Assembly: GCA_026004795.1 (NCBI GenBank)
Contig: BPJV01000003.1
Coordinates: forward strand, 1 to 64,000
Reading direction: 5' to 3'
Source: Pirellulaceae bacterium
GTDB lineage: Bacteria > Planctomycetota > Planctomycetia > Pirellulales > Pirellulaceae
Length of the DNA stretch: 64,000 nucleotides
Part shown: piece by piece, positions 1-64,000 of the stretch
Position numbering within the stretch: the first letter of the stretch is position 1
How the letters are laid out: every line of letters starts with the position of its first letter
The notes under the pieces: generated by a model
The model's input: the letters and a program-made list of their open reading frames with translations, nothing else
Told to the model about the DNA's origin: nothing
The model's database searches: none
Position numbers and translations under genes: made by a program

Positions 1-273
1 GCCGGCCTGATCGGATACTTTCCTACCTACACACTGGGAAATCTCTACGCCGCTCAGCTTTTCGCCCGTGCAACTACCGACTTAGGGGACCTGGACCACG
101 CCTGGCAGCGCGGAGAGTTCCAACCCTTGTTGCAGTGGCTGCGGGAACAGGTACACCAGTGGGGGGCGTGCCTGGATCCGCCTCAATTGATGGAACGTGC
201 GGTGGGTACGCCGTTGTCCGCTCAACCACTGGACGACTATCTTCGTACCAAACTTTTGCCCCTCTACGCATAA
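1..273 (+). CDS. M32 family metallocarboxypeptidase, C-terminal fragment
   Basis: Only the last 90 codons are present; the reading frame is open from base 1 and stops with TAA at 271-273. The fragment begins AGLIGYFPTYTLGNLYAAQL, a stretch typical of the C-terminal part of thermostable carboxypeptidase 1 (M32), a cytoplasmic zinc enzyme that trims single residues from peptide C-termini. The catalytic HEXXH motif lies upstream of the window and cannot be checked. A DUF423 gene starts 12 bases downstream, so the two may be co-transcribed. Confidence 0.8.
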   Translation, partial: AGLIGYFPTYTLGNLYAAQLFARATTDLGDLDHAWQRGEFQPLLQWLREQVHQWGACLDPPQLMERAVGTPLSAQPLDDYLRTKLLPLYA

Positions 274-285
274 GGATGATCAGGA

Positions 286-705
286 ATGCGTCCCCGTGGT
301 ATCTTGTTGCTGGCCGGTGTCCTCGGCGCCGTAGGGATGGCGCTGGCTGCCTTCAGCGCACATGGTCTGGAAAAATGGTTGCAGCAACGCGTTGTAGCGG
401 CCGATGAGATCTCCGTACGACTGGAACAATGCGACATCGCGGTTCGCTACCATATGTTGCACGTACTGGCACTCTTGGGGCTAGGAGTGGCATCCTCGGC
501 CGCTACTAGCCGGCTGCGCATCGTGGCGGCCACCTTATTCGTGTTGGGCATCTTGCTGTTTAGCGGCGGGTTGTACGCCATGGTATTCTTCGGTCGCGCG
601 GGACACTGGAGTATCGTTCCCAGTGGCGGGTTGAGCCTTATCGCCGGTTGGCTGTGCGTTGCCGCCATGGCATTCCCACGCGAAGGCGAGGACGACGATG
701 GGTGA
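286..705 (+). CDS. DUF423 family small integral membrane protein
   Basis: A 139-residue protein with four predicted membrane segments at about residues 6-27, 55-75, 85-107 and 113-133. The N-terminal pattern, GVLGAVGMALAAFSAHGL, is characteristic of the DUF423 (YgdD-like) family, whose biochemical role is not established. The end of the gene overlaps the start of the MobA gene by 8 bases (ATGGGTGA), which indicates translational coupling. Function is therefore not assigned beyond family and membrane location. Confidence 0.85.
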   Translation: MRPRGILLLAGVLGAVGMALAAFSAHGLEKWLQQRVVAADEISVRLEQCDIAVRYHMLHVLALLGLGVASSAATSRLRIVAATLFVLGILLFSGGLYAMVFFGRAGHWSIVPSGGLSLIAGWLCVAAMAFPREGEDDDG

Positions 706-1372
706 CGAGGATCGGTTGCCAGCTTACCTCCTGGCGGGAGGACGCAGTCGCCGGTTCGGCACCGATAAGGCACTGGTCGCCGTCGATGGCCGCCCGCAAC
801 TTCTGCAGTTGATCGACCAGTTGTCCCACGATGAAGCGGGGCGTCTGAGGCCAGTGCACATCGTCGCTGACGCGCCGGATCGCTATCAACAGCTAGGGCT
901 GGATTGCCTCGTCGACACCATTCCCGGCGGCGGACCGGTCGCCGGCCTGGCCACGGCGCTCGACCATCGCATCGAGCATTACGGCCCCGGCTGGTTGCTG
1001 CTAGTCCCTTGCGATCAACTCCTTTGGGATCCAACATGGGAAGCCGCCTTGAAATCGGGTCGCCGGCCAACCGTTGGCGGTGTCCTGTTCGGCGCCCAAC
1101 CGTCTCCCCACAACCCTCCTTCGCCGCATCGGATGAATGCCCCTCCCTCCGCATGGTCCGCCGATGCGAAGAAGTTCCATCCCTTGCCCGGGCTCTACCA
1201 TACCAGACTGCGTCCCACCGTTGCCGCACGGCTACACGCTTCATCGTGCGGTAGCCTCCAGTCCCTCGTGGACGATTCCTCGTGTGCCATCGTGCCAACA
1301 ACGACGCTGCCCGATCAACTATCGTTCAACAACCAGCAGGAACTCGCCGCTCTGCGCCACCGCCGCACCTGA
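698..1372 (+). CDS. mobA: Molybdenum cofactor guanylyltransferase (MobA-like)
   Basis: A 224-residue nucleotidyltransferase. The motif LAGGRSRRFGTDKALV near the N-terminus is the GTP-binding signature of MobA and related NTP transferases. MobA joins GMP to molybdopterin to form the dinucleotide cofactor used by molybdoenzymes such as nitrate or formate oxidoreductases. I chose the ATG at 698 rather than the upstream one at 659 because it overlaps the preceding stop codon and leaves the glycine-rich loop about 10 residues from the start, as usual in the family. The middle of the protein is less typical, so a related transferase cannot be excluded. No other molybdopterin gene is nearby. Confidence 0.75.
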   Translation: MGDEDRLPAYLLAGGRSRRFGTDKALVAVDGRPQLLQLIDQLSHDEAGRLRPVHIVADAPDRYQQLGLDCLVDTIPGGGPVAGLATALDHRIEHYGPGWLLLVPCDQLLWDPTWEAALKSGRRPTVGGVLFGAQPSPHNPPSPHRMNAPPSAWSADAKKFHPLPGLYHTRLRPTVAARLHASSCGSLQSLVDDSSCAIVPTTTLPDQLSFNNQQELAALRHRRT

Positions 1373-1565
1373 GTGGCCTACACCTGGGTTCGCAGGCCGG
1401 CGGGGCAGGTATTCGCCATCCGCCAGTGGAGATGCACCAATCCTCCGTGTGAAATATCGCTAGTATCGGCGGCCATGGGGGGACGCATTACTGGATTTCG
1501 CATCCTGATGGAGAATAGAATTTAGGTTTCGATCTCGCCGTATCCCACATTGTTGGAGCAGCGCC

Positions 1566-3218
1566 ATGCTTCTCTTGCTACCTCCCCTCCTCCTGGTAAC
1601 CGTCGTATTGCACGCCAGCGTAGCTGGCGGAGAATCCCTTGACCTGCACTTGCGGTATCAAAGCCCCGTGGCTCCCGGCACAGATCGGTTCCACACCCAG
1701 ACGCGAGAAGAACAATGGGCCGCGGAGCAGACGGCGGTCATCGTGTGCGACATGTGGGACTCGCATACCAGCGTCAATGCCGTGCGACGCGTGATCGAAC
1801 TGGCGCCCCACATCCACCGCTTTTGCACCGAGTTGCGGGAACGTGGAGTGACGATCATCCATGCGCCGAGCAGTTGCATGGCCGCCTACGAAGGGCATCC
1901 AGCTCGCCTCCGCGCGGTGCACACTCCTGCGGCAGACGCTTTCCCACCGCACATTGGCGCTTGGTGCGATCAGATCCCCGCCGAAGAGCGTGCCGCCTAT
2001 CCGCTCGATCAGTCCGATGGCGGGTGGGACGACGATCCCGAAGAGAGGAGCCGTTGGCATCAGCGTCTTCAGGCCGACGGCCGCGATCCTCGCGCGCCGT
2101 GGCAACGTCAAACTCCGCTGATTCCCATCGATGCGGATCGTGACTACATCAGTGATGACGGTCGGGAAATCTGGAGCATCCTCCACCACCGCGGCATCGA
2201 CAACGTCCTGTTGGTCGGCGTCCACACCAACATGTGCGTACTCGGGCGCCCTTTTGGACTGCGTCGCCTGGCCTCCAATGGCAAGAACGTCGCCCTGGTC
2301 CGCGACCTGACCGACACCATGTATGACCCGCGTGACTGGCCTTACTGCAGCCATTTCACCGGCACCGACCGGATCGTCGACCACATCGAACGGCATGTGT
2401 GCCCGACCATCACCAGCAATCAGGTCCTTGGAGGTTCTCCCTTTCGCTTTCGGGACGATCGGCGCCTGCACCTGGTCATGCTCATCGCTGAAGACGAATA
2501 TGGCACCGAAGAAACGCTGCCCGACTTCGCTGCCCGGCATCTGGGGCAGCATTTTCGTGTCACAACGCTGTACGGCAGCCAGCAGGAACGGCACCGGATC
2601 GTGGGTAGCCAAGCGATCGATGAAGCAGACGTGTTGCTGATCAGCATCCGGCGTCGCGCCCTACCTGAAGAGGACTTGGAACGCATCCGGCGGTTCGTAG
2701 CTGCCGGCAAACCGATGATCGGCATCCGCACCGCCAGCCATGCCTTTTCGCTGCGTGGGCAAGAGCCTCCGCCCGGCCATGCGGTCTGGGAGACCTTTGA
2801 TCCGGATGTCTGGGGCGGCCACTACGCTGGACACCATGCCAACGACCTGACTTGCCGCGTGGTGCCGGGAGAGGGGGACGCGCTGGAGCATCCAATCGTT
2901 AAGGCGGCCCAGGTGGCAGGCTTTCCCGCGGGCGGGTCGCTGTATCGTGTCAGCCCGCTGGAACCAGGCGCCGGCGTGCTTGCGTGGGGGATGGCCGCCG
3001 GGGTTGACCCCCAGCCGGTAGCCTGGACCTTCGTCCGCCGCGATGGGGGACGAAGCTTTTACACCTCCCTGGGTCACCCGCGTGATTTCGACACCGCGGA
3101 ATTCCCGGCCCTGTTGGCCGCGGCCATCCATTGGACGGCAGGCCTGCCACTGCCTACCGCCGAGGAAGTGGCGGCCCAACATGCTCGCTACGCCAGTGGG
3201 AGGGGCAGGCAGCGGTGA
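1566..3218 (+). CDS. Secreted isochorismatase-like / ThuA-like two-domain protein
   Basis: A 550-residue protein with a signal peptide (about residues 1-22). Residues about 50-285 form an isochorismatase-type cysteine hydrolase domain: Asp62 in VIVCDMWDSH and Cys224 in GVHTNMCVLG are the expected catalytic Asp and Cys. The usual catalytic Lys between them is not evident, since the matching segment reads RDYISDDGREIW. Residues about 300-535 resemble ThuA-like domains (glutamine-amidotransferase-like fold), with the GHYAGHHAND and YTSLGHPRDF segments. The substrate is unknown. The export signal suggests action on an extracellular or periplasmic amide or sugar. It stands alone, about 190 bases after mobA. 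Confidence 0.75.
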   Translation: MLLLLPPLLLVTVVLHASVAGGESLDLHLRYQSPVAPGTDRFHTQTREEQWAAEQTAVIVCDMWDSHTSVNAVRRVIELAPHIHRFCTELRERGVTIIHAPSSCMAAYEGHPARLRAVHTPAADAFPPHIGAWCDQIPAEERAAYPLDQSDGGWDDDPEERSRWHQRLQADGRDPRAPWQRQTPLIPIDADRDYISDDGREIWSILHHRGIDNVLLVGVHTNMCVLGRPFGLRRLASNGKNVALVRDLTDTMYDPRDWPYCSHFTGTDRIVDHIERHVCPTITSNQVLGGSPFRFRDDRRLHLVMLIAEDEYGTEETLPDFAARHLGQHFRVTTLYGSQQERHRIVGSQAIDEADVLLISIRRRALPEEDLERIRRFVAAGKPMIGIRTASHAFSLRGQEPPPGHAVWETFDPDVWGGHYAGHHANDLTCRVVPGEGDALEHPIVKAAQVAGFPAGGSLYRVSPLEPGAGVLAWGMAAGVDPQPVAWTFVRRDGGRSFYTSLGHPRDFDTAEFPALLAAAIHWTAGLPLPTAEEVAAQHARYASGRGRQR

Positions 3219-3221
3219 CCG

Positions 3222-3255
3222 CCGCACCGCGTCTGCGGCCGTAGGTTTTCTCCGC
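3222..3255 (+). terminator. Possible weak terminator after the isochorismatase/ThuA gene
   Basis: A short hairpin (CCGCA paired with TGCGG) lies just after the stop codon, followed by GTAGGTTTTC. The stem is only 5 base pairs and the T-tract is short, so the call is tentative. Confidence 0.3.
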
Positions 3256-3274
3256 TCGATTTCTTCCCCGCTGC

Positions 3275-3303
3275 TTGACAGCCCCGGCCATTGCTCGTAA
3301 ACT
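3275..3303 (+). promoter_or_regulatory. Sigma70-type promoter of the DUF1559 gene set
   Basis: A perfect -35 box TTGACA (3275-3280) is followed after 17 bases by TAAACT (3298-3303), a good -10 box. Transcription would start near 3310, about 155 bases before the DUF1559 start codon. Confidence 0.65.
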
Positions 3304-3312
3304 TCACCAAGC

Positions 3313-3335
3313 AATTGAGATTGATTCTCAATATT
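3313..3335 (+). promoter_or_regulatory. Fur-like operator palindrome
   Basis: The segment contains TGAGATT-G-ATTCTCA (3316-3330), a 7-1-7 inverted repeat with one mismatch between arms. It resembles the Fur-family consensus TGATAAT-N-ATTATCA. It sits just after the predicted transcription start, a usual place for a repressor site. It could serve Fur, Zur or another metalloregulator. Confidence 0.45.
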
Positions 3336-3463
3336 TGGCGAGCTCCCCCGCAGCCAGCGACCTCCGCCAGCCACGTCGCTCGCCCCAAGTTGTTCCCGGC
3401 ATGGCCATTGGCGGCCTGCCCCCTTTCTTGACGTGGTTTTTACCCTACTTAGGAGGTCGCACT

Positions 3464-4426
3464 ATGCATATTGCGTTGACTAATGACGCTCCGTCGAAGT
3501 CCTTCAGGCACGGCGCCCGTCTTGGTTTCACCCTGGTCGAACTGTTGGTGGTCATCGCCATCATCGGTATCCTGGTCGGATTGCTACTGCCCGCCGTCCA
3601 GGCAGCACGAGAGGCCGCCCGCAAGCTCCAATGCCAGAATCACTTGAAGCAAATCGGGCTGGCCATCCACAATTACGAAAGCACCTACCGCGCGCTGCCC
3701 ACGATCGATGCTGGCGGCGGAAGCTACTCGTCCCTCAGCGGCAACAGCTTCTTCGTGTCGATCTTGGGAATGATCGAACAGGCCAGTGCCTTCAACCTCT
3801 ACGATTTCTCCCGGGGCAACAGCGATCCGGTCAATCAGCAGGTTGTGGCGCAGCGGCTTCCGTTCTACCTCTGCCCATCCGGAACGTTTCCCCGCCAGGT
3901 CCCCAGTTGTGACGCAGATAACGGGCGTGCCCCCGGAAGCTACGCAGGCTGCATCGGCAGTTTGGATTTCAACCAGTACTGGTCGTTTTATGGCCTCCCT
4001 CGGCCCCAGCTCAACGGCGCGCTGGTCTACACCGACAGTCAACCCGGACGGACCCGTCTGCGGGATATTCTCGACGGGACCAGTAACACTTTGATGGTCG
4101 GGGAGACTGCCTACAATTTGCCGGATTACAAGTTCCGCAGCGGCAACTGCGCGGGGCAATCGCGTTACTCGTTCACTTACTGGTCCAATCCCTACCCCGG
4201 ATCTACCGGTTGCACGACGCAGTACGCCTTCAATCCCAAGGATCGTGCCGATGACGGCATCTTCGATTCGAACTGGGTCCGCTCGTTCCGCAGTGACCAC
4301 GTGGGCGGAGTGCAATTCAACTTCGTGGACGGATCGGTGCACTTCCTGTCCGAGAACATCGACGCCGGAGTCCTGGACGCGATGGCAACGCGGGCGGGCG
4401 GTGAAGTCGTCACCCTGGAACTGTGA
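3464..4426 (+). CDS. DUF1559 pseudopilin-like protein
   Basis: A 320-residue protein with a type IV pilin/pseudopilin N-terminus: the prepilin peptidase site is at Gly21 in LGFTLVELLVVIAIIGIL, with the conserved Glu at mature position 5, followed by a long hydrophobic helix. The rest is the DUF1559 domain, which is greatly expanded in planctomycetes; VGGVQFNFVDGSVHFL near the C-terminus is typical. The start at 3464 is supported by AGGAGGT at 3451-3457; a longer in-frame reading from 3275 would begin inside the -35 box. A small lipoprotein gene follows 13 bases later. Exact role is unknown; a surface or secretion-system component is likely. Confidence 0.88.
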   Translation: MHIALTNDAPSKSFRHGARLGFTLVELLVVIAIIGILVGLLLPAVQAAREAARKLQCQNHLKQIGLAIHNYESTYRALPTIDAGGGSYSSLSGNSFFVSILGMIEQASAFNLYDFSRGNSDPVNQQVVAQRLPFYLCPSGTFPRQVPSCDADNGRAPGSYAGCIGSLDFNQYWSFYGLPRPQLNGALVYTDSQPGRTRLRDILDGTSNTLMVGETAYNLPDYKFRSGNCAGQSRYSFTYWSNPYPGSTGCTTQYAFNPKDRADDGIFDSNWVRSFRSDHVGGVQFNFVDGSVHFLSENIDAGVLDAMATRAGGEVVTLEL

Positions 4427-4439
4427 CAGGAGTTCACCG

Positions 4440-4916
4440 ATGCGTCGTTATCCTGGTGCCCTGGCACTCGATTCCTGGGCGGGCGCGCTGTTGCTGGCTT
4501 CCACCCTGTTGCTCGGCTGCGGTGAGACGGACCCGCTGGGTGAACGAGTCGAGGTTGAAGGCGTGGTTACCGTCGATGGCGCCCCTTTGCCACGAGGATC
4601 GCTGATCCTGGTTCCGCTGGGGGACACGCCCGGTCCGAAGCTGACGGTACCGATCACCGACGGCAATTTTCGGGCCACAGGACGATACGCACCAGTAGCC
4701 GGTGAGTACCGCGTGGAGATCACTGCGGCACCGCCGGAAGAATTCCCCATGGATGATGAAGAGGCCTTTGAGCGGTTGCGCGCCGCCAACCAACGGCGCA
4801 TCGCGGCAATCCGCATCCCGCCACGGTATAACACCCGTAGCGAATTGACCGCCACCGTCCCGCCTCAAGGCCCAGTCACTTGGACATTCGAATTGTCGAC
4901 CAAGACGCGACGGTGA
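4440..4916 (+). CDS. Small lipoprotein with carboxypeptidase-regulatory-like beta domain
   Basis: A 158-residue protein with a hydrophobic leader ending in a lipobox, LLLGC, with the lipidated Cys at residue 27. Residues about 35-110 (VEGVVTVDGAPLPRGSLILV onward) look like the beta-sandwich domain often annotated as carboxypeptidase regulatory-like, which is common in planctomycete lipoproteins encoded next to DUF1559 genes. It is probably anchored in a membrane with the domain facing outward. It lies 13 bases after the DUF1559 gene and probably shares its promoter. No enzymatic motif is visible. Confidence 0.75.
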   Translation: MRRYPGALALDSWAGALLLASTLLLGCGETDPLGERVEVEGVVTVDGAPLPRGSLILVPLGDTPGPKLTVPITDGNFRATGRYAPVAGEYRVEITAAPPEEFPMDDEEAFERLRAANQRRIAAIRIPPRYNTRSELTATVPPQGPVTWTFELSTKTRR

Positions 4917-5024
4917 CCCGTAGGCGGCCACCTCTGACCTGCGGCATGGCGATCGCCCCCTGATCGGCAGCCGTGTACTACCACTGTTACCAACTCTCCA
5001 TCGCATCGAAAAGGATCCCAGATT

Positions 5025-6680
5025 ATGCAACGCTTTGCATTCCTGCTCTCCCTCATCCTAGTAGGGAGTTTGACCAGCATGGCCCAAGCCCACTTTTTTT
5101 GGATCGTCGTCGACCAGTCGGCCCCCACACCGGTGGCCAAAGTCTACTTTGGTGAGGTGGCCGAACCCGAATCGGCCGACTTGCTCGAACCGATCGGGGA
5201 GCTGCTCCTGGAGTACCCCGCCGAGCGTGGGGATCAATGGCGATCGGCCACCGCCAAGCTCGACCACGATGAGGCGGCACTGATCGCCTCGTTGCCTGCC
5301 GACTACGGGGCGGCTCCAGTGGTGCTGCACCATGACTACGGGGTGATCACCCGCGGGGACCAACCGTTCCTGTTGCGGTACTATGCCAAAGCGTACCCCT
5401 TCCCGCTGCCTGGCACCTGGAGAAGCGTGTCCGATCCCCAGCGATTGCCATTGGAAATCACGCCGGAATTGGAAGGTACCTCCATTCGCTTGCAGGTTCG
5501 ATGGCAAGGAAAGCCCGCAGCGGGGGCAGAGGTCACGATTGACGGTCCACAGTTGTCCGATTCCGTGAAGGGAAACACCGACCAGCAGGGGGTGTGCACC
5601 ATTCAGCTACCTGCTTCCGGAACCTACTCGATTCGCGCCCGGGTGATCGAAGAACAGGCCGGCGAACACCACGGGCAGGCTTACTCGCAAGTGCGGCACT
5701 ACAGCACGCTGACGTTGCCCTACGCCCCACCGCGCCTGCAGCCAGCCGCCCACTCTTGGCCCGATCTTCCTCGCGGCATCACCAGTTTTGGAGGAGCCAT
5801 CGTCGGCGACTCGGTGTATGTCTACGGCGGGCACTACGGCCGTGCTCACCACTACTCGCGCGACGGCCAGTCGGAAGAACTGCTGCGACTCGATCTGGCG
5901 CACAGTAAAGCTTGGGAGCGCGTGGCAACTGGCCCCCGACTGACCGGTACCAGCCTGGTAGCCTGGAACGACGGTTTGATTCGCGTTGGCGGCTTCTCCG
6001 CACTGAACATCGATGACGAAGAAGAACAATTGGTTTCACGATCCGAGGTCGCCCGCTTCGATCTGCAATCCAACACCTGGCAGCCACTTCCGCCTCTGCC
6101 CGAGGGTCGCTCGTCCCATGACGCAGCGGTACTGGGAGGCAACCTGTATGTCGTGGGAGGGTGGGAAATGGTCCCCGGCGAGGAGACGCGATGGCACAAC
6201 ACGGCTTGGCAACTCGACCTAGAGAATGTCGACGCTGGCTGGCAACCACTGCCTGCCCCTCCTTTTCAAAGGCGTGCTCTGGCAGCAGCCGCATTCGACG
6301 GTCGCCTGTACGTCATCGGCGGTATGCGGCCAGAGGGAGGGCCGACGACGGAAGTCGCCGTTTTCGATCCACAAACACAGGCATGGAGCGCCGGCGCCAA
6401 GATCCTGGGCGGGGCCATGGATGGCTTTGGTTGCTCTGCTTTTGCCGTCGGTGATACGCTCTACGTGACCACGATGTCGGGCTCCATTCAAGCGTTGACC
6501 AAGCAAGCGGAAGGGCCCTCGCAATGGCAATATGTCGGGCAATTGGAGCACCCACGCTTTTTCCATCGCCTGCTACCGTGGCGCGATAGTGAGCTGGTGG
6601 TCGTCGGTGGCGCTCACATGGAGGTCGGCAAGATCACGCAACTCGAGCGTCTACCACTGACCTCCAACTCTTCGCAGTGA
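5025..6680 (+). CDS. Secreted DUF4198-like / kelch-repeat protein
   Basis: A 551-residue protein with a signal peptide (cut near AQA-HFFW, residue 22-23). Residues about 22-230 resemble the DUF4198 family, exported proteins sometimes linked to metal uptake, with the typical mature N-terminus AHFFWIVVD. Residues about 250-545 contain roughly six kelch repeats forming a beta-propeller, seen as recurring hydrophobic-GG units such as DSVYVYGG, NLYVVGGW, RLYVIGGM and ELVVVGGA. It follows the lipoprotein after 108 bases. A metal-related role is an inference from the DUF4198 domain and the Fur-like site upstream of the set. Confidence 0.72.
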   Translation: MQRFAFLLSLILVGSLTSMAQAHFFWIVVDQSAPTPVAKVYFGEVAEPESADLLEPIGELLLEYPAERGDQWRSATAKLDHDEAALIASLPADYGAAPVVLHHDYGVITRGDQPFLLRYYAKAYPFPLPGTWRSVSDPQRLPLEITPELEGTSIRLQVRWQGKPAAGAEVTIDGPQLSDSVKGNTDQQGVCTIQLPASGTYSIRARVIEEQAGEHHGQAYSQVRHYSTLTLPYAPPRLQPAAHSWPDLPRGITSFGGAIVGDSVYVYGGHYGRAHHYSRDGQSEELLRLDLAHSKAWERVATGPRLTGTSLVAWNDGLIRVGGFSALNIDDEEEQLVSRSEVARFDLQSNTWQPLPPLPEGRSSHDAAVLGGNLYVVGGWEMVPGEETRWHNTAWQLDLENVDAGWQPLPAPPFQRRALAAAAFDGRLYVIGGMRPEGGPTTEVAVFDPQTQAWSAGAKILGGAMDGFGCSAFAVGDTLYVTTMSGSIQALTKQAEGPSQWQYVGQLEHPRFFHRLLPWRDSELVVVGGAHMEVGKITQLERLPLTSNSSQ

Positions 6681-6842
6681 CCTGCTGACATCGACATCTG
6701 CGGGACCGCGCCGCCTACTACGCACTAGCGGCGGCCGGTTGCCGCGCGCCCCTTGCTCGCTGAGCTCCCCTGAGACCAAAGGGCAGGGGGCGCGACGTGG
6801 CGGCAAGACGCCGGCGCGGGTAGGGTGCGCAGCAACAGCGGT

Positions 6843-7691
6843 CTATTGCTCGGCCGGCAGGCGGAGATGCGTAAACGCTTCGACCTGGGCGGTCAAGGCA
6901 CGTTCGGTGGGAAGCCGTTCCATGGAGCTGGCTCCGTAGAAGCCATCCAAGGCGGGAATGCGATCGAGGATGTACTGCGCGTCGTCCGGCATGGCAATAG
7001 GCCCCCCATGGCAAAGCACGAGGACGTCATTTCTTACTGACCGAGCGGCTTCGATTATCGCGGCGATGCGAGGGATACATTCGTCCAGGGTGAGAGCAGT
7101 GCGTGCCCCGATCGAACCGCTGGTGGTCAGCCCCATATGAGCCACGATGATATCGGCACCGGCTCGCGTCAAGGCTGCGGCCTGCTGCGGATCGAAAGCG
7201 TAGGGAGTGGTCAACAGTCCCAGATCATGGGCGGCGGCGATCAATTCGATTTCCTTATCGAACCCCATCCCGGTCTCTTCCAAGTTGGCTCGGAAAACAC
7301 CATCAATCAATCCCACCGTAGGAAAATTTTGGATGCCAGCGACCCCCAACTCGATCAACTGCTTCAGGAAGTGATCGCGGAGCAGAAAGGGATCGGTCCC
7401 GCATACACCGGCGAGCACCGGAGTCCGCTCGACAGCGGTAAGCACCTCACGTGCCATCTCGACAACGATCTCGTTGGCATTGCCGTAGGGCAGCAAACCG
7501 GCCAATGAACCGCGACCGGCCATGCGGAATCGTCCGGAGTTGTAGATGATGATCAGATCGATGCCGCCAGCTTCCTCGCATTTGGCACTGATGCCCGTTC
7601 CCGCACCTCCGCCGATGATCGGCTTGCCAGCTGCGCGTTTAGCCCACAGGCGTTCCAAAATCGCTTCCCGTGACTGGGTCATCGTTCGCAC
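6843..7691 (-). CDS. Phosphoenolpyruvate hydrolase-like TIM-barrel protein
   Basis: A 282-residue cytoplasmic protein of the PEP hydrolase-like family (TIM barrel, PEP mutase-like). Signatures are [21 protein letters not shown] at the N-terminus (first strand and loop) and [15 protein letters not shown]-like residues in the middle ([18 protein letters not shown]). Members correspond to the C-terminal half of plant Tm-1. A UPF0261 protein matching the N-terminal half is encoded 69 bases upstream, so the two probably act together. The reaction is not known. The true start may be the second Met (MTQSREAIL), three codons later. Confidence 0.82.
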
Positions 7692-7760
7692 ATTCCCCTG
7701 TAGTTTGAATCAACAGTCCAAGATCCATCGCCGCCCGTGCCGTCTGCTCCTACGGTAGCC

Positions 7761-8993
7761 TCACCGCACCGGCCACAGCCCCTGGTGGCGGCACGCCGAT
7801 TCGAAGGCTTCAGCCAGGGCGTCCGCGAACTGGGGATCGTTGATATGATACGGCAATCGACGAATCGCTCCGGTCGTCACCTGGGACAATCGCCGCTCCA
7901 GTTCGTCGAACAAAACGGCATCGACCTGGGGATCGTAGAAGGGCTGACCAGGTGCATCAAGTGCCGAGACGCCATGTTCGGGGATAAGCAATGTCCATGG
8001 GTTCTTGGCTGCCGCCAGTTTATCAGCGATCCATGCGGCAATCCGTCGATTCTCCTCGGCGTTGGTGCGCATCAAGGTGATCTGCGGATTATGTTGGTGG
8101 AGTAGCCGGTGGCGGTATTGGGCCGGCACGGTGTCCAGTGGACCGAAGTTGACCATGTCGACCGCTCCGAGGCTCAGCACCAACGGAATCCCGGCCCGCA
8201 CCAACCGATCGAATCGGTGTGGCCCGGCGGGCATGATCCCCCCAGCGATCTGGTCGGCTACTTCGGTAGTGGTAATATCCAAAACCCCACCGATCATACC
8301 CGAGGCCACCAGTTGCTCCATCGCACGGCCACCGGCACCGGTGGCGTGGAAGACGAGGCAATCCCATCCTGCCGCTTCCAAGCGGTGTCGTACTCGAGTG
8401 ACACACGGCGTGGTGACGCCGAACATGGTCATCCCCACGGCAGGCGGCAAATCCGCCTCGCCGGACCAGTCGCCCTGTCGCACCATGCCGGCCATGGCGG
8501 CTGCCGCGTTGGCGAGTATGGGCCGGGAAACGCGATTGAGCCCGGCCACATCGACCACTGAATAGAGCATCAAGATGTCGCTATGGCCGACAAAGGGCGC
8601 GGTATTGCCACTGGCGACCGTAGAGACCATCACCTTCGGAAGCCCGATTGGCAGTTCGCGCAACGCCGTGCAGATGAGGGAGGTCCCCCCGCTGCCGCCG
8701 ATGCCGATCACCCCCGCGATTTGCCCCTGCCGAGCCGCCTCGCTGAGAAACCGCGCGAGCCGTTGCCCCATGACGGCGATGGCCCGACCACGGTCCGCGT
8801 CCGCTGGCATCGCTTGCTCACCGAGCACGGTTTGCCGCGAAACGTCTGGGGGGACTTGGGGCGGGCCACCGGTGCCCACATCCACCGTGGTTACCGCCAC
8901 GCCGAGCTGCCGCAGCCGGTCAGCCACGAACTGCAATTCCTGCCCCTTGGTATCCATGGTGGCCACGGCATATACCATCGGTCGGTCGGACAT
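7761..8993 (-). CDS. UPF0261 / Tm-1-like ATP-binding domain protein
   Basis: A 410-residue protein, the usual length for UPF0261. The N-terminus MVYAVATMDTKGQELQFVAD is characteristic, as are GIGGSGGTSLICTALRELP and VFHATGAGGRAMEQL, which line the nucleotide site in the Tm-1 N-terminal domain. In plants this domain is fused to a PEP hydrolase-like barrel; here the barrel is the next gene. Xylose isomerase lies 64 bases upstream. Function in bacteria is unknown; a carbohydrate or small-acid metabolic role is inferred from the neighbours. Confidence 0.85.
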   Translation of the reverse strand: MSDRPMVYAVATMDTKGQELQFVADRLRQLGVAVTTVDVGTGGPPQVPPDVSRQTVLGEQAMPADADRGRAIAVMGQRLARFLSEAARQGQIAGVIGIGGSGGTSLICTALRELPIGLPKVMVSTVASGNTAPFVGHSDILMLYSVVDVAGLNRVSRPILANAAAAMAGMVRQGDWSGEADLPPAVGMTMFGVTTPCVTRVRHRLEAAGWDCLVFHATGAGGRAMEQLVASGMIGGVLDITTTEVADQIAGGIMPAGPHRFDRLVRAGIPLVLSLGAVDMVNFGPLDTVPAQYRHRLLHQHNPQITLMRTNAEENRRIAAWIADKLAAAKNPWTLLIPEHGVSALDAPGQPFYDPQVDAVLFDELERRLSQVTTGAIRRLPYHINDPQFADALAEAFESACRHQGLWPVR

Positions 8994-9057
8994 GCCATTG
9001 CTCCCTGTGAGGCGCGTTCCGGTTCAACCATTGGATGACGCGAACCGCGGTAGCAGC

Positions 9058-10368
9058 TCAAATGTAGCGGTTGATGAGATTCTCCAGCATCTCTTGACGG
9101 CCGCTTCGATTCGGGGCGATCTCCCCTTTCTCCAGCATGTAGGCCTCCAAGTCGGCGAGGGTCGCCTGGCCAGCCTCGACCTGCCGCCCCAGTTCGCTAT
9201 CCCAACTGCTGTAACGCTCTTTGACAAACGCCTCCAACTCGCCGTCGGCCCGGATCGCGGCGGCAATCTTCAGCCCCCGTGCAAAGGCATCCATGCCACC
9301 GATGTGCGCGTAGAACAGATCGATCGGCTCGAAGCTTTCTCGACGCACTTTGGCGTCAAAATTCACCCCACCGGGAGCCAATCCGCCATGCTTGAGGATG
9401 GCCAGCATGCACTGCGTGGTGAGGTAGAAATTGGTCGGAAACTGGTCGGTGTCCCAACCTAACAACAAGTCACCCGTGTTGGCATCGATGGAGCCCAAAG
9501 CTCCTTGGTGCCCGGCGTAGTCGAGCTCGTGCATCATCTCGTGCCCAGCCAAGGTGGCATGGTTCGTCTCGATGTTCAGTTTGAAATGCGGCAGCAGATC
9601 ATAGGCCCGCAGAAAGTTCAAACATGCGGCTGCATCGGAGTCGTACTGATGCTTGGTCGGCTCCTTCGGTTTCGGCTCAATGAGGAACTGACCGGTGAAG
9701 CCGATCTGCTTGGCGTAATCTACCGCCATGTGGAAAAACCTCGCCAGGTGGTCCAACTCGCGTTTCATGTCGGTGTTGTACAAGCATTGGTACCCCTCAC
9801 GACCACCCCAGAACACGTAGTTGACGCCCCCCAATTCCTTGGTGACCTCCAAGCACTTCTTGACTTGCGCCGCCGCGTAGGCGAAGGCGTCGAAGTTGCA
9901 GCTGGTTGCTGCGCCGTGCAGGTAACGCGGATTGCTGAAAAGATTGGCCGTCCCCCACAAGAGCTGCACCCCCGTTTTCTCCTGGTGCTCTTTCAATGCC
10001 TGGGCAACGCGATCGAGATTGGCATGCGACTCGGCCAGCGTGCTTCCTTCCGGAGCCACGTCACGATCATGAAACGCGTAGAACGGCGCCTGCAGCTTTT
10101 CGAAGAACTCGAAAGCCACTTCCACCCGGCGCAACGCATTGTCGAGCGAATCGGTACCGTCATCCCAAGGCCGGACCATCGTCCCCGCCCCAAACGGATC
10201 CGCACCGGTTCCCCGCATGGTGTGCCAGTAGACGATGCTGAAGCGGAGGTGCTCCTTCATCGTCTTCCCCTCGACAACTTCGTCCGGATTGTACCACCGA
10301 AAGGCGAGCGGGTTTTTGCTTTCCGGACCTTCGTACTCAACCTTGGAAACTTCTGGAAAATAAGCCAT
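9058..10368 (-). CDS. xylA: Xylose isomerase
   Basis: A 436-residue cytoplasmic enzyme that interconverts D-xylose and D-xylulose (and glucose/fructose) using two divalent metals. Recognisable segments are [13 protein letters not shown] at the N-terminus, [13 protein letters not shown] (with the catalytic His), [27 protein letters not shown] and [18 protein letters not shown]. The length fits the class II enzymes. I start at the Met of MAYFPEV (10368), five codons inside the longest frame. The gene stop is 64 bases before the UPF0261 start, and the sulfatase stop lies 39 bases upstream of this start, so it is probably inside one operon. No xylulokinase is in the window. Confidence 0.95.
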
Positions 10369-10407
10369 AGTCAATCCGTCCAATCCAATTCTACGAGTAA
10401 ATAAACT

Positions 10408-11997
10408 TTAATTCTCTAACATCGATTTCGCAGGCACCAAGGTCTGCTGGTGCTTTTCGACCAAGGCAGCGATTTCCTCCAGAACCTCAGGATGCTCTGC
10501 GGCTACGTCGAAACGCTCGCTCGGGTCGCGCTCGAGATGGTATAGTTGCGGAGGATCGCACTTGGTGAGCTGCCGCGGCTCCGTGCCGTAGGAGCCTTGT
10601 ATTTGAAAATGTGCCTTCCACGGCCCCACGCGGACCGCCATCAATTCGTACGCGCGATAATAAAACAAATGTTTGCGTGGTCCATAACCGGTGCTCTGGC
10701 CGCGCAGGACCGGCGTCAAGTCGACGGAATCCAACACTCGATCGGTCGGCAGTTGAGCGCCGCTGAGTGCGGCGAATGTGGCCATCAAGTCCATGGTGGA
10801 ACCGAGCGCGGCCGTGGTCGTGCCGGCAGGAATGGTCCCCGGCATCCACATCACTGTCGGCTCCCGCATCCCACCTTCCCAAGTCGTGCCTTTTCCCTCC
10901 CGTAGTAGGCCGGCCGATCCGCCATGGTGACGCTGGGAAAGCCATGGGCCGTTGTCACTGGTGAAGACGACCAGGGTATTTTCGGCCAATCCCGTCTCCA
11001 CCAATACATCGAGAAGGCGCCCCACGCTCCAATCGATCTCCTCGACCACGTCTCCATACAATCCCCGACGGCTGACCCCTGCGAAACTCTGCGAGCGAAA
11101 TAGTGGCACATGGGGCATCGAGTGGGCCAAATACAAGAAGAAAGGTTGCTGTTTGTCCACACTACGAATGAACCGCACTGCCTCTTCGGTGTACCGTTTG
11201 GTAATCGTGGTCTGGTCGGCGGGACGCTCGACAATCTTTGCGCCGCGCATCAACGGCACATGAAAGTACTCACTCTTCGGCTCGAAAATGGCCTGCATCC
11301 CCCTGGGTGCCTCCTCCGCCCGATCCATGTCGTTGGAATAGGGAATCCCAAACCAGGAATCGAAACCGTGCTGCATCGGCAAGTACTCGGGAAGATGCCC
11401 CAGATGCCACTTGCCGATCGCCGCCGTTCGATATCCGACCTGCTGCAACATTTCGGCAATGGTGATCTCACCAGCAGGCAATCCACCCGTAGAATCCGGA
11501 AACAAGACTCGCCGCTTGTTACTGCACATCCCATTGCGCAAAGGCAGCCGACCGGTCAACAACGCGGCGCGACTGGGAGTGCACACTGGTGCCGCGGCAT
11601 AAAACTGCACCCACCGCATCCCCTCCTGCGCCATCCGATCCAGTCGTGGCGTGGCGATGCTGGGGTGACCGTAGCAGCGCAGATCGCCGTAGCCCAGATC
11701 GTCGCAGAAGATCACCACGAAGTTGGGACGCTGCCCGGCGGAGACCGGTCCATGGAGCTCTGCTCCTGCTGCCTGCCTTGGCTCGCCAGCCACAAGCAGG
11801 CCTACCAAGATGAGGGCCAGGCGACCTAAGCCCCGTGCCGCCCGCAACCTGCGACCTGCGGTCACGGCATACCCCGGCCCCAGCTCCCCACCTGCCGCGT
11901 GCGGTGACTGGAGGCCTAGCGATAGTATGGGCCAGTAGCATGAGCAGACGGGTGACATACGCAACCTTGACGAGGAGAAGTTAGGAGAATTGTTCAT
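10408..11997 (-). CDS. Arylsulfatase-type sulfatase
   Basis: Up to 529 residues. The catalytic signature CTPSRAALLTGR supplies the Cys that is matured to formylglycine, so a formylglycine-generating enzyme is needed. RPNFVVIFCDDLGYGDL gives the metal-binding Asp pair and FTSDNGPWL a further metal-site motif. Sulfatases cleave sulfate esters, typically on polysaccharides, and are abundant in planctomycetes. The N-terminus is unusually long; a hydrophobic segment near residues 60-72 (LALILVGLLVAG) looks like the export signal, so translation may start downstream, for example at a GTG near codon 45. The neighbouring xylose isomerase suggests sulfated-sugar breakdown. Confidence 0.88.
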   Translation of the reverse strand: MNNSPNFSSSRLRMSPVCSCYWPILSLGLQSPHAAGGELGPGYAVTAGRRLRAARGLGRLALILVGLLVAGEPRQAAGAELHGPVSAGQRPNFVVIFCDDLGYGDLRCYGHPSIATPRLDRMAQEGMRWVQFYAAAPVCTPSRAALLTGRLPLRNGMCSNKRRVLFPDSTGGLPAGEITIAEMLQQVGYRTAAIGKWHLGHLPEYLPMQHGFDSWFGIPYSNDMDRAEEAPRGMQAIFEPKSEYFHVPLMRGAKIVERPADQTTITKRYTEEAVRFIRSVDKQQPFFLYLAHSMPHVPLFRSQSFAGVSRRGLYGDVVEEIDWSVGRLLDVLVETGLAENTLVVFTSDNGPWLSQRHHGGSAGLLREGKGTTWEGGMREPTVMWMPGTIPAGTTTAALGSTMDLMATFAALSGAQLPTDRVLDSVDLTPVLRGQSTGYGPRKHLFYYRAYELMAVRVGPWKAHFQIQGSYGTEPRQLTKCDPPQLYHLERDPSERFDVAAEHPEVLEEIAALVEKHQQTLVPAKSMLEN

Positions 11998-12081
11998 TTC
12001 GTTCCGCCAGGGCTGGGCTCGCCCTTGGCTCGCGCCGCCTGGCTGCTGCTACGCCAGCACTTCCCGGGAAGCACCATAATA

Positions 12082-13017
12082 TCAGGCCGTGCTACGTTTC
12101 AAAATGGCCTCTGCAACTTCCGGCCAAACGGTCGACAAGGACCACAACAACGCCGCTTTTCGAGGTCGGATCAACAGGGCCCGCCGCTTTGCCGCCGCAC
12201 GTAGAATATCCTTGGCCAAACGGTTTGGTTCAAGCCCTCGTAGCCGCGCGCCGCCGCCCGGTCGCAGGGCCTCTGGGGGCACCTGACCAGCATGTGGCAG
12301 CTCTCGATAACGACTTCCAGCATCCGGTCGCTGGATGGGGCCTGGACAAGCCAACAGGACGTGCACGCCCTGGTCGACCAACTCACGACGCGCCTGTTGG
12401 GCGAGCGCCGCCAGGGCATGTTTGGCTATGGCGTAGCCGCCAAGGTATCGCGTCGCCAACAGGCTGGCCAACGAACCGATCAGCACGATGGCGCCTCCGG
12501 GTGCGACGTGAGGTGAGAAGAGCTGAACGGCGTTGAGGCTGGTTTGTACATTGACCGCCATGAGTGCGTCGAGCCGTGCCGCATCCAACGACAGCACGGT
12601 TCCCCGGTCACTCTTGCCCACTGCCTGAATGACTAGATCCACAGAAGTGGCACGTTCCGACGAAAAAGTGTTCCCCGAACTGGCTTTATCCGAGTGCCCC
12701 GGGGCAGAGAGGCCGTCCGGGGCGACCTCACCCACGAAACCAGCCCCCGAGGCAGATTGCGACGCGGCGACGAAGTTGCCAATCCACTGCCGCAGCCCCT
12801 CACGATCGAGCAGGTCTACCGGGGCCGCCTCGATGATCGCCGTTCGGTCGAGCTGCTGCAGTTCTCGCTGCGCCCGCTCCAATCGCTCCCGGTCGCGTCC
12901 CAGAATAGCCATTCGGGCGATGCCCTCACGGACCAACTGTTCGGCCAACGCACGCCCCAGCCCCGAGCTTCCACCGCAAACGACGGCCGTTTTTCCTTTC
13001 CACGTGCGTCCCGACAT
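12082..13017 (-). CDS. Short-chain dehydrogenase/reductase (SDR) family oxidoreductase
   Basis: A 311-residue protein with the Rossmann motif VVCGGSSGLGRALAEQL near the N-terminus (NAD(P) binding) and the catalytic YAIAKHALAAL (YxxxK) motif in the middle; a serine in VLIGSLASLLA completes the triad. An insertion of about 40 low-complexity residues, rich in Ser, Gly and Ala, separates the second and third strands (around residues 88-125) and is unusual. The substrate is not predictable. It is the first gene of the leftward set and ends 84 bases before the sulfatase frame. Confidence 0.82.
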   Translation of the reverse strand: MSGRTWKGKTAVVCGGSSGLGRALAEQLVREGIARMAILGRDRERLERAQRELQQLDRTAIIEAAPVDLLDREGLRQWIGNFVAASQSASGAGFVGEVAPDGLSAPGHSDKASSGNTFSSERATSVDLVIQAVGKSDRGTVLSLDAARLDALMAVNVQTSLNAVQLFSPHVAPGGAIVLIGSLASLLATRYLGGYAIAKHALAALAQQARRELVDQGVHVLLACPGPIQRPDAGSRYRELPHAGQVPPEALRPGGGARLRGLEPNRLAKDILRAAAKRRALLIRPRKAALLWSLSTVWPEVAEAILKRSTA

Positions 13018-13134
13018 CGGACTCCTCAGTTGACTAAGCGGGCAACACCTGTACGCATGCTGGATTGCAAGGTAAGAATGTTATCGCGCCGGTATCACTG
13101 TCGATAGACTGCTACCATTGCTCAAGGATCTTCC

Positions 13135-14577
13135 ATGAACCGACCCTCTCTTGATGAAGCACGATCCAAGATCATCGCCACCATCGGTCCGGCGTGCGAC
13201 TCCCCGCAGATGCTGGCCAAGTTGGTCGATCACGGAGTCGACATTTTCCGCATCAATGCGGCCCATGGTAGTCAACCTTATTTTGCCGAATTGCTGCGGC
13301 GCATCGAAGAAGTTCGGCAGATGACAGGTTTCCCCGTTGGTGTGCTTCTCGATTTGTCTGGTCCGAAAATCCGGTTGGGACAGTTGTTTCAAGACCCTCT
13401 GGAGGTCGAACCGGGGGCGGAACTCGAGTTCGTGCGCGGGGAGGAACCACAGGCACCAACCGAACTGACCTCCAATTACCCGAAGCTGGTCGACGAAGTA
13501 CGGCCTGGTGACCGCATCATGCTGGCCGACGGTACGATCTCGTTAGAGGTAATTGCCTGCGCGGCGGACCGAGTGCGCTGCCGAGTGCTCACCGGGGGAG
13601 TGATTCGCAGTCGGCAAGGGATCAATTTGCCGGGCGTCGCCTTGAGCGTATCGGCGATGCGCCCGGAGGATCTCGACAACGCGATCTGGGCTGCCCAAAA
13701 CGGCATTGATTTCGTCAGCCTCAGCTTCGTCCGCAGTCCTCAAGATGTGACGTCCCTGAAAGACCTCCTCCGGTCACTCGACTGCCAAGCGCTGGTGATC
13801 GCCAAGATCGAAAAGCGAGAGGCGTTGGAGCGGTTAGAAGAGATCGTCGACGCCGCTGACGGCGTGATGGTAGCGCGCGGAGATCTAGGCGTAGAGATCG
13901 ACGTCGCCGAGACCCCCATCGCCCAAAAACGCATCATCCAAGTCTGTCGCGACAAGTTGAAACCGGTCATCGTGGCCACCCAGATGCTCGAAAGCATGCA
14001 CGAAAACAGTCGCCCCACGCGTGCCGAGGCCAGCGATGTGGCCAACGCCATTCTCGATGGCGCCGACGCCTGCATGCTCAGCGGTGAAACCGCCATCGGC
14101 AAGTACCCGATCGCCGCCGTGGACACGATGAACCGCATCATGCGCTATACCGAGCGACTGTTGAAGGACCAACCGGTCGCTCCGCTTCCCAAAGAGGTCA
14201 AGCGCGTCCATCCCATCACCAGTGCCGTGACGTACAACTCATCGAACATCGCCCAGGCCATCGGTGCGAAGCTCGTCGTCGTCGCCAGTCGGACCGGCGG
14301 CACCGCCTGGGTCAAGTCCAAGCAACGCAACTACATCCCCACTCTCGGCGTAAGCAACGATTGGGCGATTCTCAGACGAATGTGTTTATTCTGGGGCATC
14401 ATGCCGCATTACATGGAGTCGCTAGACGATCCTCAGCAGCTAATTCGGGAAGTAGTGCACTGGGGCAAGACCCACAGCTTGCTGGCCCCCGGTGACAATA
14501 TCGTCGTCGTCGCCGGTACCGGTGTAATGGCCAAGACGCATAACCTAGTCGTCGTCCATCAAGTCCAACCTGATTGA
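13135..14577 (+). CDS. pyk: Pyruvate kinase
   Basis: A 480-residue glycolytic enzyme converting phosphoenolpyruvate and ADP to pyruvate and ATP. Signatures are ARSKIIATIGPACDS at the N-terminus, LLDLSGPKIRLG, the active-site block VIAKIEKREALERL, GVMVARGDLGVEI, VIVATQMLESM and LSGETAIGKYP. The C-terminal allosteric domain is present, giving the standard length. Transcribed away from the SDR gene, with 117 bases between them. Confidence 0.96.
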   Translation: MNRPSLDEARSKIIATIGPACDSPQMLAKLVDHGVDIFRINAAHGSQPYFAELLRRIEEVRQMTGFPVGVLLDLSGPKIRLGQLFQDPLEVEPGAELEFVRGEEPQAPTELTSNYPKLVDEVRPGDRIMLADGTISLEVIACAADRVRCRVLTGGVIRSRQGINLPGVALSVSAMRPEDLDNAIWAAQNGIDFVSLSFVRSPQDVTSLKDLLRSLDCQALVIAKIEKREALERLEEIVDAADGVMVARGDLGVEIDVAETPIAQKRIIQVCRDKLKPVIVATQMLESMHENSRPTRAEASDVANAILDGADACMLSGETAIGKYPIAAVDTMNRIMRYTERLLKDQPVAPLPKEVKRVHPITSAVTYNSSNIAQAIGAKLVVVASRTGGTAWVKSKQRNYIPTLGVSNDWAILRRMCLFWGIMPHYMESLDDPQQLIREVVHWGKTHSLLAPGDNIVVVAGTGVMAKTHNLVVVHQVQPD

Positions 14578-14589
14578 CCTCTCGATCGG

Positions 14590-14612
14590 AGAGGCGAGCA
14601 AGCCTCTTTCGT
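14590..14612 (+). terminator. Possible terminator after pyruvate kinase
   Basis: AGAGGC (14590-14595) and GCCTCT (14602-14607) form a 6-bp stem with a 6-base loop, followed by a short pyrimidine run. It lies shortly after the pyk stop codon. The T-tract is poor. Confidence 0.4.
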
Positions 14613-14819
14613 TGCACCACCGAGCCGCCCAATGGCGGGCTAAAGTTCATCGGCGGGGCGAACTCGTAGTTAGCGGACAGGCGCGGGGCGCTGATGGCGC
14701 AGCGGGACTGGCCCACCTCCGTTTTCTAGGCCTGGTGACCGACCCGCGCTTCGCTGCAGCGCGTCACTTCCTCCACCGTACCCTCGAAAGTTGACCCTCA
14801 ATTCCGCGCCTTCGGCACC
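14613..14819. other. Intergenic stretch between pyk terminator and leuA promoter
   Basis: I see no convincing gene in this stretch. A short open frame exists on the + strand, but it has no ribosome-binding site and no recognisable sequence. Confidence 0.5.
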
Positions 14820-14848
14820 TTGACCTCTACCTCCGATCGCTCTAGTAT
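14820..14848 (+). promoter_or_regulatory. Probable promoter of the leuA leader transcript
   Basis: TTGACC (14820-14825) is followed by 17 bases and TAGTAT (14843-14848). This would start a transcript near 14855, upstream of the leader peptide ORF. Confidence 0.5.
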
Positions 14849-14910
14849 AGGATCAGCTGGATCGATGTTAGCCAGCGAATCCCCCTAACGTGATACTCAG
14901 GAAACTTGCC

Positions 14911-14985
14911 ATGGCGCGGTGCGGTCTCCAGACCTTATCCCTTACCAAGCTCCTTCGGGAGCGTATCGGGGTTGGACTGCACTGA
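14911..14985 (+). CDS. leuL: Leucine-rich leader peptide of the leuA attenuator
   Basis: A 24-codon ORF, ATG at 14911 to TGA at 14983-14985. AGGA (14899-14902) gives a ribosome-binding site 8 bases upstream. Six of 24 codons encode leucine (codons 6, 9, 11, 14, 15 and 23), with the cluster LQTLSLTKLL in the middle. Leader peptides rich in the end-product amino acid are the sensing part of classical attenuators: ribosomes stall at these codons when charged tRNA-Leu is scarce. The downstream gene is leuA. The peptide itself is not expected to have a function. The reading frame is different from leuA. Confidence 0.7.
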   Translation: MARCGLQTLSLTKLLRERIGVGLH

Positions 14986-15054
14986 TCGCCTTGCAGCAAC
15001 TACACGTCGGTTCCATCCAACCCCGATGCTCCTCGCGAGCATCGGGGTTTTTTC
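14927..15054 (+). promoter_or_regulatory. Transcription attenuator of leuA (mutually exclusive hairpins)
   Basis: Four pairing regions can be drawn. Region 1 (14927-14934, TCCAGACC) can pair with part of region 2 (14970-14976), with one bulged base. Region 2 (14965-14976, ATCGGGGTTGGA) is perfectly complementary over 12 bases to 15016-15027 in region 3: the antiterminator. Region 3 (15021-15031, CCCCGATGCTC) pairs perfectly over 11 bases with region 4 (15037-15047), followed by TTTTTTC: the terminator. The two structures share 15021-15027 and so exclude each other. Region 2 overlaps the last codons of the leader peptide, so a ribosome finishing it would cover region 2 and allow termination. 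Confidence 0.75.
15021..15053 (+). terminator. Intrinsic terminator inside the leuA leader
   Basis: A perfect 11-bp GC-rich stem (15021-15031 with 15037-15047), a 5-base loop CTCGC, and a run of six T residues. It ends about 39 bases before the leuA start codon, so it must be read through for leuA expression. Confidence 0.85.
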
Positions 15055-15091
15055 GTTGTTTTTCCAGCCGAATCAGCAATTAGGTACCACC

Positions 15092-16645
15092 ATGCGGCGA
15101 ATCATCATCTTTGACACGACGCTGCGTGACGGCGAGCAATCGCCTGGCGCAAGCATGAACCTGAACGAGAAACTGGAAGTGGCTCAAGCGTTGGCCGAGT
15201 TGGGAGTCGATGTTATCGAAGCCGGATTTCCTATCGCCTCTCCCGGAGATTTCGCGGCCGTACGTGAGATCGCCAACACGGTCCGCGGGCCCACCATCTG
15301 CGGCCTGGCCCGCTGCAATACGGCTGATATCGAACGTGCTTGGGAGGCGCTTAAAGGGGCCACGCGGCCACGCATCCATGTGTTCTTGGCCACCAGCGCC
15401 ATCCACCGCGAATTCAAACTGCGGATGACGCAGGAGGAGATCGTGGCCCGTGCTGTCCAAGGAGTTCAGCTGGCCGCCAAGTACTGTGACGACATCGAGT
15501 TCTCGCCGGAAGATGCTGCCCGCACCGAACACGACTTCCTCTGCCGAGTCGTGGAAGCGGCCATCGACGCGGGAGCAACAACGATCAATATCCCCGATAC
15601 TGTTGGTTATGCGGTCCCCAGCGAAATGTACGACCGCTTTCGCATGCTGCTCAACCGCGTGCCGAACATCGATCGCTGCGTGTTAAGCGTCCATTGCCAC
15701 GATGACTTGGGACTGGCCGTGGCCAACTCGCTGGCCGCCGTCGAAGCTGGTTGCGGGCAAATCGAATGCACCATCAATGGCATCGGCGAACGCGCAGGAA
15801 ACTGCGCCCTGGAAGAAGTGGTCATGGCTTTGCGCACCCGCAGTGATCATTACCAGTGCGAAACAGCCATCAACACCAAGCGTCTCGTCCCCACCAGCCG
15901 GCTGGTGAGCAAGGTTACCGGTCTGGAGGTACAGCGCAACAAGGCGATCGTCGGCCGCAACGCCTTCGCTCACGAATCCGGCATCCACCAGGACGGGATG
16001 CTCAAGGAACCCAGCACCTACGAGATCATGCGACCGGAAGACGTGGGATTTGCCAAGACCGACCTCGTGTTGGGGAAACACTCGGGGCGCGCCGCGCTGT
16101 CCGACCGTATTCGTGCGTTGGGATTCTCCCTGACCGCCGAACAACTGCAACACGTCTTTGAACAGTTCAAGCAACTGGCCGACAAGAAGAAATCCATCTA
16201 CGACGGCGACATCGTCGCTTTGGTACAACAAGAAATCTCGGGTCAAGCGGACGAAGCCTGGCGTTTGGTGCGATTCGACGTCACCAGTGGAACGGGCCAT
16301 CCTCCCCGGGTTTCCTTAACGCTTTCCCACCGCGGCAATGAGGTATCCGAAGAAGTAGCTCAAGGCGATGGGCCTATCGATGCTGCCTTTTGGGCCGTTG
16401 AGAAGATTACGGGTTACCACGTCGTATGCAAGGACTTTCGCGTGCGCAGTGCCACCCTAGGGCGCGATGCCCAAGGCGAAGTGCAATTGGAGATCGAGCA
16501 TGAAGGTCAAACGATCCGCGGCACGGGCGTATCGACCGATACCGTGGAAGCGACCATTCTGGCCATGCTGAACGCCATCAACCGCATTGAACAATCTGCT
16601 ACGCCAACCAAGGAAGCTGCGCCATCAACCTCACCGCGGCAATGA
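15092..16645 (+). CDS. leuA: 2-isopropylmalate synthase
   Basis: A 517-residue enzyme making the first committed step of leucine synthesis, condensing acetyl-CoA with 2-ketoisovalerate. Signatures are FDTTLRDGEQSPGASMN near the N-terminus, SVHCHDDLGLAVANSLAAV (metal-binding HxH), and GIGERAGNCALEEVVMAL. The C-terminal regulatory domain (about residues 385-500) is present, so feedback inhibition by leucine is likely. I start at 15092 because the longer frame would run through the leader terminator. Length is normal. No other leu genes adjoin it; the next gene is convergent. Confidence 0.96.
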   Translation: MRRIIIFDTTLRDGEQSPGASMNLNEKLEVAQALAELGVDVIEAGFPIASPGDFAAVREIANTVRGPTICGLARCNTADIERAWEALKGATRPRIHVFLATSAIHREFKLRMTQEEIVARAVQGVQLAAKYCDDIEFSPEDAARTEHDFLCRVVEAAIDAGATTINIPDTVGYAVPSEMYDRFRMLLNRVPNIDRCVLSVHCHDDLGLAVANSLAAVEAGCGQIECTINGIGERAGNCALEEVVMALRTRSDHYQCETAINTKRLVPTSRLVSKVTGLEVQRNKAIVGRNAFAHESGIHQDGMLKEPSTYEIMRPEDVGFAKTDLVLGKHSGRAALSDRIRALGFSLTAEQLQHVFEQFKQLADKKKSIYDGDIVALVQQEISGQADEAWRLVRFDVTSGTGHPPRVSLTLSHRGNEVSEEVAQGDGPIDAAFWAVEKITGYHVVCKDFRVRSATLGRDAQGEVQLEIEHEGQTIRGTGVSTDTVEATILAMLNAINRIEQSATPTKEAAPSTSPRQ

Positions 16646-16689
16646 GGCAGTACCCCTTGGGTCGTCGCCGGCCGTGGCGGTGAGCGCAT

Positions 16690-19044
16690 TCAGTCATACA
16701 GCAAGTACGCGGCTCGGCGGGAGAGAAACTTGTCGACTTCCGCCGCCGCGGCTTCCAGGATTCGCTCCGGGGTAGCCCCTTGCTCCATCAGCTGCACCAC
16801 CTCATCGTTTCCAATCAAGCGGTTCAGGTGCTTCCGCTCCCAGGCCTCGGGGTAAAGCTTCCGCAGGGCAACGGCAAGCTCCACGCCCACCTGCACCGGC
16901 TGCAGCAAGCTGCGGTCGACGACGTCGATGTACAGGCCGTCGCACTCCTCCCCCGCGTATTTGCTGCTATCGGGCGTAAAACGAATCGGCACCCAGCGTA
17001 CTCCCGGGACGCGCCGCTGTCGCAGATAGGCGGCCAGCTCCACCCCGTCGATCCACGGAGCGCCGATGATTTCAAACGGCGTATCGGTACCGCGTCCCAC
17101 AGACAGATTCGTCGTCTCCAACATGCCGATGCCCGGATAGAGATAGGCCTGCTTCAGATTGCGCATGTTCGGTGAGGGATTGACCCAGCGAAGCCCCGTG
17201 GCATCCCAGCTCATCTCTCGACGCCATTCGGTACAGGCAATCACTTGCAACTCCAGATCCATATCGCGTTCTACGCGAAAGAGCTGCGCCAGCTCGCCGA
17301 CGGTCATCCCATGACGCAGTGGCAAGCGATGAAATCCCACGAACGATTCTTTCCCGCGATCCAACATGGGGCCGGCAACGTGCACGCCATCGAGCGGATT
17401 GGGACGATCCAAAACGACGAACTTCTTTCCGTGTTCCGCCGCCGCCATCATCGCCTCGCCCATCGTCGAGACATAGGTGTAGAAGCGCGTCCCGATGTCT
17501 TGAATGTCGAACACCAAGGTATCGATCTCGGCCATCATGGCCGGCGTGGGTCGACGCGTGTCCCCGTAGAGACTGAACACCTTCAATCCGGTTCGACGAT
17601 CTCGGGAGTCATTGATGCGGGCCACATCGAGCTTTCCCTCCAATCCGTGCTCCGGGCTGAACAACACCCGCAGATCCACTTCGGGTGCCGCTGCCAATAC
17701 TTCGATGGTGGTTCTTCCGTCGCGCAAACGGCCCGTATGGTTGGTGATCAGTCCGATTCGCTGGCCTCGCAAAACGCGAAAACCGTCTTCTTCCAACACA
17801 TCGATGCCACAGGACGTGGGATGCGGGTAGGCCGGTGCGGTGTCATCGCGAATGGCCGTGGCAATACGATTGGCGATTTGGCCCGCCAAATGATTCACGC
17901 TGCCCTTGCCATCAGGATGGACACGATTACTCAAAAAGATGAAGAACAAATCCAATTCCGGATCGATCCACATCACGGTGCCGGTAAACCCTCCATGGCC
18001 GAACGCGGCAGGTGAGAGCAGATCGCCACGATTGCTCGAGTACCCCGTCTGCTTGTCCCATCCCAACCCGCGCCAACCGCTGGAGACCCGATACCCACGC
18101 GTCATCAACTCCACGGTGCGGGGATGCAAGACGGTCTGGCCACCCTCGCCGCCAGCAAGCCGCGCCCCGGCAAGCATGGCGGTAGCGTAGCGGGCCAAGT
18201 CGCTTGCCGTAGAGAACAAACCAGCGTGTCCAGCCACACCACCCAACAAGTAGGCGCGAGGATCGTGGACCACGCCGCGCATCCACTGCCCATCCCGCTT
18301 TTCGGTCGGCGCCGCCCGTGCCTGTAACTCCGGCGGCGGATTGAATCCAGTTTCCAACATCCCCAACGGCTGAAAGATCTTCTTGGCGGCGAACTGATCC
18401 AGCGGCCAGCCGCTGATCGCCTCCACCAGCTTCCCCAGGACGATAAAGTTGACGTCGGAATACTTGAATTGCTGGCCCACAGGTGCAATCAATCGCAAAT
18501 CACAAATCTTCTCCCAGGCCTTTTCGGGGCCCTGTCGATAGTCAGCTAACGGATTATCGGGAGTAAGTCCACTCTGATGCACCAACAGATCGACGACGCG
18601 GATAGCATCCTTGCCATGGCTTCCGAAAGTCGGCAAGTACTTGGCCACACGATCGTCCAGCCTCAACCTGCCCTCTTCAACTAGTCTCATGATACTGGTG
18701 GCCGTGGCAACCGGCTTGGTCAGCGATGCCAAGTCAAAGAGGGTATCGATCGTCATCGGTTCGGCATCCGGTGCAACCTTTCGCAATCCAAAAGCGTTCA
18801 AGTAGGCGATTTTTCCGTGGCGGCCCACGCAGATGACGCAGCCCGGCATGTTCCCGGCGGCAATCGCCTGTTCGACCAACGGTGCGATCTGTGCCAACCG
18901 TTGGCCATCGAAACCGACCTCCTCAGCAGTCACTGTGGGAACGTCCGTGCGTGCAACGGGAGCGGCTGACTGCGCCCACAGTCGATTCCACGCCAGGAGC
19001 AAAATGAGCATGCCCCCCGGCCTTCGGCAGCAGAAGCCACGCAC
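16690..19044 (-). CDS. Serine beta-lactamase-like / NamZ (DUF1343) fusion
   Basis: A 784-residue protein with an N-terminal hydrophobic export signal (about residues 11-25). Residues about 40-400 are a class C beta-lactamase/penicillin-binding-like domain: SLTK (SxxK nucleophile) in FDLASLTKPVAT, YSD in FKYSDVNFIVLG, and HGGFTG in place of KTG. Residues about 410-784 are DUF1343, the NamZ family, exo-beta-N-acetylmuramidases that release MurNAc from peptidoglycan fragments; RIGLITNHTG, LFSPEHGLEG and VFDIQDIGTRFYTY are typical. In Bacillus the corresponding ybbE and ybbC genes are separate neighbours in a muropeptide recovery cluster. The fusion suggests joint processing of cell-wall fragments. 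Confidence 0.85.
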   Translation of the reverse strand: MRGFCCRRPGGMLILLLAWNRLWAQSAAPVARTDVPTVTAEEVGFDGQRLAQIAPLVEQAIAAGNMPGCVICVGRHGKIAYLNAFGLRKVAPDAEPMTIDTLFDLASLTKPVATATSIMRLVEEGRLRLDDRVAKYLPTFGSHGKDAIRVVDLLVHQSGLTPDNPLADYRQGPEKAWEKICDLRLIAPVGQQFKYSDVNFIVLGKLVEAISGWPLDQFAAKKIFQPLGMLETGFNPPPELQARAAPTEKRDGQWMRGVVHDPRAYLLGGVAGHAGLFSTASDLARYATAMLAGARLAGGEGGQTVLHPRTVELMTRGYRVSSGWRGLGWDKQTGYSSNRGDLLSPAAFGHGGFTGTVMWIDPELDLFFIFLSNRVHPDGKGSVNHLAGQIANRIATAIRDDTAPAYPHPTSCGIDVLEEDGFRVLRGQRIGLITNHTGRLRDGRTTIEVLAAAPEVDLRVLFSPEHGLEGKLDVARINDSRDRRTGLKVFSLYGDTRRPTPAMMAEIDTLVFDIQDIGTRFYTYVSTMGEAMMAAAEHGKKFVVLDRPNPLDGVHVAGPMLDRGKESFVGFHRLPLRHGMTVGELAQLFRVERDMDLELQVIACTEWRREMSWDATGLRWVNPSPNMRNLKQAYLYPGIGMLETTNLSVGRGTDTPFEIIGAPWIDGVELAAYLRQRRVPGVRWVPIRFTPDSSKYAGEECDGLYIDVVDRSLLQPVQVGVELAVALRKLYPEAWERKHLNRLIGNDEVVQLMEQGATPERILEAAAAEVDKFLSRRAAYLLYD

Positions 19045-19101
19045 ACCGAGCCACAGGCAAGCGTTTCGGAAACCCTGGGAATTCCATGTTCTGTCACTCT
19101 C

Positions 19102-20172
19102 TTAATCGCATGAGATTGCTCGATCCACCGGAGAAACAACTTGCCGTGGTGGTCTCAGGTGGGTTCCCATCCCTTCGGGCACGCGTTTGCCTACCCATTG
19201 CACTACCCAATCCTCCATCCACCGTTGGATTCCTCCGCCTTCCCGGCGGGCGAAATAGGCCATGTGCCCGCCTCGTTGCGTCACCAGCACGCGCACGGCG
19301 GGCGAAAACGGGGCTTCGATGGTCGTGACGGGATCGATAATTGGATCCTGCCTATCCACCAACACGTCGGTGGGAATCACGATGTGGCGAACCCATGGGG
19401 CAGCGCTGGCATCAGTATAGTATTCCTCCGCGCTGCGGTAGCCACTCAACGGTGCCGTGTAACGTTGATCGAACTGCCGAATCGTTTTGGGAAACGGACG
19501 ATAGGGCAGGGCAGCCCATTGAGGCCACCGATTACGCCGTTGCCCCACCTGATGCATCAGCAACCGAATGTAATAGCGGCTGTAGATTGCCCGTGAGAAT
19601 CGATCCATGTTCGCGGCGCACGCGTGCAAGTCGACCGGAGGAGCGACCGCTAATGCGGCGTTGATGGCACTATGCACATCAGGGTAGGGAAGGGCACCTG
19701 CGCCGAGTTCCCCCAACAGTTTCAACAAGATGTTGCCACTCAACGAGAACCCGATTACCGCCAAGGGAGCAGACGGAAATCGGCTTGCGGCAGCCGCCAA
19801 CACGGCGGCAAGATCGGCACTCGAGCCAGCGTTGGCCGGCTTCCAGGCCAGCTCCATCCCGGCACCGCATCCTCGCAAATCGACGCGCCATACCCGCACC
19901 CCACGCTGCCGCAGACGAGCGGAGAGGCGTGCCAGGTAGGGACTGCAGTGAGCGCCGCCGAGTCCGTGAAGCAGGACGACCAGTGGGGCCGACTCGACAA
20001 GCTCTGGCTGCGCATCCTCGTGCACCACGATACGCTCTCCATCGCGCAAGGGGATCAATCTGGTCGATGCTTGGTAGGGAGGCACACCACCACGGTCCAG
20101 ACCGATCCACAGCGTCTGCAGATGCCCGGTGCGGAGGAGGGGGTGGGGACGGAAATCGACGTACTGAACCAT
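19102..20172 (-). CDS. YheT-type alpha/beta hydrolase
   Basis: A 356-residue protein of the YheT / UPF0017 alpha/beta hydrolase family. The N-terminus FRPHPLLRTGHLQTLW is diagnostic. LVVLLHGLGGAHCSPY forms the oxyanion region and GFSLSGN holds the nucleophile Ser; PTDVLVDRQDPIID contains a likely Asp, and RGGHMAYF the catalytic His. No transmembrane segment is seen. Substrate unknown, probably an ester or acyl compound. It lies 57 bases upstream of the lactamase/NamZ gene on the same strand and may be co-transcribed. Confidence 0.86.
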   Translation of the reverse strand: MVQYVDFRPHPLLRTGHLQTLWIGLDRGGVPPYQASTRLIPLRDGERIVVHEDAQPELVESAPLVVLLHGLGGAHCSPYLARLSARLRQRGVRVWRVDLRGCGAGMELAWKPANAGSSADLAAVLAAAASRFPSAPLAVIGFSLSGNILLKLLGELGAGALPYPDVHSAINAALAVAPPVDLHACAANMDRFSRAIYSRYYIRLLMHQVGQRRNRWPQWAALPYRPFPKTIRQFDQRYTAPLSGYRSAEEYYTDASAAPWVRHIVIPTDVLVDRQDPIIDPVTTIEAPFSPAVRVLVTQRGGHMAYFARREGGGIQRWMEDWVVQWVGKRVPEGMGTHLRPPRQVVSPVDRAISCD

Positions 20173-20285
20173 GGACCTCAGGTGCCGAGTGAATGCAGGG
20201 GCTACACGATGCGCGCGATCTATGGATAATCCCTCTCGATCACACCAGATGACAGCTCGCTAAGAACTTCAACGGATCTATTCTA

Positions 20286-21278
20286 ATGCCTCACTATGAT
20301 GTGTGTGGATTGGGCAACGCGATCGTCGACATCTTCCTGGAACTGGACGAAGCAGAATTCGCCACCCTGGGATTTGAGCGAGGTACGATGCGGTTGGTGG
20401 ACAAGGAGTCCCAGCACGCGTTGCTCGAACGCTTTCACAATGGCCGCCACGATCTCCGACTGGTCAGCGGCGGTTCCGTAGCCAACTCGATCATTGCCCT
20501 TTCCCAGTTGGGTGGCAAAGCCGCCTTCATCGGCTGTGTGGGAGATGATCGCTATGGGTTGCATTATGTCGAGGAGTTCGAGCAGTTGGGAATCGATATC
20601 GGCAGTCCCATCCTCTACGGAGAAACGACCGGAACCTGCTTGGCCATCATCACTCCGGATGCCGAACGCACCATGCGCACATGCCTGGCCATTTCCAGCC
20701 ACCTCTCGGCCGAGCACGTCGACGTCCATCGCATCAGCGAGTCCCAGTGGTTATTCATCGAAGGTTACGTGTTCGCCAATCCAGAAACGGGGCAGGGAGC
20801 CATCGAGCGGGCCATCGAGATCGCGCGTCAACAAGGGACAAAGATCGCCTTGACGTGCTCCGATCCTTTCATCCCTGAGGTCTTCGGGGAGCCCTTTGCC
20901 CACGCGCTCCGTCAAAGCGACTTGCTGTTTTGCAATGGTCCGGAATCGATGGCGCTGACCGGTGCTTCCACGCCTGGAGAAGCCTTCGCAAAGCTCGCGG
21001 ACATGGTTCCCAACTGCGTGGTCACCGATGGCCCTCACGGCGCTCACGTCCGTTATGACGGCCAAACTGCCCATGTACCGGCCGTTCCCACCGATCCGAA
21101 AGACTTGACGGGCGCCGGAGACATGTTCGCGGGAAGTTTCCTGTACGGGATCACCCACGGCTATTCACCGGTCGATGCCACCCGTGCGGCCAATTATCTG
21201 AGCCACAAAGTGATCAGCCAAATCGGCGCGCGCATGCACGAAGACTTGCGCGAACTGTGGAACGAAGCACTCCAGTGA
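20286..21278 (+). CDS. PfkB family sugar/nucleoside kinase (adenosine kinase-like)
   Basis: A 330-residue kinase with both PfkB signatures: SGGSVANSIIALSQLGGKAAFIG near residue 60, and DLTGAGDMFAGSFLYG near residue 278, where the Asp of GAGD is the catalytic base. The N-terminus (DVCGLGNAIVDIFLELDE) and overall length are closest to the adenosine kinase-like branch, which phosphorylates adenosine or a sugar using ATP. The substrate is inferred. Eleven bases or so separate it from the downstream ThpR gene, so the two probably form an operon. Confidence 0.87.
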   Translation: MPHYDVCGLGNAIVDIFLELDEAEFATLGFERGTMRLVDKESQHALLERFHNGRHDLRLVSGGSVANSIIALSQLGGKAAFIGCVGDDRYGLHYVEEFEQLGIDIGSPILYGETTGTCLAIITPDAERTMRTCLAISSHLSAEHVDVHRISESQWLFIEGYVFANPETGQGAIERAIEIARQQGTKIALTCSDPFIPEVFGEPFAHALRQSDLLFCNGPESMALTGASTPGEAFAKLADMVPNCVVTDGPHGAHVRYDGQTAHVPAVPTDPKDLTGAGDMFAGSFLYGITHGYSPVDATRAANYLSHKVISQIGARMHEDLRELWNEALQ

Positions 21279-21288
21279 GACCTCGACG

Positions 21289-21858
21289 ATGGACACTTCG
21301 CGGCTATTCATTGGCCTGCCGGTCAGCGCCCCGGCCGCCAGCCAACTCGCCCGCCTGATCGATCGTTTGTCCACTCGTATTCCATCGGTGCGCTGGGTAC
21401 CGCCTGAAAATCTTCATTTGACACTGAAGTTTCTCGGCGACACCCCGTTGGAGCGCATTCCCGCGATCCATCAGTGCATGGAATCGGCTGCCGCAAACAT
21501 TGGTCCCGTGGCGATGCGCATCGAATCGTGTGGATGCTTCCCTCCTCATGGCGTTCCCCGAGTTTTGTGGGCCGGCGTACATGTCGAGGGCGATGGCCTG
21601 CTTACGATCTACCAGCGACTCGACGACGGTTTGGCAGAATTGGGAATTCGGCCAGAAAGCCGAAGCTTCCATCCGCACATCACCCTAGGCAGAACCACGC
21701 GCGCGGTCGCTCGCGAACAAGCCGACCTTCGCCGCGTCCTGCAATCAACAAACTTTGCCACCCATTGCTGGGCGGAACAAATCGTTCTCTATTCCAGTTC
21801 GCGTGGGCAGAAAGGTGTCGAGTACACCAGCCTGGCTACTGTCCCACTGGCCTCCTAA
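21289..21858 (+). CDS. thpR: RNA 2',3'-cyclic phosphodiesterase
   Basis: A 189-residue 2H phosphoesterase (ThpR/LigT). The two catalytic HxT motifs are HLTLKFLGD (about residue 44) and HPHITLGR (about residue 127). The enzyme opens 2',3'-cyclic phosphate ends of RNA to a 2'-phosphate. MDTSRLFIGLPVS at the N-terminus is typical. Length is standard. It follows the PfkB kinase closely on the same strand. Confidence 0.9.
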   Translation: MDTSRLFIGLPVSAPAASQLARLIDRLSTRIPSVRWVPPENLHLTLKFLGDTPLERIPAIHQCMESAAANIGPVAMRIESCGCFPPHGVPRVLWAGVHVEGDGLLTIYQRLDDGLAELGIRPESRSFHPHITLGRTTRAVAREQADLRRVLQSTNFATHCWAEQIVLYSSSRGQKGVEYTSLATVPLAS

Positions 21859-21913
21859 CGCGCGCGACCGCCTAGGCAGTCCGCGGCGATCGCCGCCCGC
21901 CAATGATCTGGAA

Positions 21914-23279
21914 TCAAGCCCACGGATCGCGTGCAGGACGACTGCGCAACCGATTGGCTTCCGGGTCATCGACGAACGTCTCCGTGGCTGGATCCAGCCG
22001 CAGGGGACGTTGCAGGATCCATGATAGGGCCGCTGCATGACAGGCGATATGGGATCGCCGCATTACATGCTGATTCGCTCGTGGCAGCCGGCGGCTTTTC
22101 ACGCAATCGAGAAAATCGCGGCTATGAGCCGAGACGTCCAAACCGCGGACGCGTTTGGCCGATTCGGGAATTTCGTTCTCCAGGGCAGCATTGGACACCA
22201 CAATCCCCCCTTCGTCGCCCGTCTCGACCGTCCCCTCGTCGCCTACAAAGCGGACGGGGCAAGTCCCCAGCTCTTGGGTCCATCCGGGACGTTGGCCAAA
22301 CGGGGTGGTTAAGAAATCCAACACCAACTTGACGCCATTCTCGTAAAAGCAGGTGATTTGATTGTCATGCGGTTCATAGCGCACGGGCATCGTGTCATCG
22401 GCTTGATTGGCCCATTGGCACAAATCGACCGTATGCGCGCCCCAATCGAGCAACTTGGCACCGGAATCGAAATCCCAATATCCCCGCCAGCGACCGTCGA
22501 CGTACTGCTTGTTGAAAGGCCGCCACGGGGCCACGCCCAACCACAAGTTCCAATCGCACTGCTCCACCGACGGTGTCGGTTCACCAGGCAACCACTGTGT
22601 TTTGATCTCCGGCTGATAAACCGATGCGATCAGGGTGTGCAGTTTTCCGAGTTTGCCTTGCTGGGCCAATCGAACTGCGATCTGAAAATTCGGTACACTT
22701 CGCCGCTGTGTCCCGGCTTGAAAAACGCGTTGGTGCTTCGTGGCCGCATCGGCCAGGCGCTGACACCACTCGATCGTCAATCCACAGGGTTTCTCGCTGT
22801 ACACATCCTTGCCCGCTTCGAACGCCATAATCGATGCGGGCGCGTGCCAACGATCCCCCGTGGCGATGAGCACGGCATCGATGTCTCGGCGATCCAATAA
22901 TTCACGGAAATCGCGGTACGTCACGCAATCCGTATTGCCGTAGTGTTGATCGACCAGCTTCTTGCCCTCCTCTCGACGCGAAGCATTGGACGTCGGCCAG
23001 TGCAACGCATTGTACATCCTGGTGCTGTAGCATGGCGCTCAGGTCATACCGGCAACGTGGTCCGACACCAATGACTCCTAACGCCACGCGCTCGCTCGGC
23101 GCCGCTTGTCCCTCACGTCCCAGCGCGCGTGCAGGTACGATGGTCGGAAGCAATGGTGCACTGGCAGCCGCCACGAAGGCCCGACGCGAAATACCAGGCC
23201 TTCTCTTCTCACGCCACGCTTTGTTCTGGTCACCACATTGCCCGCGTACCTCACGCACGTTCTCGCGTTGCATCATCAT
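21914..23279 (-). pseudogene. Gfo/Idh/MocA family oxidoreductase, split by a frameshift
   Basis: Two overlapping minus-strand frames together make one oxidoreductase of about 450 residues. The upstream frame (from 23279) has a Tat signal, ISRRAFVAAASAPLLP, and the start of the NAD domain, VALGVIGVG followed by CVALADV. The downstream frame (ending at 21914) resumes at NASRREEGKKLVDQHYG and holds DAVLIATGDRWHA, GKDVYSEKPCGLT (with the catalytic EKP) and the C-terminal domain. One extra G on the + strand at 22988-22989 restores a normal ALADVNASRRE if removed. It is either a recent pseudogene or a sequencing error in a GG pair. The intact protein would be an exported dehydrogenase of sugars or similar. 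Confidence 0.82.
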
Positions 23280-23891
23280 TGCCCTTTCTCGAACAAACGA
23301 TCGTCAATCGTCCATTGCCCGTAGTTGCGCGGAAGATCCTGCCGTCCCCCACCATCATCTCCAACACAGCAAGAAAATAATCGGTCCATGCAGCGGAAAC
23401 CGACCTCTCGGGGGTCTAGCGCCCATGCGATCCGCAGAAGCTAAAGGAAATGATCTCCCCAGGGTTGCTTCTCGCTTCCAACTTCCCCGTGGCAATCAAA
23501 CACACCTTGGCGGGGACGACGACAATTTCGTCGAGAGATCATTGTATCACGAGCCCGTCGGCTCCGCATCGAATGGGTGAGCGGTGCAAATGGGACGCAC
23601 CGCTGCTGTGTGGGGTGCTTCCCCCAAACGGGTCCATGAGTCGCGAGGGTCGAACTCCATGAATTCGATCAGGAAAATTCTCATGAGCAGAAAGTGGCAC
23701 AGTCCGGAGCAGCTCATCAACAAGCTTCTTGAGGCGGAGGCACTTGTCGTCGTTCGCCCAGACGATCGGCCAGGTAGGCCAAACGTTGGAGGTCGATCGC
23801 AGCATCACTGCCGATGGGTGTTGGACGCGCCGACGAATTTGTTTTTAACGCGCGCCGTGGCACATTCGCCGGCTGGAAGTAGTTTCCATAC
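23280..23891. other. Intergenic stretch without a supported gene
   Basis: This stretch separates the Gfo/Idh gene from the repeat cluster. I see no protein family, tRNA or strong promoter here; several short open frames lack ribosome-binding sites and recognisable sequence. Confidence 0.4.
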
Positions 23892-24075
23892 TTCAAATAC
23901 CAGCACGACGCGTTTCAAATTCCAGCACGCCCCGCCAGCGAGTGATAAAGCACTTCAATACAAGCACGACGCGCCAGCGAGTGAACCAGCAAGTGAGCAA
24001 AACAATCGACGAACCACGGTGCGAACCACACTCGCTTACGCAGCGTGCTGGTATTCAAAGCGTGCAGGTATTGAA
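23892..24075. repeat. Cluster of about five degenerate copies of a roughly 31-bp intergenic repeat
   Basis: Consensus approximately TTCAAATACCAGCACGACGC then GCCAGCGAGTGA. Direct copies: 23892-23912 (truncated), 23914-23945 and 23954-23984. Inverted copies: 24029-24059 and 24060-24075 (truncated). The two orientations face each other across about 45 bases. Translated, the unit gives HDAPASE, which I recall at the starts of many over-called small proteins in Pirellulaceae genomes, so it looks like a dispersed planctomycete repeat. Confidence 0.65.
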
Positions 24076-24282
24076 TGCGCGCTAGTAATGGAAACTGCCT
24101 TTACTCCTCAGCTCCAGCCGCTGCACAGCCGAGAAGAGGAACCATCACCCGTTATTTTACCGATACTCTCGTACCCCCCCGGTATAAACCATGGGGGCAG
24201 CTCAGCCGTACCAGCTCGGGGATTCACTTCCATCGATCCCTTGACAACAGTGCGGCCGATCCGTCAGCGGCGGCTCGAACAA

Positions 24283-24417
24283 TCAATCGGCACCTGGCGG
24301 TTGTACCAGGTGCCTCGGTGGCGGGGCATCAGAACCGCTGGTCAACGCGGTGGCCACCATGCCAGTAAACAACGCCAGGGCGATTAATATCGTGGCCAAA
24401 CGCTCTTTCTTTTTCAT
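24283..24417 (-). CDS. Possible small exported or membrane peptide
   Basis: A 44-codon ORF beginning ATG (24415-24417) and ending TGA (24283-24285). The peptide starts MKKKERLATILIALALFTGM, a positively charged N-terminus followed by a hydrophobic helix (about residues 7-25), then a polar, proline-rich tail. This is the pattern of a signal peptide or single-pass membrane peptide. A weak GGGAG lies upstream. It begins 72 bases after the stop of the cupin gene on the same strand, so it could share its transcript. No family is recognised, and the ORF could be accidental. Confidence 0.4.
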   Translation of the reverse strand: MKKKERLATILIALALFTGMVATALTSGSDAPPPRHLVQPPGAD

Positions 24418-24489
24418 CGCGTTGAAAACTCCCGACCGAAAGGAAACCAAGAAATCCGCCGAGTAGCAGCACTGCTCCCGCGGAGTGGT

Positions 24490-24852
24490 TTACTCGTCGA
24501 ACCATTCGTCAGAGGCATCGAATTTCGGAGAGGCGATGATCACCACCCGCATCTTGCCCACCGCTCGGTGGCGTGTTCCTGGCCGAATAACGATGGCCGT
24601 GTGAGGACGCACGGGAATGGATTTGCCGTTCAATTCCATCCGTGCTTCGGGGGAACACTCCAAAAAGAAATAGGTCTCGGTGATGCGGCGGTGATAGTGT
24701 GTCCGAGCGTCTTCCAGAATGTCGGTAACATGCAACGAATAGGGCACGGAAGAGTCGTCCATCAGACTTCTGCGGGCCCATCCACACGGGCAGCGCTGCG
24801 CCTCGATCTGCGCGAAATCGACGACGTCATAACCTTTCGATTCGACGCTCAT
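24490..24852 (-). CDS. Cupin-domain protein
   Basis: A 120-residue single-domain cupin. Cupin motif 1 is THYHRRITETYFFLE (two His and a Glu as metal ligands) and motif 2 is PHTAIVIRPGTRHRAVG (third His). Small cupins of this type bind a metal and often a sugar or organic acid; some act as isomerases. The substrate cannot be inferred from context. No signal peptide, so it is cytoplasmic. Confidence 0.82.
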   Translation of the reverse strand: MSVESKGYDVVDFAQIEAQRCPCGWARRSLMDDSSVPYSLHVTDILEDARTHYHRRITETYFFLECSPEARMELNGKSIPVRPHTAIVIRPGTRHRAVGKMRVVIIASPKFDASDEWFDE

Positions 24853-25950
24853 AAGTTCCGGCCCCTTTCCCCAGCACGCGTTGTTTACTAAACGCTACGA
24901 CTTATGTTGGTTGCGCAGTTTAAGGCGTGATGGGCTGGTTGTGTAGACCTTAGGAGCTTTCCACCTACCGCGTCCCCACGTCAGCACCAACTAGCCCCCC
25001 CATGGAGGCCCTTGCCATTTCCATTCGTTATGCACTGCCGGCACCTGATCGTACCGCGCGGCATGCCCGCGGCGCGCGTGCTGGCGGCTGAACCGGCGCG
25101 TTGGCTTCTGGCACCGGCAGCGTGAGGCCAGATTATTCGGAGAGCCCTCACCGACGACCAACACCCCTGATGGCGTCCCGTGCTGTAGGCACGCGCCCAT
25201 GCGGATCCGCCCCGAGACAGGAGGATCGTCCGTCGACCAGACGATGGCTGGTGAGTGCCCGCAGAGAGGACCAACCAACGACAGCGACTCTCCCCGCGAG
25301 AAGCACTGCCATTGTTGGTGAGAGGCGCGAAAACCTTAACCGATTTTCCCTCACCCCTTGTGGACGCCACATTCCACCTGAAGCGGTGGTCTGTTAAGGG
25401 TTATGGTGGGAAGGGGGAGCGATTATGGAAGATTGATCGGAAGCGAATCGGCGTGCAGCTCGCCCTAATCGTCAAACTTTGCGCGACCGCTATCACCGTA
25501 GCAGACTGTCGCCCTAAGTTGTTGCTACAAAAAAGGTTGCACGCCCCTCAAGCGTTCTGTTCCGAGCATCCGATACTACCCAACGGCACGTTTCCCCACG
25601 GGCAAATCCAAGGAAGGAACGTGTTGCCGCCGGAGGAACGAAGAGCCCAAGGATGGCTCATCCGGTACCTGGCGCGGCAGACTTAGGCCGATTCAGCCCT
25701 GGCATCGTTTCCACGGAGAGAGTCGAGGATCAGCACTTGGCGTTTTTCCGTAGGCAACACCGGCATCACGAAGTGGGGCATGAGGTCCGCGCGATTTCAT
25801 TCCCAATGCCGCTGCAGGTTAGAGGGCGATTTCGTTGGCGACTTCGTACGACGAAACCGGTCTCGGCCTCGTTTGAAGCACCCCCAACGCAGAAGCGGCC
25901 GTCGCCCGCCAGTCAAAATGAGGTTCATCGTTAAAGGGAGTTTAGGCTCG
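24853..25950. other. Gene-poor 1.1-kb stretch
   Basis: Several overlapping open frames on both strands are present but none has a recognisable domain or ribosome-binding site. Around 25310-25380 there is a CCCTCACCCC-type segment, similar to simple intergenic repeats common in planctomycetes. I see no tRNA. The last 60 bases hold the ribosome-binding site of the cysteine-rich gene. Confidence 0.4.
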
Positions 25951-26766
25951 ATGAAATGGAACATGATTTTAGGGTCCCTGATGCTGGGCGCCAGCCTGTG
26001 CACCCCGAGCTTCGGCGGAGGGCTGCTGGATCACATGCTCGGCCTGAAGGGGAGTGGGTGTGACAGTGCCTGCTGTGATACCGGATGTGCAGCCGATCCG
26101 ACCTGCGGTTGCGAAACCAATGCGTGTGATCCCTGTGCTGGCGCCGATCCGGCCTGTGGTTGCGAGATCGCCGCGTGCGATCCTTGCGCTGGAGCCGGCC
26201 CGGCCTGCGGATGTGAAGTGAACGCATGCGATCCCTGTGCTGGTGCTCCCAGCTGCGGATGCGAGACGGCATGCCAGCCATGCTGCCCGCCGCGCCGTCC
26301 TCTGCGTGAGCTGCTTCACGCCGTTCACTGCAAGAGTCGGGCGTTGATCGGTCGTTTGCATCACCACAAGGCATGCTGCGACAGCGGCTGCGCTTCGGCA
26401 CCGGCTTGCGGCTGCGAAGTCAATGCCTGCGATCCTTGTGCTGGCGCTGCACCGGCTTGCGGCTGCGAAGTCAACGCCTGCGATCCTTGTGCAGCTCCCA
26501 GCTGCGGCGTGGAAACGGCTTGCTGCGATAGCGTTTGCGGCAAACGTCACTGTGGCGGCCTGCTGAGCAAGTTGTTCCGCAAGCGATCCAACTGCTGCGA
26601 TGCGATTGTCTGCGATTCCTGCTCGGGTTGCGCTGCAGGAGCTCCGGCAGTTGCACCGGAAGCCGAGGGTGACGAGGCTCCCATGCCTCCTGCTCCCAGC
26701 GTTGACCCTAGCGCTTACTTGCAAACCAACCGACGCGTCATTCAAGCTACCAGCTTCGTTCGTTAA
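25951..26766 (+). CDS. Secreted cysteine-rich repeat protein
   Basis: A 271-residue protein with a signal peptide (about residues 1-22) and 44 cysteines. The core unit, CGCExxACDPCAGAxPA, about 16-17 residues, occurs three or four times in residues about 50-110 and again twice near residues 150-185; a block of basic residues with many His and Arg (about residues 113-140) separates the two arrays. The C-terminus is acidic and proline-rich, then ends in NRRVIQATSFVR. GGGAG precedes the start by about 10 bases. Cysteine-rich secreted proteins are known as cell-wall or surface proteins in planctomycetes; metal binding is also possible. No known family is assigned. Confidence 0.72.
   Translation: MKWNMILGSLMLGASLCTPSFGGGLLDHMLGLKGSGCDSACCDTGCAADPTCGCETNACDPCAGADPACGCEIAACDPCAGAGPACGCEVNACDPCAGAPSCGCETACQPCCPPRRPLRELLHAVHCKSRALIGRLHHHKACCDSGCASAPACGCEVNACDPCAGAAPACGCEVNACDPCAAPSCGVETACCDSVCGKRHCGGLLSKLFRKRSNCCDAIVCDSCSGCAAGAPAVAPEAEGDEAPMPPAPSVDPSAYLQTNRRVIQATSFVR
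26398..26499 (+). repeat. Tandem 51-bp repeat inside the cysteine-rich gene
   Basis: Two nearly identical 51-bp units (26398-26448 and 26449-26499) encode 17 residues each, with CGCEVNACDPC as core. The first 40 bases differ at one position (AAT versus AAC), indicating a recent duplication or gene conversion. Confidence 0.75.
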
Positions 26767-26813
26767 TCTGAACAGGTTATCTAACGCCTGGTAGACTCCA
26801 TAGATGCGTTCTC

Positions 26814-26852
26814 ACGGCCCATGCTGCCTCGCGCGGCATGGGCCGTTTTCTT
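26814..26852 (+). terminator. Intrinsic terminator after the cysteine-rich gene
   Basis: ACGGCCCATGC (26814-26824) and GCATGGGCCGT (26836-26846) form a perfect 11-bp stem with an 11-base loop, followed by a T-rich run. It lies about 48 bases after the stop codon. Confidence 0.85.
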
Positions 26853-26990
26853 GTTTTGGGGTTACCTTCCCTTCTCCCAGGCAAAACGCTACCGTGAACC
26901 GAGGGAGAAGGTCGACAGCCGCCTGCCTTTGTTCTCTGCTCCTCCCCATGGATTGCCGTCTGGCGGGCCCGCAATAATGACAACCTGCCA

Positions 26991-27509
26991 ATGAACTTCG
27001 ACATACGCCAAGCCGACTTATCCAACGCCGAAGATCAGCACGATATCTTGCGGCTGCTCGACCACTATGCTCGACAACCCACCGGTCAGGGTCGGCCCTT
27101 GGACGCCGTGGTTCGCCGACGGCTGATCGACGGCCTGCAACGCCATCCTGGTACGATGATCCTGTTGGGACAGGTAGATCGACGGACCGTAGCGCTAGCC
27201 TGTTGCTTCCTCGGATTTTCCACCTTTCGCGCTCGCCCCATTCTCAACATTCACGATTTGGTGGTAGAACAAGGCCAGCGTGGAAAAGGTTTGGGAGAGC
27301 AGATGTTGCGCGCTGTGATCGACCGGGCGGCCAGGCTCGGTTGCGCTGCCGTGACGCTGGAAGTCCGCGGCGACAACCCGGCACAGCGGTTGTATCAGCG
27401 GGTAGGATTTCGGTTCACTGAAGGGCCGCATCTGGTGCCGGTTTATTTCGGGCGGTACGAACTCCCCCCGGAGTCTGCGAATCACCCTTCGACGGATCAA
27501 AAGGGATAA
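26991..27509 (+). CDS. GNAT family N-acetyltransferase
   Basis: A 172-residue acetyltransferase. The acetyl-CoA pyrophosphate-binding loop is QGQRGKGLGEQML (Q/RxxGxG/A), preceded by the strand LNIHDLVVE; the C-terminal YQRVGFRFTEG is the usual aromatic motif. It would transfer acetyl from acetyl-CoA to an amine of an unknown substrate. The stop TAA (27507-27509) is 2 bases before the RsmF-like gene, so the two are translationally linked. Confidence 0.88.
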   Translation: MNFDIRQADLSNAEDQHDILRLLDHYARQPTGQGRPLDAVVRRRLIDGLQRHPGTMILLGQVDRRTVALACCFLGFSTFRARPILNIHDLVVEQGQRGKGLGEQMLRAVIDRAARLGCAAVTLEVRGDNPAQRLYQRVGFRFTEGPHLVPVYFGRYELPPESANHPSTDQKG

Positions 27510-27511
27510 GG

Positions 27512-28945
27512 TTGGACGGCAATCCCGATATCGATTGGAATAGCATACTCGGCGAGTTGCCGCGGCTCGACGGCCGTCTCGCTGCGGCGCGGTGGCCCGA
27601 GCTTTCTGCTGCCGTGCTGGCATCGCCCCCGCGGGCCATCCGCTGCCATCCGGATCGCCCGATCGAGGAGCTCCCGTTTGCGGTCGATCCGGTTGCTTGG
27701 TTCCCTACCGCCATGCATGTCGTTGGCCCTGACGTACGTCCCGGCGCATTCCTCCACCATGCGGCGGGGGACTATTACGTCCAGGATGCTGGCTCCACCT
27801 TGGCAGTCGCCTTGTGCCAAATACGACCGGGCGAGTTGGTTGCCGATCTATGCGCTGCGCCAGGAGGCAAATCGACGGCCATCCTGGAACTGCTACGGGG
27901 TGCGGGATGGCTAATGAGCAATGAGACGATCCGCTCACGGTTCCCAGTTCTGGAGATGGCTCTGCAGCGCAGTGGTTATAGCAATTTCGGGACGACTCAC
28001 AGTGACATTGCAGCCCTGACAGGCGATTGGGCAGGTCGCTTCGATTGCGTGTTGGTGGATGCTCCCTGTAGTGGCCAATCGATGGTGGGCAAGCAGCGTC
28101 AATCGTTCAGCGCTTTCAAAGCGTCCCATATCGCCCTCAACGCCGCCCGCCAACGTCGTATCCTACGAGCAGCCGGCTGCCTGATACGCCCGGGAGGACG
28201 GCTTGTCTACTCGACGTGTACCTTTTCTGTCGAGGAGAATGAGCGGGTGGTGGAGTGCTTTCTCAGCGAGGAACAAGGTTGGGAACTGATCAGTATCCCC
28301 GGTTTTGAACGGTGGGCGGTCCCAGGCTATCCCGGGTGCTATCGTCTGTGGCCACACCTCGACCAGGTAGCTGGCGCCTTCGTGGCGGTCCTTGTGAAGC
28401 ATGCCGACCGAAGCGACGTCCGCGAATGGCCACATGCGGTCGCAGCGGGGGAGGAGAATTCACGTCGGAAGCAACATCACCCTCGTCGCCATGAGAAGAG
28501 TCGCCGGCCAACATCGATCGATGTGCTTTCCCGACCGCCATCGGTTTCTTGGGGTAGCTGGTCAGCGATCGCCCGGGAGGGGCTGTGGTGGCAAGAAGGA
28601 CAGACACTGCGTTACGCCCCCGCCGAGGCCGCTTCCTTTCACTCGGTGCCTTCGTACCGAGGCTTTCCGGTTGCGCGACGGACAAGCGACGGCTGGCTGC
28701 CCACCTATGGAACAGCCCGGGCTGCCGCCACCCTGCTGGCCGATTATGAGCAATGCCAGCTGAGTGACACGGACGCCTGTCGGTACGTGGCTGGTGGTAC
28801 GATGCTGGTGGACGGCCTGCCCGACGGCTGGCGGATCGTGCACTGGCGGGGAAGGCCATTGAGCTGGACCAAAGTTGTGGGTGGCCGGTTGAAGAACCAC
28901 TTCCCCAAACCGCTCCGACAACAAGCCACACTCGCTCTCCAATAG
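27512..28945 (+). CDS. RsmF-like 16S rRNA (cytosine-5) methyltransferase
   Basis: A 477-residue protein of the NOL1/NOP2/Sun family. SAM-binding motif: VADLCAAPGGKSTAILELL. Catalytic block: VLVDAPCSGQSM (motif IV, PCSG), then YSTCTFSVEENERVV (motif VI, with TCT supplying the nucleophile Cys). The C-terminal part (about residues 320-470) matches the extra domain of RsmF, and the length is close to E. coli RsmF (479). It starts with TTG at 27512, with AAGGGATAAGG just ahead. The rRNA position modified is inferred from the family. Confidence 0.85.
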   Translation: MDGNPDIDWNSILGELPRLDGRLAAARWPELSAAVLASPPRAIRCHPDRPIEELPFAVDPVAWFPTAMHVVGPDVRPGAFLHHAAGDYYVQDAGSTLAVALCQIRPGELVADLCAAPGGKSTAILELLRGAGWLMSNETIRSRFPVLEMALQRSGYSNFGTTHSDIAALTGDWAGRFDCVLVDAPCSGQSMVGKQRQSFSAFKASHIALNAARQRRILRAAGCLIRPGGRLVYSTCTFSVEENERVVECFLSEEQGWELISIPGFERWAVPGYPGCYRLWPHLDQVAGAFVAVLVKHADRSDVREWPHAVAAGEENSRRKQHHPRRHEKSRRPTSIDVLSRPPSVSWGSWSAIAREGLWWQEGQTLRYAPAEAASFHSVPSYRGFPVARRTSDGWLPTYGTARAAATLLADYEQCQLSDTDACRYVAGGTMLVDGLPDGWRIVHWRGRPLSWTKVVGGRLKNHFPKPLRQQATLALQ

Positions 28946-29346
28946 CCACCTTCGCCGCCCGTGGGCTGCCCCCTTTTACCAGGGGTTATGAGGACCAGGG
29001 GTTATGAGAGTTTGAGTTAGTCAACCGCTGATGGCTCCTCTTCCTGGCAGTGCCGCGGCCCAGCCGGCAACAAACTCCGAGGTGGTCCGACAGCCCGAGC
29101 GGCCTAGGTCTGGCGTCCGGGGGGGGCCATGGCCGCCGGAATCAGGCACTGCGTCGTGCGCTTCGTTGCCGTCCATCTCCCCTTACCCGTTCGGCGTCAA
29201 GGTTGCTTCGCCTTCTGTAGCCCCTGGCGATTGGGCGCGACGTTCTGGGGTATCGAAATCGGATTCTCTTCGGCACAATGGAAACGGTTCATGAGCCACC
29301 GAGAGGGATGGGTAGAGCTCTACGTAGTCGCAAGGAGGAAATAGAC
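28946..29346. other. Intergenic stretch with a short direct repeat
   Basis: A 15-bp unit, ACCAGGGGTTATGAG, occurs twice (28978-28992 and 28994-29008). No gene is supported. The ribosome-binding site of the channel gene is at the right end. In-frame codons upstream of 29347 lengthen the channel frame but lack support. Confidence 0.4.
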
Positions 29347-32300
29347 GTGCATCGCCGTAGCCTAATCCAAATGGCGGGAAGCATGCCCTGTGGTCTGCTG
29401 TTGGCGATTTTGGCAGCGCCACAACCGGCCGACGCTCAGCAGACAGGTCGGGTCCTCTATTCGGCCTCAGCTCCTCTGCAAACGGAAACCGGCTCACCCA
29501 CAGCCTCTGCGGCGGTAGTACCCCCTAACAACGCGGCTGATTCATCCAGCACGACGCCTGCCACGAGCGCGGCGCAACCTTCTGCTCCGACCACTGCCGC
29601 TCAGGCCTCTTCAGCGCCGCAGCCCAATGGCAGCCAAACGGCGAAGCCGGAGGACTCCGGTTCCTCTCCACCGCCCGCGTCGCCAGGCAGTCTCACTCCG
29701 GCCGATGCCGAAGCCTTAGCGGGGACGCTGAAACAACGGCTTGAGCAGGTGCAAGCCGACGAGCAGCTGGCCGCCGAAACCAAAGAAGCGCTTATCAAAT
29801 ACTACCAGCAAGCGATCGCCGATCTGGAGCGCGCGCGAGCATTGGCGGAAACGGCAGCCTCGTTTCGGCAGCGCGTCAACGCGGCACCGCAGTTGCTGGA
29901 GGCGGCCAAGCGGGAAAAGGAGCAACGCAGTGCGGGGACACCTCCCTCCGATGCGATCGACCTCAGCGAGCTTTCCTACGAGCAGTTGCTCTCCTACAAA
30001 CAGCAGGTCGAGAGCGACTTGGCAGCCGCCACCGCTCGGCGAACCCAGTTGGTGGCCGAAGTCAACAAGCGGGCCACGCGCCGCAAGGAACTGCCTCAAC
30101 TTATTTCCTCTCTGAAGGCACAGATCGAACAAGCGGTCGCCGCCTCCACGGCGGCACCAGCCGGACTCGATGCCGCGGTACAAGAAGCACAGAATTGGGC
30201 GAATACGGCCCGCCTACACGCCATGGCCATGGAATTGGCCAGCCTCGAAGCGGAGATGCGTGCCTATGACGCGGAGGCTCAATTGCTGCCGTTGCAGGTA
30301 GAGCTTGCGCAAATGGCCGAATCTCGGCTCCAGCAGCTGCTGCGGCAGGCCGATGAGGAACTGGCCGAACGACGCAAGAACCGCATTCTTTCCTACCGCA
30401 TCGATTTCAGCCAACTCGATCCCCCCGATTCCCCCCCTTTCGATCGCATCGCGCAGTGGTTGGGGTTGCAGCAGACGACGAGGGAGACGGCCAGCAATCA
30501 ATCCGAGCACGATGTCCTTACCTGGCAAGAGATTGCTCAGGAGAACGCCGCCTTGCAGGCTGCGTTGGCCGAGCTGCAAAAGGATCTGGAGCAGTGGCGC
30601 GAACGACGTGGCAAGATGGAAGTACGCGTCGAGGGGCGTGACGAGTCCGTAGGAGGATTCAACACCTGGGTCGGACTGATGCTCCGCAAGCAGCGGATGG
30701 AACTACCGGACGAATCGACGTTGGAAGCGTTGCTGCGCAGCTATCAGCAGAAGATCGACCAGGCCGATTCGCTGCTCTTTGACCTGGAGGATGCCTTGGG
30801 AGACCTGCGGCAAATCCGCGAGCACCTCAACGGCGAACTCTCCGCAGAGCAACAGCATCTGTTGGAGCTCAGTGAAGAAATCCTCACCGGCATGCGCACT
30901 GACGTCAACGACTACCTGACCGACTTGTACGAAATGGCCGACGTGCTCGACCAAACGATTCAGTTTGTGCGCGAGTACCGTAAATTCATCGATGAACATG
31001 TGTTGTGGATTCGCAGCAGTTCTCGCCTGGGACTGCCCCACCTCTCGCAATCGGTGGAAGCCTTCACGTGGTTGGTTAGCGCCGAAAACTGGGCGTCGGC
31101 GGTACAGTTGTTGTGGGCCGATATCCGCACCGCGTGGTGGGCCTACGCCTTGGTTCTTACCACGGTGATGTGGTTGGTTCTTTATGGAAGTCGTCTGCGT
31201 CGCAAGCTCGCCGAACTATCGCAGAAGGCGGCCAAGGGATCATGCACCAAATTCTCGTTGACCGGCGAAAGCACATTGCTGACCCTACTGCTCGCCTTGC
31301 CACTACCCCTGTTGTTGTGGGGATTGGCGTGGCGATTTCGTACCGCTGCCGGCGTAGAAGGCAACCCGCGCGGTGCAGCCGAATTCCTGCGCGCGTGGGC
31401 GGCGGGCCTGGAGATGGCGGCGATTGCCGTGGTGCCAATGGAGACGCTGCGGCAGATCTGCCGCAGCAATGGCTTAGGAGACAAACACTTTGGCTGGGAC
31501 AGCCAGATCACGGCCCTTTTGAAAACCAACTTGCGGTGGTTGATCGACATCAGCTTGCCGTTGATCGGCGTGATGGGCGTGCTGCAGTCGACCAGTTCGA
31601 CCAGCTGGGCCGAATCGCTGGGACGAATCTGTTTTCTGGTGCTGATGGTAATCCTCAGCCTGTTCCTGGCGCAGGTATTCCGTCCTCGCCAAGGGATCTT
31701 CAGTCGGTTCATCAGCGAGCATCCCAACGGCTGGCTGGCGCGCCTGCGTTACGTCTGGTATTCGGCGATCGTGGCTGGCCCACTGCTGTTAGCCATGGCC
31801 AGCGCTATCGGTTACCACTATACGGCACAGCGCATTGCCAACCACCTGAGTTCGACGGCATGGATGATCGTGGCCTTGGTGATCGTCTACAGCTTGCTAT
31901 CTCGATGGCTGCTGCTCAGCCGGCGAAAATTGATGATCGCTCAAGCGCGGCAACGTTTGGAAGAAGCAGCGCAACGAGAAAGCTCCAGCGATGCGCCGCC
32001 ACGACCGGCCGACAGTGAAGAGGTGAACCTGGTCGCCATCAACGAACAGACTCGGCGACTGTTGTTTAGTTTTGCCATGACGGCCGGGTTGATCGGCGCC
32101 TATTACATTTGGTCCGATGTCCTGCCGGCAATCAGCTTGCTGAACCGCTTCGAATTGTGGCAGGTGCAAGGGGCGACTCCGGATGAGACGGTGGCCATTA
32201 CCCTGGCACACCTTATTTTGGTGATTCCCATCGTCGTGTTGGTCACCATCGCCGCGCGGAACGTCCCCGGTTTGTTAGAGATCTTTCTGCAACATCTGCC

Positions 32301-33102
32301 GATCACCAAGGCGGCAAAGTACGCCATCACCACGTTGGTGCGTTACTGTATAGTCGCCCTCGGCATCATCCTGGTCGCCTCGACCATTGGCCTACGGTGG
32401 TCCTCGGTGCAGTGGCTGGTCGCTGCCTTGGGTGTCGGCTTGGGTTTTGGCCTGCAAGAGATCTTCGCCAACTTCGTGTCGGGCTTGATCCTGTTGTTCG
32501 AGCAACCGATTCGCGTCGGCGACATCGTCACCGTTGACGGGGTCACGGGGACCGTCTCACGCATTCGCATCCGTGCCACCACGATCGTCAACTGGGACCG
32601 GCAGGAACTGATTGTCCCGAACAAAGACATGATCACTGGCAAGCTGTTGAATTGGACATTGGGAGACACGACCAATCGGATCACACTAAACGTCGGTGTG
32701 GCTTATGGGTCGGACATCGTGCGCGCTTGCGAGGTCGTCGGTCGCATTTGCCAGGAGCACGAAGCGGTGTTGAAAGACCCGCCCCCCATGGTCACCTTCG
32801 AAAGCTTTGGCGACAGCTCGTTGAATATCGTCGTCCGTGCCTACCTCCAGAGCTTGGAGAATCGCCTGCGCACGATCCACGAATTGCATCAAGCGATTTA
32901 CCTCGCCTTCGCCGAGGAGAAAATCGAGATACCATTCCCGCAACGTGACCTGCACATTCGTTCGCTGGACGAACGGCTGGCGAGGCTGTTGGCCGAGACC
33001 GGTCACGAACAACGCGCTGCAACGGCGCACCGTCCGGTCGACCCAGCCACCGACAACCAGCCAGACGACACCGACAATCCGTTGACCAGAAACGATTCGT
33101 GA
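29347..33102 (+). CDS. Large MscS-family mechanosensitive channel (MscK-like)
   Basis: A 1251-residue protein. Start chosen at GTG 29347, 8 bases after AGGAGG (29333-29338), which gives a signal peptide ending near PADAQ. Residues about 35-125 are low-complexity Ser/Ala/Pro; about 135-580 are coiled-coil rich, predicted periplasmic. Membrane segments follow from about 590 to 1050. The MscS core is near the C-terminus: VGLGFGLQEIFANFVSGLIL (pore helix TM3) then VGDIVTVDGVTGTV and NKDMITGKLLNWTL (beta domain). Such channels open under membrane tension and release solutes during osmotic downshock. Length and architecture match MscK. Tail after about 1215 is hydrophilic. Confidence 0.92.
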   Translation: MHRRSLIQMAGSMPCGLLLAILAAPQPADAQQTGRVLYSASAPLQTETGSPTASAAVVPPNNAADSSSTTPATSAAQPSAPTTAAQASSAPQPNGSQTAKPEDSGSSPPPASPGSLTPADAEALAGTLKQRLEQVQADEQLAAETKEALIKYYQQAIADLERARALAETAASFRQRVNAAPQLLEAAKREKEQRSAGTPPSDAIDLSELSYEQLLSYKQQVESDLAAATARRTQLVAEVNKRATRRKELPQLISSLKAQIEQAVAASTAAPAGLDAAVQEAQNWANTARLHAMAMELASLEAEMRAYDAEAQLLPLQVELAQMAESRLQQLLRQADEELAERRKNRILSYRIDFSQLDPPDSPPFDRIAQWLGLQQTTRETASNQSEHDVLTWQEIAQENAALQAALAELQKDLEQWRERRGKMEVRVEGRDESVGGFNTWVGLMLRKQRMELPDESTLEALLRSYQQKIDQADSLLFDLEDALGDLRQIREHLNGELSAEQQHLLELSEEILTGMRTDVNDYLTDLYEMADVLDQTIQFVREYRKFIDEHVLWIRSSSRLGLPHLSQSVEAFTWLVSAENWASAVQLLWADIRTAWWAYALVLTTVMWLVLYGSRLRRKLAELSQKAAKGSCTKFSLTGESTLLTLLLALPLPLLLWGLAWRFRTAAGVEGNPRGAAEFLRAWAAGLEMAAIAVVPMETLRQICRSNGLGDKHFGWDSQITALLKTNLRWLIDISLPLIGVMGVLQSTSSTSWAESLGRICFLVLMVILSLFLAQVFRPRQGIFSRFISEHPNGWLARLRYVWYSAIVAGPLLLAMASAIGYHYTAQRIANHLSSTAWMIVALVIVYSLLSRWLLLSRRKLMIAQARQRLEEAAQRESSSDAPPRPADSEEVNLVAINEQTRRLLFSFAMTAGLIGAYYIWSDVLPAISLLNRFELWQVQGATPDETVAITLAHLILVIPIVVLVTIAARNVPGLLEIFLQHLPITKAAKYAITTLVRYCIVALGIILVASTIGLRWSSVQWLVAALGVGLGFGLQEIFANFVSGLILLFEQPIRVGDIVTVDGVTGTVSRIRIRATTIVNWDRQELIVPNKDMITGKLLNWTLGDTTNRITLNVGVAYGSDIVRACEVVGRICQEHEAVLKDPPPMVTFESFGDSSLNIVVRAYLQSLENRLRTIHELHQAIYLAFAEEKIEIPFPQRDLHIRSLDERLARLLAETGHEQRAATAHRPVDPATDNQPDDTDNPLTRNDS

Positions 33103-33208
33103 GCCAACATTTTTTTAGTAGACCGGCAGCCCGCGAGTCGGCCTGGAGAATCCGAGCAGCGGCCTGCCATCGATCGCTTCCAGCAACTTGCCGTCGAGAG
33201 AATCGCTT

Positions 33209-33715
33209 ATGCCGATCTACGAGTTCTACTGCCGCGATTGCCACACGATTTATAGCTTCTTCTCGCGCCGCGTGGACACCGAAACGATCCCGGCTTGTCC
33301 CAAAGCGCAAGGGAAACGCCATCGTCTACAACGCCAAGTCTCTCGCTTTGCCATCTCGCGAGGACTAGCTGAGCCCAGCGGCGATCACCTCGATTTGGAC
33401 ATCGACGACGAAAAGATGGAAAAAGCCATGATGCAATTGGCAGCAGAGATGGATGGAGCCGATGAGGACGATCCGCGCACGATGGCACGCGTCATGCGTC
33501 GGTTATCGGAAACCACCGGGCTGCCACTGGGCTCGGGAATGGAGGAAGCCATCCGCCGGATGGAGGCGGGCGAGGATCCCGATAAGATCGAAGAGGAATT
33601 GGGGGACGTACTGGAGTCCGAAGAACCCTTTGCCACGGGAGAGAGCAAGTTGCGGGGAGTGGTGCGCCGCATGAAAGAGACACCCAACGTCGATCCACAG
33701 CTTTACGACTTGTGA
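33209..33715 (+). CDS. FmdB-like zinc-ribbon protein with an incomplete ribbon
   Basis: A 168-residue protein. The N-terminus MPIYEFYCRDCHTIYSFFSR matches the FmdB family of putative regulatory zinc ribbons. The first Cys pair (CRDC) is intact, but the second reads CPKAQ, so the fourth Cys is missing and zinc binding may be altered. The remaining 120 residues are acidic, rich in Asp/Glu and Met, and unlike FmdB: predicted mostly helical. Length is well above the usual 60-110 residues. Function unknown. It faces the NAD synthetase gene. Confidence 0.68.
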   Translation: MPIYEFYCRDCHTIYSFFSRRVDTETIPACPKAQGKRHRLQRQVSRFAISRGLAEPSGDHLDLDIDDEKMEKAMMQLAAEMDGADEDDPRTMARVMRRLSETTGLPLGSGMEEAIRRMEAGEDPDKIEEELGDVLESEEPFATGESKLRGVVRRMKETPNVDPQLYDL

Positions 33716-33729
33716 GCTGTCGCATCGCC

Positions 33730-35766
33730 TTAGCGGTGCTGCTCGGCATCGCGCGTCAGTTCGTGCAGCCAGGCCGCCACTTCCGCATCGCTAGGCATCC
33801 GCCAATCACCGCGTGGTGATAGACTGACGCTACCGACCTTCGGACCATCGGGAACGCACGACCGCTTGAATTGGTTCTGGAAGAACCGCGTGAGAAAGGT
33901 GCGCAACGTCTGGCGAATTTCTTGGTGGCTATACTCGCGAGAGAACTCCGCCATCGATGCCAGGTGAAGCAACCGTTGCGGCCCGCTGCCGAAGCGCACC
34001 AGGTGGTAGAGGAAAAAGTCGTGCAATTCGTAGCTGCCCAGCACCGATTCGGTATGCTGCGCAATGTGCCCCTCCGCAGTCGGCGGCAGCAGCTCTGGCG
34101 AAATAGGTGTGGCCAACACCTGCTGCAGGCACTCGCGGGTCGCTGCATCGACCTCATGCTCGGCAACGAACTCGATGAGAAACCGCACCAGCGTTTTGGG
34201 TACCGAACAGTTGACGTTGTACATCGACATGTGATCCGCGTTGTAGGTGCTCCACCCCAGAGCCTGCTCGGACAGATCCCCGGTGCCGATGACAAATCCC
34301 CGGTTCATCAGCAACAGCGTGCGTACTCTGGCTTGAACGTTCTCAAACAGCAAGTCTTCGCGGCGCTCCGGCGGCAGCTCGCGCACCGCTTGCTCGAAGG
34401 CCTCCAGATCCATGTCGCGAATATCGATGCCGAACGGCTGATGTTGGAGAGCACGGAAGGTATCGAAACACAAAGCGCGGATGTCGATCTCCGCCGCAGT
34501 CACCTGCAACAATTCCATCAATCTTCGGGCCGACTCCAACGTGCCCTTCGTGGTTCCGAACCCAGGCATGGTCAGTGCATGGATGCGCGTTGTCGGCCAC
34601 CCCACCAGGCGCATCGTCTTGGTGGCCACCAACAGGGCTAGAGTACTGTCCAACCCGCCTGATACGCCGATCGCCAGCGGCGTGTGACGCGACAGCCGCT
34701 CGATTCGCTTGGCAAGGCCGGCGCACTGGATTGCAAATATCTCGCTGCACCTTGCCCGCAACTCACGATGGTCGCGCGGGATGAATGGCTGGCCGGCAAT
34801 GGCGTGCGTGGCCCCCGTTCCGTGACGGGGCGCCAAGGGAGCGTCGATCCGGCGAAAAGGTCGCGCATGGCGTCGACAGGCCTGCGACCAACTGGTCGTC
34901 ACCTGGCGGTCGTGCAGGAGGTGGTGCAGGTCGATGTCCGCAGTCGCATGCGTCTCCTGCGACCACCGCCATCCGTCGCTGCCCACCCGTGGAGATTCGC
35001 TGACGATGTTGCCATTCTCAGCAATCAGACAGTGCCCACCGAAGACCAGATCGGTGGTCGACTCCGAAGGACCAGCACTGGCATAGGCGTACGCGGCCAG
35101 ACAGCGACCCGATTGGCTAGCAACCAACGTCCGCCTCCAGGCAGCCTTGCCGATCAGTTCATTGCTGGCCGACAGATTGAGCAACAACGTCGCCCCCGCC
35201 GCTGCCTGGAAACTACTAGGCGGCACCGGCATCCATAGATCTTCACATAGCTCGATGCCGATAACCAGACCGTCGCCGGCATCGATGAGCAGATCGATGC
35301 CGAAGGGAACTGTTCCCAAGCCGCGCAGATGAACCTCCTGGGGCTCGATTCCCTCGGCCGGAGTGAACCAGCGAGCTTCATAGAACTCGTGGTAGTTCGG
35401 CAAAAACTGTTTGGGCACCACCGCGATGGCACGCCCACCCTGCACAGCCACGGCCGTGTTGTACAGTCTCCCCTCGACGCGCAGCGGCATTCCCACGACC
35501 GCCAGGCCCGACCACTCGTGCGTCGCGCCGGCTACGCGCGACAGCGCATCGACGCTCGCCTCCAGCAAGGCTTCTTGAGCGAACAGATCGCCGCACGTAT
35601 ACGCTGTCAGACAAAGTTCGGGGAATAACAAGACGTCGCTATCCGCATGGGTAGCTACCGCCTCGGCGATGGCCTCGGCATTGGATGCCGGATCGGCGAT
35701 ATGCAAGCGTGGACTGATAGCCGTGACACGTACATAGCCGGTATCTGCATCTTCTCGCATTTTCAA
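33730..35766 (-). CDS. nadE: Glutamine-dependent NAD(+) synthetase
   Basis: A 678-residue two-domain enzyme making NAD from nicotinic acid adenine dinucleotide, ATP and glutamine. The N-terminal nitrilase-type glutaminase (about residues 1-290) has FPELCLTAY (Glu), VPKQFLPNYHEFYEARWF (Lys) and GIELCEDLW (Cys). The C-terminal synthetase has the P-loop IGVSGGLDSTLALL and GTGDLSEQALGW. Length fits the glutaminase-containing form. The start overlaps the stop of the upstream membrane-protein gene by 4 bases (35763-35766), so the two are translationally coupled; a second Met lies 2 codons later. Confidence 0.93.
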   Translation of the reverse strand: MKMREDADTGYVRVTAISPRLHIADPASNAEAIAEAVATHADSDVLLFPELCLTAYTCGDLFAQEALLEASVDALSRVAGATHEWSGLAVVGMPLRVEGRLYNTAVAVQGGRAIAVVPKQFLPNYHEFYEARWFTPAEGIEPQEVHLRGLGTVPFGIDLLIDAGDGLVIGIELCEDLWMPVPPSSFQAAAGATLLLNLSASNELIGKAAWRRTLVASQSGRCLAAYAYASAGPSESTTDLVFGGHCLIAENGNIVSESPRVGSDGWRWSQETHATADIDLHHLLHDRQVTTSWSQACRRHARPFRRIDAPLAPRHGTGATHAIAGQPFIPRDHRELRARCSEIFAIQCAGLAKRIERLSRHTPLAIGVSGGLDSTLALLVATKTMRLVGWPTTRIHALTMPGFGTTKGTLESARRLMELLQVTAAEIDIRALCFDTFRALQHQPFGIDIRDMDLEAFEQAVRELPPERREDLLFENVQARVRTLLLMNRGFVIGTGDLSEQALGWSTYNADHMSMYNVNCSVPKTLVRFLIEFVAEHEVDAATRECLQQVLATPISPELLPPTAEGHIAQHTESVLGSYELHDFFLYHLVRFGSGPQRLLHLASMAEFSREYSHQEIRQTLRTFLTRFFQNQFKRSCVPDGPKVGSVSLSPRGDWRMPSDAEVAAWLHELTRDAEQHR

Positions 35767-36650
35767 TTTGCCATCTTCGAAGAGGAAGAAGTCGAGCGTG
35801 GTTCTACCGCCCGGGGAGCTTTACATCTGCCCAGCAATTTCCGATAGGTGATAACGTTTGCCAGCGTCACATAAGTCGCTCCCACAGTTCCACAAGAGGC
35901 CACCAACAAAATGCAATAACGTGCATCAGCGTAGGCGAGTGACTCCCACGCCCCACCACTCAAAGCACCTCTTCCACCACCGGATAACGTTCCCCCCGGC
36001 CTCCCCCCGGATGCCCAAAGGATTAGCATGCCGTTGAGCAATGCCGACTGCAACAGGAGTAGAGGCACGATCGCACCGATGGCAAATCCTCGGACCTGCC
36101 CTGAATGGATGCATGCCACCACTGCCAACAGGGCCGCGAATGGGAAACTTAGCCACACCACCCAGCTGATAACATCGAAACGTCGCAGGAAATACTCCAG
36201 TTCTTGGATGAGAACCGCCGGGACCACGAGTGTTACTACGATGAACGATAGAATCGCCGCCAGCACGAACCATTGTCGCCGCTCGTAATCACTGCTCCTC
36301 CATCGCGTCAGGCTCTTCCACCGATAGGCTACTAATATGCCGCAACAGCCTACAATGCTGAGCATCATGGCCAAGCGGAACAGCCATTCCACCCATCCGG
36401 TCGTTTGCTGTTGCGCGGCGTAATTGGCGCGCATTACGCCCGCTAGGAACGCAATCGCAAATCCTCCCAAGGCAACCCGCACTGACCACCAAAGAATTAG
36501 AGGATGTGCCTGTACCAGACGCGTCTCCTCAGTGTGGCTCATTCGGTAATCATCGTCGGCATCCAACGGGTGGACACCTTCTTGTCGCTGCGCCACTGGA
36601 TAAACCGTCTCCGCGTGCTCATCGCGGTCTTCGAAATTGTTGCGTTCCAT
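35763..36650 (-). CDS. Multi-pass membrane protein of unknown function
   Basis: About 295 residues from the chosen start MERNNFEDRDE (36650); the frame is open 20 codons further up. A charged N-terminal tail of about 50 residues precedes six probable membrane segments (for example LGGFAIAFLAGVM, FRLAMMLSIVGCCGILVAY, FVLAAILSFIVVTLVVPAVLI, VVWLSFPFAALLAVVACI, FAIGAIVPLLLLQSALLNGM, ILLVASCGTVGATYVTL). A Gly-rich loop near residue 235 (GGRPGGTLSGGGRGALSGG) is notable. No family recognised. Its stop overlaps the nadE start, a hint at co-expression. Confidence 0.62.
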   Translation of the reverse strand: MERNNFEDRDEHAETVYPVAQRQEGVHPLDADDDYRMSHTEETRLVQAHPLILWWSVRVALGGFAIAFLAGVMRANYAAQQQTTGWVEWLFRLAMMLSIVGCCGILVAYRWKSLTRWRSSDYERRQWFVLAAILSFIVVTLVVPAVLIQELEYFLRRFDVISWVVWLSFPFAALLAVVACIHSGQVRGFAIGAIVPLLLLQSALLNGMLILWASGGRPGGTLSGGGRGALSGGAWESLAYADARYCILLVASCGTVGATYVTLANVITYRKLLGRCKAPRAVEPRSTSSSSKMAN

Positions 36651-36799
36651 GATGGGCCATGCTGCTCCGTTTTTCGGCCTTATCCATCCGTCTCCGTGCA
36701 CCTCACCCAACTGATTGGCTACCCACCCGGGGCCACTTATACCGGGTATGATAGACGAATCGGTCTACCTCCAGCTACCTCCGCGATGGGAGAGAAGAA

Positions 36800-38197
36800 A
36801 TGCCGCCGCAAACCAGGCGTCAATTCGTCGGCAACAGCTTCGGGGTCGCCACGGCTCTGGCCTTACGAAGCGATCGCGCTGCCGTGGCCACCGGTCCACA
36901 AGACAGCGCGGCAGTCGGCGCGAATATCGATCTGCCCCGTGGCCGCGTCCCTCTATCCTTCATCATCGACGACTCGACCTGCCTGGTGAACATGGGGAAG
37001 TTCTGCATGCCGCAGTTCGCTGCCACCTACCCCCAACGGGCCGAATACCAGAAACCGTGGCGAGATTGGCCTGCCGAAATCCCAGATGCATTTGTACGCA
37101 AATTCGGCGAGTGGTGCGCGGCCCATGGCGTGAAGGGAAAGTACAGTGTCGTCCCTTATCCAGCATGCGTTGGTTGGCTCGATCGCCTGCTGCCGGGCTG
37201 GTCACACAAAGAATTGCGCGACAGTTTGCAACTGGTGCGCGAGCTGATGACGCCCCACTGGGACATCCACCCGGAAATGATCACGCACACCCGAGTCATC
37301 GATTTGAAAAGCGGCCGTCCTACGAACGACTTTTCACCGGCCAGCATGGAGAACTCCTATCCGCAGTCTGCAGTGAGCACCGATTATTTGGCCAGCTACA
37401 TGGCCTACGCGCTGCGGATCCTGAAGAACTGCGAATTGCCGTGCACTGGCATCACCACGCCTGGCGGGTTCGGAAATCGCGTGAAAGAAAAACTCCCGGT
37501 GGCCGTCGCTGAAGCGGTGCAAGACGTGTTCGCGGCCGAGATACCGCACTACTTCAAATATGTCGTCGACACGGGATGGGACACCGAACCGATCATCGAG
37601 ACGCTGGAACCACTGCGAGACGACGAAATCGCACCGGGGAAACTACCGAAGTTCGCGGTCAACATACCGGCCGGAACCGGGGACTGGTTCGGCGGATGGG
37701 ACGGTACGGTGGAGAGCCAACCTCAGCGCTACGCATCGGCCGATGCCACCAGCGGTCGCCTGGTGGAGCTGATCGAAGCCCGACGACCGGCACTGATGCT
37801 CTGCCATTGGCCCGGCATGTATTGCCATGGCACCGAAAGCGGCTTCCGTGCGTTTCAGGCAGTCGTCACGGCCCTTCATTCCCGCTTTGCCGACCAGGTA
37901 TTGTGGATGAAACTCAGTGAAATCGCCCGCTATTGGGCAGCCCGATTCTGGAGCGACGTCCTCGCCACGGAAGCAGGCCTGCGCATCGTCGCACCTTTCT
38001 CCTGCCCCCTGTTCACCGTGCGCATCGATCGCACAGTCCGCCAGGTGGTTCTCATCACCCCAGATGGGGCAAGCACGACGCTGCAGCGCGTCGCCTCCTT
38101 GGCAACTCTGGACCAGGGTCAGTGGTTCACCGACGGAAAATCGAGCCGCATTTGCTGGCACCTCCAACAAGGGGTGACCGAGCTGCTCATCCAATAA
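36800..38197 (+). CDS. Tat-exported protein, possibly polysaccharide-deacetylase-like
   Basis: A 465-residue protein starting at ATG 36800 behind GGAGAGAAG. The N-terminus has a Tat-like RR motif (QTRRQFVGNSFG) followed by a modest hydrophobic stretch. The segment VPLSFIIDDSTCLVNM, with the double Asp, and KGKYSVVPYPACVGW and LMTPHWDIHPEMITHTR in the middle are reminiscent of polysaccharide deacetylase-type TIM-like folds, where an Asp and two His bind metal. This is my inference from motif shape; I do not recognise the family with certainty. Divergent from the nadE pair. Confidence 0.45.
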   Translation: MPPQTRRQFVGNSFGVATALALRSDRAAVATGPQDSAAVGANIDLPRGRVPLSFIIDDSTCLVNMGKFCMPQFAATYPQRAEYQKPWRDWPAEIPDAFVRKFGEWCAAHGVKGKYSVVPYPACVGWLDRLLPGWSHKELRDSLQLVRELMTPHWDIHPEMITHTRVIDLKSGRPTNDFSPASMENSYPQSAVSTDYLASYMAYALRILKNCELPCTGITTPGGFGNRVKEKLPVAVAEAVQDVFAAEIPHYFKYVVDTGWDTEPIIETLEPLRDDEIAPGKLPKFAVNIPAGTGDWFGGWDGTVESQPQRYASADATSGRLVELIEARRPALMLCHWPGMYCHGTESGFRAFQAVVTALHSRFADQVLWMKLSEIARYWAARFWSDVLATEAGLRIVAPFSCPLFTVRIDRTVRQVVLITPDGASTTLQRVASLATLDQGQWFTDGKSSRICWHLQQGVTELLIQ

Positions 38198-38287
38198 GAG
38201 CGGTCCCTGCACGGCGGTCAACATCCCCGTCTCCGCTGTCGTGCCACCGTGCTGATGCGGAAAGATCAAGAGCATCGTTGAGGGCAC

Positions 38288-38317
38288 TTGGTCGATTCGC
38301 TAGTAGCTAACTATAAT
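38288..38317 (+). promoter_or_regulatory. Probable promoter of the cytochrome gene set
   Basis: A perfect -10 box, TATAAT (38312-38317), lies 18 bases after TTGGTC (38288-38293), a weak -35 box. Transcription would start about 85 bases before the GTG start at 38408. Confidence 0.5.
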
Positions 38318-38365
38318 GGCCCACTTCAATGGGCGAATACGCGCGCTTGCCCCAAAATTGCAGGA

Positions 38366-38389
38366 TTGATTCTAAGCTTGATTCTTAGC
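38366..38389 (+). repeat. Two 12-bp direct repeats in the leader of the cytochrome genes
   Basis: TTGATTCTAAGC (38366-38377) and TTGATTCTTAGC (38378-38389) lie back to back, just ahead of the ribosome-binding site GAGGAGA. CTAAG and CTTAG can also pair as a small hairpin. Candidate regulator site; the core TTGATTCT also occurs in the Fur-like site at 3321. Confidence 0.4.
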
Positions 38390-38407
38390 CCCCGAGGAGA
38401 TTTGCCG

Positions 38408-40720
38408 GTGGCGACAACCGAGCCAGCGACGCCATTGCATCACACGACGCATCCATCCGATGGCCATCCCCAATTCGCGCAACTGACCCGTCCTGTCATC
38501 TGGTACGATGAAGGACCGGTCCGATTGGGCATGTGGATTTGCGCCTTTTGGGCGGTGGTCAGTGGCGTGTTAACGGCCGCAACCCTGTCCGTTATGGTGA
38601 ACCCCCAGTGGGTGGAGGGCTACCCCCAACTGGCCTTTGGAAGAATCCGGCCCCTGTATTGGCATGCTGCGGTATACGGGTTGGTCTCGGCCATGCTCCA
38701 AGCAGGGATGTATCTGAGTCTCCAGCGCTTGTGCGGTCGGACGATGTGGCGCAAATCGTTAGCCTACTTGCACTTGGTCAGTTGGCATGCCGGCGTGGCG
38801 TGGGGTTGCTGGATGCTCTACCAAGGGCACGGCGAGGCGCGGATAGGTGCGGAACTTCCCATAGGCCCCGACTGCTTGATAGCCGTCGGTAGCCTCGCCT
38901 TCTTGCTCAACCTGAGCATGACCGCCATGCGTCGACGCATCACCGGCATGTACATTTCGATGTGGTTCTACTTGACCTCGGCCGTCGCGTTCGCTGCGAT
39001 CCATCTGATCGGCAACTGGGCCACCTTTGCCGCTCCGGGCCAGACACTGACGGCCTACGCAGGGGTGGTCGATGGCATGGTTCAATCCTGGCATCGCCAG
39101 CAGGTGGTCTTCTTCCTGATTCTCTTCCCCGCGCTAGGACTGGCCTACCACATTATCCCGCATCTGACCGGCTCTCCCGTCCGGCGGTACCGGGCCGCGG
39201 TGCTGCAATACTGGTTGATGCTGATCTGTGGAGCATTCGCCGGAGCGCGTCTGTTGAACTTGACGGCCATCTCCGACTGGGTCAGTTCACTCGCCATGTG
39301 GGGTAGCGTGTTGATGCTTTTCCCTGCATGGGCCGGATCGCTGAACCTAAAAGGAATGCTGAAGACCGACCGATCGTTGCCGGGACACTGCATGCTGCTG
39401 TTGATGGTTGTGTTTGCCGGCTTTGTGTGGTGGACGCTCGAATCATCGGTTACCGCTACGCGATGGCTGACCCCCTACACGGCGATGACCGATTGGGCGG
39501 TCGCCCGAGACTGGTTGGTCATCTTCGTGGTCGGAGGGCTGATGGGCACCGCGACGATTTTTTGGCTGGTCCAGCACGTCTACCGGATTGCCGCCCCGCG
39601 CGGGTGGGGGATGGTGGTATCGGGCTTGCTCGTGTTGGGGCTGCTCCTGCAGGTAGTGGTCGGCGCCTATCCTGCGGGGGGCCTGCAAGGGCTGATGGAG
39701 ATGCGAACCGACGCCATGGGAGTCCTCGTTTACCCCGACTTTTTGGATATCGTACGGGCGCGTCAGGTGTGGTGGAAGCTGTCGGCTGGCGGCGCAGCGT
39801 TGGCCGCTGGTGGCTGGGTGGCGCTGGCGATGATGCTGGTATTCCTCCGCTGGCGCGCAGCCCCGAAACCTGCGGTGGTCGTTCAGCTGAGCCCCCCGGT
39901 GGATGTCCGTTGGGTCGAACCGACGCCTCCTCCCAGCCCTTTGGCGGATAAGCCCGTCCTCGGTTTGGCGATGACGCTCGATCAAGCGAAACACTTTCTG
40001 TTTCACCTGCGTTGGCAACGTCATCCGGCCTTGTTCCTCACCGCCACCAGCCTGATTTTGGGAGTTGCCTGGGGAGTTGAGTTTCTGCCCGTCGTGGCCC
40101 AGCAACGAGCGGCACTCCGCATCGCTCCTCCCGCGCCTTACACTCCGCTGGAATTGCTCGGACGTCAAATCTACCAGCAGGAGGGCTGTGCTAGTTGCCA
40201 TACGCAGATGGTGCGCCCGATCTACGCGGAGGTAACGCGGTATGGAGAGGTGAGCCGTCCCGAGGATTTTGTCTGGGACCGTCCTGCCCAATGGGGGCTG
40301 CGTCGCGTCGGTCCGGATTTGGCGAAAGTGGGAGGCACTAAGAATGGCTTTTGGCACTGGCAGCATCTGGAAAACCCGAGCCAGGTTAGCCCTGGTACGG
40401 TGATGCCGTCGTTCGCCCATCTACTCGACGAACGGTTCGACGTCGAAGACATCCGTCGCTTACTATTGACGCAGGTTGCTTTGGGAATCACCTACGATGA
40501 AGCGTGGTTGGTGGAAAACGAGCTCACGGCCGAGGACCGTGCGTACGGCGAGATGACCGAGCTCGAACAGGCCGTCTTGCGACAAGGTGAAGAAGTTGCC
40601 GCCGATATCGTCCGCTCCGGAGGTCCTGCCAACATGTTCGATCGCAAGGCAACGGCATTGATCGCCTATCTGCAACGGCTAGGCAATCCGCCTCCAGCCT
40701 CCGCCACCGGAACTCCTTGA
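38408..40720 (+). CDS. CcoN-CcoO fusion protein with lost haem/copper ligands
   Basis: A 770-residue protein starting at GTG 38408 behind GAGGAGA. Residues about 35-480 are a multi-pass membrane domain clearly alignable with CcoN of cbb3 oxidases (YPQLAFGRIRPLYWHAAVYG; TAISDWVSSLAMWG). The canonical CuB His in YGHNA falls in WHRQQ (229-232); the CuB pair GPHHLHYTA becomes GARLLNLTA (Arg281, Leu282) and the catalytic Tyr becomes Gly; the haem ligands in TDWTIGHVH become TDWAVARDW (Arg367, Trp369). Residues about 550-760 are CcoO-like with one haem c site, CASCH (594-598) and Met in GTVMPSF. It therefore should not reduce O2, but may carry electrons. Confidence 0.85.
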   Translation: MATTEPATPLHHTTHPSDGHPQFAQLTRPVIWYDEGPVRLGMWICAFWAVVSGVLTAATLSVMVNPQWVEGYPQLAFGRIRPLYWHAAVYGLVSAMLQAGMYLSLQRLCGRTMWRKSLAYLHLVSWHAGVAWGCWMLYQGHGEARIGAELPIGPDCLIAVGSLAFLLNLSMTAMRRRITGMYISMWFYLTSAVAFAAIHLIGNWATFAAPGQTLTAYAGVVDGMVQSWHRQQVVFFLILFPALGLAYHIIPHLTGSPVRRYRAAVLQYWLMLICGAFAGARLLNLTAISDWVSSLAMWGSVLMLFPAWAGSLNLKGMLKTDRSLPGHCMLLLMVVFAGFVWWTLESSVTATRWLTPYTAMTDWAVARDWLVIFVVGGLMGTATIFWLVQHVYRIAAPRGWGMVVSGLLVLGLLLQVVVGAYPAGGLQGLMEMRTDAMGVLVYPDFLDIVRARQVWWKLSAGGAALAAGGWVALAMMLVFLRWRAAPKPAVVVQLSPPVDVRWVEPTPPPSPLADKPVLGLAMTLDQAKHFLFHLRWQRHPALFLTATSLILGVAWGVEFLPVVAQQRAALRIAPPAPYTPLELLGRQIYQQEGCASCHTQMVRPIYAEVTRYGEVSRPEDFVWDRPAQWGLRRVGPDLAKVGGTKNGFWHWQHLENPSQVSPGTVMPSFAHLLDERFDVEDIRRLLLTQVALGITYDEAWLVENELTAEDRAYGEMTELEQAVLRQGEEVAADIVRSGGPANMFDRKATALIAYLQRLGNPPPASATGTP

Positions 40721-40781
40721 ACCCCAACCGTCCCCTATCGATCCAGAATGAACTCGCCCGAAAGGCCAAGAAGATAGTACC

Positions 40782-41378
40782 ATGTCGGATACCTTTCCTG
40801 TAAGCGATGCTGATTCGATCTCCGTGGCAGACCAACCGATGCCGAAGTGGTGGACGCGTCTGTTCACCCTCTTCGTCCTCATCTGTCCTTTTTATCTGCT
40901 TTACTTTCACACCGGCGCCCCCGGACGCTCGGAGATCGAGCGCTATGAACGCGTAGCCTTCGAGATAACGAAAAAGCGGTTCGCGGAGATCGGCGAGCTG
41001 CAACCAACTCGAGCAACGATCTTGGAGTACACCAAGAAACCCAACTGGTTGAAGGTGGGCAAAATGGTATTCAAGACCCACTGTGTTTCCTGCCACGGCC
41101 GCAATGGCGAAGGGGGCGTCGGCCCCAACTTGACCGACGACGCTTACAAACATGTGCACGACATTGAGGACATCGCTCGTGTAATCAGCGAAGGCGCGAA
41201 CAATAATGCCATGCCCGCATGGAAAGATAAACTCTCAACCAACGAATTGGTGCTCGTCGCGGCGTACGTCGCCAGCCTTCGTGGCACGCATGCTCCGGGC
41301 GGCAAAGCAGCAGAAGGCTCGGTTCCGCCACCATGGGATGCCGCCCCTGCAGATCCTGGCGCCGGCGATGGAGGTTGA
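40782..41378 (+). CDS. CcoP-like monohaem cytochrome c
   Basis: A 198-residue membrane-anchored cytochrome. Residues about 20-45 match the CcoP N-terminal membrane segment (MPKWWTRLFTLFVLICPFYL). One haem c site, CVSCH (residues 101-105), is followed by GRNGEGGVGPNLTDD, and NNAMPAWKDKL supplies the axial Met. Normal CcoP has two haems; only one is present here. The C-terminal tail is Pro/Gly/Asp-rich. It starts 61 bases after the CcoNO fusion and would be the electron entry subunit. Confidence 0.85.
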   Translation: MSDTFPVSDADSISVADQPMPKWWTRLFTLFVLICPFYLLYFHTGAPGRSEIERYERVAFEITKKRFAEIGELQPTRATILEYTKKPNWLKVGKMVFKTHCVSCHGRNGEGGVGPNLTDDAYKHVHDIEDIARVISEGANNNAMPAWKDKLSTNELVLVAAYVASLRGTHAPGGKAAEGSVPPPWDAAPADPGAGDGG

Positions 41379-41706
41379 GCCCCGCTAAGATGGCTGGCAG
41401 GTCAGGCGTGCGAGCGGGGTAGATCCGATAGGCCCTCCCAAACGATCCTCGCCACCAACCGGCATGCTCACCAGCATCCGGATATCCAAAGAGCGTGGAT
41501 TGCGGTTTAATAGAATTATCCGCATGAAACGCGCATCGTCGCCGGCGAAAGGGGAGGACGTTTCCCACGCCGTATTGGAATGCGGATGGTTGGCACAGTG
41601 TTTGCTTGGACCTAACGTGTGAAAATCGACTGAGGATAGTGAGACAACATCGCACGGTTCATCCCAGAAACTATTCGATCGATGCGAAAGTAGGCGTAGA
41701 AGTAAG
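41379..41706. other. Intergenic stretch between cytochrome genes
   Basis: About 330 bases with no supported gene. I see no strong promoter or terminator; the spacing leaves open whether the dihaem gene has its own promoter. Confidence 0.4.
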
Positions 41707-43026
41707 ATGATAAAGCGAATCTGGAAAGAGCAGGAGTTGGTGATCGCGTCTCTAGGTGCCGCCCTGTTGGGTATCACCCTACTGGTAGGTTGCGAACGGG
41801 TAGAGCGCAGCACGGCAGTCGAATTCGAACCCAACTGGGTATACGCTTATCAAATCGGGCAGCGTTCCGAGCAGGCGATGGACCAAGCCGTGTTGGAGAC
41901 GCAAGCGGCACTTACCGAGCTGTTCGGCACGCCGGATGAGCCGAAGATCCCTGCCGTATTGGCCAGCGAGGAAGAATTCGCCGACTTGATGACCATGGAG
42001 CACCTGATGGCTGCATCCGGCCCTCCGGAAGAGCAGGGGAGGGGGTTATTCCGTAAACATTGCGCTGTTTGCCATGGCGTCACGGGGAACGGTCGCGGCC
42101 CCACTGCCGCCTTGCTCAATCCATATCCGCGGGATTTCCGTCTGGGCAAGTTCAAATTCAAGTCGACTCCCATCGGGGTGAAGCCCACCAAGGAAGATAT
42201 CGCCGACACCATTCGGCATGGCATCCCCGGGACAACCATGGTGAAGATTCCCGAGCTGTCGGACGAGGACATCGCGGCGTTGACCGATTATGTGATTTAC
42301 TTATCGATGCGTGGAGAAGTCGAAAGAAGTTTGTTGTTCGAGGCTGGCGAATTGGTCTTCGCTGAGGGTGAGTCCCTGTACAATCCTGCGTTGAAAGAGA
42401 CCGATCCCGAGGCGTTCGAGGAGCAGTGGGAGATCATTCAGGACTATGTCCTCGACACCGCAGAGTCCTGGATCGAAGCGCCTGAAGAGGTCGTCGATAT
42501 TCCCCAACGTGACCCGGCGGTGGTCCCGGAGACAACGGAGCAACTGTTGGCCAAGATCCGTGCCGGCGACGAGGCAGTATTGGCCAGCGTGGCCCGTGGC
42601 CGAGAATTGTTCTTGAGCGAGAAAGCTTCGTGTGCGAAATGTCATGGCAAAGAAGGCCGTGGCGATGGCCAGACCAATGATTATGATGACTGGGCAAAAG
42701 AATGGACCAAGAAATTCGGGCTCGATTATGAGGACGAGTTTAATCAAGTTCCGCTGATCGCCCGGGGGGCGTTGCCGGTGCGGAAGATCCAACCCCGCAA
42801 TTTCGAGGAAGGTGTGTTTCGCGGCGGCAGTGCCCCGGAGGAACTCTACCAACGAATCGCTCTGGGAATCGAAGGCACGCCGATGCCAGCGGCGGCTGCG
42901 GGCTCTCAGGCGACGCTAACCCCCGAAGATGTTTGGGATCTGGTAAACTACATCCGGTCGCTCTACCAACCCAAATCCGACCAGGAAGGAACCGACACGC
43001 AGGCAGAGGCATTGGCCCGAACGTAA
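41707..43026 (+). CDS. Dihaem cytochrome c lipoprotein
   Basis: A 439-residue exported protein with a lipobox LLVGC (lipidated Cys29), so it is membrane-anchored outside the cytoplasm. Two cytochrome c domains: CAVCH (residues 119-123) with GNGRGPTAALLNPYPRDF, and CAKCH (residues 309-313) with GRGDGQTNDYDDW. Candidate axial Met ligands are in PGTTMVKIP and EGTPMPAAA. A domain linker of about 90 acidic residues separates them. Its position right after the CcoP-like gene suggests it feeds electrons to, or takes them from, that complex. Confidence 0.85.
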   Translation: MIKRIWKEQELVIASLGAALLGITLLVGCERVERSTAVEFEPNWVYAYQIGQRSEQAMDQAVLETQAALTELFGTPDEPKIPAVLASEEEFADLMTMEHLMAASGPPEEQGRGLFRKHCAVCHGVTGNGRGPTAALLNPYPRDFRLGKFKFKSTPIGVKPTKEDIADTIRHGIPGTTMVKIPELSDEDIAALTDYVIYLSMRGEVERSLLFEAGELVFAEGESLYNPALKETDPEAFEEQWEIIQDYVLDTAESWIEAPEEVVDIPQRDPAVVPETTEQLLAKIRAGDEAVLASVARGRELFLSEKASCAKCHGKEGRGDGQTNDYDDWAKEWTKKFGLDYEDEFNQVPLIARGALPVRKIQPRNFEEGVFRGGSAPEELYQRIALGIEGTPMPAAAAGSQATLTPEDVWDLVNYIRSLYQPKSDQEGTDTQAEALART

Positions 43027-43170
43027 TTCCCAGCCGGTGTCACCGCAGTAGGATCGCCGGGGATTCAGTGCAGGAGCATGATCGGGCTTCGCCGGCCGGC
43101 AAGCCCCTTGCTTGGCAAGGCAGTGTAGTCGCCCAGATCATTCCCACATCCATCACTACGAGTTGCTCCC

Positions 43171-43692
43171 GTGCTGATCCGCAAGATACGTCCGACTGAT
43201 GACCCTATGGTCGCTGGCATGATGAGCCGCGTCCTTGCTGAGTTCGCCCCACATGGCAGCGTGGACCGATCGACCGACATTGCGTCGATGAGCCAGGCTC
43301 ACTTGGAGCTGACGAGCGTTTGCTATGTCGTCGAGGAAGCGGATCGTTTGATCGGATGCGGTTCGTTGCAACCACTGGCGGACTGGGGCCCAGATCATTG
43401 CCAACTACGGTACGTATGCGTGCTACCCGAATTTCGTGGAAAAGGCATTGAGCAGGTGATCCTGCGCACTCTCATTGCTGACGCCACGCGTTTCGGTTAC
43501 ACCAATGCCGTCTTCCACCCCATCGACCTGTCCCTCGCAGCCCGCCAATTCTATCAGCGGTTGGGGTTCCGCCTGACGGAAGCGACAGAGAGCCTCGACT
43601 CGGTCGACTCTCACGATCGCCCCCAATACGTTCTACGTTTAACCCCATTTCCGGATATTCATCTGGACGCCGAAGATGCCGGATACGCTTGA
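43171..43692 (+). CDS. GNAT family N-acetyltransferase
   Basis: A 173-residue acetyltransferase starting at GTG 43171. The acetyl-CoA loop appears as EFRGKGIEQVILRTLI, after strand LRYVCVLP; the C-terminal FYQRLGFRLTEA motif follows. The loop reads RGKGIEQ rather than the more usual RGxGxG, so binding may be modified. Substrate unknown. Confidence 0.82.
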   Translation: MLIRKIRPTDDPMVAGMMSRVLAEFAPHGSVDRSTDIASMSQAHLELTSVCYVVEEADRLIGCGSLQPLADWGPDHCQLRYVCVLPEFRGKGIEQVILRTLIADATRFGYTNAVFHPIDLSLAARQFYQRLGFRLTEATESLDSVDSHDRPQYVLRLTPFPDIHLDAEDAGYA

Positions 43693-43947
43693 TGCGCAGC
43701 TTCCGCCTCCGTGAGCCAAACCGATAACGCGAACCCAGCAACAGTTCAACCTGCCCGCCGCATCTTACAGGCAAAAGTTTGTTAATTGGAGGCAGCACGG
43801 TTTACCTCAGCAGGTAGGCACTACCGGGGCAGCAACGCGTCCCATGCTCGGCGGCGAGCCATCTCTGGTCTTCTCCCATTACCGTCTCGCCCTGTTGCTG
43901 GTGTAGTACGGTCGACCTTCCGCAGCGCTGGCTGGTTTTCTTGACGA

Positions 43948-45225
43948 TCACCTGACCGGGCTGAGGTCGATGCGGTCGAAGTCTACCACTCCCGTGGCAC
44001 CGAAGAGACCGATCGACACGATGGCCTCGCGCGCGCGTGTCGGTACCCGAAACACGCGACTCTCTTCGCGCCAATCGGAATTTCCCGCGAAGCCGCCCAG
44101 GGCATGGGTTCCGACGAGATCGCGGCTTTCGTCAAAGTAGCGAATGGTAATGGCGGGCAATTCATCACGGGCCAGACCTGGCCTGACTCCCTGCCACCGC
44201 ACCAACCCCGACAAACGGATCCGTTTAACCACTCGACCGTCCACCGCCAACCCCTGGGAGAGATTGGAAGGCTGCCCCGGCACATCATTGCTGAACCGCA
44301 CGAAATGCTCCCCACTGGGGCTTCCCTCCGACTCCCAAGTCAGACCGCGTTGATAATACCATCCAGGGATATATCCATTTTCTCCCGGCGGCTCTTCGAA
44401 ATCTCCATTAATCAACTGCGGATTGGCCGGATCAGCCTCAACATCGCGCATTTGCTCTGCTGCTCCAGTCATGGGCACAAATAGCGTGGGCCGAAGGGCG
44501 ACCTGCTCGAGCTCACCGCCATTCTTCCGCATCAAGTAGAGCATCTGTTGATACCGTTGGCCGACAGGAATCACCATCAGCCCACCTTCGGCCAACTGAT
44601 CGACCAACGGTTGGGGAACATCCTCGGGGCTGCAAGTAACAATAATGCGGTCAAATGGCGCATGTTCAGGCCAGCCCAAGAATCCATCGCCAATCTTGGT
44701 GTACACATTGGTATATCCCAATCGGCGCAACACCGATGCCGCTCTCCTGCCCAGCTCCGGCACGATCTCGATCGAGTAGACTTCTCGCACCAAGGGGCTG
44801 AGAACGGCCGCTTGGTAGCCACTACCTGTACCGATTTCCAACACTTTGTGTTCCGGTTTCGTGTCCAGCTCCTGAGTCATTATCGCCACGATATACGGAC
44901 TACTGATCGTCTGAGATTCACCGATGGGGAGCGCCCGATCATAATATGCCTGCGCACGAAGGTGCGGCGGCACGAACTCGTGCCGGGGCGTACGGCGCAT
45001 GGCATCGAGCACCCGTGCATCGGTCACTCCACCTGGGATGAGGATCTCTTGGACCAAGCGCTCCCGCAGTTGATCGTAATTCAGAGCAGGCATCCCTACT
45101 TGGGCCAGACTAGTCTGAGCCGCTGCGGCAAGGATGATGCCGAAGACAAGCCACCCGCGCCTAAACCAAGTTACCACCGACCTGCAAAAGGCAATGCCTC
45201 CGTTGGAGCAAACTGGCATACTCAT
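43948..45225 (-). CDS. Exported protein-L-isoaspartate O-methyltransferase with extra C-terminal domain
   Basis: About 425 residues from Met at 45225. A hydrophobic signal (WLVFGIILAAAAQTSLAQ) is followed by the PIMT domain (about residues 45-250): PRHEFVPPHLRAQAYYDRAL, QTISSPYIVAIMTQEL, and the SAM motif VLEIGTGSGYQAAVL. PIMT methylates isoaspartyl residues in damaged proteins. The C-terminal 170 residues (NPQLINGDFEEPPGENGYIP onward) resemble carbohydrate-binding-like jelly-roll modules. PIMT is normally cytoplasmic, where SAM is available; how an exported form would get SAM is unclear. Confidence 0.85.
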   Translation of the reverse strand: MSMPVCSNGGIAFCRSVVTWFRRGWLVFGIILAAAAQTSLAQVGMPALNYDQLRERLVQEILIPGGVTDARVLDAMRRTPRHEFVPPHLRAQAYYDRALPIGESQTISSPYIVAIMTQELDTKPEHKVLEIGTGSGYQAAVLSPLVREVYSIEIVPELGRRAASVLRRLGYTNVYTKIGDGFLGWPEHAPFDRIIVTCSPEDVPQPLVDQLAEGGLMVIPVGQRYQQMLYLMRKNGGELEQVALRPTLFVPMTGAAEQMRDVEADPANPQLINGDFEEPPGENGYIPGWYYQRGLTWESEGSPSGEHFVRFSNDVPGQPSNLSQGLAVDGRVVKRIRLSGLVRWQGVRPGLARDELPAITIRYFDESRDLVGTHALGGFAGNSDWREESRVFRVPTRAREAIVSIGLFGATGVVDFDRIDLSPVR

Positions 45226-45689
45226 TGATTGTTCAACTTCGTGAAGAGCAAACATTGGCGATAAACCATCGACGCACCACATCCGTGATGCAAGTTCCGC
45301 TTCCATTGTAGCTTGGCATGAGTAGCCTCGTCCGTTGGATGGCCGTAATCGCTGGTAACTTGTGGCGAGAGCCAACCCCACAGGCCGGCTGGAACCTGCT
45401 TCGCCCTCGTGCACGGTTGCTGCGCGCCAGGCGACGTTCTCACGATGGAGCTAATCTGAGGAGAACGAACCTTGGATCCGTGAACTGCCGCTTGCCGGAG
45501 AGGGGCAGGCCGCTGGCCTCCGGACGACGTCTCTTTCTCGTTCATCCGCTACAACCGTCACCACCTTATCCTTTGGTCAAACCTGCAGCCGCAGGCAGCG
45601 CGCGGCCGATCAAGGGAAAGTGCATCGACGGCATCGCGTCCGATTAACGACAAGCGACGCGAAGCGAATAGGGTTTCCGACAAGCGCGG
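45226..45689. other. Intergenic stretch of about 460 bases
   Basis: Divergent region between the PIMT gene and the secreted protein gene; presumably both promoters. Two overlapping open frames of about 110 codons exist on opposite strands, without recognisable sequence or good ribosome-binding sites. Confidence 0.35.
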
Positions 45690-46256
45690 ATGGAGTCGCT
45701 CATGGTACGCATGGATTGGAAGAAATGGATAGCGGGACTTCTCATGGCCTACCCCTTGCTATCGGCGATGTCTGCGGAACGGCCGACGCTCAATCACCAC
45801 ACACGCGATCCGCGCCCGGACATCTTAGTACATCCGCTTTACGATGCGCATGTCGAATACCGGCGGCGATACAATCGCCCGCGTTTCCTCGGCGGTTGGA
45901 TTGCGCACAAGATCGCACCGTCTAGCCAAGAGGCGATGGTGTGGGACGAAAACATGGCCGCAGGTCGTTACCGCGACCCCCACGCGCCACCGGTGTACAA
46001 GCTTTACATGTACCCTAAACCGTGGGAAGTACTGCTGGCGGACCAGTATGCGGCGAGCGCAGCCCGTGCTGCTCAGGCGCAGCAGCATCTCCATCATGGC
46101 CCGTACGAGTCTCCCGGCTCCATGGATCAAGAACCATCCATTCTCGACGTTCCCCTGCCTGCCGATTCCGAGCCTGTCGTGCCTCCGCCGCCAACCGGTG
46201 GCATCCACCGCCCCGGACAGGGACTACGCCTAAGCGGCTCGGCGCTGGCGAACTAG
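45690..46256 (+). CDS. Secreted hypothetical protein
   Basis: A 188-residue protein with a signal peptide (KKWIAGLLMAYPLLSAMSA). The mature part is rich in His, Tyr, Pro and Arg, with TRDPRPDILVHPLYDAHVEY and YMYPKPWEVLLADQYAASAA; the C-terminal third is proline-rich. No known family. Other Met codons at positions 5 and 8 could be the true start. Confidence 0.6.
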   Translation: MESLMVRMDWKKWIAGLLMAYPLLSAMSAERPTLNHHTRDPRPDILVHPLYDAHVEYRRRYNRPRFLGGWIAHKIAPSSQEAMVWDENMAAGRYRDPHAPPVYKLYMYPKPWEVLLADQYAASAARAAQAQQHLHHGPYESPGSMDQEPSILDVPLPADSEPVVPPPPTGGIHRPGQGLRLSGSALAN

Positions 46257-46383
46257 CACTGGCGGACAGGAAAAGACGTCCGCTATCGTCCGCCACAGCA
46301 GTCGTCCCCCGTGAGGAAAAAAGACGAGATGGGTGATCCGGTTCCGCCGCGCCCTCCATCCCCGGCAGCGAAGCGCCTCCCCA

Positions 46384-47739
46384 TCAGGACCAGTCTACCG
46401 ATTGCAATCCGAAACGAATCGCCTCGACGATCAGCTGACAATGCTCGGCGGTGGCAACGAGAGGTGGCATCACGACGATGACATTGCCTAAGGGGCGGAG
46501 CCACACCCCGCGTTGCAATGCCGCGTCGCAGACTTGGCGCCCCCTAGCTTCTTCCCACGGAAACCCGTGTTTGCGATCACGATCGGCCACCAACTCCACC
46601 GCTGCAATCAATCCCTTGCACCGAACATCTCCGACGACAGGATAGTCCCGAAGCGATTGCAATTCCTCGCGCAGGACCACTTCCATGTGCTGGACGTGGT
46701 CGATCCAGTGGCCTTGGTGCAGCTCGTCAAAGGTGGCCAACGCAGCGGCGCACGCCAGGGGGTTGCCGCCAAAGGTATGGCCATGGAAGAACGATCTGGA
46801 TGCGGCGTACGGCCCGAGAAAGGCTTGGAAAATTCGATCGGAAGTCACCACCGCCGACAGCGGGAGGTAACCTCCAGAAATCCCTTTCCCGATGACGAGA
46901 AAATCGGGAACGACATTCTCCCATTGACAAGCCCACAACCGACCGGTCCGCCCCATGCCGACGGCAATCTCATCGGCGATCAACAACACGCCATACTCGC
47001 GGCATAGCTCAGCCAAGCCAGCTAGAAATCCGGGTGGATGCATCACCATGCCCGCCGCCCCTTGGATCAACGGCTCGATGATCACTGCCGCCAACCGATG
47101 ACCATAACGAGCGAACAATTCCCGATATGCCGCCAGGTAGGCAGCAGTGGCTTCCGTGGCGGACTGCACACCAGGCGGTAGACGATAAGCATCGGGGCAC
47201 GGACCGCGCACGACACGGAACAACAAGGGGTCGAACATGCTGTGAAACCGCGCTACCCCTCCTACACTAACCCCGCCTATCGTATCGCCGTGATAGGCAT
47301 TCCCCACCGCCAAAAACAGATCACGTTGTGGTTCCGGAGCATCGCATTGCCTCCAGTACTGAAATGCCATTTTCAGTGCCACCTCGACGGCGCAAGCACC
47401 ATCACTGGCATAGAACACATGCTGCAAGGGATCGGGCGTCAACTCAGCCAAACGACGCGCCAGAAGAATGGGCGCCGGATTACTCATGCCCAGCGACGTG
47501 ACATGAGCCACGCGCTGCAGTTGTTCAAGGATCGCTCGGTTGATTGCCGGATGCTGATGCCCCAACAAATTGCACCACAGGCTGCTGACGCCATCGAAGT
47601 AGCGATTGCCTTCGAGGTCGATCAACCACACGCCTTCGGCCCGTTCAATGATGAACGGCCGGTAGTCGGCCATCTGCGTAAAGGCATGCCAGTAGTGGCG
47701 GAGGTCCCACTCGGCTAACTTTTCGTAAGAGAACGTCAT
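46384..47739 (-). CDS. bioA: Adenosylmethionine-8-amino-7-oxononanoate aminotransferase
   Basis: A 451-residue PLP enzyme of biotin synthesis, moving the amino group of SAM to 7-keto-8-aminopelargonate to give diaminopelargonate. Signatures: WHAFTQMADY near the N-terminus (substrate site), SSLWCNLLGHQHPAIN, GNAYHGDTIGGVSVGG, LIADEIAVGMGRTG (Asp binding PLP), and the Schiff-base Lys in VIGKGISGGYLPLSAV. Start placed at MTFSYEKLAEWDL (47739). No other bio genes are adjacent. Confidence 0.93.
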   Translation of the reverse strand: MTFSYEKLAEWDLRHYWHAFTQMADYRPFIIERAEGVWLIDLEGNRYFDGVSSLWCNLLGHQHPAINRAILEQLQRVAHVTSLGMSNPAPILLARRLAELTPDPLQHVFYASDGACAVEVALKMAFQYWRQCDAPEPQRDLFLAVGNAYHGDTIGGVSVGGVARFHSMFDPLLFRVVRGPCPDAYRLPPGVQSATEATAAYLAAYRELFARYGHRLAAVIIEPLIQGAAGMVMHPPGFLAGLAELCREYGVLLIADEIAVGMGRTGRLWACQWENVVPDFLVIGKGISGGYLPLSAVVTSDRIFQAFLGPYAASRSFFHGHTFGGNPLACAAALATFDELHQGHWIDHVQHMEVVLREELQSLRDYPVVGDVRCKGLIAAVELVADRDRKHGFPWEEARGRQVCDAALQRGVWLRPLGNVIVVMPPLVATAEHCQLIVEAIRFGLQSVDWS

Positions 47740-47881
47740 CGCTCGGCCAGAAGATCGTCGCTCGCCGGAGGAAGCCACGGCAGTCAGTGATAGACTATAC
47801 GATGAAATTCGCCGCAACTGATGAGGCCTGAACGGTTACCACCGCCCAGAGCATCCCCCAGGGCCCCTGAAGCTCTTTGAA

Positions 47882-48169
47882 TCACCACTGCACCATTACG
47901 GACGCTCCCGTGCGTACCCCAAGCATGGTACTGGCACTATCTCCCACCAGCACGATCGTCAGGGGCTGGCCTGGTGCGACGACGGCGACAAGGGTCATCT
48001 CCGGTTGGGAGTGGTCGGGAGGATAGAGCCCCAGGGTTTCATGTTCGTCGACAATGATGCGCACCGATTCGTCACGAGGCGCAGCCTCCAACTGCTCGCT
48101 GGCAATATCAGTGATGAGATTACCTGCGTCGTCGACATCCACAACGGATCCGGTGATCTTATTTGGCAC
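47882..48169 (-). CDS. Stand-alone DUF62 C-terminal domain-like protein
   Basis: A 95-residue protein resembling only the C-terminal beta-barrel domain of SAM hydroxide adenosyltransferases (DUF62), with GSVVDVDDAGNLITDI matching the domain start and VVAPGQPLTIVLVGDSAS later. The catalytic N-terminal domain is missing. A complete DUF62 gene lies about 230 bases upstream on the same strand. It may assemble with a partner or be an independent small beta-barrel protein. Confidence 0.65.
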   Translation of the reverse strand: MPNKITGSVVDVDDAGNLITDIASEQLEAAPRDESVRIIVDEHETLGLYPPDHSQPEMTLVAVVAPGQPLTIVLVGDSASTMLGVRTGASVMVQW

Positions 48170-48402
48170 GTCATCTGCCCCACTACGATGGAGGAGTCGT
48201 TTTCGTCAGGAAACGTTGGTAACTCTGGTCCCAACCACCTTCGTTGCATCCCGTGTCAATCTACAGCAGTCGCGCTGCCACACCTGCGAACCAACACGGA
48301 GTGAACTTTGCCGTTTCTAGTTTGTGCACATTATAGCCAGCATTGTCCTAAAAAAGGAACATGCCCTGGCCGACCTTCAGCGGCGAAGTACCTCTCTCCG
48401 TC

Positions 48403-49200
48403 TCACCGCCCGGTATCGAGCTCTACCTCACTGCCCACCTCCACGCCCAGGTGTTCGGCGGCCGATCCCCCAGCCTTCGCAATCTCCCACAATCCCGACG
48501 ACCCTGTAATCAACACCAACGCCCCGTTAGGAACTTCACCGTAACACCTCGCCGCGGGCAAGGCCAAGGAGGTACCATCGATAGAAACGTGGATTGTTCT
48601 ACCACCTCCACTGAGTTCTCCCCGCACCGGCAGCACCACATTACCGAAACGATCGACGTGCAGGACTTCACAACGAAACGGTCTGTCGCGCCGATCGCCG
48701 TCCTGCAGGCGCGATTCCAGCATGACAAGATCGGCCGCATCAAGCTCGCCCCCCAGTTTACGCAGGGGCACACCGCTGGCGATATGAGCGGCTACCGGTC
48801 CCATGATGTCTCGACCATGAAAGGTGTGGCTGACGGTGGAGCGCCAGAACCTCGGGTCGGCAACCTCGACCACCTCCTCCACCGACTCTTCGGCGAGAAT
48901 GAAGCTGAGCAACCCGTTATCGGGTAATACGAAAAAGTGCCCTTTGATGTGAGCGGCGATGATGCGTCGCGCCGTGCCGACGCCTGGATCGACAACCGCC
49001 ACATGCACTGTGTGGAGCGGAAACGCACGCCATGCGCGCCACAACTCGAAGGCTCCTGCGACGATTCGCTGGGGAGGAATCTGGTGGTTCAGATCGACAA
49101 GTTGAACACGCGGCTGAACACTGAGAATCGCCCCTTTCATCTGGCCGACGTAGCTGTCCTGTTCGCCAAAATCGGTCGTCAACGTAATAATGGGATACAT
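48403..49200 (-). CDS. SAM hydroxide adenosyltransferase (DUF62 family)
   Basis: A 265-residue, full-length DUF62 protein. Members use water to split S-adenosylmethionine into adenosine and methionine; halogenases of the same fold use chloride or fluoride. Seen here: ITLTTDFGEQDSYVGQMKG at the N-terminus and the Asp-Arg-His set DPGVGTARR and HTFHGRD expected of the hydrolase type rather than the halogenases. The C-terminal domain starts at CEVLHVDRFGNVVLPV. Cytoplasmic. Confidence 0.87.
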   Translation of the reverse strand: MYPIITLTTDFGEQDSYVGQMKGAILSVQPRVQLVDLNHQIPPQRIVAGAFELWRAWRAFPLHTVHVAVVDPGVGTARRIIAAHIKGHFFVLPDNGLLSFILAEESVEEVVEVADPRFWRSTVSHTFHGRDIMGPVAAHIASGVPLRKLGGELDAADLVMLESRLQDGDRRDRPFRCEVLHVDRFGNVVLPVRGELSGGGRTIHVSIDGTSLALPAARCYGEVPNGALVLITGSSGLWEIAKAGGSAAEHLGVEVGSEVELDTGR

Positions 49201-49304
49201 GGAGAACGGTCCTCGCTGCGGTAGACGGTGAATGCTTGTTTAAGACCTGAATGCCAGCATGCTCGTGTTATAAAGCCGCTCCTCTCCTCGTAAAGCTGCA
49301 TCTT

Positions 49305-50393
49305 ATGCGTCGTACGGTATTGCCCCCCAGTAAGCCATTGTCGGTGAAATCCTTGGAGAATCCACCGCCGCCTGCCATGCGCGCTGCGGGGCGAACGGTA
49401 GAACATCGACCGTTTCCGATCGCTGCCCTGGCGAGCACATTGGTCCATCTGCTCCTGCTATTGATCCTCAGCCTGATCGCCTTGGGTAGGCCCCCCACGA
49501 TGAGCCACCTCACTTTCGACCTTGCCTCATCGTCAGCCCCACCGCTCGATGCTTTACCTGCAATCGCCGTGACGGAACCTTCGCTGGAAGAGGCGGAGCC
49601 CAGTGAATCCTCGGCCATGGATCTGGCACTGACCGCTGTAGAGATCGCCCCTTTACCGGTCGATATGGTGATGGTGCCCGAAGGCATCACGTCCTCGATG
49701 GAGGAAGCCGTGGCCCCGGAAGGTTCCGCAAACTCCGTCCTCGCCCAAGTGGCCGGTCGAATTCAGAAAAGGATTGCCGAAGAGGGAGGGCAACAAGGTG
49801 AGGTCCAGTTCGCCTTGGCATGGTCCAACCGCAATGACGTCGACCTTCATGTAATCGCCCCCTCCGGAGAACACATTTCTTTCCAACATCGCCGCTCACG
49901 CTGCCAGGGCATGCTGGATGTGGACATGAACGTGCGTGGCGAAAGCGATGCACCGGTGGAAAACATTCGCTGGCTTCGCCATGCACCTCCGGGACGGTAT
50001 ACGGTATTGGTACATCTATTCCGCATCCATCGACCGGGGGTGAACTACCGGGGAGACCATCGCCGCAGTCCGTTCGAATTGTTGGTAAAGCTTGGGCCTG
50101 AACAATTCCTCGAACATGCCACCGTATCCATCGGGCACCAACTGGTCGTCTACCGCTTCGTCTATATCCCTCACTCGCTTCCGCTGTCGGAGCAACAACG
50201 CATGCGCGAAGATTTGCAAACCCTTCAAGCTCGAGAGGAGCAAGATGGAGCCGCGATGCTCAGTGGAGCACTGGCCATTGCCAATCGCCGCCAGCGTGAA
50301 GAAGCTCTGTACACGCTGGCGGCGGCGTTACCGCATACCGATGCCGCCATTACCGCCTTACAGCTTATCAAGGGAAGTACTACCAAGCGGTAA
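49305..50393 (+). CDS. Membrane-anchored DUF2135-like protein
   Basis: About 362 residues from ATG 49305. One membrane helix (ALASTLVHLLLLLILSLIAL, about residues 40-60), then a low-complexity linker rich in Glu, Pro, Ala and Ser, then a globular domain from about residue 150. QFALAWSNRNDVDLHVIAPS is close to the DUF2135-like beta-sandwich found in proteins that handle vWA-type or secretion functions. The tail (about residues 300-360) is helical. No enzymatic motif. Divergent from the DUF62 gene. Confidence 0.6.
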   Translation: MRRTVLPPSKPLSVKSLENPPPPAMRAAGRTVEHRPFPIAALASTLVHLLLLLILSLIALGRPPTMSHLTFDLASSSAPPLDALPAIAVTEPSLEEAEPSESSAMDLALTAVEIAPLPVDMVMVPEGITSSMEEAVAPEGSANSVLAQVAGRIQKRIAEEGGQQGEVQFALAWSNRNDVDLHVIAPSGEHISFQHRRSRCQGMLDVDMNVRGESDAPVENIRWLRHAPPGRYTVLVHLFRIHRPGVNYRGDHRRSPFELLVKLGPEQFLEHATVSIGHQLVVYRFVYIPHSLPLSEQQRMREDLQTLQAREEQDGAAMLSGALAIANRRQREEALYTLAAALPHTDAAITALQLIKGSTTKR

Positions 50394-50741
50394 CCGACCT
50401 CACCGCCAATGAGCGTACCTGCCGAGGCCGAAGCCAGCAGTTCGATCGGCGAAGCGCCACGACGTCCCATCCTAACTCCAGTGGCGAAGCTCCGCGGGCG
50501 GCAGGGAGGCGGTCGATACGGCCTTCTGCTGCCCAGCTACTCGGCTGCCCGATGAACGCCGATCGTGAATCAGGAACGAGGCCCGAGCGTTGGATCGGAC
50601 ACCTTCCGATAGAGGAATTCCCAGCGCTTCCCCGATCGCGTCCACGCGCATCTGCCGAAGATCTTCGCCCCCTAGTTGGCGACTCCACCTGCAGATCGGA
50701 CGCGTGCACGCATCGGCCAATCATGGGGAACAGCAGTATCT
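50394..50741. other. Intergenic stretch between convergent genes
   Basis: About 350 bases between the DUF2135-like gene and gatB. Short open frames on the minus strand have no recognised sequence. No clear terminator seen. Confidence 0.35.
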
Positions 50742-52226
50742 CTACCCCTGCTGTTCAATCAAATGCTGGCAGATCGACCGGACTTTGCGGGGATCGACAT
50801 TGGGATTACGTCGTTTGGCTGCGCCGATCAACGCCCCGAGACCTTTGAGATCCCCCGCTTTGGCTTGGGCCACGATCTGCGGATGCTCATCCAACAATTT
50901 CTGGCACAGCTCGGTCAGCTCACGGTCATCCACCTGAACAATTCCCAACGCCGCCCGTGCTTGTTCCAAGCCAGCCTGAGGATGTCCCAAGTAATATTGA
51001 AAGACATCCCGTGCACGCGAGTTTTCCAACTCCCCCTTTTCGACAGCAGCGATCAACTCACCCAACTTATCTGCATCGATCGGAAACTGCTCGATGGTCA
51101 GATTCTGTTCGTTGAGTGTCCGCAGCACGTCCTGCTGCAACCAACTGCTGGCACGCTTCGCACTGGCCCCCTTAGCCACGACCATCTCGAAATACTCGAC
51201 CAGCGCTCGGCCCTGGGCCACGATCACATCCGCATCGTAAGCCGTCAGGCCATATTCCTGCTGCAACCGCAACCTTAGTTCTAGCGGCCGCTCGCCAAGA
51301 CACGCTCGACAACGCTCAATCAATTCAGCATCGATGGCAATGGGAACCAGATCGGGATCAGGAAAATAACGATAATCGCTCGATTCTTCCTTTTCTCGCT
51401 GCGGCACGGTCACCGCTTGATTTTCATCCCAACCTCGGGTCTGCTTGGGCACCTCACCGAGTTGCTTCCCATCGCGTTGCCATTGCTGCCACTGACGTTG
51501 CTGTTCGTAGGCCAGCGCACGTTCTACCGCCCGAAAACTATTCAAATTCTTTACTTCCACGATGGGAGTGGCCACTTTGCCTGATGGTGTATCGATATGC
51601 AAATTGACGTTCGCATCGACCCGCAAACTCCCCTCCTGCATATTGCAATCCGATACATCCAAATAGGTCAACAGCAAGCGCAATTCAGTGAGGAAAGCCT
51701 TGGCGGCTTGGGGCGAACGCAGGTCCGGCTCGGTGACTATCTCCAGCAAGGGAGTTCCGGCACGATTCAAGTCGATGCGACTATCGCCGCGTCCCGACTT
51801 CTCATCATGCATGCTCTTGCCCGCATCCTCTTCCAGATGAGCACGTACCAACCGCACGCGCAGCGTATGCTCCGGAGCATCGGGATCGGGAAATTCCAGC
51901 CATCCCGGGCCACAGATCGGGAGATCAAACTGGCTGATCTGATACCCTTTGGGCAGGTCGGGATAAAAGTAATTCTTTCGGTCCCACTTGGTGCGTGCGG
52001 GGATCGCGCAGTTCAACGCCAATCCTGTCTGGACCGCCAGTTCTACGGCGCGCCGATTCAGCACGGGAAGAGCGCCTGGCAATCCCAAGCAAACTGGGCA
52101 CACCTGCGTATTGGCAGGCGCGCCGAAGATGGTCGGACATCCGCAGAACAACTTGGTCTGCGTGCGCAACTGGACATGGACTTCCAGGCCAACCACCAAC
52201 TGGCATGCGTCGAGTGTCATTTCCAT
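50742..52226 (-). CDS. gatB: Asp-tRNA(Asn)/Glu-tRNA(Gln) amidotransferase subunit B
   Basis: A 494-residue subunit that recognises and activates misacylated tRNA in the GatCAB complex, which turns Glu-tRNA(Gln) and Asp-tRNA(Asn) into the amide forms. Signatures: VGLEVHVQLRTQTKLFCGC, CPVCLGLPGALPVLN, FYPDLPKGYQISQ and the C-terminal YqeY-like domain (GDLKGLGALIGAAKRRNPN VDP region). The start overlaps the gatA stop: ATG at 52218-52220 or 52224-52226, TGA at 52217-52219, so the genes are coupled. Ends 515 bases upstream of nothing on this strand. Confidence 0.95.
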   Translation of the reverse strand: MEMTLDACQLVVGLEVHVQLRTQTKLFCGCPTIFGAPANTQVCPVCLGLPGALPVLNRRAVELAVQTGLALNCAIPARTKWDRKNYFYPDLPKGYQISQFDLPICGPGWLEFPDPDAPEHTLRVRLVRAHLEEDAGKSMHDEKSGRGDSRIDLNRAGTPLLEIVTEPDLRSPQAAKAFLTELRLLLTYLDVSDCNMQEGSLRVDANVNLHIDTPSGKVATPIVEVKNLNSFRAVERALAYEQQRQWQQWQRDGKQLGEVPKQTRGWDENQAVTVPQREKEESSDYRYFPDPDLVPIAIDAELIERCRACLGERPLELRLRLQQEYGLTAYDADVIVAQGRALVEYFEMVVAKGASAKRASSWLQQDVLRTLNEQNLTIEQFPIDADKLGELIAAVEKGELENSRARDVFQYYLGHPQAGLEQARAALGIVQVDDRELTELCQKLLDEHPQIVAQAKAGDLKGLGALIGAAKRRNPNVDPRKVRSICQHLIEQQG

Positions 52227-53692
52227 TCGGCAACACGGGGGACAAAGAATCGGTTTTGTTGGAGGTGATAGGCGACATTCAACAGGGTCGCTTCGGATAA
52301 TGGGGCGCCCTGCAACTGGACGGCCAAAGGAAGCCCCTGGTCGTTGAAACCGGCCGGAACTGCCAGCGCAGGAATACCGGCCAGGTTGGCCGCCACGGTG
52401 AATTGATCCTGCAGGTACATCCGCACCGGATCATCCGCATTCTCTCCCAAAGAAAACGCGGGCGTCGGCGCCACTGGTCCCACCAGCACATCGACCCGTT
52501 CGAATGCCCGCCGCATCTCTTCGGCGATCATGCGCCGCACTTTCAACGCCTTCTTGTAGTAAGCGTCGTAGTAGCCAGCACTGAGAGCAAAAGTCCCCAG
52601 CATCACCCGTCGTTTCACCTCGTCGCCGAAACCATGACTACGGGTACGCGACATCATTGAGACCAAGGGCGACTCCACCCCCTCGGCGGGCCTGTCCCGG
52701 TACCCATAGTGCACGCCGTCGTAACGACTCAGGTTGCTACTGGCTTCCGAAGGTGCCACCAAATAATAGGTCGGAACTGCGTAGCGAGTCAGGGCCAAAT
52801 GCACTTGTTCCAATGCGGCGCCTAAGTCCGTCAAGTGCGTGATGGCGCGCTGCACTGCCTGCCGCACCTCGGGGGCCACATCCGGATGTTCCACATGCTC
52901 GCTGATCACTCCCACACGCAGGCCGTCAAGCGGTTTCCCCAAGGCGCCAAGGTAGTCATCAACTGCCGCCGGCAGACTGGTGCTGTCCCGCCCGTCCGGA
53001 CCGGCCATCAACTGCAATAGCGCTGCGACATCCTCGACATAATGGGCCATCGGCCCCACTTGATCGAGACTGCTAGCGAAGGCAACCAAACCATACCGGC
53101 TGATCCGTCCATAAGTCGGTTTCAATCCCACAACCCCGCAATAGGCCGAGGGTTGTCGAACCGATCCCCCCGTATCGGTCCCCACCGCCAACGGAGCCAT
53201 ACCGGCGGCGAGAGCCGCTGCCGACCCACCGCTGGATCCACCAGGTGTTCGCGACAAGTCCCACGGGTTGCGAGTGACGCCAAAGTAACTGGTCTCGGTG
53301 CTGCCCCCCATGGCAAATTCATCCATGTTCGCTCGACCGATCGGGAGAACACCACCGTCGAGCAGACGCTTCACCGCGGTGGCCGTATAGGGGGCGGTGA
53401 AGTTCTCCAGCATCCGTGAGGCACACGTCGTGCGTTTCCCCTCCATGCAAAGAATGTCTTTGATTACGATGGGCACGCCTTCCAGTGGCGATCTGCGGGA
53501 TTCGCGACTCGACCTCCGGTCGATTTCTTCAGCAGCGTTGAGAGCCTCTTCATCGATTTCGATCAGCGCATTGAGCGCCGCGTTTCGCTCGATGGATCGA
53601 TCGAGAAAGTACCGCACGACTTCGCTGCATTTCAATTCACCGGCGGCTATCCGTCGCCCGAGTTCAACCGCCGATAGACGCTCTAATTCCAT
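52217..53692 (-). CDS. gatA: Asp-tRNA(Asn)/Glu-tRNA(Gln) amidotransferase subunit A
   Basis: A 491-residue amidase subunit that frees ammonia from glutamine. The Ser-cisSer-Lys triad is visible: [16 protein letters not shown] (Lys), [14 protein letters not shown] and [16 protein letters not shown] (both Ser). Start placed at [12 protein letters not shown] (53692), the normal N-terminus, with the gene running directly into gatB. There is a 398-base gap to gatC upstream, so gatA may have its own promoter; an AT-rich tract near 53840-53870 could supply it. Confidence 0.95.
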
Positions 53693-54090
53693 GACCACTC
53701 CGCAGCAAAGGCCCTCCACTTGAGTGCCCAGACTCGGGTGGAGAAGCGCTCATTTCCGACAATTCCATTCGCCAACGATCGCACAACAATCTGGTGAGAG
53801 CTATCCCACTCTGTGGAGCCGCCGCGTCCTACGTTCGGCCGAACTCCTCCCTTAACAAATAAATAAAATATGCTCGCTCCGTGGGAACCGCCGCACCCCG
53901 AGTTCGGGCAGCAAAAAAAACGCCCCCGTCGCTCCGCCATCGGCCAACCTTGGACCATCCCATGGGGAAACGGCCCATTCATCCGGTATTGGCTGGGTGC
54001 CACGATGGTCCAAGCAACCGCAACCACGGTTACCCCATGCTGCCCAGCCCCCTCCGAGCCGGTCGCAAACGAGATCATCCCCTTTTTCTC
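53693..54090. other. gatC-gatA intergenic region with an inverted repeat
   Basis: No gene supported. An 11-bp inverted repeat, CTTGGACCATC (53949-53959) and GATGGTCCAAG (54004-54014), is separated by 44 bases. On the minus strand a run of eight T residues (53913-53920) follows a G-rich segment and could mark a terminator, although I do not see a convincing stem before it. AT-rich sequence at 53840-53870 is a possible promoter for gatA. Confidence 0.4.
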
Positions 54091-54378
54091 TCAGCCCAAA
54101 ACCGGAGGCACTAAGAAACACTCTCCGTCGTGCGCCGGCGCATTGGCCAACGCTGCTTGGCGAGACAATCCCTCTTGGACCTCGTCCTCCCGCAGTGCAT
54201 CCTGCAAGGCATGCGGATGCGACAGCACTTCAACTCCTTCGGTGTCCACGTCCTTCAGCTGTTCGACAAAGCTAATAATGCTTGCCAACTGAGCTGAGAA
54301 CGATTCCAGCTGCTCCTCGGTGAACTCTAACCGTGCCAACTGAGCCACCTTGCGCACTTGCTCGATTGTTAGCTGCAT
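54091..54378 (-). CDS. gatC: Asp-tRNA(Asn)/Glu-tRNA(Gln) amidotransferase subunit C
   Basis: A 95-residue subunit that stabilises GatA and GatB. LTIEQVRKVAQLARLEFTEE at the N-terminus and FVEQLKDVDTEGVEVLSHPH in the middle are diagnostic, as is the C-terminal LREDEVQEGLSRQ. Length normal. Between rpmB and gatA on the same strand. Confidence 0.93.
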   Translation of the reverse strand: MQLTIEQVRKVAQLARLEFTEEQLESFSAQLASIISFVEQLKDVDTEGVEVLSHPHALQDALREDEVQEGLSRQAALANAPAHDGECFLVPPVLG

Positions 54379-54469
54379 TTGGCAATCCCCTCAAGCAGCG
54401 CCGGGCAACCGGGAAACAACACCGCCTGGCCCCAACGCCACCCATGCGAGCCGCCGGTAAATCGCGCGG

Positions 54470-54733
54470 CTATTGAGTCGGTAGAGCAAACGGTTTTTGT
54501 TTAACCACCTTGCGAATCACGCCACTGCGAATGCACTGGGTGCACACGCGCAGCTTCTTGTGCTCCCCACTAGGAAGCTCGACCTTGACATTCTGCAAAT
54601 TGGGCTTGAACTTGCGGCGCGTGATCCCGGTGATCTTGGTACCCACTCCACCCAGGTACTTTGCCTTACCGCGAGTTTCCACTCGATTGCCCACGCTCGG
54701 CCGCTTTCCACAAATCGCACACTCACGAGCCAT
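54470..54733 (-). CDS. rpmB: 50S ribosomal protein L28
   Basis: An 87-residue ribosomal protein. MARECAICGKRPSVGNRVE and TGITRRKFKPNLQNVKV are characteristic; Cys pairs CAIC and CTQC suggest the zinc-binding form of L28. It is the first gene of a set leading to gatC, 91 bases downstream. Confidence 0.95.
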   Translation of the reverse strand: MARECAICGKRPSVGNRVETRGKAKYLGGVGTKITGITRRKFKPNLQNVKVELPSGEHKKLRVCTQCIRSGVIRKVVKQKPFALPTQ

Positions 54734-55756
54734 GATTCAAACCCTTCGTTTATTGCCTTTATTGCCTTGTTGTTGGACTTTTCCTGACTATCACCAACGC
54801 GCCTTCCGCTTTGTCCGCTCGATCGCCCTGCGCGCGATGTCGGCTGGAGAGTAAATGATACTAGGCTCTGTCCAAAACACGTAACTACGCATCAACCGGC
54901 TGATTGTAAACCGACCGCAGCACTCGGCTTCGCTAACGAGCCGGACGCTGCCGAGTTCGGGCGATTATTTCTTGAAACAACGTCTATCCGCGAGACCAAC
55001 CGGACCGCGGCTCCCACCTGCAACGAACGCGCCCGTATCGGCCAGGAGCCATCTGCCTGATGCGGAGACCGCATTTCCCGTACTTCGCCCAAAACCTAAA
55101 ACGAAGAAGTATATTCCTATCTCTCCCGGCAGCAACACCACTTCTCCCCTCCATCCTTTCAGGTGGATTGGCATGACGCCTTGAGGGGAACCTCTGCGCC
55201 GGAAGGGCGGTACGACGCCACGTTGCGGCAGTCCCATGCCGTCGAGTCGATACGACCTGAGCGTGCTAATCGTGGCCAGGGAAATCGTAGCGAGCCCCCT
55301 CGGTGCTTCTGCCTAGATCCCATCCGGCCCACCTGACCGTTGATCCTCGTAAAACGGATTGGATCTCCACGCACAATCGACTATACTGTCCGCAGACGAA
55401 GAGGATTGATCTGCAGCAGGTTAGCTCCGCCCTTGGCGTGCTAACTCCCGCCTTACCCGATTACCCCCCACCAGTGGAATGCCGTACCCGCCGTGGTGCG
55501 GCAAGCACTATCCCACCAACAAGAATAGGGTTAACCATCGGAATAAACGGACCGGTTCCTCATTGGACGCAATGATCGGCCGAATCGACCGATTACTTGA
55601 GAGGATCAGCGGCCTGCCAATTCCTGACAACCCTTGACTTCATGAACCCGGCGGGAAGCACAACAAGTTACCCAACGTCCACACTTCCCGCCTTGCCCTC
55701 CATGCAGAGGGCGATTGAGAGCCCACGTCAATTCCCCTAACCACGAGAGAAATCTT
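54734..55756. other. Divergent 1-kb stretch without a supported gene
   Basis: Probably contains the promoters of rpmB (minus) and the MacA-like gene (plus). A possible hairpin, ACTCGGC (54922-54928) with GCCGAGT (54950-54956), lies about 190 bases ahead of rpmB. Several open frames of 60-90 codons on both strands have no recognised family. Confidence 0.35.
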
Positions 55757-57445
55757 ATGGCTACGGCACCAACCGTATCGACCGACGCTCTTTCGGCACC
55801 TGCCTCGCCCGGACGATCCTCAGCGACACGTCGTGAGTGGCGTCGCCTAGCGGTTTGGGCGATGTTGGCAAGCGTGGCAGCAGGGGGGGTGGCGGTAAGC
55901 TACTGGGATGGTTGGAATGCGGGGCCATCCACGGACCAACTGGTGACCTACCGTGTCCAACGTCGCGACTTGCCGATCACCGTCATCGAACGAGGGCACC
56001 TGGAAAGCCAGGTCAATGTCCAGGTGCTTTGTGAAGTCGACGATTATCGCAGTGACGGCATCCATGGTACTCCCATCGTGTGGGTCATCCCCAACGGCAG
56101 CAGCGTGTCGCAGGGCGATTTGATCTGCGAATTGGACTCCACCGCCATCCAATCGGCACTCGACGAACAGATTCTGGACACCGAGGAGGCCCGCAGTGCG
56201 TACATTCAGGCGGAAGCCAACCTCGAGAACCAGAAGATTCAAAACGCCACCGCGGAGGACAAAGCGCGGTTGGACGTCGAGTTGGCTCGACTCGAGCTAC
56301 AGATGTTCAAAGACCAGCAGAAGGGGTCTCACAAGCTGGCTAAGGAGACGATTCAACGGCAGATCGACGATTTGAACAATGAGATTCTCGCCGCCGAAAT
56401 GAACCTCAAGTTGCGCCGGAATGAGAAAACGGGTATCGAGAGCCTGTTCAAGCTTGGCTACGCCGGCAAGAGCGAGCTGGACCGAGCCGTGCTCAGCTAC
56501 CTCCAGGCCGAGGGGGATTATGCAGCCAAACTCAACAAGTTGCAGACCTTGATGGCCACGCTGGAAAAGCTCGATACGTTTGACAAGCAAATGCAGCTGA
56601 TGGAGCTCGAGGGCCGCCTGCGGACAGCCGAGCAGAATCTGCAGCAAGTGATCGTCACCAACAAAGCCAAATTGGCGCAAATGGAAGGCGTGCTGAAGAG
56701 TCGTACCGAGCAATTGAAAAAAGAAGAAGAGCGTTTGGAACGTTATCGTACCCAATTGGCCAAGTGCAAAATCTATGCTCCCCAGGACGGCATGGTGGCC
56801 TACGCCACGCCACAGTCCTCACGTGACGCGGAAATTGCCGAGGGGGTTCCAGTCCGCCCCCGTCAGCACATTCTATCGATCCCCAACCTGAAGAAGATGC
56901 AAGTAGAGACCGCCGTTCATGAATCGGTGCTCGATCGCATCCAGCCCGGCTTGAAGGTGGACATCAAGGTCGATGCCTTTCCCGATCGCCGATACGAAGG
57001 GACCGTCAAGTCGGTGGCCGTCCTCCCCGAAACCAGCTACTATTCCGACAGCAAGACCTACAAGACGGTGATCACCATCGATGAAGAGGTCTATCAATTG
57101 AAGCCCGGCATGACCGCGGTCTGCGAGATCAAGGTCGACTACATTCCCGACGTGCTGACCGTGCCCATTCAAGCCGTGGTGCAGCGAGGCGGAGTCAACT
57201 CGCTGTTTGTCCGGAACGGCAATTCCGTTCACCGACGCGAGGTCACCTTGGGGGCGAGCAATGATCAGCATGTGATCGTTACAGCCGGAATCGAGGAAGG
57301 CGACCTGGTGGTGCTCAACCCCAGCGCCCTGACCGAGGACTCCGCCGACGCGGAGGCACAGCCACCGGCAGCCAGTGAGGAGGAACCCGCGGGAAACCTG
57401 GTGGCAACCGTCGCCAGCAGTGCACCGTCGGACACCGTGGAATAA
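55757..57445 (+). CDS. MacA/HlyD-like periplasmic adaptor protein
   Basis: A 562-residue membrane-fusion protein starting at ATG 55757. One N-terminal membrane segment (LAVWAMLASVAAGGVAVSYW), then beta barrel and lipoyl-like parts split by a long coiled coil (about residues 130-345, rich in Gln, Glu and Leu). RTQLAKCKIYAPQDGMVAYA is the second lipoyl half; GLKVDIKVDAFPDRRYEGTV the beta-barrel. Adaptors of this type link an inner-membrane transporter to an outer-membrane channel for export. The coiled coil is longer than in MacA. The permease gene follows after 12 bases. Confidence 0.85.
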   Translation: MATAPTVSTDALSAPASPGRSSATRREWRRLAVWAMLASVAAGGVAVSYWDGWNAGPSTDQLVTYRVQRRDLPITVIERGHLESQVNVQVLCEVDDYRSDGIHGTPIVWVIPNGSSVSQGDLICELDSTAIQSALDEQILDTEEARSAYIQAEANLENQKIQNATAEDKARLDVELARLELQMFKDQQKGSHKLAKETIQRQIDDLNNEILAAEMNLKLRRNEKTGIESLFKLGYAGKSELDRAVLSYLQAEGDYAAKLNKLQTLMATLEKLDTFDKQMQLMELEGRLRTAEQNLQQVIVTNKAKLAQMEGVLKSRTEQLKKEEERLERYRTQLAKCKIYAPQDGMVAYATPQSSRDAEIAEGVPVRPRQHILSIPNLKKMQVETAVHESVLDRIQPGLKVDIKVDAFPDRRYEGTVKSVAVLPETSYYSDSKTYKTVITIDEEVYQLKPGMTAVCEIKVDYIPDVLTVPIQAVVQRGGVNSLFVRNGNSVHRREVTLGASNDQHVIVTAGIEEGDLVVLNPSALTEDSADAEAQPPAASEEEPAGNLVATVASSAPSDTVE

Positions 57446-57457
57446 GGTGACAGCACC

Positions 57458-58786
57458 GTGTGGTGGGCTACGATTCGATTGGGCGTGCGCAACCTGTTGC
57501 TGCATAAGCTGCGTAGTTTTCTTACCGTCCTAGGAACCATCCTCGGCGTGGCCTCGGTCATCGCCATGTTGAGCGTCGGCGAGGGATCGAAACAGGCCGC
57601 CGTCGAGCAAATCCGGCAACTAGGTGCCACCAACGTCATGGTCCGCAGCGTGCGACCGGGAACGCGGGCCGGCAGCGAAAACCAATCCGCAGCGGCTGCC
57701 AGTAGCGGGTCGAGCACCAATCCGTCGCGCGTGCTGCGCTACGGATTGAAGGAAGATGATCTCCGCGTGCTGCAAGGATTGGTCGACACTACCGAATTGG
57801 GCGAGCCGCTGGTGCGTTGCATCGTCCCCGTATCGCTATTGCGCAAAAACTTGCAAAATGGCAGGCGGCGCATCGAGAATGCGCGTGTGTTAGGTACGAC
57901 GCCACAGTTTCTGCAGGTGAGAAATATTCAGGTGGCGCGCGGGCGATTCTTAGAAGAGTCCGATCTGGTGCGCTTGGCCAATGTGGTCGTGCTCAGCCAT
58001 GGAGCTGCTCGTCGCCTATTCGGCTACGAGGACCCATTGAACCAGCCGCTGCTGATCGGAGAGGGAGCCTACCGCGTGGTTGGTATCCTCGCACCGCAGG
58101 GGACTGGCAACGCCACTCCCGGCCAGACCGACGCCGCCAATCTGAACGAAGACCTGTATATCCCCATTACCTCCGCCCGCAGTCGATTCGGGCAACTGCA
58201 GCGCATTGTAACGGCTGGCTCACGTTCCTATGAGATCAATGAATTGAGCGAAATCGCTATCGCGGTCAGGGACGAAGATCGTGTGCCGCAGGTCGCCGAG
58301 ATGGTTCGCTCCCTGCTGGAGGCGCGTCACCCCGATGCCACGGATTACGAGGTGGTCGTCCCGCTGGAACTGCTGCAACAGGCCGAGCATGAGAAACGGA
58401 TTTGGAACATCGTGTTGGGATCCATCGCCGGGATCAGCCTGCTGGTCGGCGGCATCGGCATCATGAATATCATGCTGGCAACCGTCACCGAGCGGACGCG
58501 GGAGATCGGCATCCGGCGGGCAATCGGTGCCAAACGTCGTGATATCATTCGTCAGTTTCTGGTCGAAACGGTCGCCCTCAGTACTACCGGAGGGCTGATC
58601 GGCATCCTGCTGGGCATCGCCATTCCCTGGCTGGTGACCACCACCATGGGCATCCCCACGGCCACCCAGTGGTGGAGCATTCTTCTGGCCTTTGGTATCT
58701 CAGTGCTGACCGGTGTCGTCTTTGGAGTTTATCCGGCGCGCAAAGCGGCTCACATGAACCCTATCGAAGCATTGCGCCATCAGTGA
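57458..58786 (+). CDS. MacB-like ABC transporter permease without fused ATPase
   Basis: A 442-residue permease starting at GTG 57458. One N-terminal membrane helix (RSFLTVLGTILGVASVIAML) is followed by a large periplasmic domain (about residues 45-310) and three C-terminal helices (SIAGISLLVGGIGIMNIMLA; GGLIGILLGIAIPWLV; LAFGISVLTGVVFGVYPARK), the MacB/FtsX plan. RTREIGIRRAIGAKRRDI is typical of the coupling region. MacB normally has an N-terminal ATPase; here none is fused or encoded next to it, so the ATPase must be encoded elsewhere, or upstream of the adaptor outside my view of this locus. Confidence 0.87.
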   Translation: MWWATIRLGVRNLLLHKLRSFLTVLGTILGVASVIAMLSVGEGSKQAAVEQIRQLGATNVMVRSVRPGTRAGSENQSAAAASSGSSTNPSRVLRYGLKEDDLRVLQGLVDTTELGEPLVRCIVPVSLLRKNLQNGRRRIENARVLGTTPQFLQVRNIQVARGRFLEESDLVRLANVVVLSHGAARRLFGYEDPLNQPLLIGEGAYRVVGILAPQGTGNATPGQTDAANLNEDLYIPITSARSRFGQLQRIVTAGSRSYEINELSEIAIAVRDEDRVPQVAEMVRSLLEARHPDATDYEVVVPLELLQQAEHEKRIWNIVLGSIAGISLLVGGIGIMNIMLATVTERTREIGIRRAIGAKRRDIIRQFLVETVALSTTGGLIGILLGIAIPWLVTTTMGIPTATQWWSILLAFGISVLTGVVFGVYPARKAAHMNPIEALRHQ

Positions 58787-58898
58787 ACCTTCGCTGGCCC
58801 TCGGTTGCCAGCCCTCCGACTTCGAATACATTCAGAGGAACTCGGGGCTCCGCGGCGATGTCCCCGCACAGAAACGAAGTCACAAGGACCCGTACAAC

Positions 58899-59642
58899 AT
58901 GGAAATCTGGCCAGCCATCGATCTTCTTGGCGGTAAGTGCGTTCGACTTCGGCAAGGCGACTACGACCGCCAAACGATCTTTTCCGACGACCCGGTCGCC
59001 ATGGCTCGACGATGGCAAGAATGCGGAACGCGCTTCCTTCATCTGGTGGATCTGGACGGAGCGCGCGACGGCAGCCAGACCAACACCAACGTCATCCGCA
59101 GTATTGTCGAGCAAACTGGACTCGTGTGCCAAGTGGGAGGGGGAATCCGAGATGAAGCAACGATCGATCGCCTCCTTTCCTTGGGAGTCAGCCGCGTGAT
59201 CATCGGTACACGGGCGCTGCGAGATCCACAATGGTTCGCGGAGATGGCTGAAAACCGCCCCGGCCAGCTCGTCTTAGGAATCGACGCCCGCGACGGGATG
59301 GTGGCCACCGACGGGTGGTTGGAGACTTCCTCCACCCCGGCAATCGAACTGGCTCGCCGCATCGCCGCCCTTACCGACAAGGTAGCTGCCATTGTGTACA
59401 CCGACATTGCGCGGGACGGCATGCTCAGCGGGCCGAACTTCGACCAGCTGGCCCAGATGCAAGACGCCACGTCGATCCCCGTGGTCGCCTCCGGCGGAGT
59501 CAGCTCGATGGATGACCTGCGACGCCTGGCCCAGATGAACACAGCAGCGGTCATCATTGGGCGGGCCATCTACGACGGAGGACTTGAATTGACCGACATA
59601 CTTCAAGAGTTTCCTCAGACGGACTTCTCCGCTCCCTCGTGA
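58899..59642 (+). CDS. hisA: Phosphoribosyl-formimino-AICAR-phosphate isomerase
   Basis: A 247-residue TIM-barrel enzyme of histidine synthesis (ProFAR to PRFAR). N-terminal MEIWPAIDLLGGKCVRLRQG supplies the first catalytic Asp; VYTDIARDGMLSGPN the second; VGGGIRDE and VASGGVSSMDDL bind the two phosphates. Length standard. No other his genes are adjacent. Confidence 0.95.
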   Translation: MEIWPAIDLLGGKCVRLRQGDYDRQTIFSDDPVAMARRWQECGTRFLHLVDLDGARDGSQTNTNVIRSIVEQTGLVCQVGGGIRDEATIDRLLSLGVSRVIIGTRALRDPQWFAEMAENRPGQLVLGIDARDGMVATDGWLETSSTPAIELARRIAALTDKVAAIVYTDIARDGMLSGPNFDQLAQMQDATSIPVVASGGVSSMDDLRRLAQMNTAAVIIGRAIYDGGLELTDILQEFPQTDFSAPS

Positions 59643-59885
59643 TCTCCAACGCCCTCACCACACCACCACCAGTTCAGCTAGAATAGAACCCGCGGGTCGG
59701 TTTTTCTCTCCCAAATCTCAAGGTTCCTGAGACTTGGACCACGGCACCGGTGCGGACGGCGGTCTCGACAGAGCCGACGTGATCGGTCGGCTGGGCGAGC
59801 CGTGTTTTCTATCGCCGGGAGGAGGAACCGTTTCTCCCTGACCCTATCTGACAAAGCAAATTCGATCGAAAAGGAATTTATTTAG
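59643..59885 (+). promoter_or_regulatory. Structured 5' leader candidate of the M13 peptidase gene
   Basis: Hairpins: TCTCA/TGAGA (59716-59720 with 59728-59732); a 7-bp stem AGCCGAC/GTCGGCT (59772-59778 with 59786-59792); and an outer stem CACGGC (59740-59745) with GCCGTG (59799-59804), followed by TTTTCT. The outer stem with its T-run looks like a terminator or regulatory fold. GGGAGGAGG follows, still about 60 bases before the start codon. No known riboswitch fits. Confidence 0.4.
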
Positions 59886-61931
59886 ATGCGCTTTCAACTT
59901 ACAGGAATGTTATGCGTTTTGGTGGTGAGTGGTTTTTCTGGGGCAGCGCGGGGCGAGGAGCCATCGGCTGAGGGTGCTGGCCTGCGCTCAGGGCTGGAAC
60001 TGCAATACGTTAGCCCCCAGATCGGTCCTGCGGAAGACTTCTATTTGCACGTCAACGAAGGTTGGTTGAATACGGTCGAGATTCCGCCGGACCAATCGAA
60101 CTGGGGTTCTTTCTCCGTTTTGGATGACCAGGCTAAGGAGCACGTCCGCGAGATCATCGAAGCGGCGGCGGCCAGCAACGCGCCGCCGGGAAGCGACGCG
60201 CAGAAGGTGGGAGATTTTTACCGTAGTTTCACGAACATGGAGCTGCGCAATCGCCTCGGGATTGCCCCGGCTCGACCATTGCTTGATGAGGTCGCTGCAG
60301 TGGAAGACGCCGAGAGTTTTGCCAGGATGGTTGCCCGCCTATTCCGCAAAGGAATCGCCGGCCCCTTCTTCGGTTTCGTATCCCCCGACGCTCGCCAGAG
60401 CGATCAGTACGGTTTGTACTTGACCCAATCGGGAATCACGCTTCCCGACCGTGACTACTATCTGGTCGACAATCCGGTCTACCAACAAGCCGTCAAGGAC
60501 TTAACGGCCTACATCGCCGACATGATGGAGGCTTTTGATCAGAGCGATCCTCAGGGTGCGGCGACACGGATTGTCGATCTGGAGAAACGATTGGCGGAGA
60601 TCTTTTGGGCGCGAGAAGTCAATCGCGATCCGGTAAAGACTTACAACAAACTGACACGCGATCAGTTGCAAGAATTGCTAAGCAATTTCCAGGTTGCTGC
60701 CTTCCTGGACGAAGCGGGAATTGGCGAGCATCCAGAGTTCATCGTGCGGCAACCCGATTACTTCGCAGGACTGAACGCCCTGTTTGCCGACGTGCCGCTA
60801 TCGACATGGAAAGAGTATTTTACGTTCCAAGTGATCGACGCGGTGGCCACCGATCTGAGTGAAGAGATCGAGCAGCGTCATTTTGCCTTTCATCAAACCG
60901 CCCTCAGTGGCGTGGAGCAGCAAAAGCCGCTGTGGCGGCGCGGCGTCGAAGCGTGCAACGGCATCCTCGGCGAAGTGGTAGGTCGCCTGTACGTCGAACA
61001 GCATTTTCCGCCAGAGGCCAAGCGGAGGATGGATGAATTGGTGGAAAACTTGAAACGTGCGTTTGCTCGACGCATTGAAAAGCTGGACTGGATGAGTCCG
61101 GTCACGAAGCAAGCAGCGTTGGAGAAACTTTCGAAGTTTACCACCAAGATCGGCTATCCCGACAAGTGGAAAGACTATTCGAAACTGGTCATTAAATCGG
61201 ATGACTTAGTAGGCAATTATCTGCGCGCGGCAGAGGTCGAGTACCAGCGACAGATCGAACGATTGGGCGGCCCCATCGATCGAACGGAATGGTTCATGAC
61301 CCCGCAAACGGTCAACGCCTATTACAATCCCACGATGAATGAAATCGTCTTCCCAGCCGCCATTCTCCAACCACCGTTCTTCAACATGGAAGCCGATGAT
61401 GCCGTCAATTACGGTGGCATCGGAGCGGTGATCGGCCACGAGATCAGCCATGGCTTCGATGACAAAGGGAGTCAGTACGACGGCGACGGAAACCTCCGCA
61501 ACTGGTGGAGCCCCGAGGATCGCGCCGAGTTCGAGAGGCGAGCCAGGCGATTGGTCGAACAATACAATGCCTACAAACCGTTTGACGACATGAACGTCAA
61601 CGGCGAATTCACGCTGGGGGAAAACATCGGCGATCTGGGAGGAATGGCAGTGGCGTACGAAGCCTACCGCATGTCCCTCGGCGACCAAGAGCCGCCAGTG
61701 ATCGATGGCCTGACTGGAGATCAGCGCTTCTTCTACGGATGGGCGCAGATCTGGCGGCGCAAGTACCGCGAGCCGGAGCTGCGGAAACGGTTGGTGCAAG
61801 ACCCGCATGCTCCCAGCCAATACCGCTGCAATGGAATCGTTTCCAACATGGATGCGTTTTACGAAGCCTTCGAGGTGAAGCCTAGCGATCCGATGTATCT
61901 ACCTCCTGAAAAACGCGTGAGAATTTGGTAA
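59886..61931 (+). CDS. M13 family metallopeptidase (neprilysin-like)
   Basis: A 681-residue exported zinc endopeptidase with a signal peptide (GMLCVLVVSGFSGAARG). The zinc site is in IGHEISHGFDD (HExxH) with the third ligand Glu in GENIGDLGG; NAYYNP is the substrate-binding NAY motif, and the C-terminal half ends RVRIW as M13 enzymes do. These proteases cut small peptides outside the cytoplasm. A DUF1501 gene begins 3 bases downstream, so the two are co-transcribed. Confidence 0.93.
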   Translation: MRFQLTGMLCVLVVSGFSGAARGEEPSAEGAGLRSGLELQYVSPQIGPAEDFYLHVNEGWLNTVEIPPDQSNWGSFSVLDDQAKEHVREIIEAAAASNAPPGSDAQKVGDFYRSFTNMELRNRLGIAPARPLLDEVAAVEDAESFARMVARLFRKGIAGPFFGFVSPDARQSDQYGLYLTQSGITLPDRDYYLVDNPVYQQAVKDLTAYIADMMEAFDQSDPQGAATRIVDLEKRLAEIFWAREVNRDPVKTYNKLTRDQLQELLSNFQVAAFLDEAGIGEHPEFIVRQPDYFAGLNALFADVPLSTWKEYFTFQVIDAVATDLSEEIEQRHFAFHQTALSGVEQQKPLWRRGVEACNGILGEVVGRLYVEQHFPPEAKRRMDELVENLKRAFARRIEKLDWMSPVTKQAALEKLSKFTTKIGYPDKWKDYSKLVIKSDDLVGNYLRAAEVEYQRQIERLGGPIDRTEWFMTPQTVNAYYNPTMNEIVFPAAILQPPFFNMEADDAVNYGGIGAVIGHEISHGFDDKGSQYDGDGNLRNWWSPEDRAEFERRARRLVEQYNAYKPFDDMNVNGEFTLGENIGDLGGMAVAYEAYRMSLGDQEPPVIDGLTGDQRFFYGWAQIWRRKYREPELRKRLVQDPHAPSQYRCNGIVSNMDAFYEAFEVKPSDPMYLPPEKRVRIW

Positions 61932-61934
61932 GCC

Positions 61935-63353
61935 ATGTATCCCTGCCAGCGACAAACCGGATGGATGCCCCGGCGTGACTTCTTGAGTCGGTGGGGACTC
62001 GGCCTCGGCGGAATCGCCCTGGCGGATCTACTCCACCGCCAACAGGCTCAGGCAGCCACTTCGGGCATCCTCAAACGGTTGCATCATCCGCCTCGGGCGA
62101 CGAGCGTCATTTTCCTTTACATGGACGGCGGCCCCGGGCAGATGGATACGTTCGATCCGAAGCCCGCACTGCAACGATGGCACGGTAAACCGTTTCCAAC
62201 CAAACGTGAGCCGACTCAGTTCGACAACGTGGGCAACACGCTGGCGTCTCCATGGAATTTTCGCCAGTACGGCGAGAGTGGCCTGTGGATCAGCGATCTG
62301 TTTCCCCATGTGGCCGAAGTGGCGGACGAACTGTGCGTCATCCGCTCGATGACCAGCAAGTTTTCCGAACACACCAGCGCCAACTATTTCCTCCATACCG
62401 GCTTAGGAGTTGTTGGCCGTCCCAGCATGGGAGCGTGGGCCGTCTACGGGTTGGGAACCGAAGCGGAGGATCTCCCCGGTTTCGTCGTGCTCAACGGAGG
62501 TCTCATTCCGCCTGGCGGACTAGACAATTTTGCCAGCGGCTTTCTCCCCGCAGCTTACCAAGGATCGATTTTCTCGCCGACCGGCGACCCGATTGCCAAT
62601 CTGCGTAGTTCCTCCGAGGCGGCGCCACGGCGAATCGCGGCCCGTCGCCACCTGCTACGCCAACTGGACCGACAATACGCCGACCGGACCGGCCATGCCG
62701 ACCCGGTCGAAAGTGCCATCCGCAATTACGAGCTAGCGTATCAGATGCAGCAGTCGGTACCGGAAGCGAGTGATCTGAGCAGCGAATCAGAAAGCACGTT
62801 GGCCATGTACGGCGTCGGCAGCTCCTACCAACCGACCGACATTTTTGCCAGAGAGTGCCTGTTAGCGCGGCGGCTGGTCGAGCGCGGGGTGCGGTTCATC
62901 GAACTTACCTGCCCCAGCGTGAGCGGTGACCGGTGGGACCAGCATAGCAACCTAAAAAATGGGCACGAAAACAATGCCCGGGCCGTCGACCAGCCCATCG
63001 CTGCCCTCATTGGCGACCTGCGACAACGTGGCCTGCTGGACCAAACGCTGATCGTTTGGGGCGGTGAATTCGGGAGAACGCCGTTTGCCCAGGGAACCAA
63101 TGGGCGCGATCATAACCCCTTCGCGTTCACCATGTGGATGGCCGGTGGCGGTGTCCGTGGAGGCACGGTGTATGGCCAGTCGGATGAATTCGGCTACAAA
63201 GTGGTCGACAAGCCGGTAGAGATCCACGACTTGCATGCCACCATATTGTATCTTTTAGGAGTCGATCACGAGCGCCTTACCTTCCGTTTTGGCGGCCGCG
63301 ACCATCGATTGACCGACGTTCACGGCCACGTCTTGCATGATATCATCGCCTGA
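61935..63353 (+). CDS. DUF1501 domain protein
   Basis: A 472-residue protein with a Tat signal ([22 protein letters not shown]). The DUF1501 domain, related to the sulfatase/alkaline phosphatase fold, shows [27 protein letters not shown] and [20 protein letters not shown]. Members are common in planctomycetes, usually next to DUF1549/1553 proteins, and lack an assigned reaction. Here it follows the M13 peptidase instead. Exported. Confidence 0.88.
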
Positions 63354-63495
63354 GCAGTGGCGCCGGTTATCGCCCTGCCCGCCGTCTGGCGGTACCATGC
63401 GTCCATCATCGCTCGTTCATCGCCGACCATCGGCCCCCATGGCTCCGTCCCCGGACGACGAAGCGACTGGCTCCGACTCGTACCAGAGAATCGCT

Positions 63496-64000
63496 ATGCA
63501 AGCTCACGGATCAACGCAACCAACCACCGATCAATCACCGTCGCGCAGCGGCGTCTTCTCCGCACAAACGGACAAACGTTTGGAGGCGTTCAGCGAAAGC
63601 ATCAGCTTCGATCACCGCCTCTACCAACATGACATTCGTGGGTCGATCGCTCATGCCCGCATGCTGGCCCACTGTGGGTTGCTGACGCAGGAGGAATTCG
63701 CCCAGATCGAATCCGCCCTGCGAGAGATCGAGTCGGAGATTGCTGCCGGGAAGATGGCTTGGCGTCCCGAACTAGAGGACATCCACATGCACATCGAAAG
63801 TGCGCTGATCGAACGCTTGGGGGATGTCGGGCGCAAGCTGCATACGGCGCGCAGTCGCAATGACCAGGTTAATACCGACCTCCGCATGTGGATCCGCGAC
63901 GCGTTGGACGAAGTCGATTCGCTGCTTCAACGACTGCAACGGGCTTTCGTCGATCGCTGCGAGCGTGATGCGGATGTCATCCTACCGGCCTATACCCACC
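63496..64000 (+). CDS. argH: Argininosuccinate lyase, N-terminal part
   Basis: 168 codons are present before the window ends. [20 protein letters not shown] and [30 protein letters not shown] are characteristic of argininosuccinate lyase, which splits argininosuccinate into arginine and fumarate; [10 protein letters not shown] is part of the active site. In-frame ATG codons at 63439 and 63397 could extend the N-terminus by 19 or 33 residues; the ribosome-binding site is weak in each case. The C-terminal part and the GSSxMPxKxNP signature are outside the window. Confidence 0.93.

Follow-up and report, generated by a model that had tools for sequence, protein, structure and literature searches.

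Results

The leuA locus and its leader

The window, by which we mean the whole stretch of 64,000 nucleotides from a Pirellulaceae bacterium, contains a leuA gene for a bacterial-type 2-isopropylmalate synthase (Table 1), the enzyme of the committing step of leucine synthesis. This identity is secure, with a score of 723 bits against TIGR00973, whose cut-off is 599. The gene upstream on the same strand is, judging from its sequence, one that we take to encode pyruvate kinase, and a relative of it is also found upstream of leuA at two related loci (L007 and L025). The next long ORF after leuA (16690-19044) lies on the opposite strand, and leuA appears to be a single gene with no operon partners.

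The promoter-like site between the two genes agrees with the consensus at 9 of 12 positions and is the only one on the plus strand; on both strands together, two such sites were found in the leader region where 0.2 were expected. It is followed by a short ORF, MARCGLQTLSLTKLLRERIGVGLH*, with six Leu codons. The nearest relative (L005, LeuA identity 89%) has a similar leader, MQLADQLRLSLILLLREHRGVGLY*, containing eight Leu codons. The window leader is nevertheless on the weak side of its family: its Leu content is 25% where the family averages 33%, there are never more than two Leu in succession, and CTA codons are absent.

Two hairpins can form in the leader. The terminator has a perfect stem of 11 bp (15021-15031 with 15037-15047), or of 13 bp if A-T pairs are included (15019-15049), in which case the first two residues of its T run are also counted within the stem. 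The antiterminator is a perfect 12-bp complementarity of 14965-14976 with 15016-15027, and as the two structures overlap by 7 nt (15021-15027), they are mutually exclusive. Reading further along the sequence, the antiterminator could be extended past a 2-nt bulge by pairing GGAGC (14958-14962) with GCTCC (15028-15032); the alternative to this extension is a 1:2 hairpin in which the same GGAGC pairs with a GCTCC within the ORF. The leader as a whole folds with a z-score of -4.1, none of 200 shuffles being equally stable, and the window antiterminator (z -4.4) ranks second among 101 leaders. The preliminary description of this DNA had reported the TTGACC-17-TAGTAT promoter, the ribosome-binding site, the 24-codon ORF with six Leu codons, the 12-bp antiterminator, the 11-bp terminator with six T and the seven-base overlap, all of which we reproduced exactly from the sequence.

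Table 1. Features of the leuA locus in the window (all on the plus strand)
Feature	Position	Details	Basis
Upstream neighbour gene	13135..14577	same strand as leuA	ORF list
Sigma-70-like promoter	14820..14848	TTGACC 14820-14825, 17-nt spacer, TAGTAT 14843-14848	sequence
Ribosome-binding-site-like motif	14899..14902	AGGA, 8 nt 5' of leader ATG	sequence
Leader peptide ORF	14911..14985	24 codons, 6 Leu; stop codon 14983-14985	
Possible region 1:2 hairpin	14949..14962	GCTCC-TTCG-GGAGC; overlaps Leu codons 14 and 15	fold
Region 2, antiterminator 5' arm	14958..14976	core 14965-14976; possible extension GGAGC 14958-14962	sequence, fold
Region 3, common to both hairpins	15016..15032	antiterminator core 15016-15027; terminator 15019/15021-15031	sequence, fold
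Intrinsic terminator	15019..15053	13-bp stem, 5-nt loop, T6 15048-15053	sequence, family covariation
leuA, 2-isopropylmalate synthase, bacterial type	15092..16645	517 aa	TIGR00973

Conservation of the leader among Pirellulaceae

The window leader was compared with its counterparts in a sample of 130 leuA upstream regions from Pirellulaceae, which are not independent, several coming from one genus. As controls we used 53 regions from 18 genomes (ilvB 19, leuC 18, trpE 16); trpE-family matches under the cut-off were excluded, and two genomes, including that of the window, are without a trpE control. A terminator of the CCC..GGG type is present in 110 of the 130 leuA regions and absent from 20, against 1 of the 53 controls, 14 of which have any hairpin followed by a T run. 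Leader ORFs, picked blind to amino-acid composition, are present in 101 of 113 terminator-bearing leaders (mean of 20 shuffled sets 26, maximum 41). Their Leu share is 32.5%, against 11.0% in shuffled sequences (maximum 13.7%), and the share of CTA among Leu codons is 26.8% for a set of 21 leaders and 4.4% for 30 leuA genes; both biases bear indirectly on translation of the ORF. Outside Leu, the peptides are highly variable. A promoter of the window's type precedes the ORF in 82 of the 101 leaders, the window counted, and a promoter score of at least 8 is reached in 80 (shuffled mean 5.3, maximum 14).

Covariation is strong for the terminator, moderate for the antiterminator and weak at best for the 1:2 hairpin. 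In the terminator, 11 of 13 pairs have changes on both sides, and its covariation of 0.400 compares with 0.182 in shuffles. The antiterminator reaches 0.201 (shuffled 0.136), nearly twice the best slid register, with two of five measures not significant; its mean z per leader is -1.36, and 36 of the 101 leaders fall individually below -1.65. Since the hairpins were located by folding each sequence, the pairing percentages are inflated, both the 64.6% of cells that pair in the antiterminator and the 58.5% in the 1:2 hairpin (shuffled 56.3%; 8/500 on one of five measures). Family covariation gives little support to the 1:2 hairpin as a conserved element. In 75 of the 101 leaders, arm 2 as predicted extends across the stop codon of the ORF. 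The checks proposed in the preliminary description, covariation in both stems and conservation of Leu codons in relatives, therefore came out positive, no shuffle in 500 being as high for either stem, and its interpretation of the leader as an attenuator is supported by the comparative evidence.

Amino-acid specificity and spread

In a per-locus test of the 130 leuA regions, 102 were positive for Leu, 2 for Ile and 3 for Val, with 28 failing for Leu. Ile-rich leaders with terminators also precede cimA, encoding citramalate synthase, the isoleucine-branch paralogue, in the window's genome as well as in others; of 40 cimA regions, 23 were positive for Ile, 2 for Leu and 8 for Val. The same test gave no positive for Leu, Ile, Val or Trp among the 53 ilvB, leuC and trpE regions. 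These counts suggest that the sensed amino acid tracks the pathway, Leu before leuA and Ile before cimA. The element is also found in further families of the class Planctomycetia, while several other planctomycete families were negative in the test. In genus g11 the terminator type is absent from all 12 sampled bacterial-type leuA loci, which indicates that attenuator loss does occur.

Leaderless leaders

The leader ORF starts 5-8 nt past the -10 box in 44 of the 101 leaders, which are predicted on this basis to be leaderless, and we consider that the ORF is probably leaderless in these relatives, with start sites that are predicted. The window ATG lies 62 nt past the predicted -10 box, so this leader is not leaderless by the same prediction. 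An RBS-like motif is rare in leaders with a 5' UTR (6 of 36, 3.5 expected). The leaderless-promoter pattern alone is without power, as it gave 3 matches in the window's genome and 5 with the reversed control; one of the three is the cimA leader, and no attenuator was visible by eye at the other two.

Discussion

We propose, with a probability that we put at roughly 0.93, that the sequence between promoter and gene is a ribosome-mediated transcription attenuator that senses charged leucyl-tRNA and controls leuA. RNA polymerase would start 3' of 14848, and a ribosome would begin the 24-codon leader at 14911. When Leu-tRNA is scarce, the ribosome would stall at the Leu codons, at CTC CTT (14950-14955) or earlier, and its leading edge would stop short of most of the region 2 core. 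Region 2, thus freed, could pair with region 3, blocking the terminator, and leuA would be transcribed. When Leu-tRNA is plentiful, the ribosome would reach the stop codon at 14983 and cover most of region 2, leaving region 3 to pair with region 4, and transcription would end near 15053. The comparison with relatives shows that the promoter, the ORF with its amino-acid bias, the terminator and the arm competing with it are conserved; we infer where the ribosome stands and where transcription starts, that it terminates and that it responds to leucine.

The alternative to which we give most weight, though still an unlikely one, is that the attenuator of the window has weakened and, though its construction is that of its relatives, is now near-constitutive. 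Its low Leu content and the loss in g11 would fit such a decay, whereas the perfect arms of both hairpins, the good promoter and RBS, the high rank of the antiterminator and the eight Leu codons of the closest relative speak against it. It is very improbable that attenuation is secondary to a function in trans, exerted by the Leu-rich peptide or by the short RNA that termination leaves: a trans role has been reported for peTrpL and rnTrpL of S. meliloti (excerpts of PMC7298713), but here the peptides vary widely apart from Leu, and Ile replaces Leu before cimA. Trans function and attenuation are not exclusive roles.

We find it harder still to believe that the hairpin merely terminates the upstream gene and that leuA is unregulated behind a later promoter of its own. 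The upstream gene does end at 14577 on the same strand as the hairpin, but a promoter-like site lies between the two and none was found on the plus strand from 14848 to leuA. Moreover, the Leu-rich ORF and the competing arm lie 5' of the hairpin family-wide, and the same terminator type is present at L006, L008 and L009 despite upstream flanks unlike the window's, with a Leu-rich ORF detected by scan in L006 and L009. Equally hard to credit is another RNA sensor or protein-binding element, such as a T-box, a riboswitch or the actinobacterial LEU element, working the terminator with an incidental ORF. In Actinobacteria, leuA does carry a LEU element, which is of a different, pseudoknot type and has a Leu-rich ORF (excerpts of PMC1262725), but the specificity of the planctomycete ORF follows the pathway, and there was no Rfam match at the gathering threshold, Leu_leader included, in the window or 20 related loci. 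That search gave no known RNA family for the element; T-box models matched neither the window nor the related loci, and none of six weak sub-threshold matches was a leucine leader, T-box or riboswitch. Least credible of all is that leuA itself begins within the leader and is translated as a 579-aa ORF from TTG 14906, with an N-terminal extension and no separate peptide. Although in the window the open frame of leuA stretches from 14906 to 16645, that frame is open through the leader in just 3 of the 101 leaders, the window among them, on which grounds we reject an N-terminal extension, and the Leu-rich ORF sits in another frame than leuA's.

Leader-peptide attenuation is classical and best known from E. 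coli, and the enterobacterial leu operon has such an attenuator (leuL, Rfam Leu_leader). The planctomycete leader resembles it in its Leu-rich ORF, its control of the leucine pathway, the rare CUA codons seen in many relatives of the window and the arm common to terminator and antiterminator. It differs in having no Rfam match, in a leuA that is apparently alone, in an arm 2 that lies over the stop codon in most leaders and in the many relatives that are probably leaderless. A Leu-rich leader ORF also precedes leuA in Actinobacteria (LEU element, PMC1262725; leuL1, PMC8079986). According to excerpts of these papers, the run of Leu codons pairs with the Shine-Dalgarno box of leuA in the base stem of the LEU element, which may fold as a pseudoknot (PMC1262725), and leuL1 of S. 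lividans is leaderless, as many planctomycete leaders are by prediction, and is described as without a typical Rho-independent terminator (PMC8079986), whereas the planctomycete leader has a strong, covarying one. Excerpts of further reports describe leaderless attenuators, whose leader ORF lies at or near the RNA 5' end, in S. meliloti trpL (PMC7298713), C. glutamicum ilvBNC (PMC11857589) and S. lividans ilvL and trpL1 (PMC8079986), all from other phyla and for other amino acids; the planctomycete start sites are predicted, not mapped. Attenuation outside Proteobacteria and Actinobacteria is exemplified, again in excerpts, by His leader peptides of Firmicutes (PMC2965389) and the Leu-rich ilv leader of S. 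aureus (PMC5794164), in another phylum and for other genes. The main text of PMC2965389 contains no mention of planctomyc*, Rhodopirellula or leuA. In one open-access library, none of the matches listed described attenuation either in planctomycetes or on cimA, in agreement with the preliminary description, which knew of none in planctomycetes.

Classical leader-peptide attenuation would extend to one more phylum, in which about a hundred leaders provide comparative examples. The genes leuA and cimA encode the acyl-CoA-dependent synthases that commit metabolism to leucine and isoleucine, and we are inclined to think, with some reserve, that throughout the class Planctomycetia attenuation has long controlled both, through Leu-rich leaders on leuA and Ile-rich ones on cimA, many of them leaderless. 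On this view the leader would be a fixed module, the enzyme gene that follows it would have been swapped at least twice, and attenuation would give evidence of transcription-translation coupling. As attenuation needs a ribosome close behind RNA polymerase, the leaders would, if our reading is true, be genomic evidence for coupling in planctomycetes. A spatial separation of DNA and ribosomes has been proposed for these bacteria, and a working attenuator would require coupling; the nucleus-like reading of planctomycete cells is itself disputed (excerpts of PMC6554331).

The Ile-type leaders of cimA and the replacement of leuA in place could serve as useful natural experiments, in which the leader would stay with the pathway step and not with a particular enzyme family. 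Leaders of this kind also precede leuA of another enzyme type, and such a distant type seems, from the sequences compared, to have replaced leuA in place behind a retained leader in at least two lineages.

Results

A classical leucine attenuator had been proposed upstream of the window's leuA, comprising a promoter, a Leu-rich reading frame with a ribosome-binding site and two mutually exclusive hairpins, and on re-reading the sequence every part was located and all coordinates were exact (see the table). None of 200 shuffles folds as stably as the segment spanning both hairpins (z -4.1), in which the terminator belongs to the minimum-energy structure and the antiterminator to the centroid structure. 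The antiterminator duplex reaches z -4.4, second among 101 family leaders, for which the mean is -1.36 and z falls below -1.65 in 36. The leader is of the UTR type, with 62 nt between predicted -10 box and ATG, its stop codon lies shortly 3' of the core antiterminator arm, it has no CTA codon, and the downstream protein is a bacterial-type LeuA (TIGR00973, 723 bits). A second tiny ORF lies 5' of the leader ORF, and a comparable one (MLQAYL) occupies a near-equivalent position at a related locus, L005.

Coordinates of leader elements and other loci (window positions, forward strand, unless a genome and contig are named)
Feature	Position	Remarks
Leader	14820-15091	promoter-like TTGACC-17-TAGTAT at start
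Tiny ORF	14865-14888	MLASESP, ATG to TAA; begins 16 nt past -10 box
Leader ORF	ATG 14911, stop 14983	MARCGLQTLSLTKLLRERIGVGLH, then stop; AGGA 8 bases 5' of ATG
Leu14 and Leu15 codons	14950-14955	
Folded segment	14949-15053	
Antiterminator	14965-14976 with 15016-15027	12 bp, perfect
Terminator	15021-15031 with 15037-15047	11 bp, perfect, then six T
leuA	15092-16645	
Window genome cimA (L023, L270, L297)	G000:C2:380154-381932	TIGR00977, 664 bits
Window genome trpE-family match	G000:C2:47394-48789	broken over several frames, one internal TGA
LeuA fragment of a genus mate (L032)	G014:C292:5263-5481	61% identical to LeuA C-terminus, two in-frame TAA

Relatives were collected by LeuA searches of 15 genomes of the genus, 199 of the family (taken as Pirellulaceae; 196 with a match), 149 of the phylum and 118 of the class. 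The family set, drawn from the stronger listed matches among the 196 genomes, held 131 loci, and removal of L010, which has no gene start, left 130 including the window's own. Regions preceding the family's ilvB, leuC and trpE genes, 53 in all, served as controls. CCC..GGG hairpins with a T run behind them stand in 110/130 leuA regions vs 1/53 controls, and any hairpin of equal strength in 114/130 vs 14/53. The 20 regions without the CCC..GGG type include two from genus g59 and six others, one of which (L142) still has a leader rich in Leu, with a hairpin that differs slightly. The remaining 12 (L040, L044, L045, L050, L052, L054, L064, L074, L087, L090, L105, L111) are every sampled bacterial-type leuA locus of genus g11, an apparent lineage-specific loss of this attenuator terminator type.

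Leader ORFs were sought in 113 leaders, by a terminator choice slightly different from that giving 110/130. Whatever its composition, the longest frame that starts with ATG, has 10-45 codons and stops 15-60 nt 5' of the terminator was taken. Such an ORF was found in 101 (mean 26 and maximum 41 in 20 shuffled sets), with a pooled Leu content of 32.5% vs 11.0% in shuffles (maximum 13.7%), a three-fold excess, no other residue exceeding 1.3-fold. CTA made up 26.8% of 149 Leu codons in the 21 leaders from loci analysed together with their leuA gene, vs 4.4% of 1093 in 30 leuA genes. A per-locus shuffle test for amino-acid enrichment (p <= 0.025) was positive for Leu in 102 of the 130 regions, for Ile in 2 and for Val in 3; the Leu-codon conservation and stem covariation proposed as checks in the preliminary description are both found in the relatives.

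The stems were examined in a purely sequence-based alignment of those leaders, 58 of 101, that have distinct terminator arms, 5 or more Leu and a length of up to 140 nt. RNAalifold arrived at the terminator on its own, 8/9 pairs showing double changes, and covariation over 13 terminator pairs was 0.400 vs 0.182 shuffled (0/500 as high; best slid register 0.135). Antiterminator covariation was 0.201 vs 0.136 (0/500; slid registers at most 0.108); its counts of pairs with a double change (194/500) and of pair types (55/500) were not significant. The shares of cells that pair, 87.3% vs 74.6% shuffled for the terminator and 64.6% vs 59.4% for the antiterminator, are biased upward because the terminators were first found by folding their own sequence. 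There is little support for a 1:2 hairpin conserved across the family: 58.5% of cells pair vs 56.3%, and its covariation was matched by 39/500 shuffles, one measure standing at 8/500.

A sigma-70-like promoter precedes 82/101 leader ORFs in the 120 nt scanned upstream of each, with a score of at least 8 in 80 (shuffled mean 5.3, maximum 14). In 44 leaders the -10 box ends 5-8 nt 5' of the ATG (shuffled mean 0.4, maximum 2), so that the predicted transcription start coincides with the start codon or lies beside it. Shine-Dalgarno-like motifs are rare even in UTR-type leaders (6/36, 3.5 expected).

Upstream of the window genome's cimA, encoding citramalate synthase, lies an Ile-rich leader, MNCNGSISTMIIGIAIIGRRKGGAR. 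It has a terminator, and a gap of 7 nt separates its promoter from the ATG. The cimA set comprised 40 loci, 10 of them from the search of the window's genus and one (L291) having almost no upstream sequence; the genus locus L011, whose upstream is coding and holds no leader, was excluded. Thirty-five distinct loci carry a terminator; the leuA-leader rule yields an ORF at 21, with 19.6% Ile vs 5.4% shuffled (maximum of 100 sets, 10.1%) and 4.6% Leu. The per-locus test was positive for Ile in 23 of the 40, for Val in 8 and for Leu in 2, and for Leu, Ile, Val or Trp in 0/53 ilvB, leuC and trpE regions, which puts its false-positive rate low. The sensed amino acid therefore tracks the pathway, and on composition the window genome's cimA leader, like many others before cimA in the family, appears to be an isoleucine attenuator. 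The split trpE-family match of the window genome is possibly a frameshifted or misassembled gene.

Further afield, 96 regions were taken, and L194, which has no gene-start motif, was removed; 42 of the 95 were Leu-positive, and L213, of the main family, was negative. Within the class the positives were 11/15 in f2, 7/16 in f84, 5/12 in f85, 2/2 in f86, 0/1 in f87 and 3/3 in f88; f77-f83, further families of the order, together gave 8/12. Among families beyond the class, f24 (2/2), f32 (2/2), f46 (1/1) and f67 (1/1) were positive, and f11 (0/7), f43 (0/5), f47 (0/4), f12 (0/2) and eight more families (0/9) were not. Misses in any of these groups, inside the class or out, are weak evidence of absence because the rule was set for Pirellulaceae.

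Discussion

The ribosome's footprint allows its leading edge to be placed on the leader RNA. With the Leu14 or Leu15 codon in the A site, a stalled ribosome would extend to about 14962-14965 and leave almost the entire 12-bp core open to pair with the arm common to both hairpins, while a ribosome at the stop codon would hide most of the 5' arm, so that the terminator could form. These positions we infer for the window's leader; across the family, predicted arm 2 overlaps the leader's own stop codon in 75/101 leaders, so a terminating ribosome would occupy it.

The leader-peptide mechanism itself is classical. A 2010 survey regarded such systems, to its authors' knowledge, as unproven beyond Proteobacteria and Actinobacteria, ermC aside, and extended them to Firmicutes; its main text names neither planctomycetes nor leuA (PMC2965389). 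Leaderless attenuator peptides are known in S. meliloti (trpL; PMC7298713), C. glutamicum (ilvBNC; PMC11857589) and S. lividans, there including leuL1 before leuA (PMC8079986). At gathering threshold Rfam gave no matching family for the window and 20 related loci, no attenuator on cimA was among the literature matches listed, and, as the preliminary description had supposed, no planctomycete case was found in the open-access literature searched. What is new is its occurrence in this phylum and on this scale, together with the cimA counterpart and the inferred gene swaps.

Attenuation needs a ribosome closely trailing RNA polymerase. Given that need, a planctomycete attenuator would bear on the separation of transcription and translation. 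Such separation has been reported in a planctomycete and also disputed (PMC6212462, PMC5394234, PMC6554331).

In the genus, where some genomes are incomplete, bacterial-type LeuA was not found in G001, G002, G003, G005, G007, G008 and G010, and G014 has a fragment only. Genus mates have instead a distant-type LeuA (L018, L025-L030; 26-31% identity to the window's); L025 passes TIGR00970, the yeast-type family, and NF002991, and the type of the others was assigned by similarity. Read by eye, a Leu-rich leader and terminator stand at 5/6 of L025-L030, L029 having none; L018 is truncated by the end of its contig. The leader of L025 has its nearest counterparts in genus mates with a bacterial-type gene (L008, 72.5% over 120 nt), and the pyk-side neighbour of L025 matches the window's (73.8% over 252 residues); L028 and L030 have the same downstream neighbour as bacterial-type mates, and the leaders of L026 and L028 most resemble the one at a different replaced locus. 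Elsewhere in the family the TIGR00970 cut-off was passed in 3/119 genomes (L470, L471, L472). The leaderless-type leader of L471, MTNNLLLSLLLLRRLSGGR, finds its nearest match, 75% over 113 nt, among leaders of bacterial-type leuA in other genera, and the downstream neighbour of L471 is shared (80% over 174 residues). At L472 no leader was seen. These comparisons suggest at least two in-place swaps of leuA with the leader retained. At L470 leader and gene may instead have moved together, since its leader is most like one found at a replaced locus in the genus of the window. Flanking genes of distant-type loci are, where comparable, common to bacterial-type leuA loci. The G014 fragment is perhaps a remnant of the gene, or a contig-end artefact.
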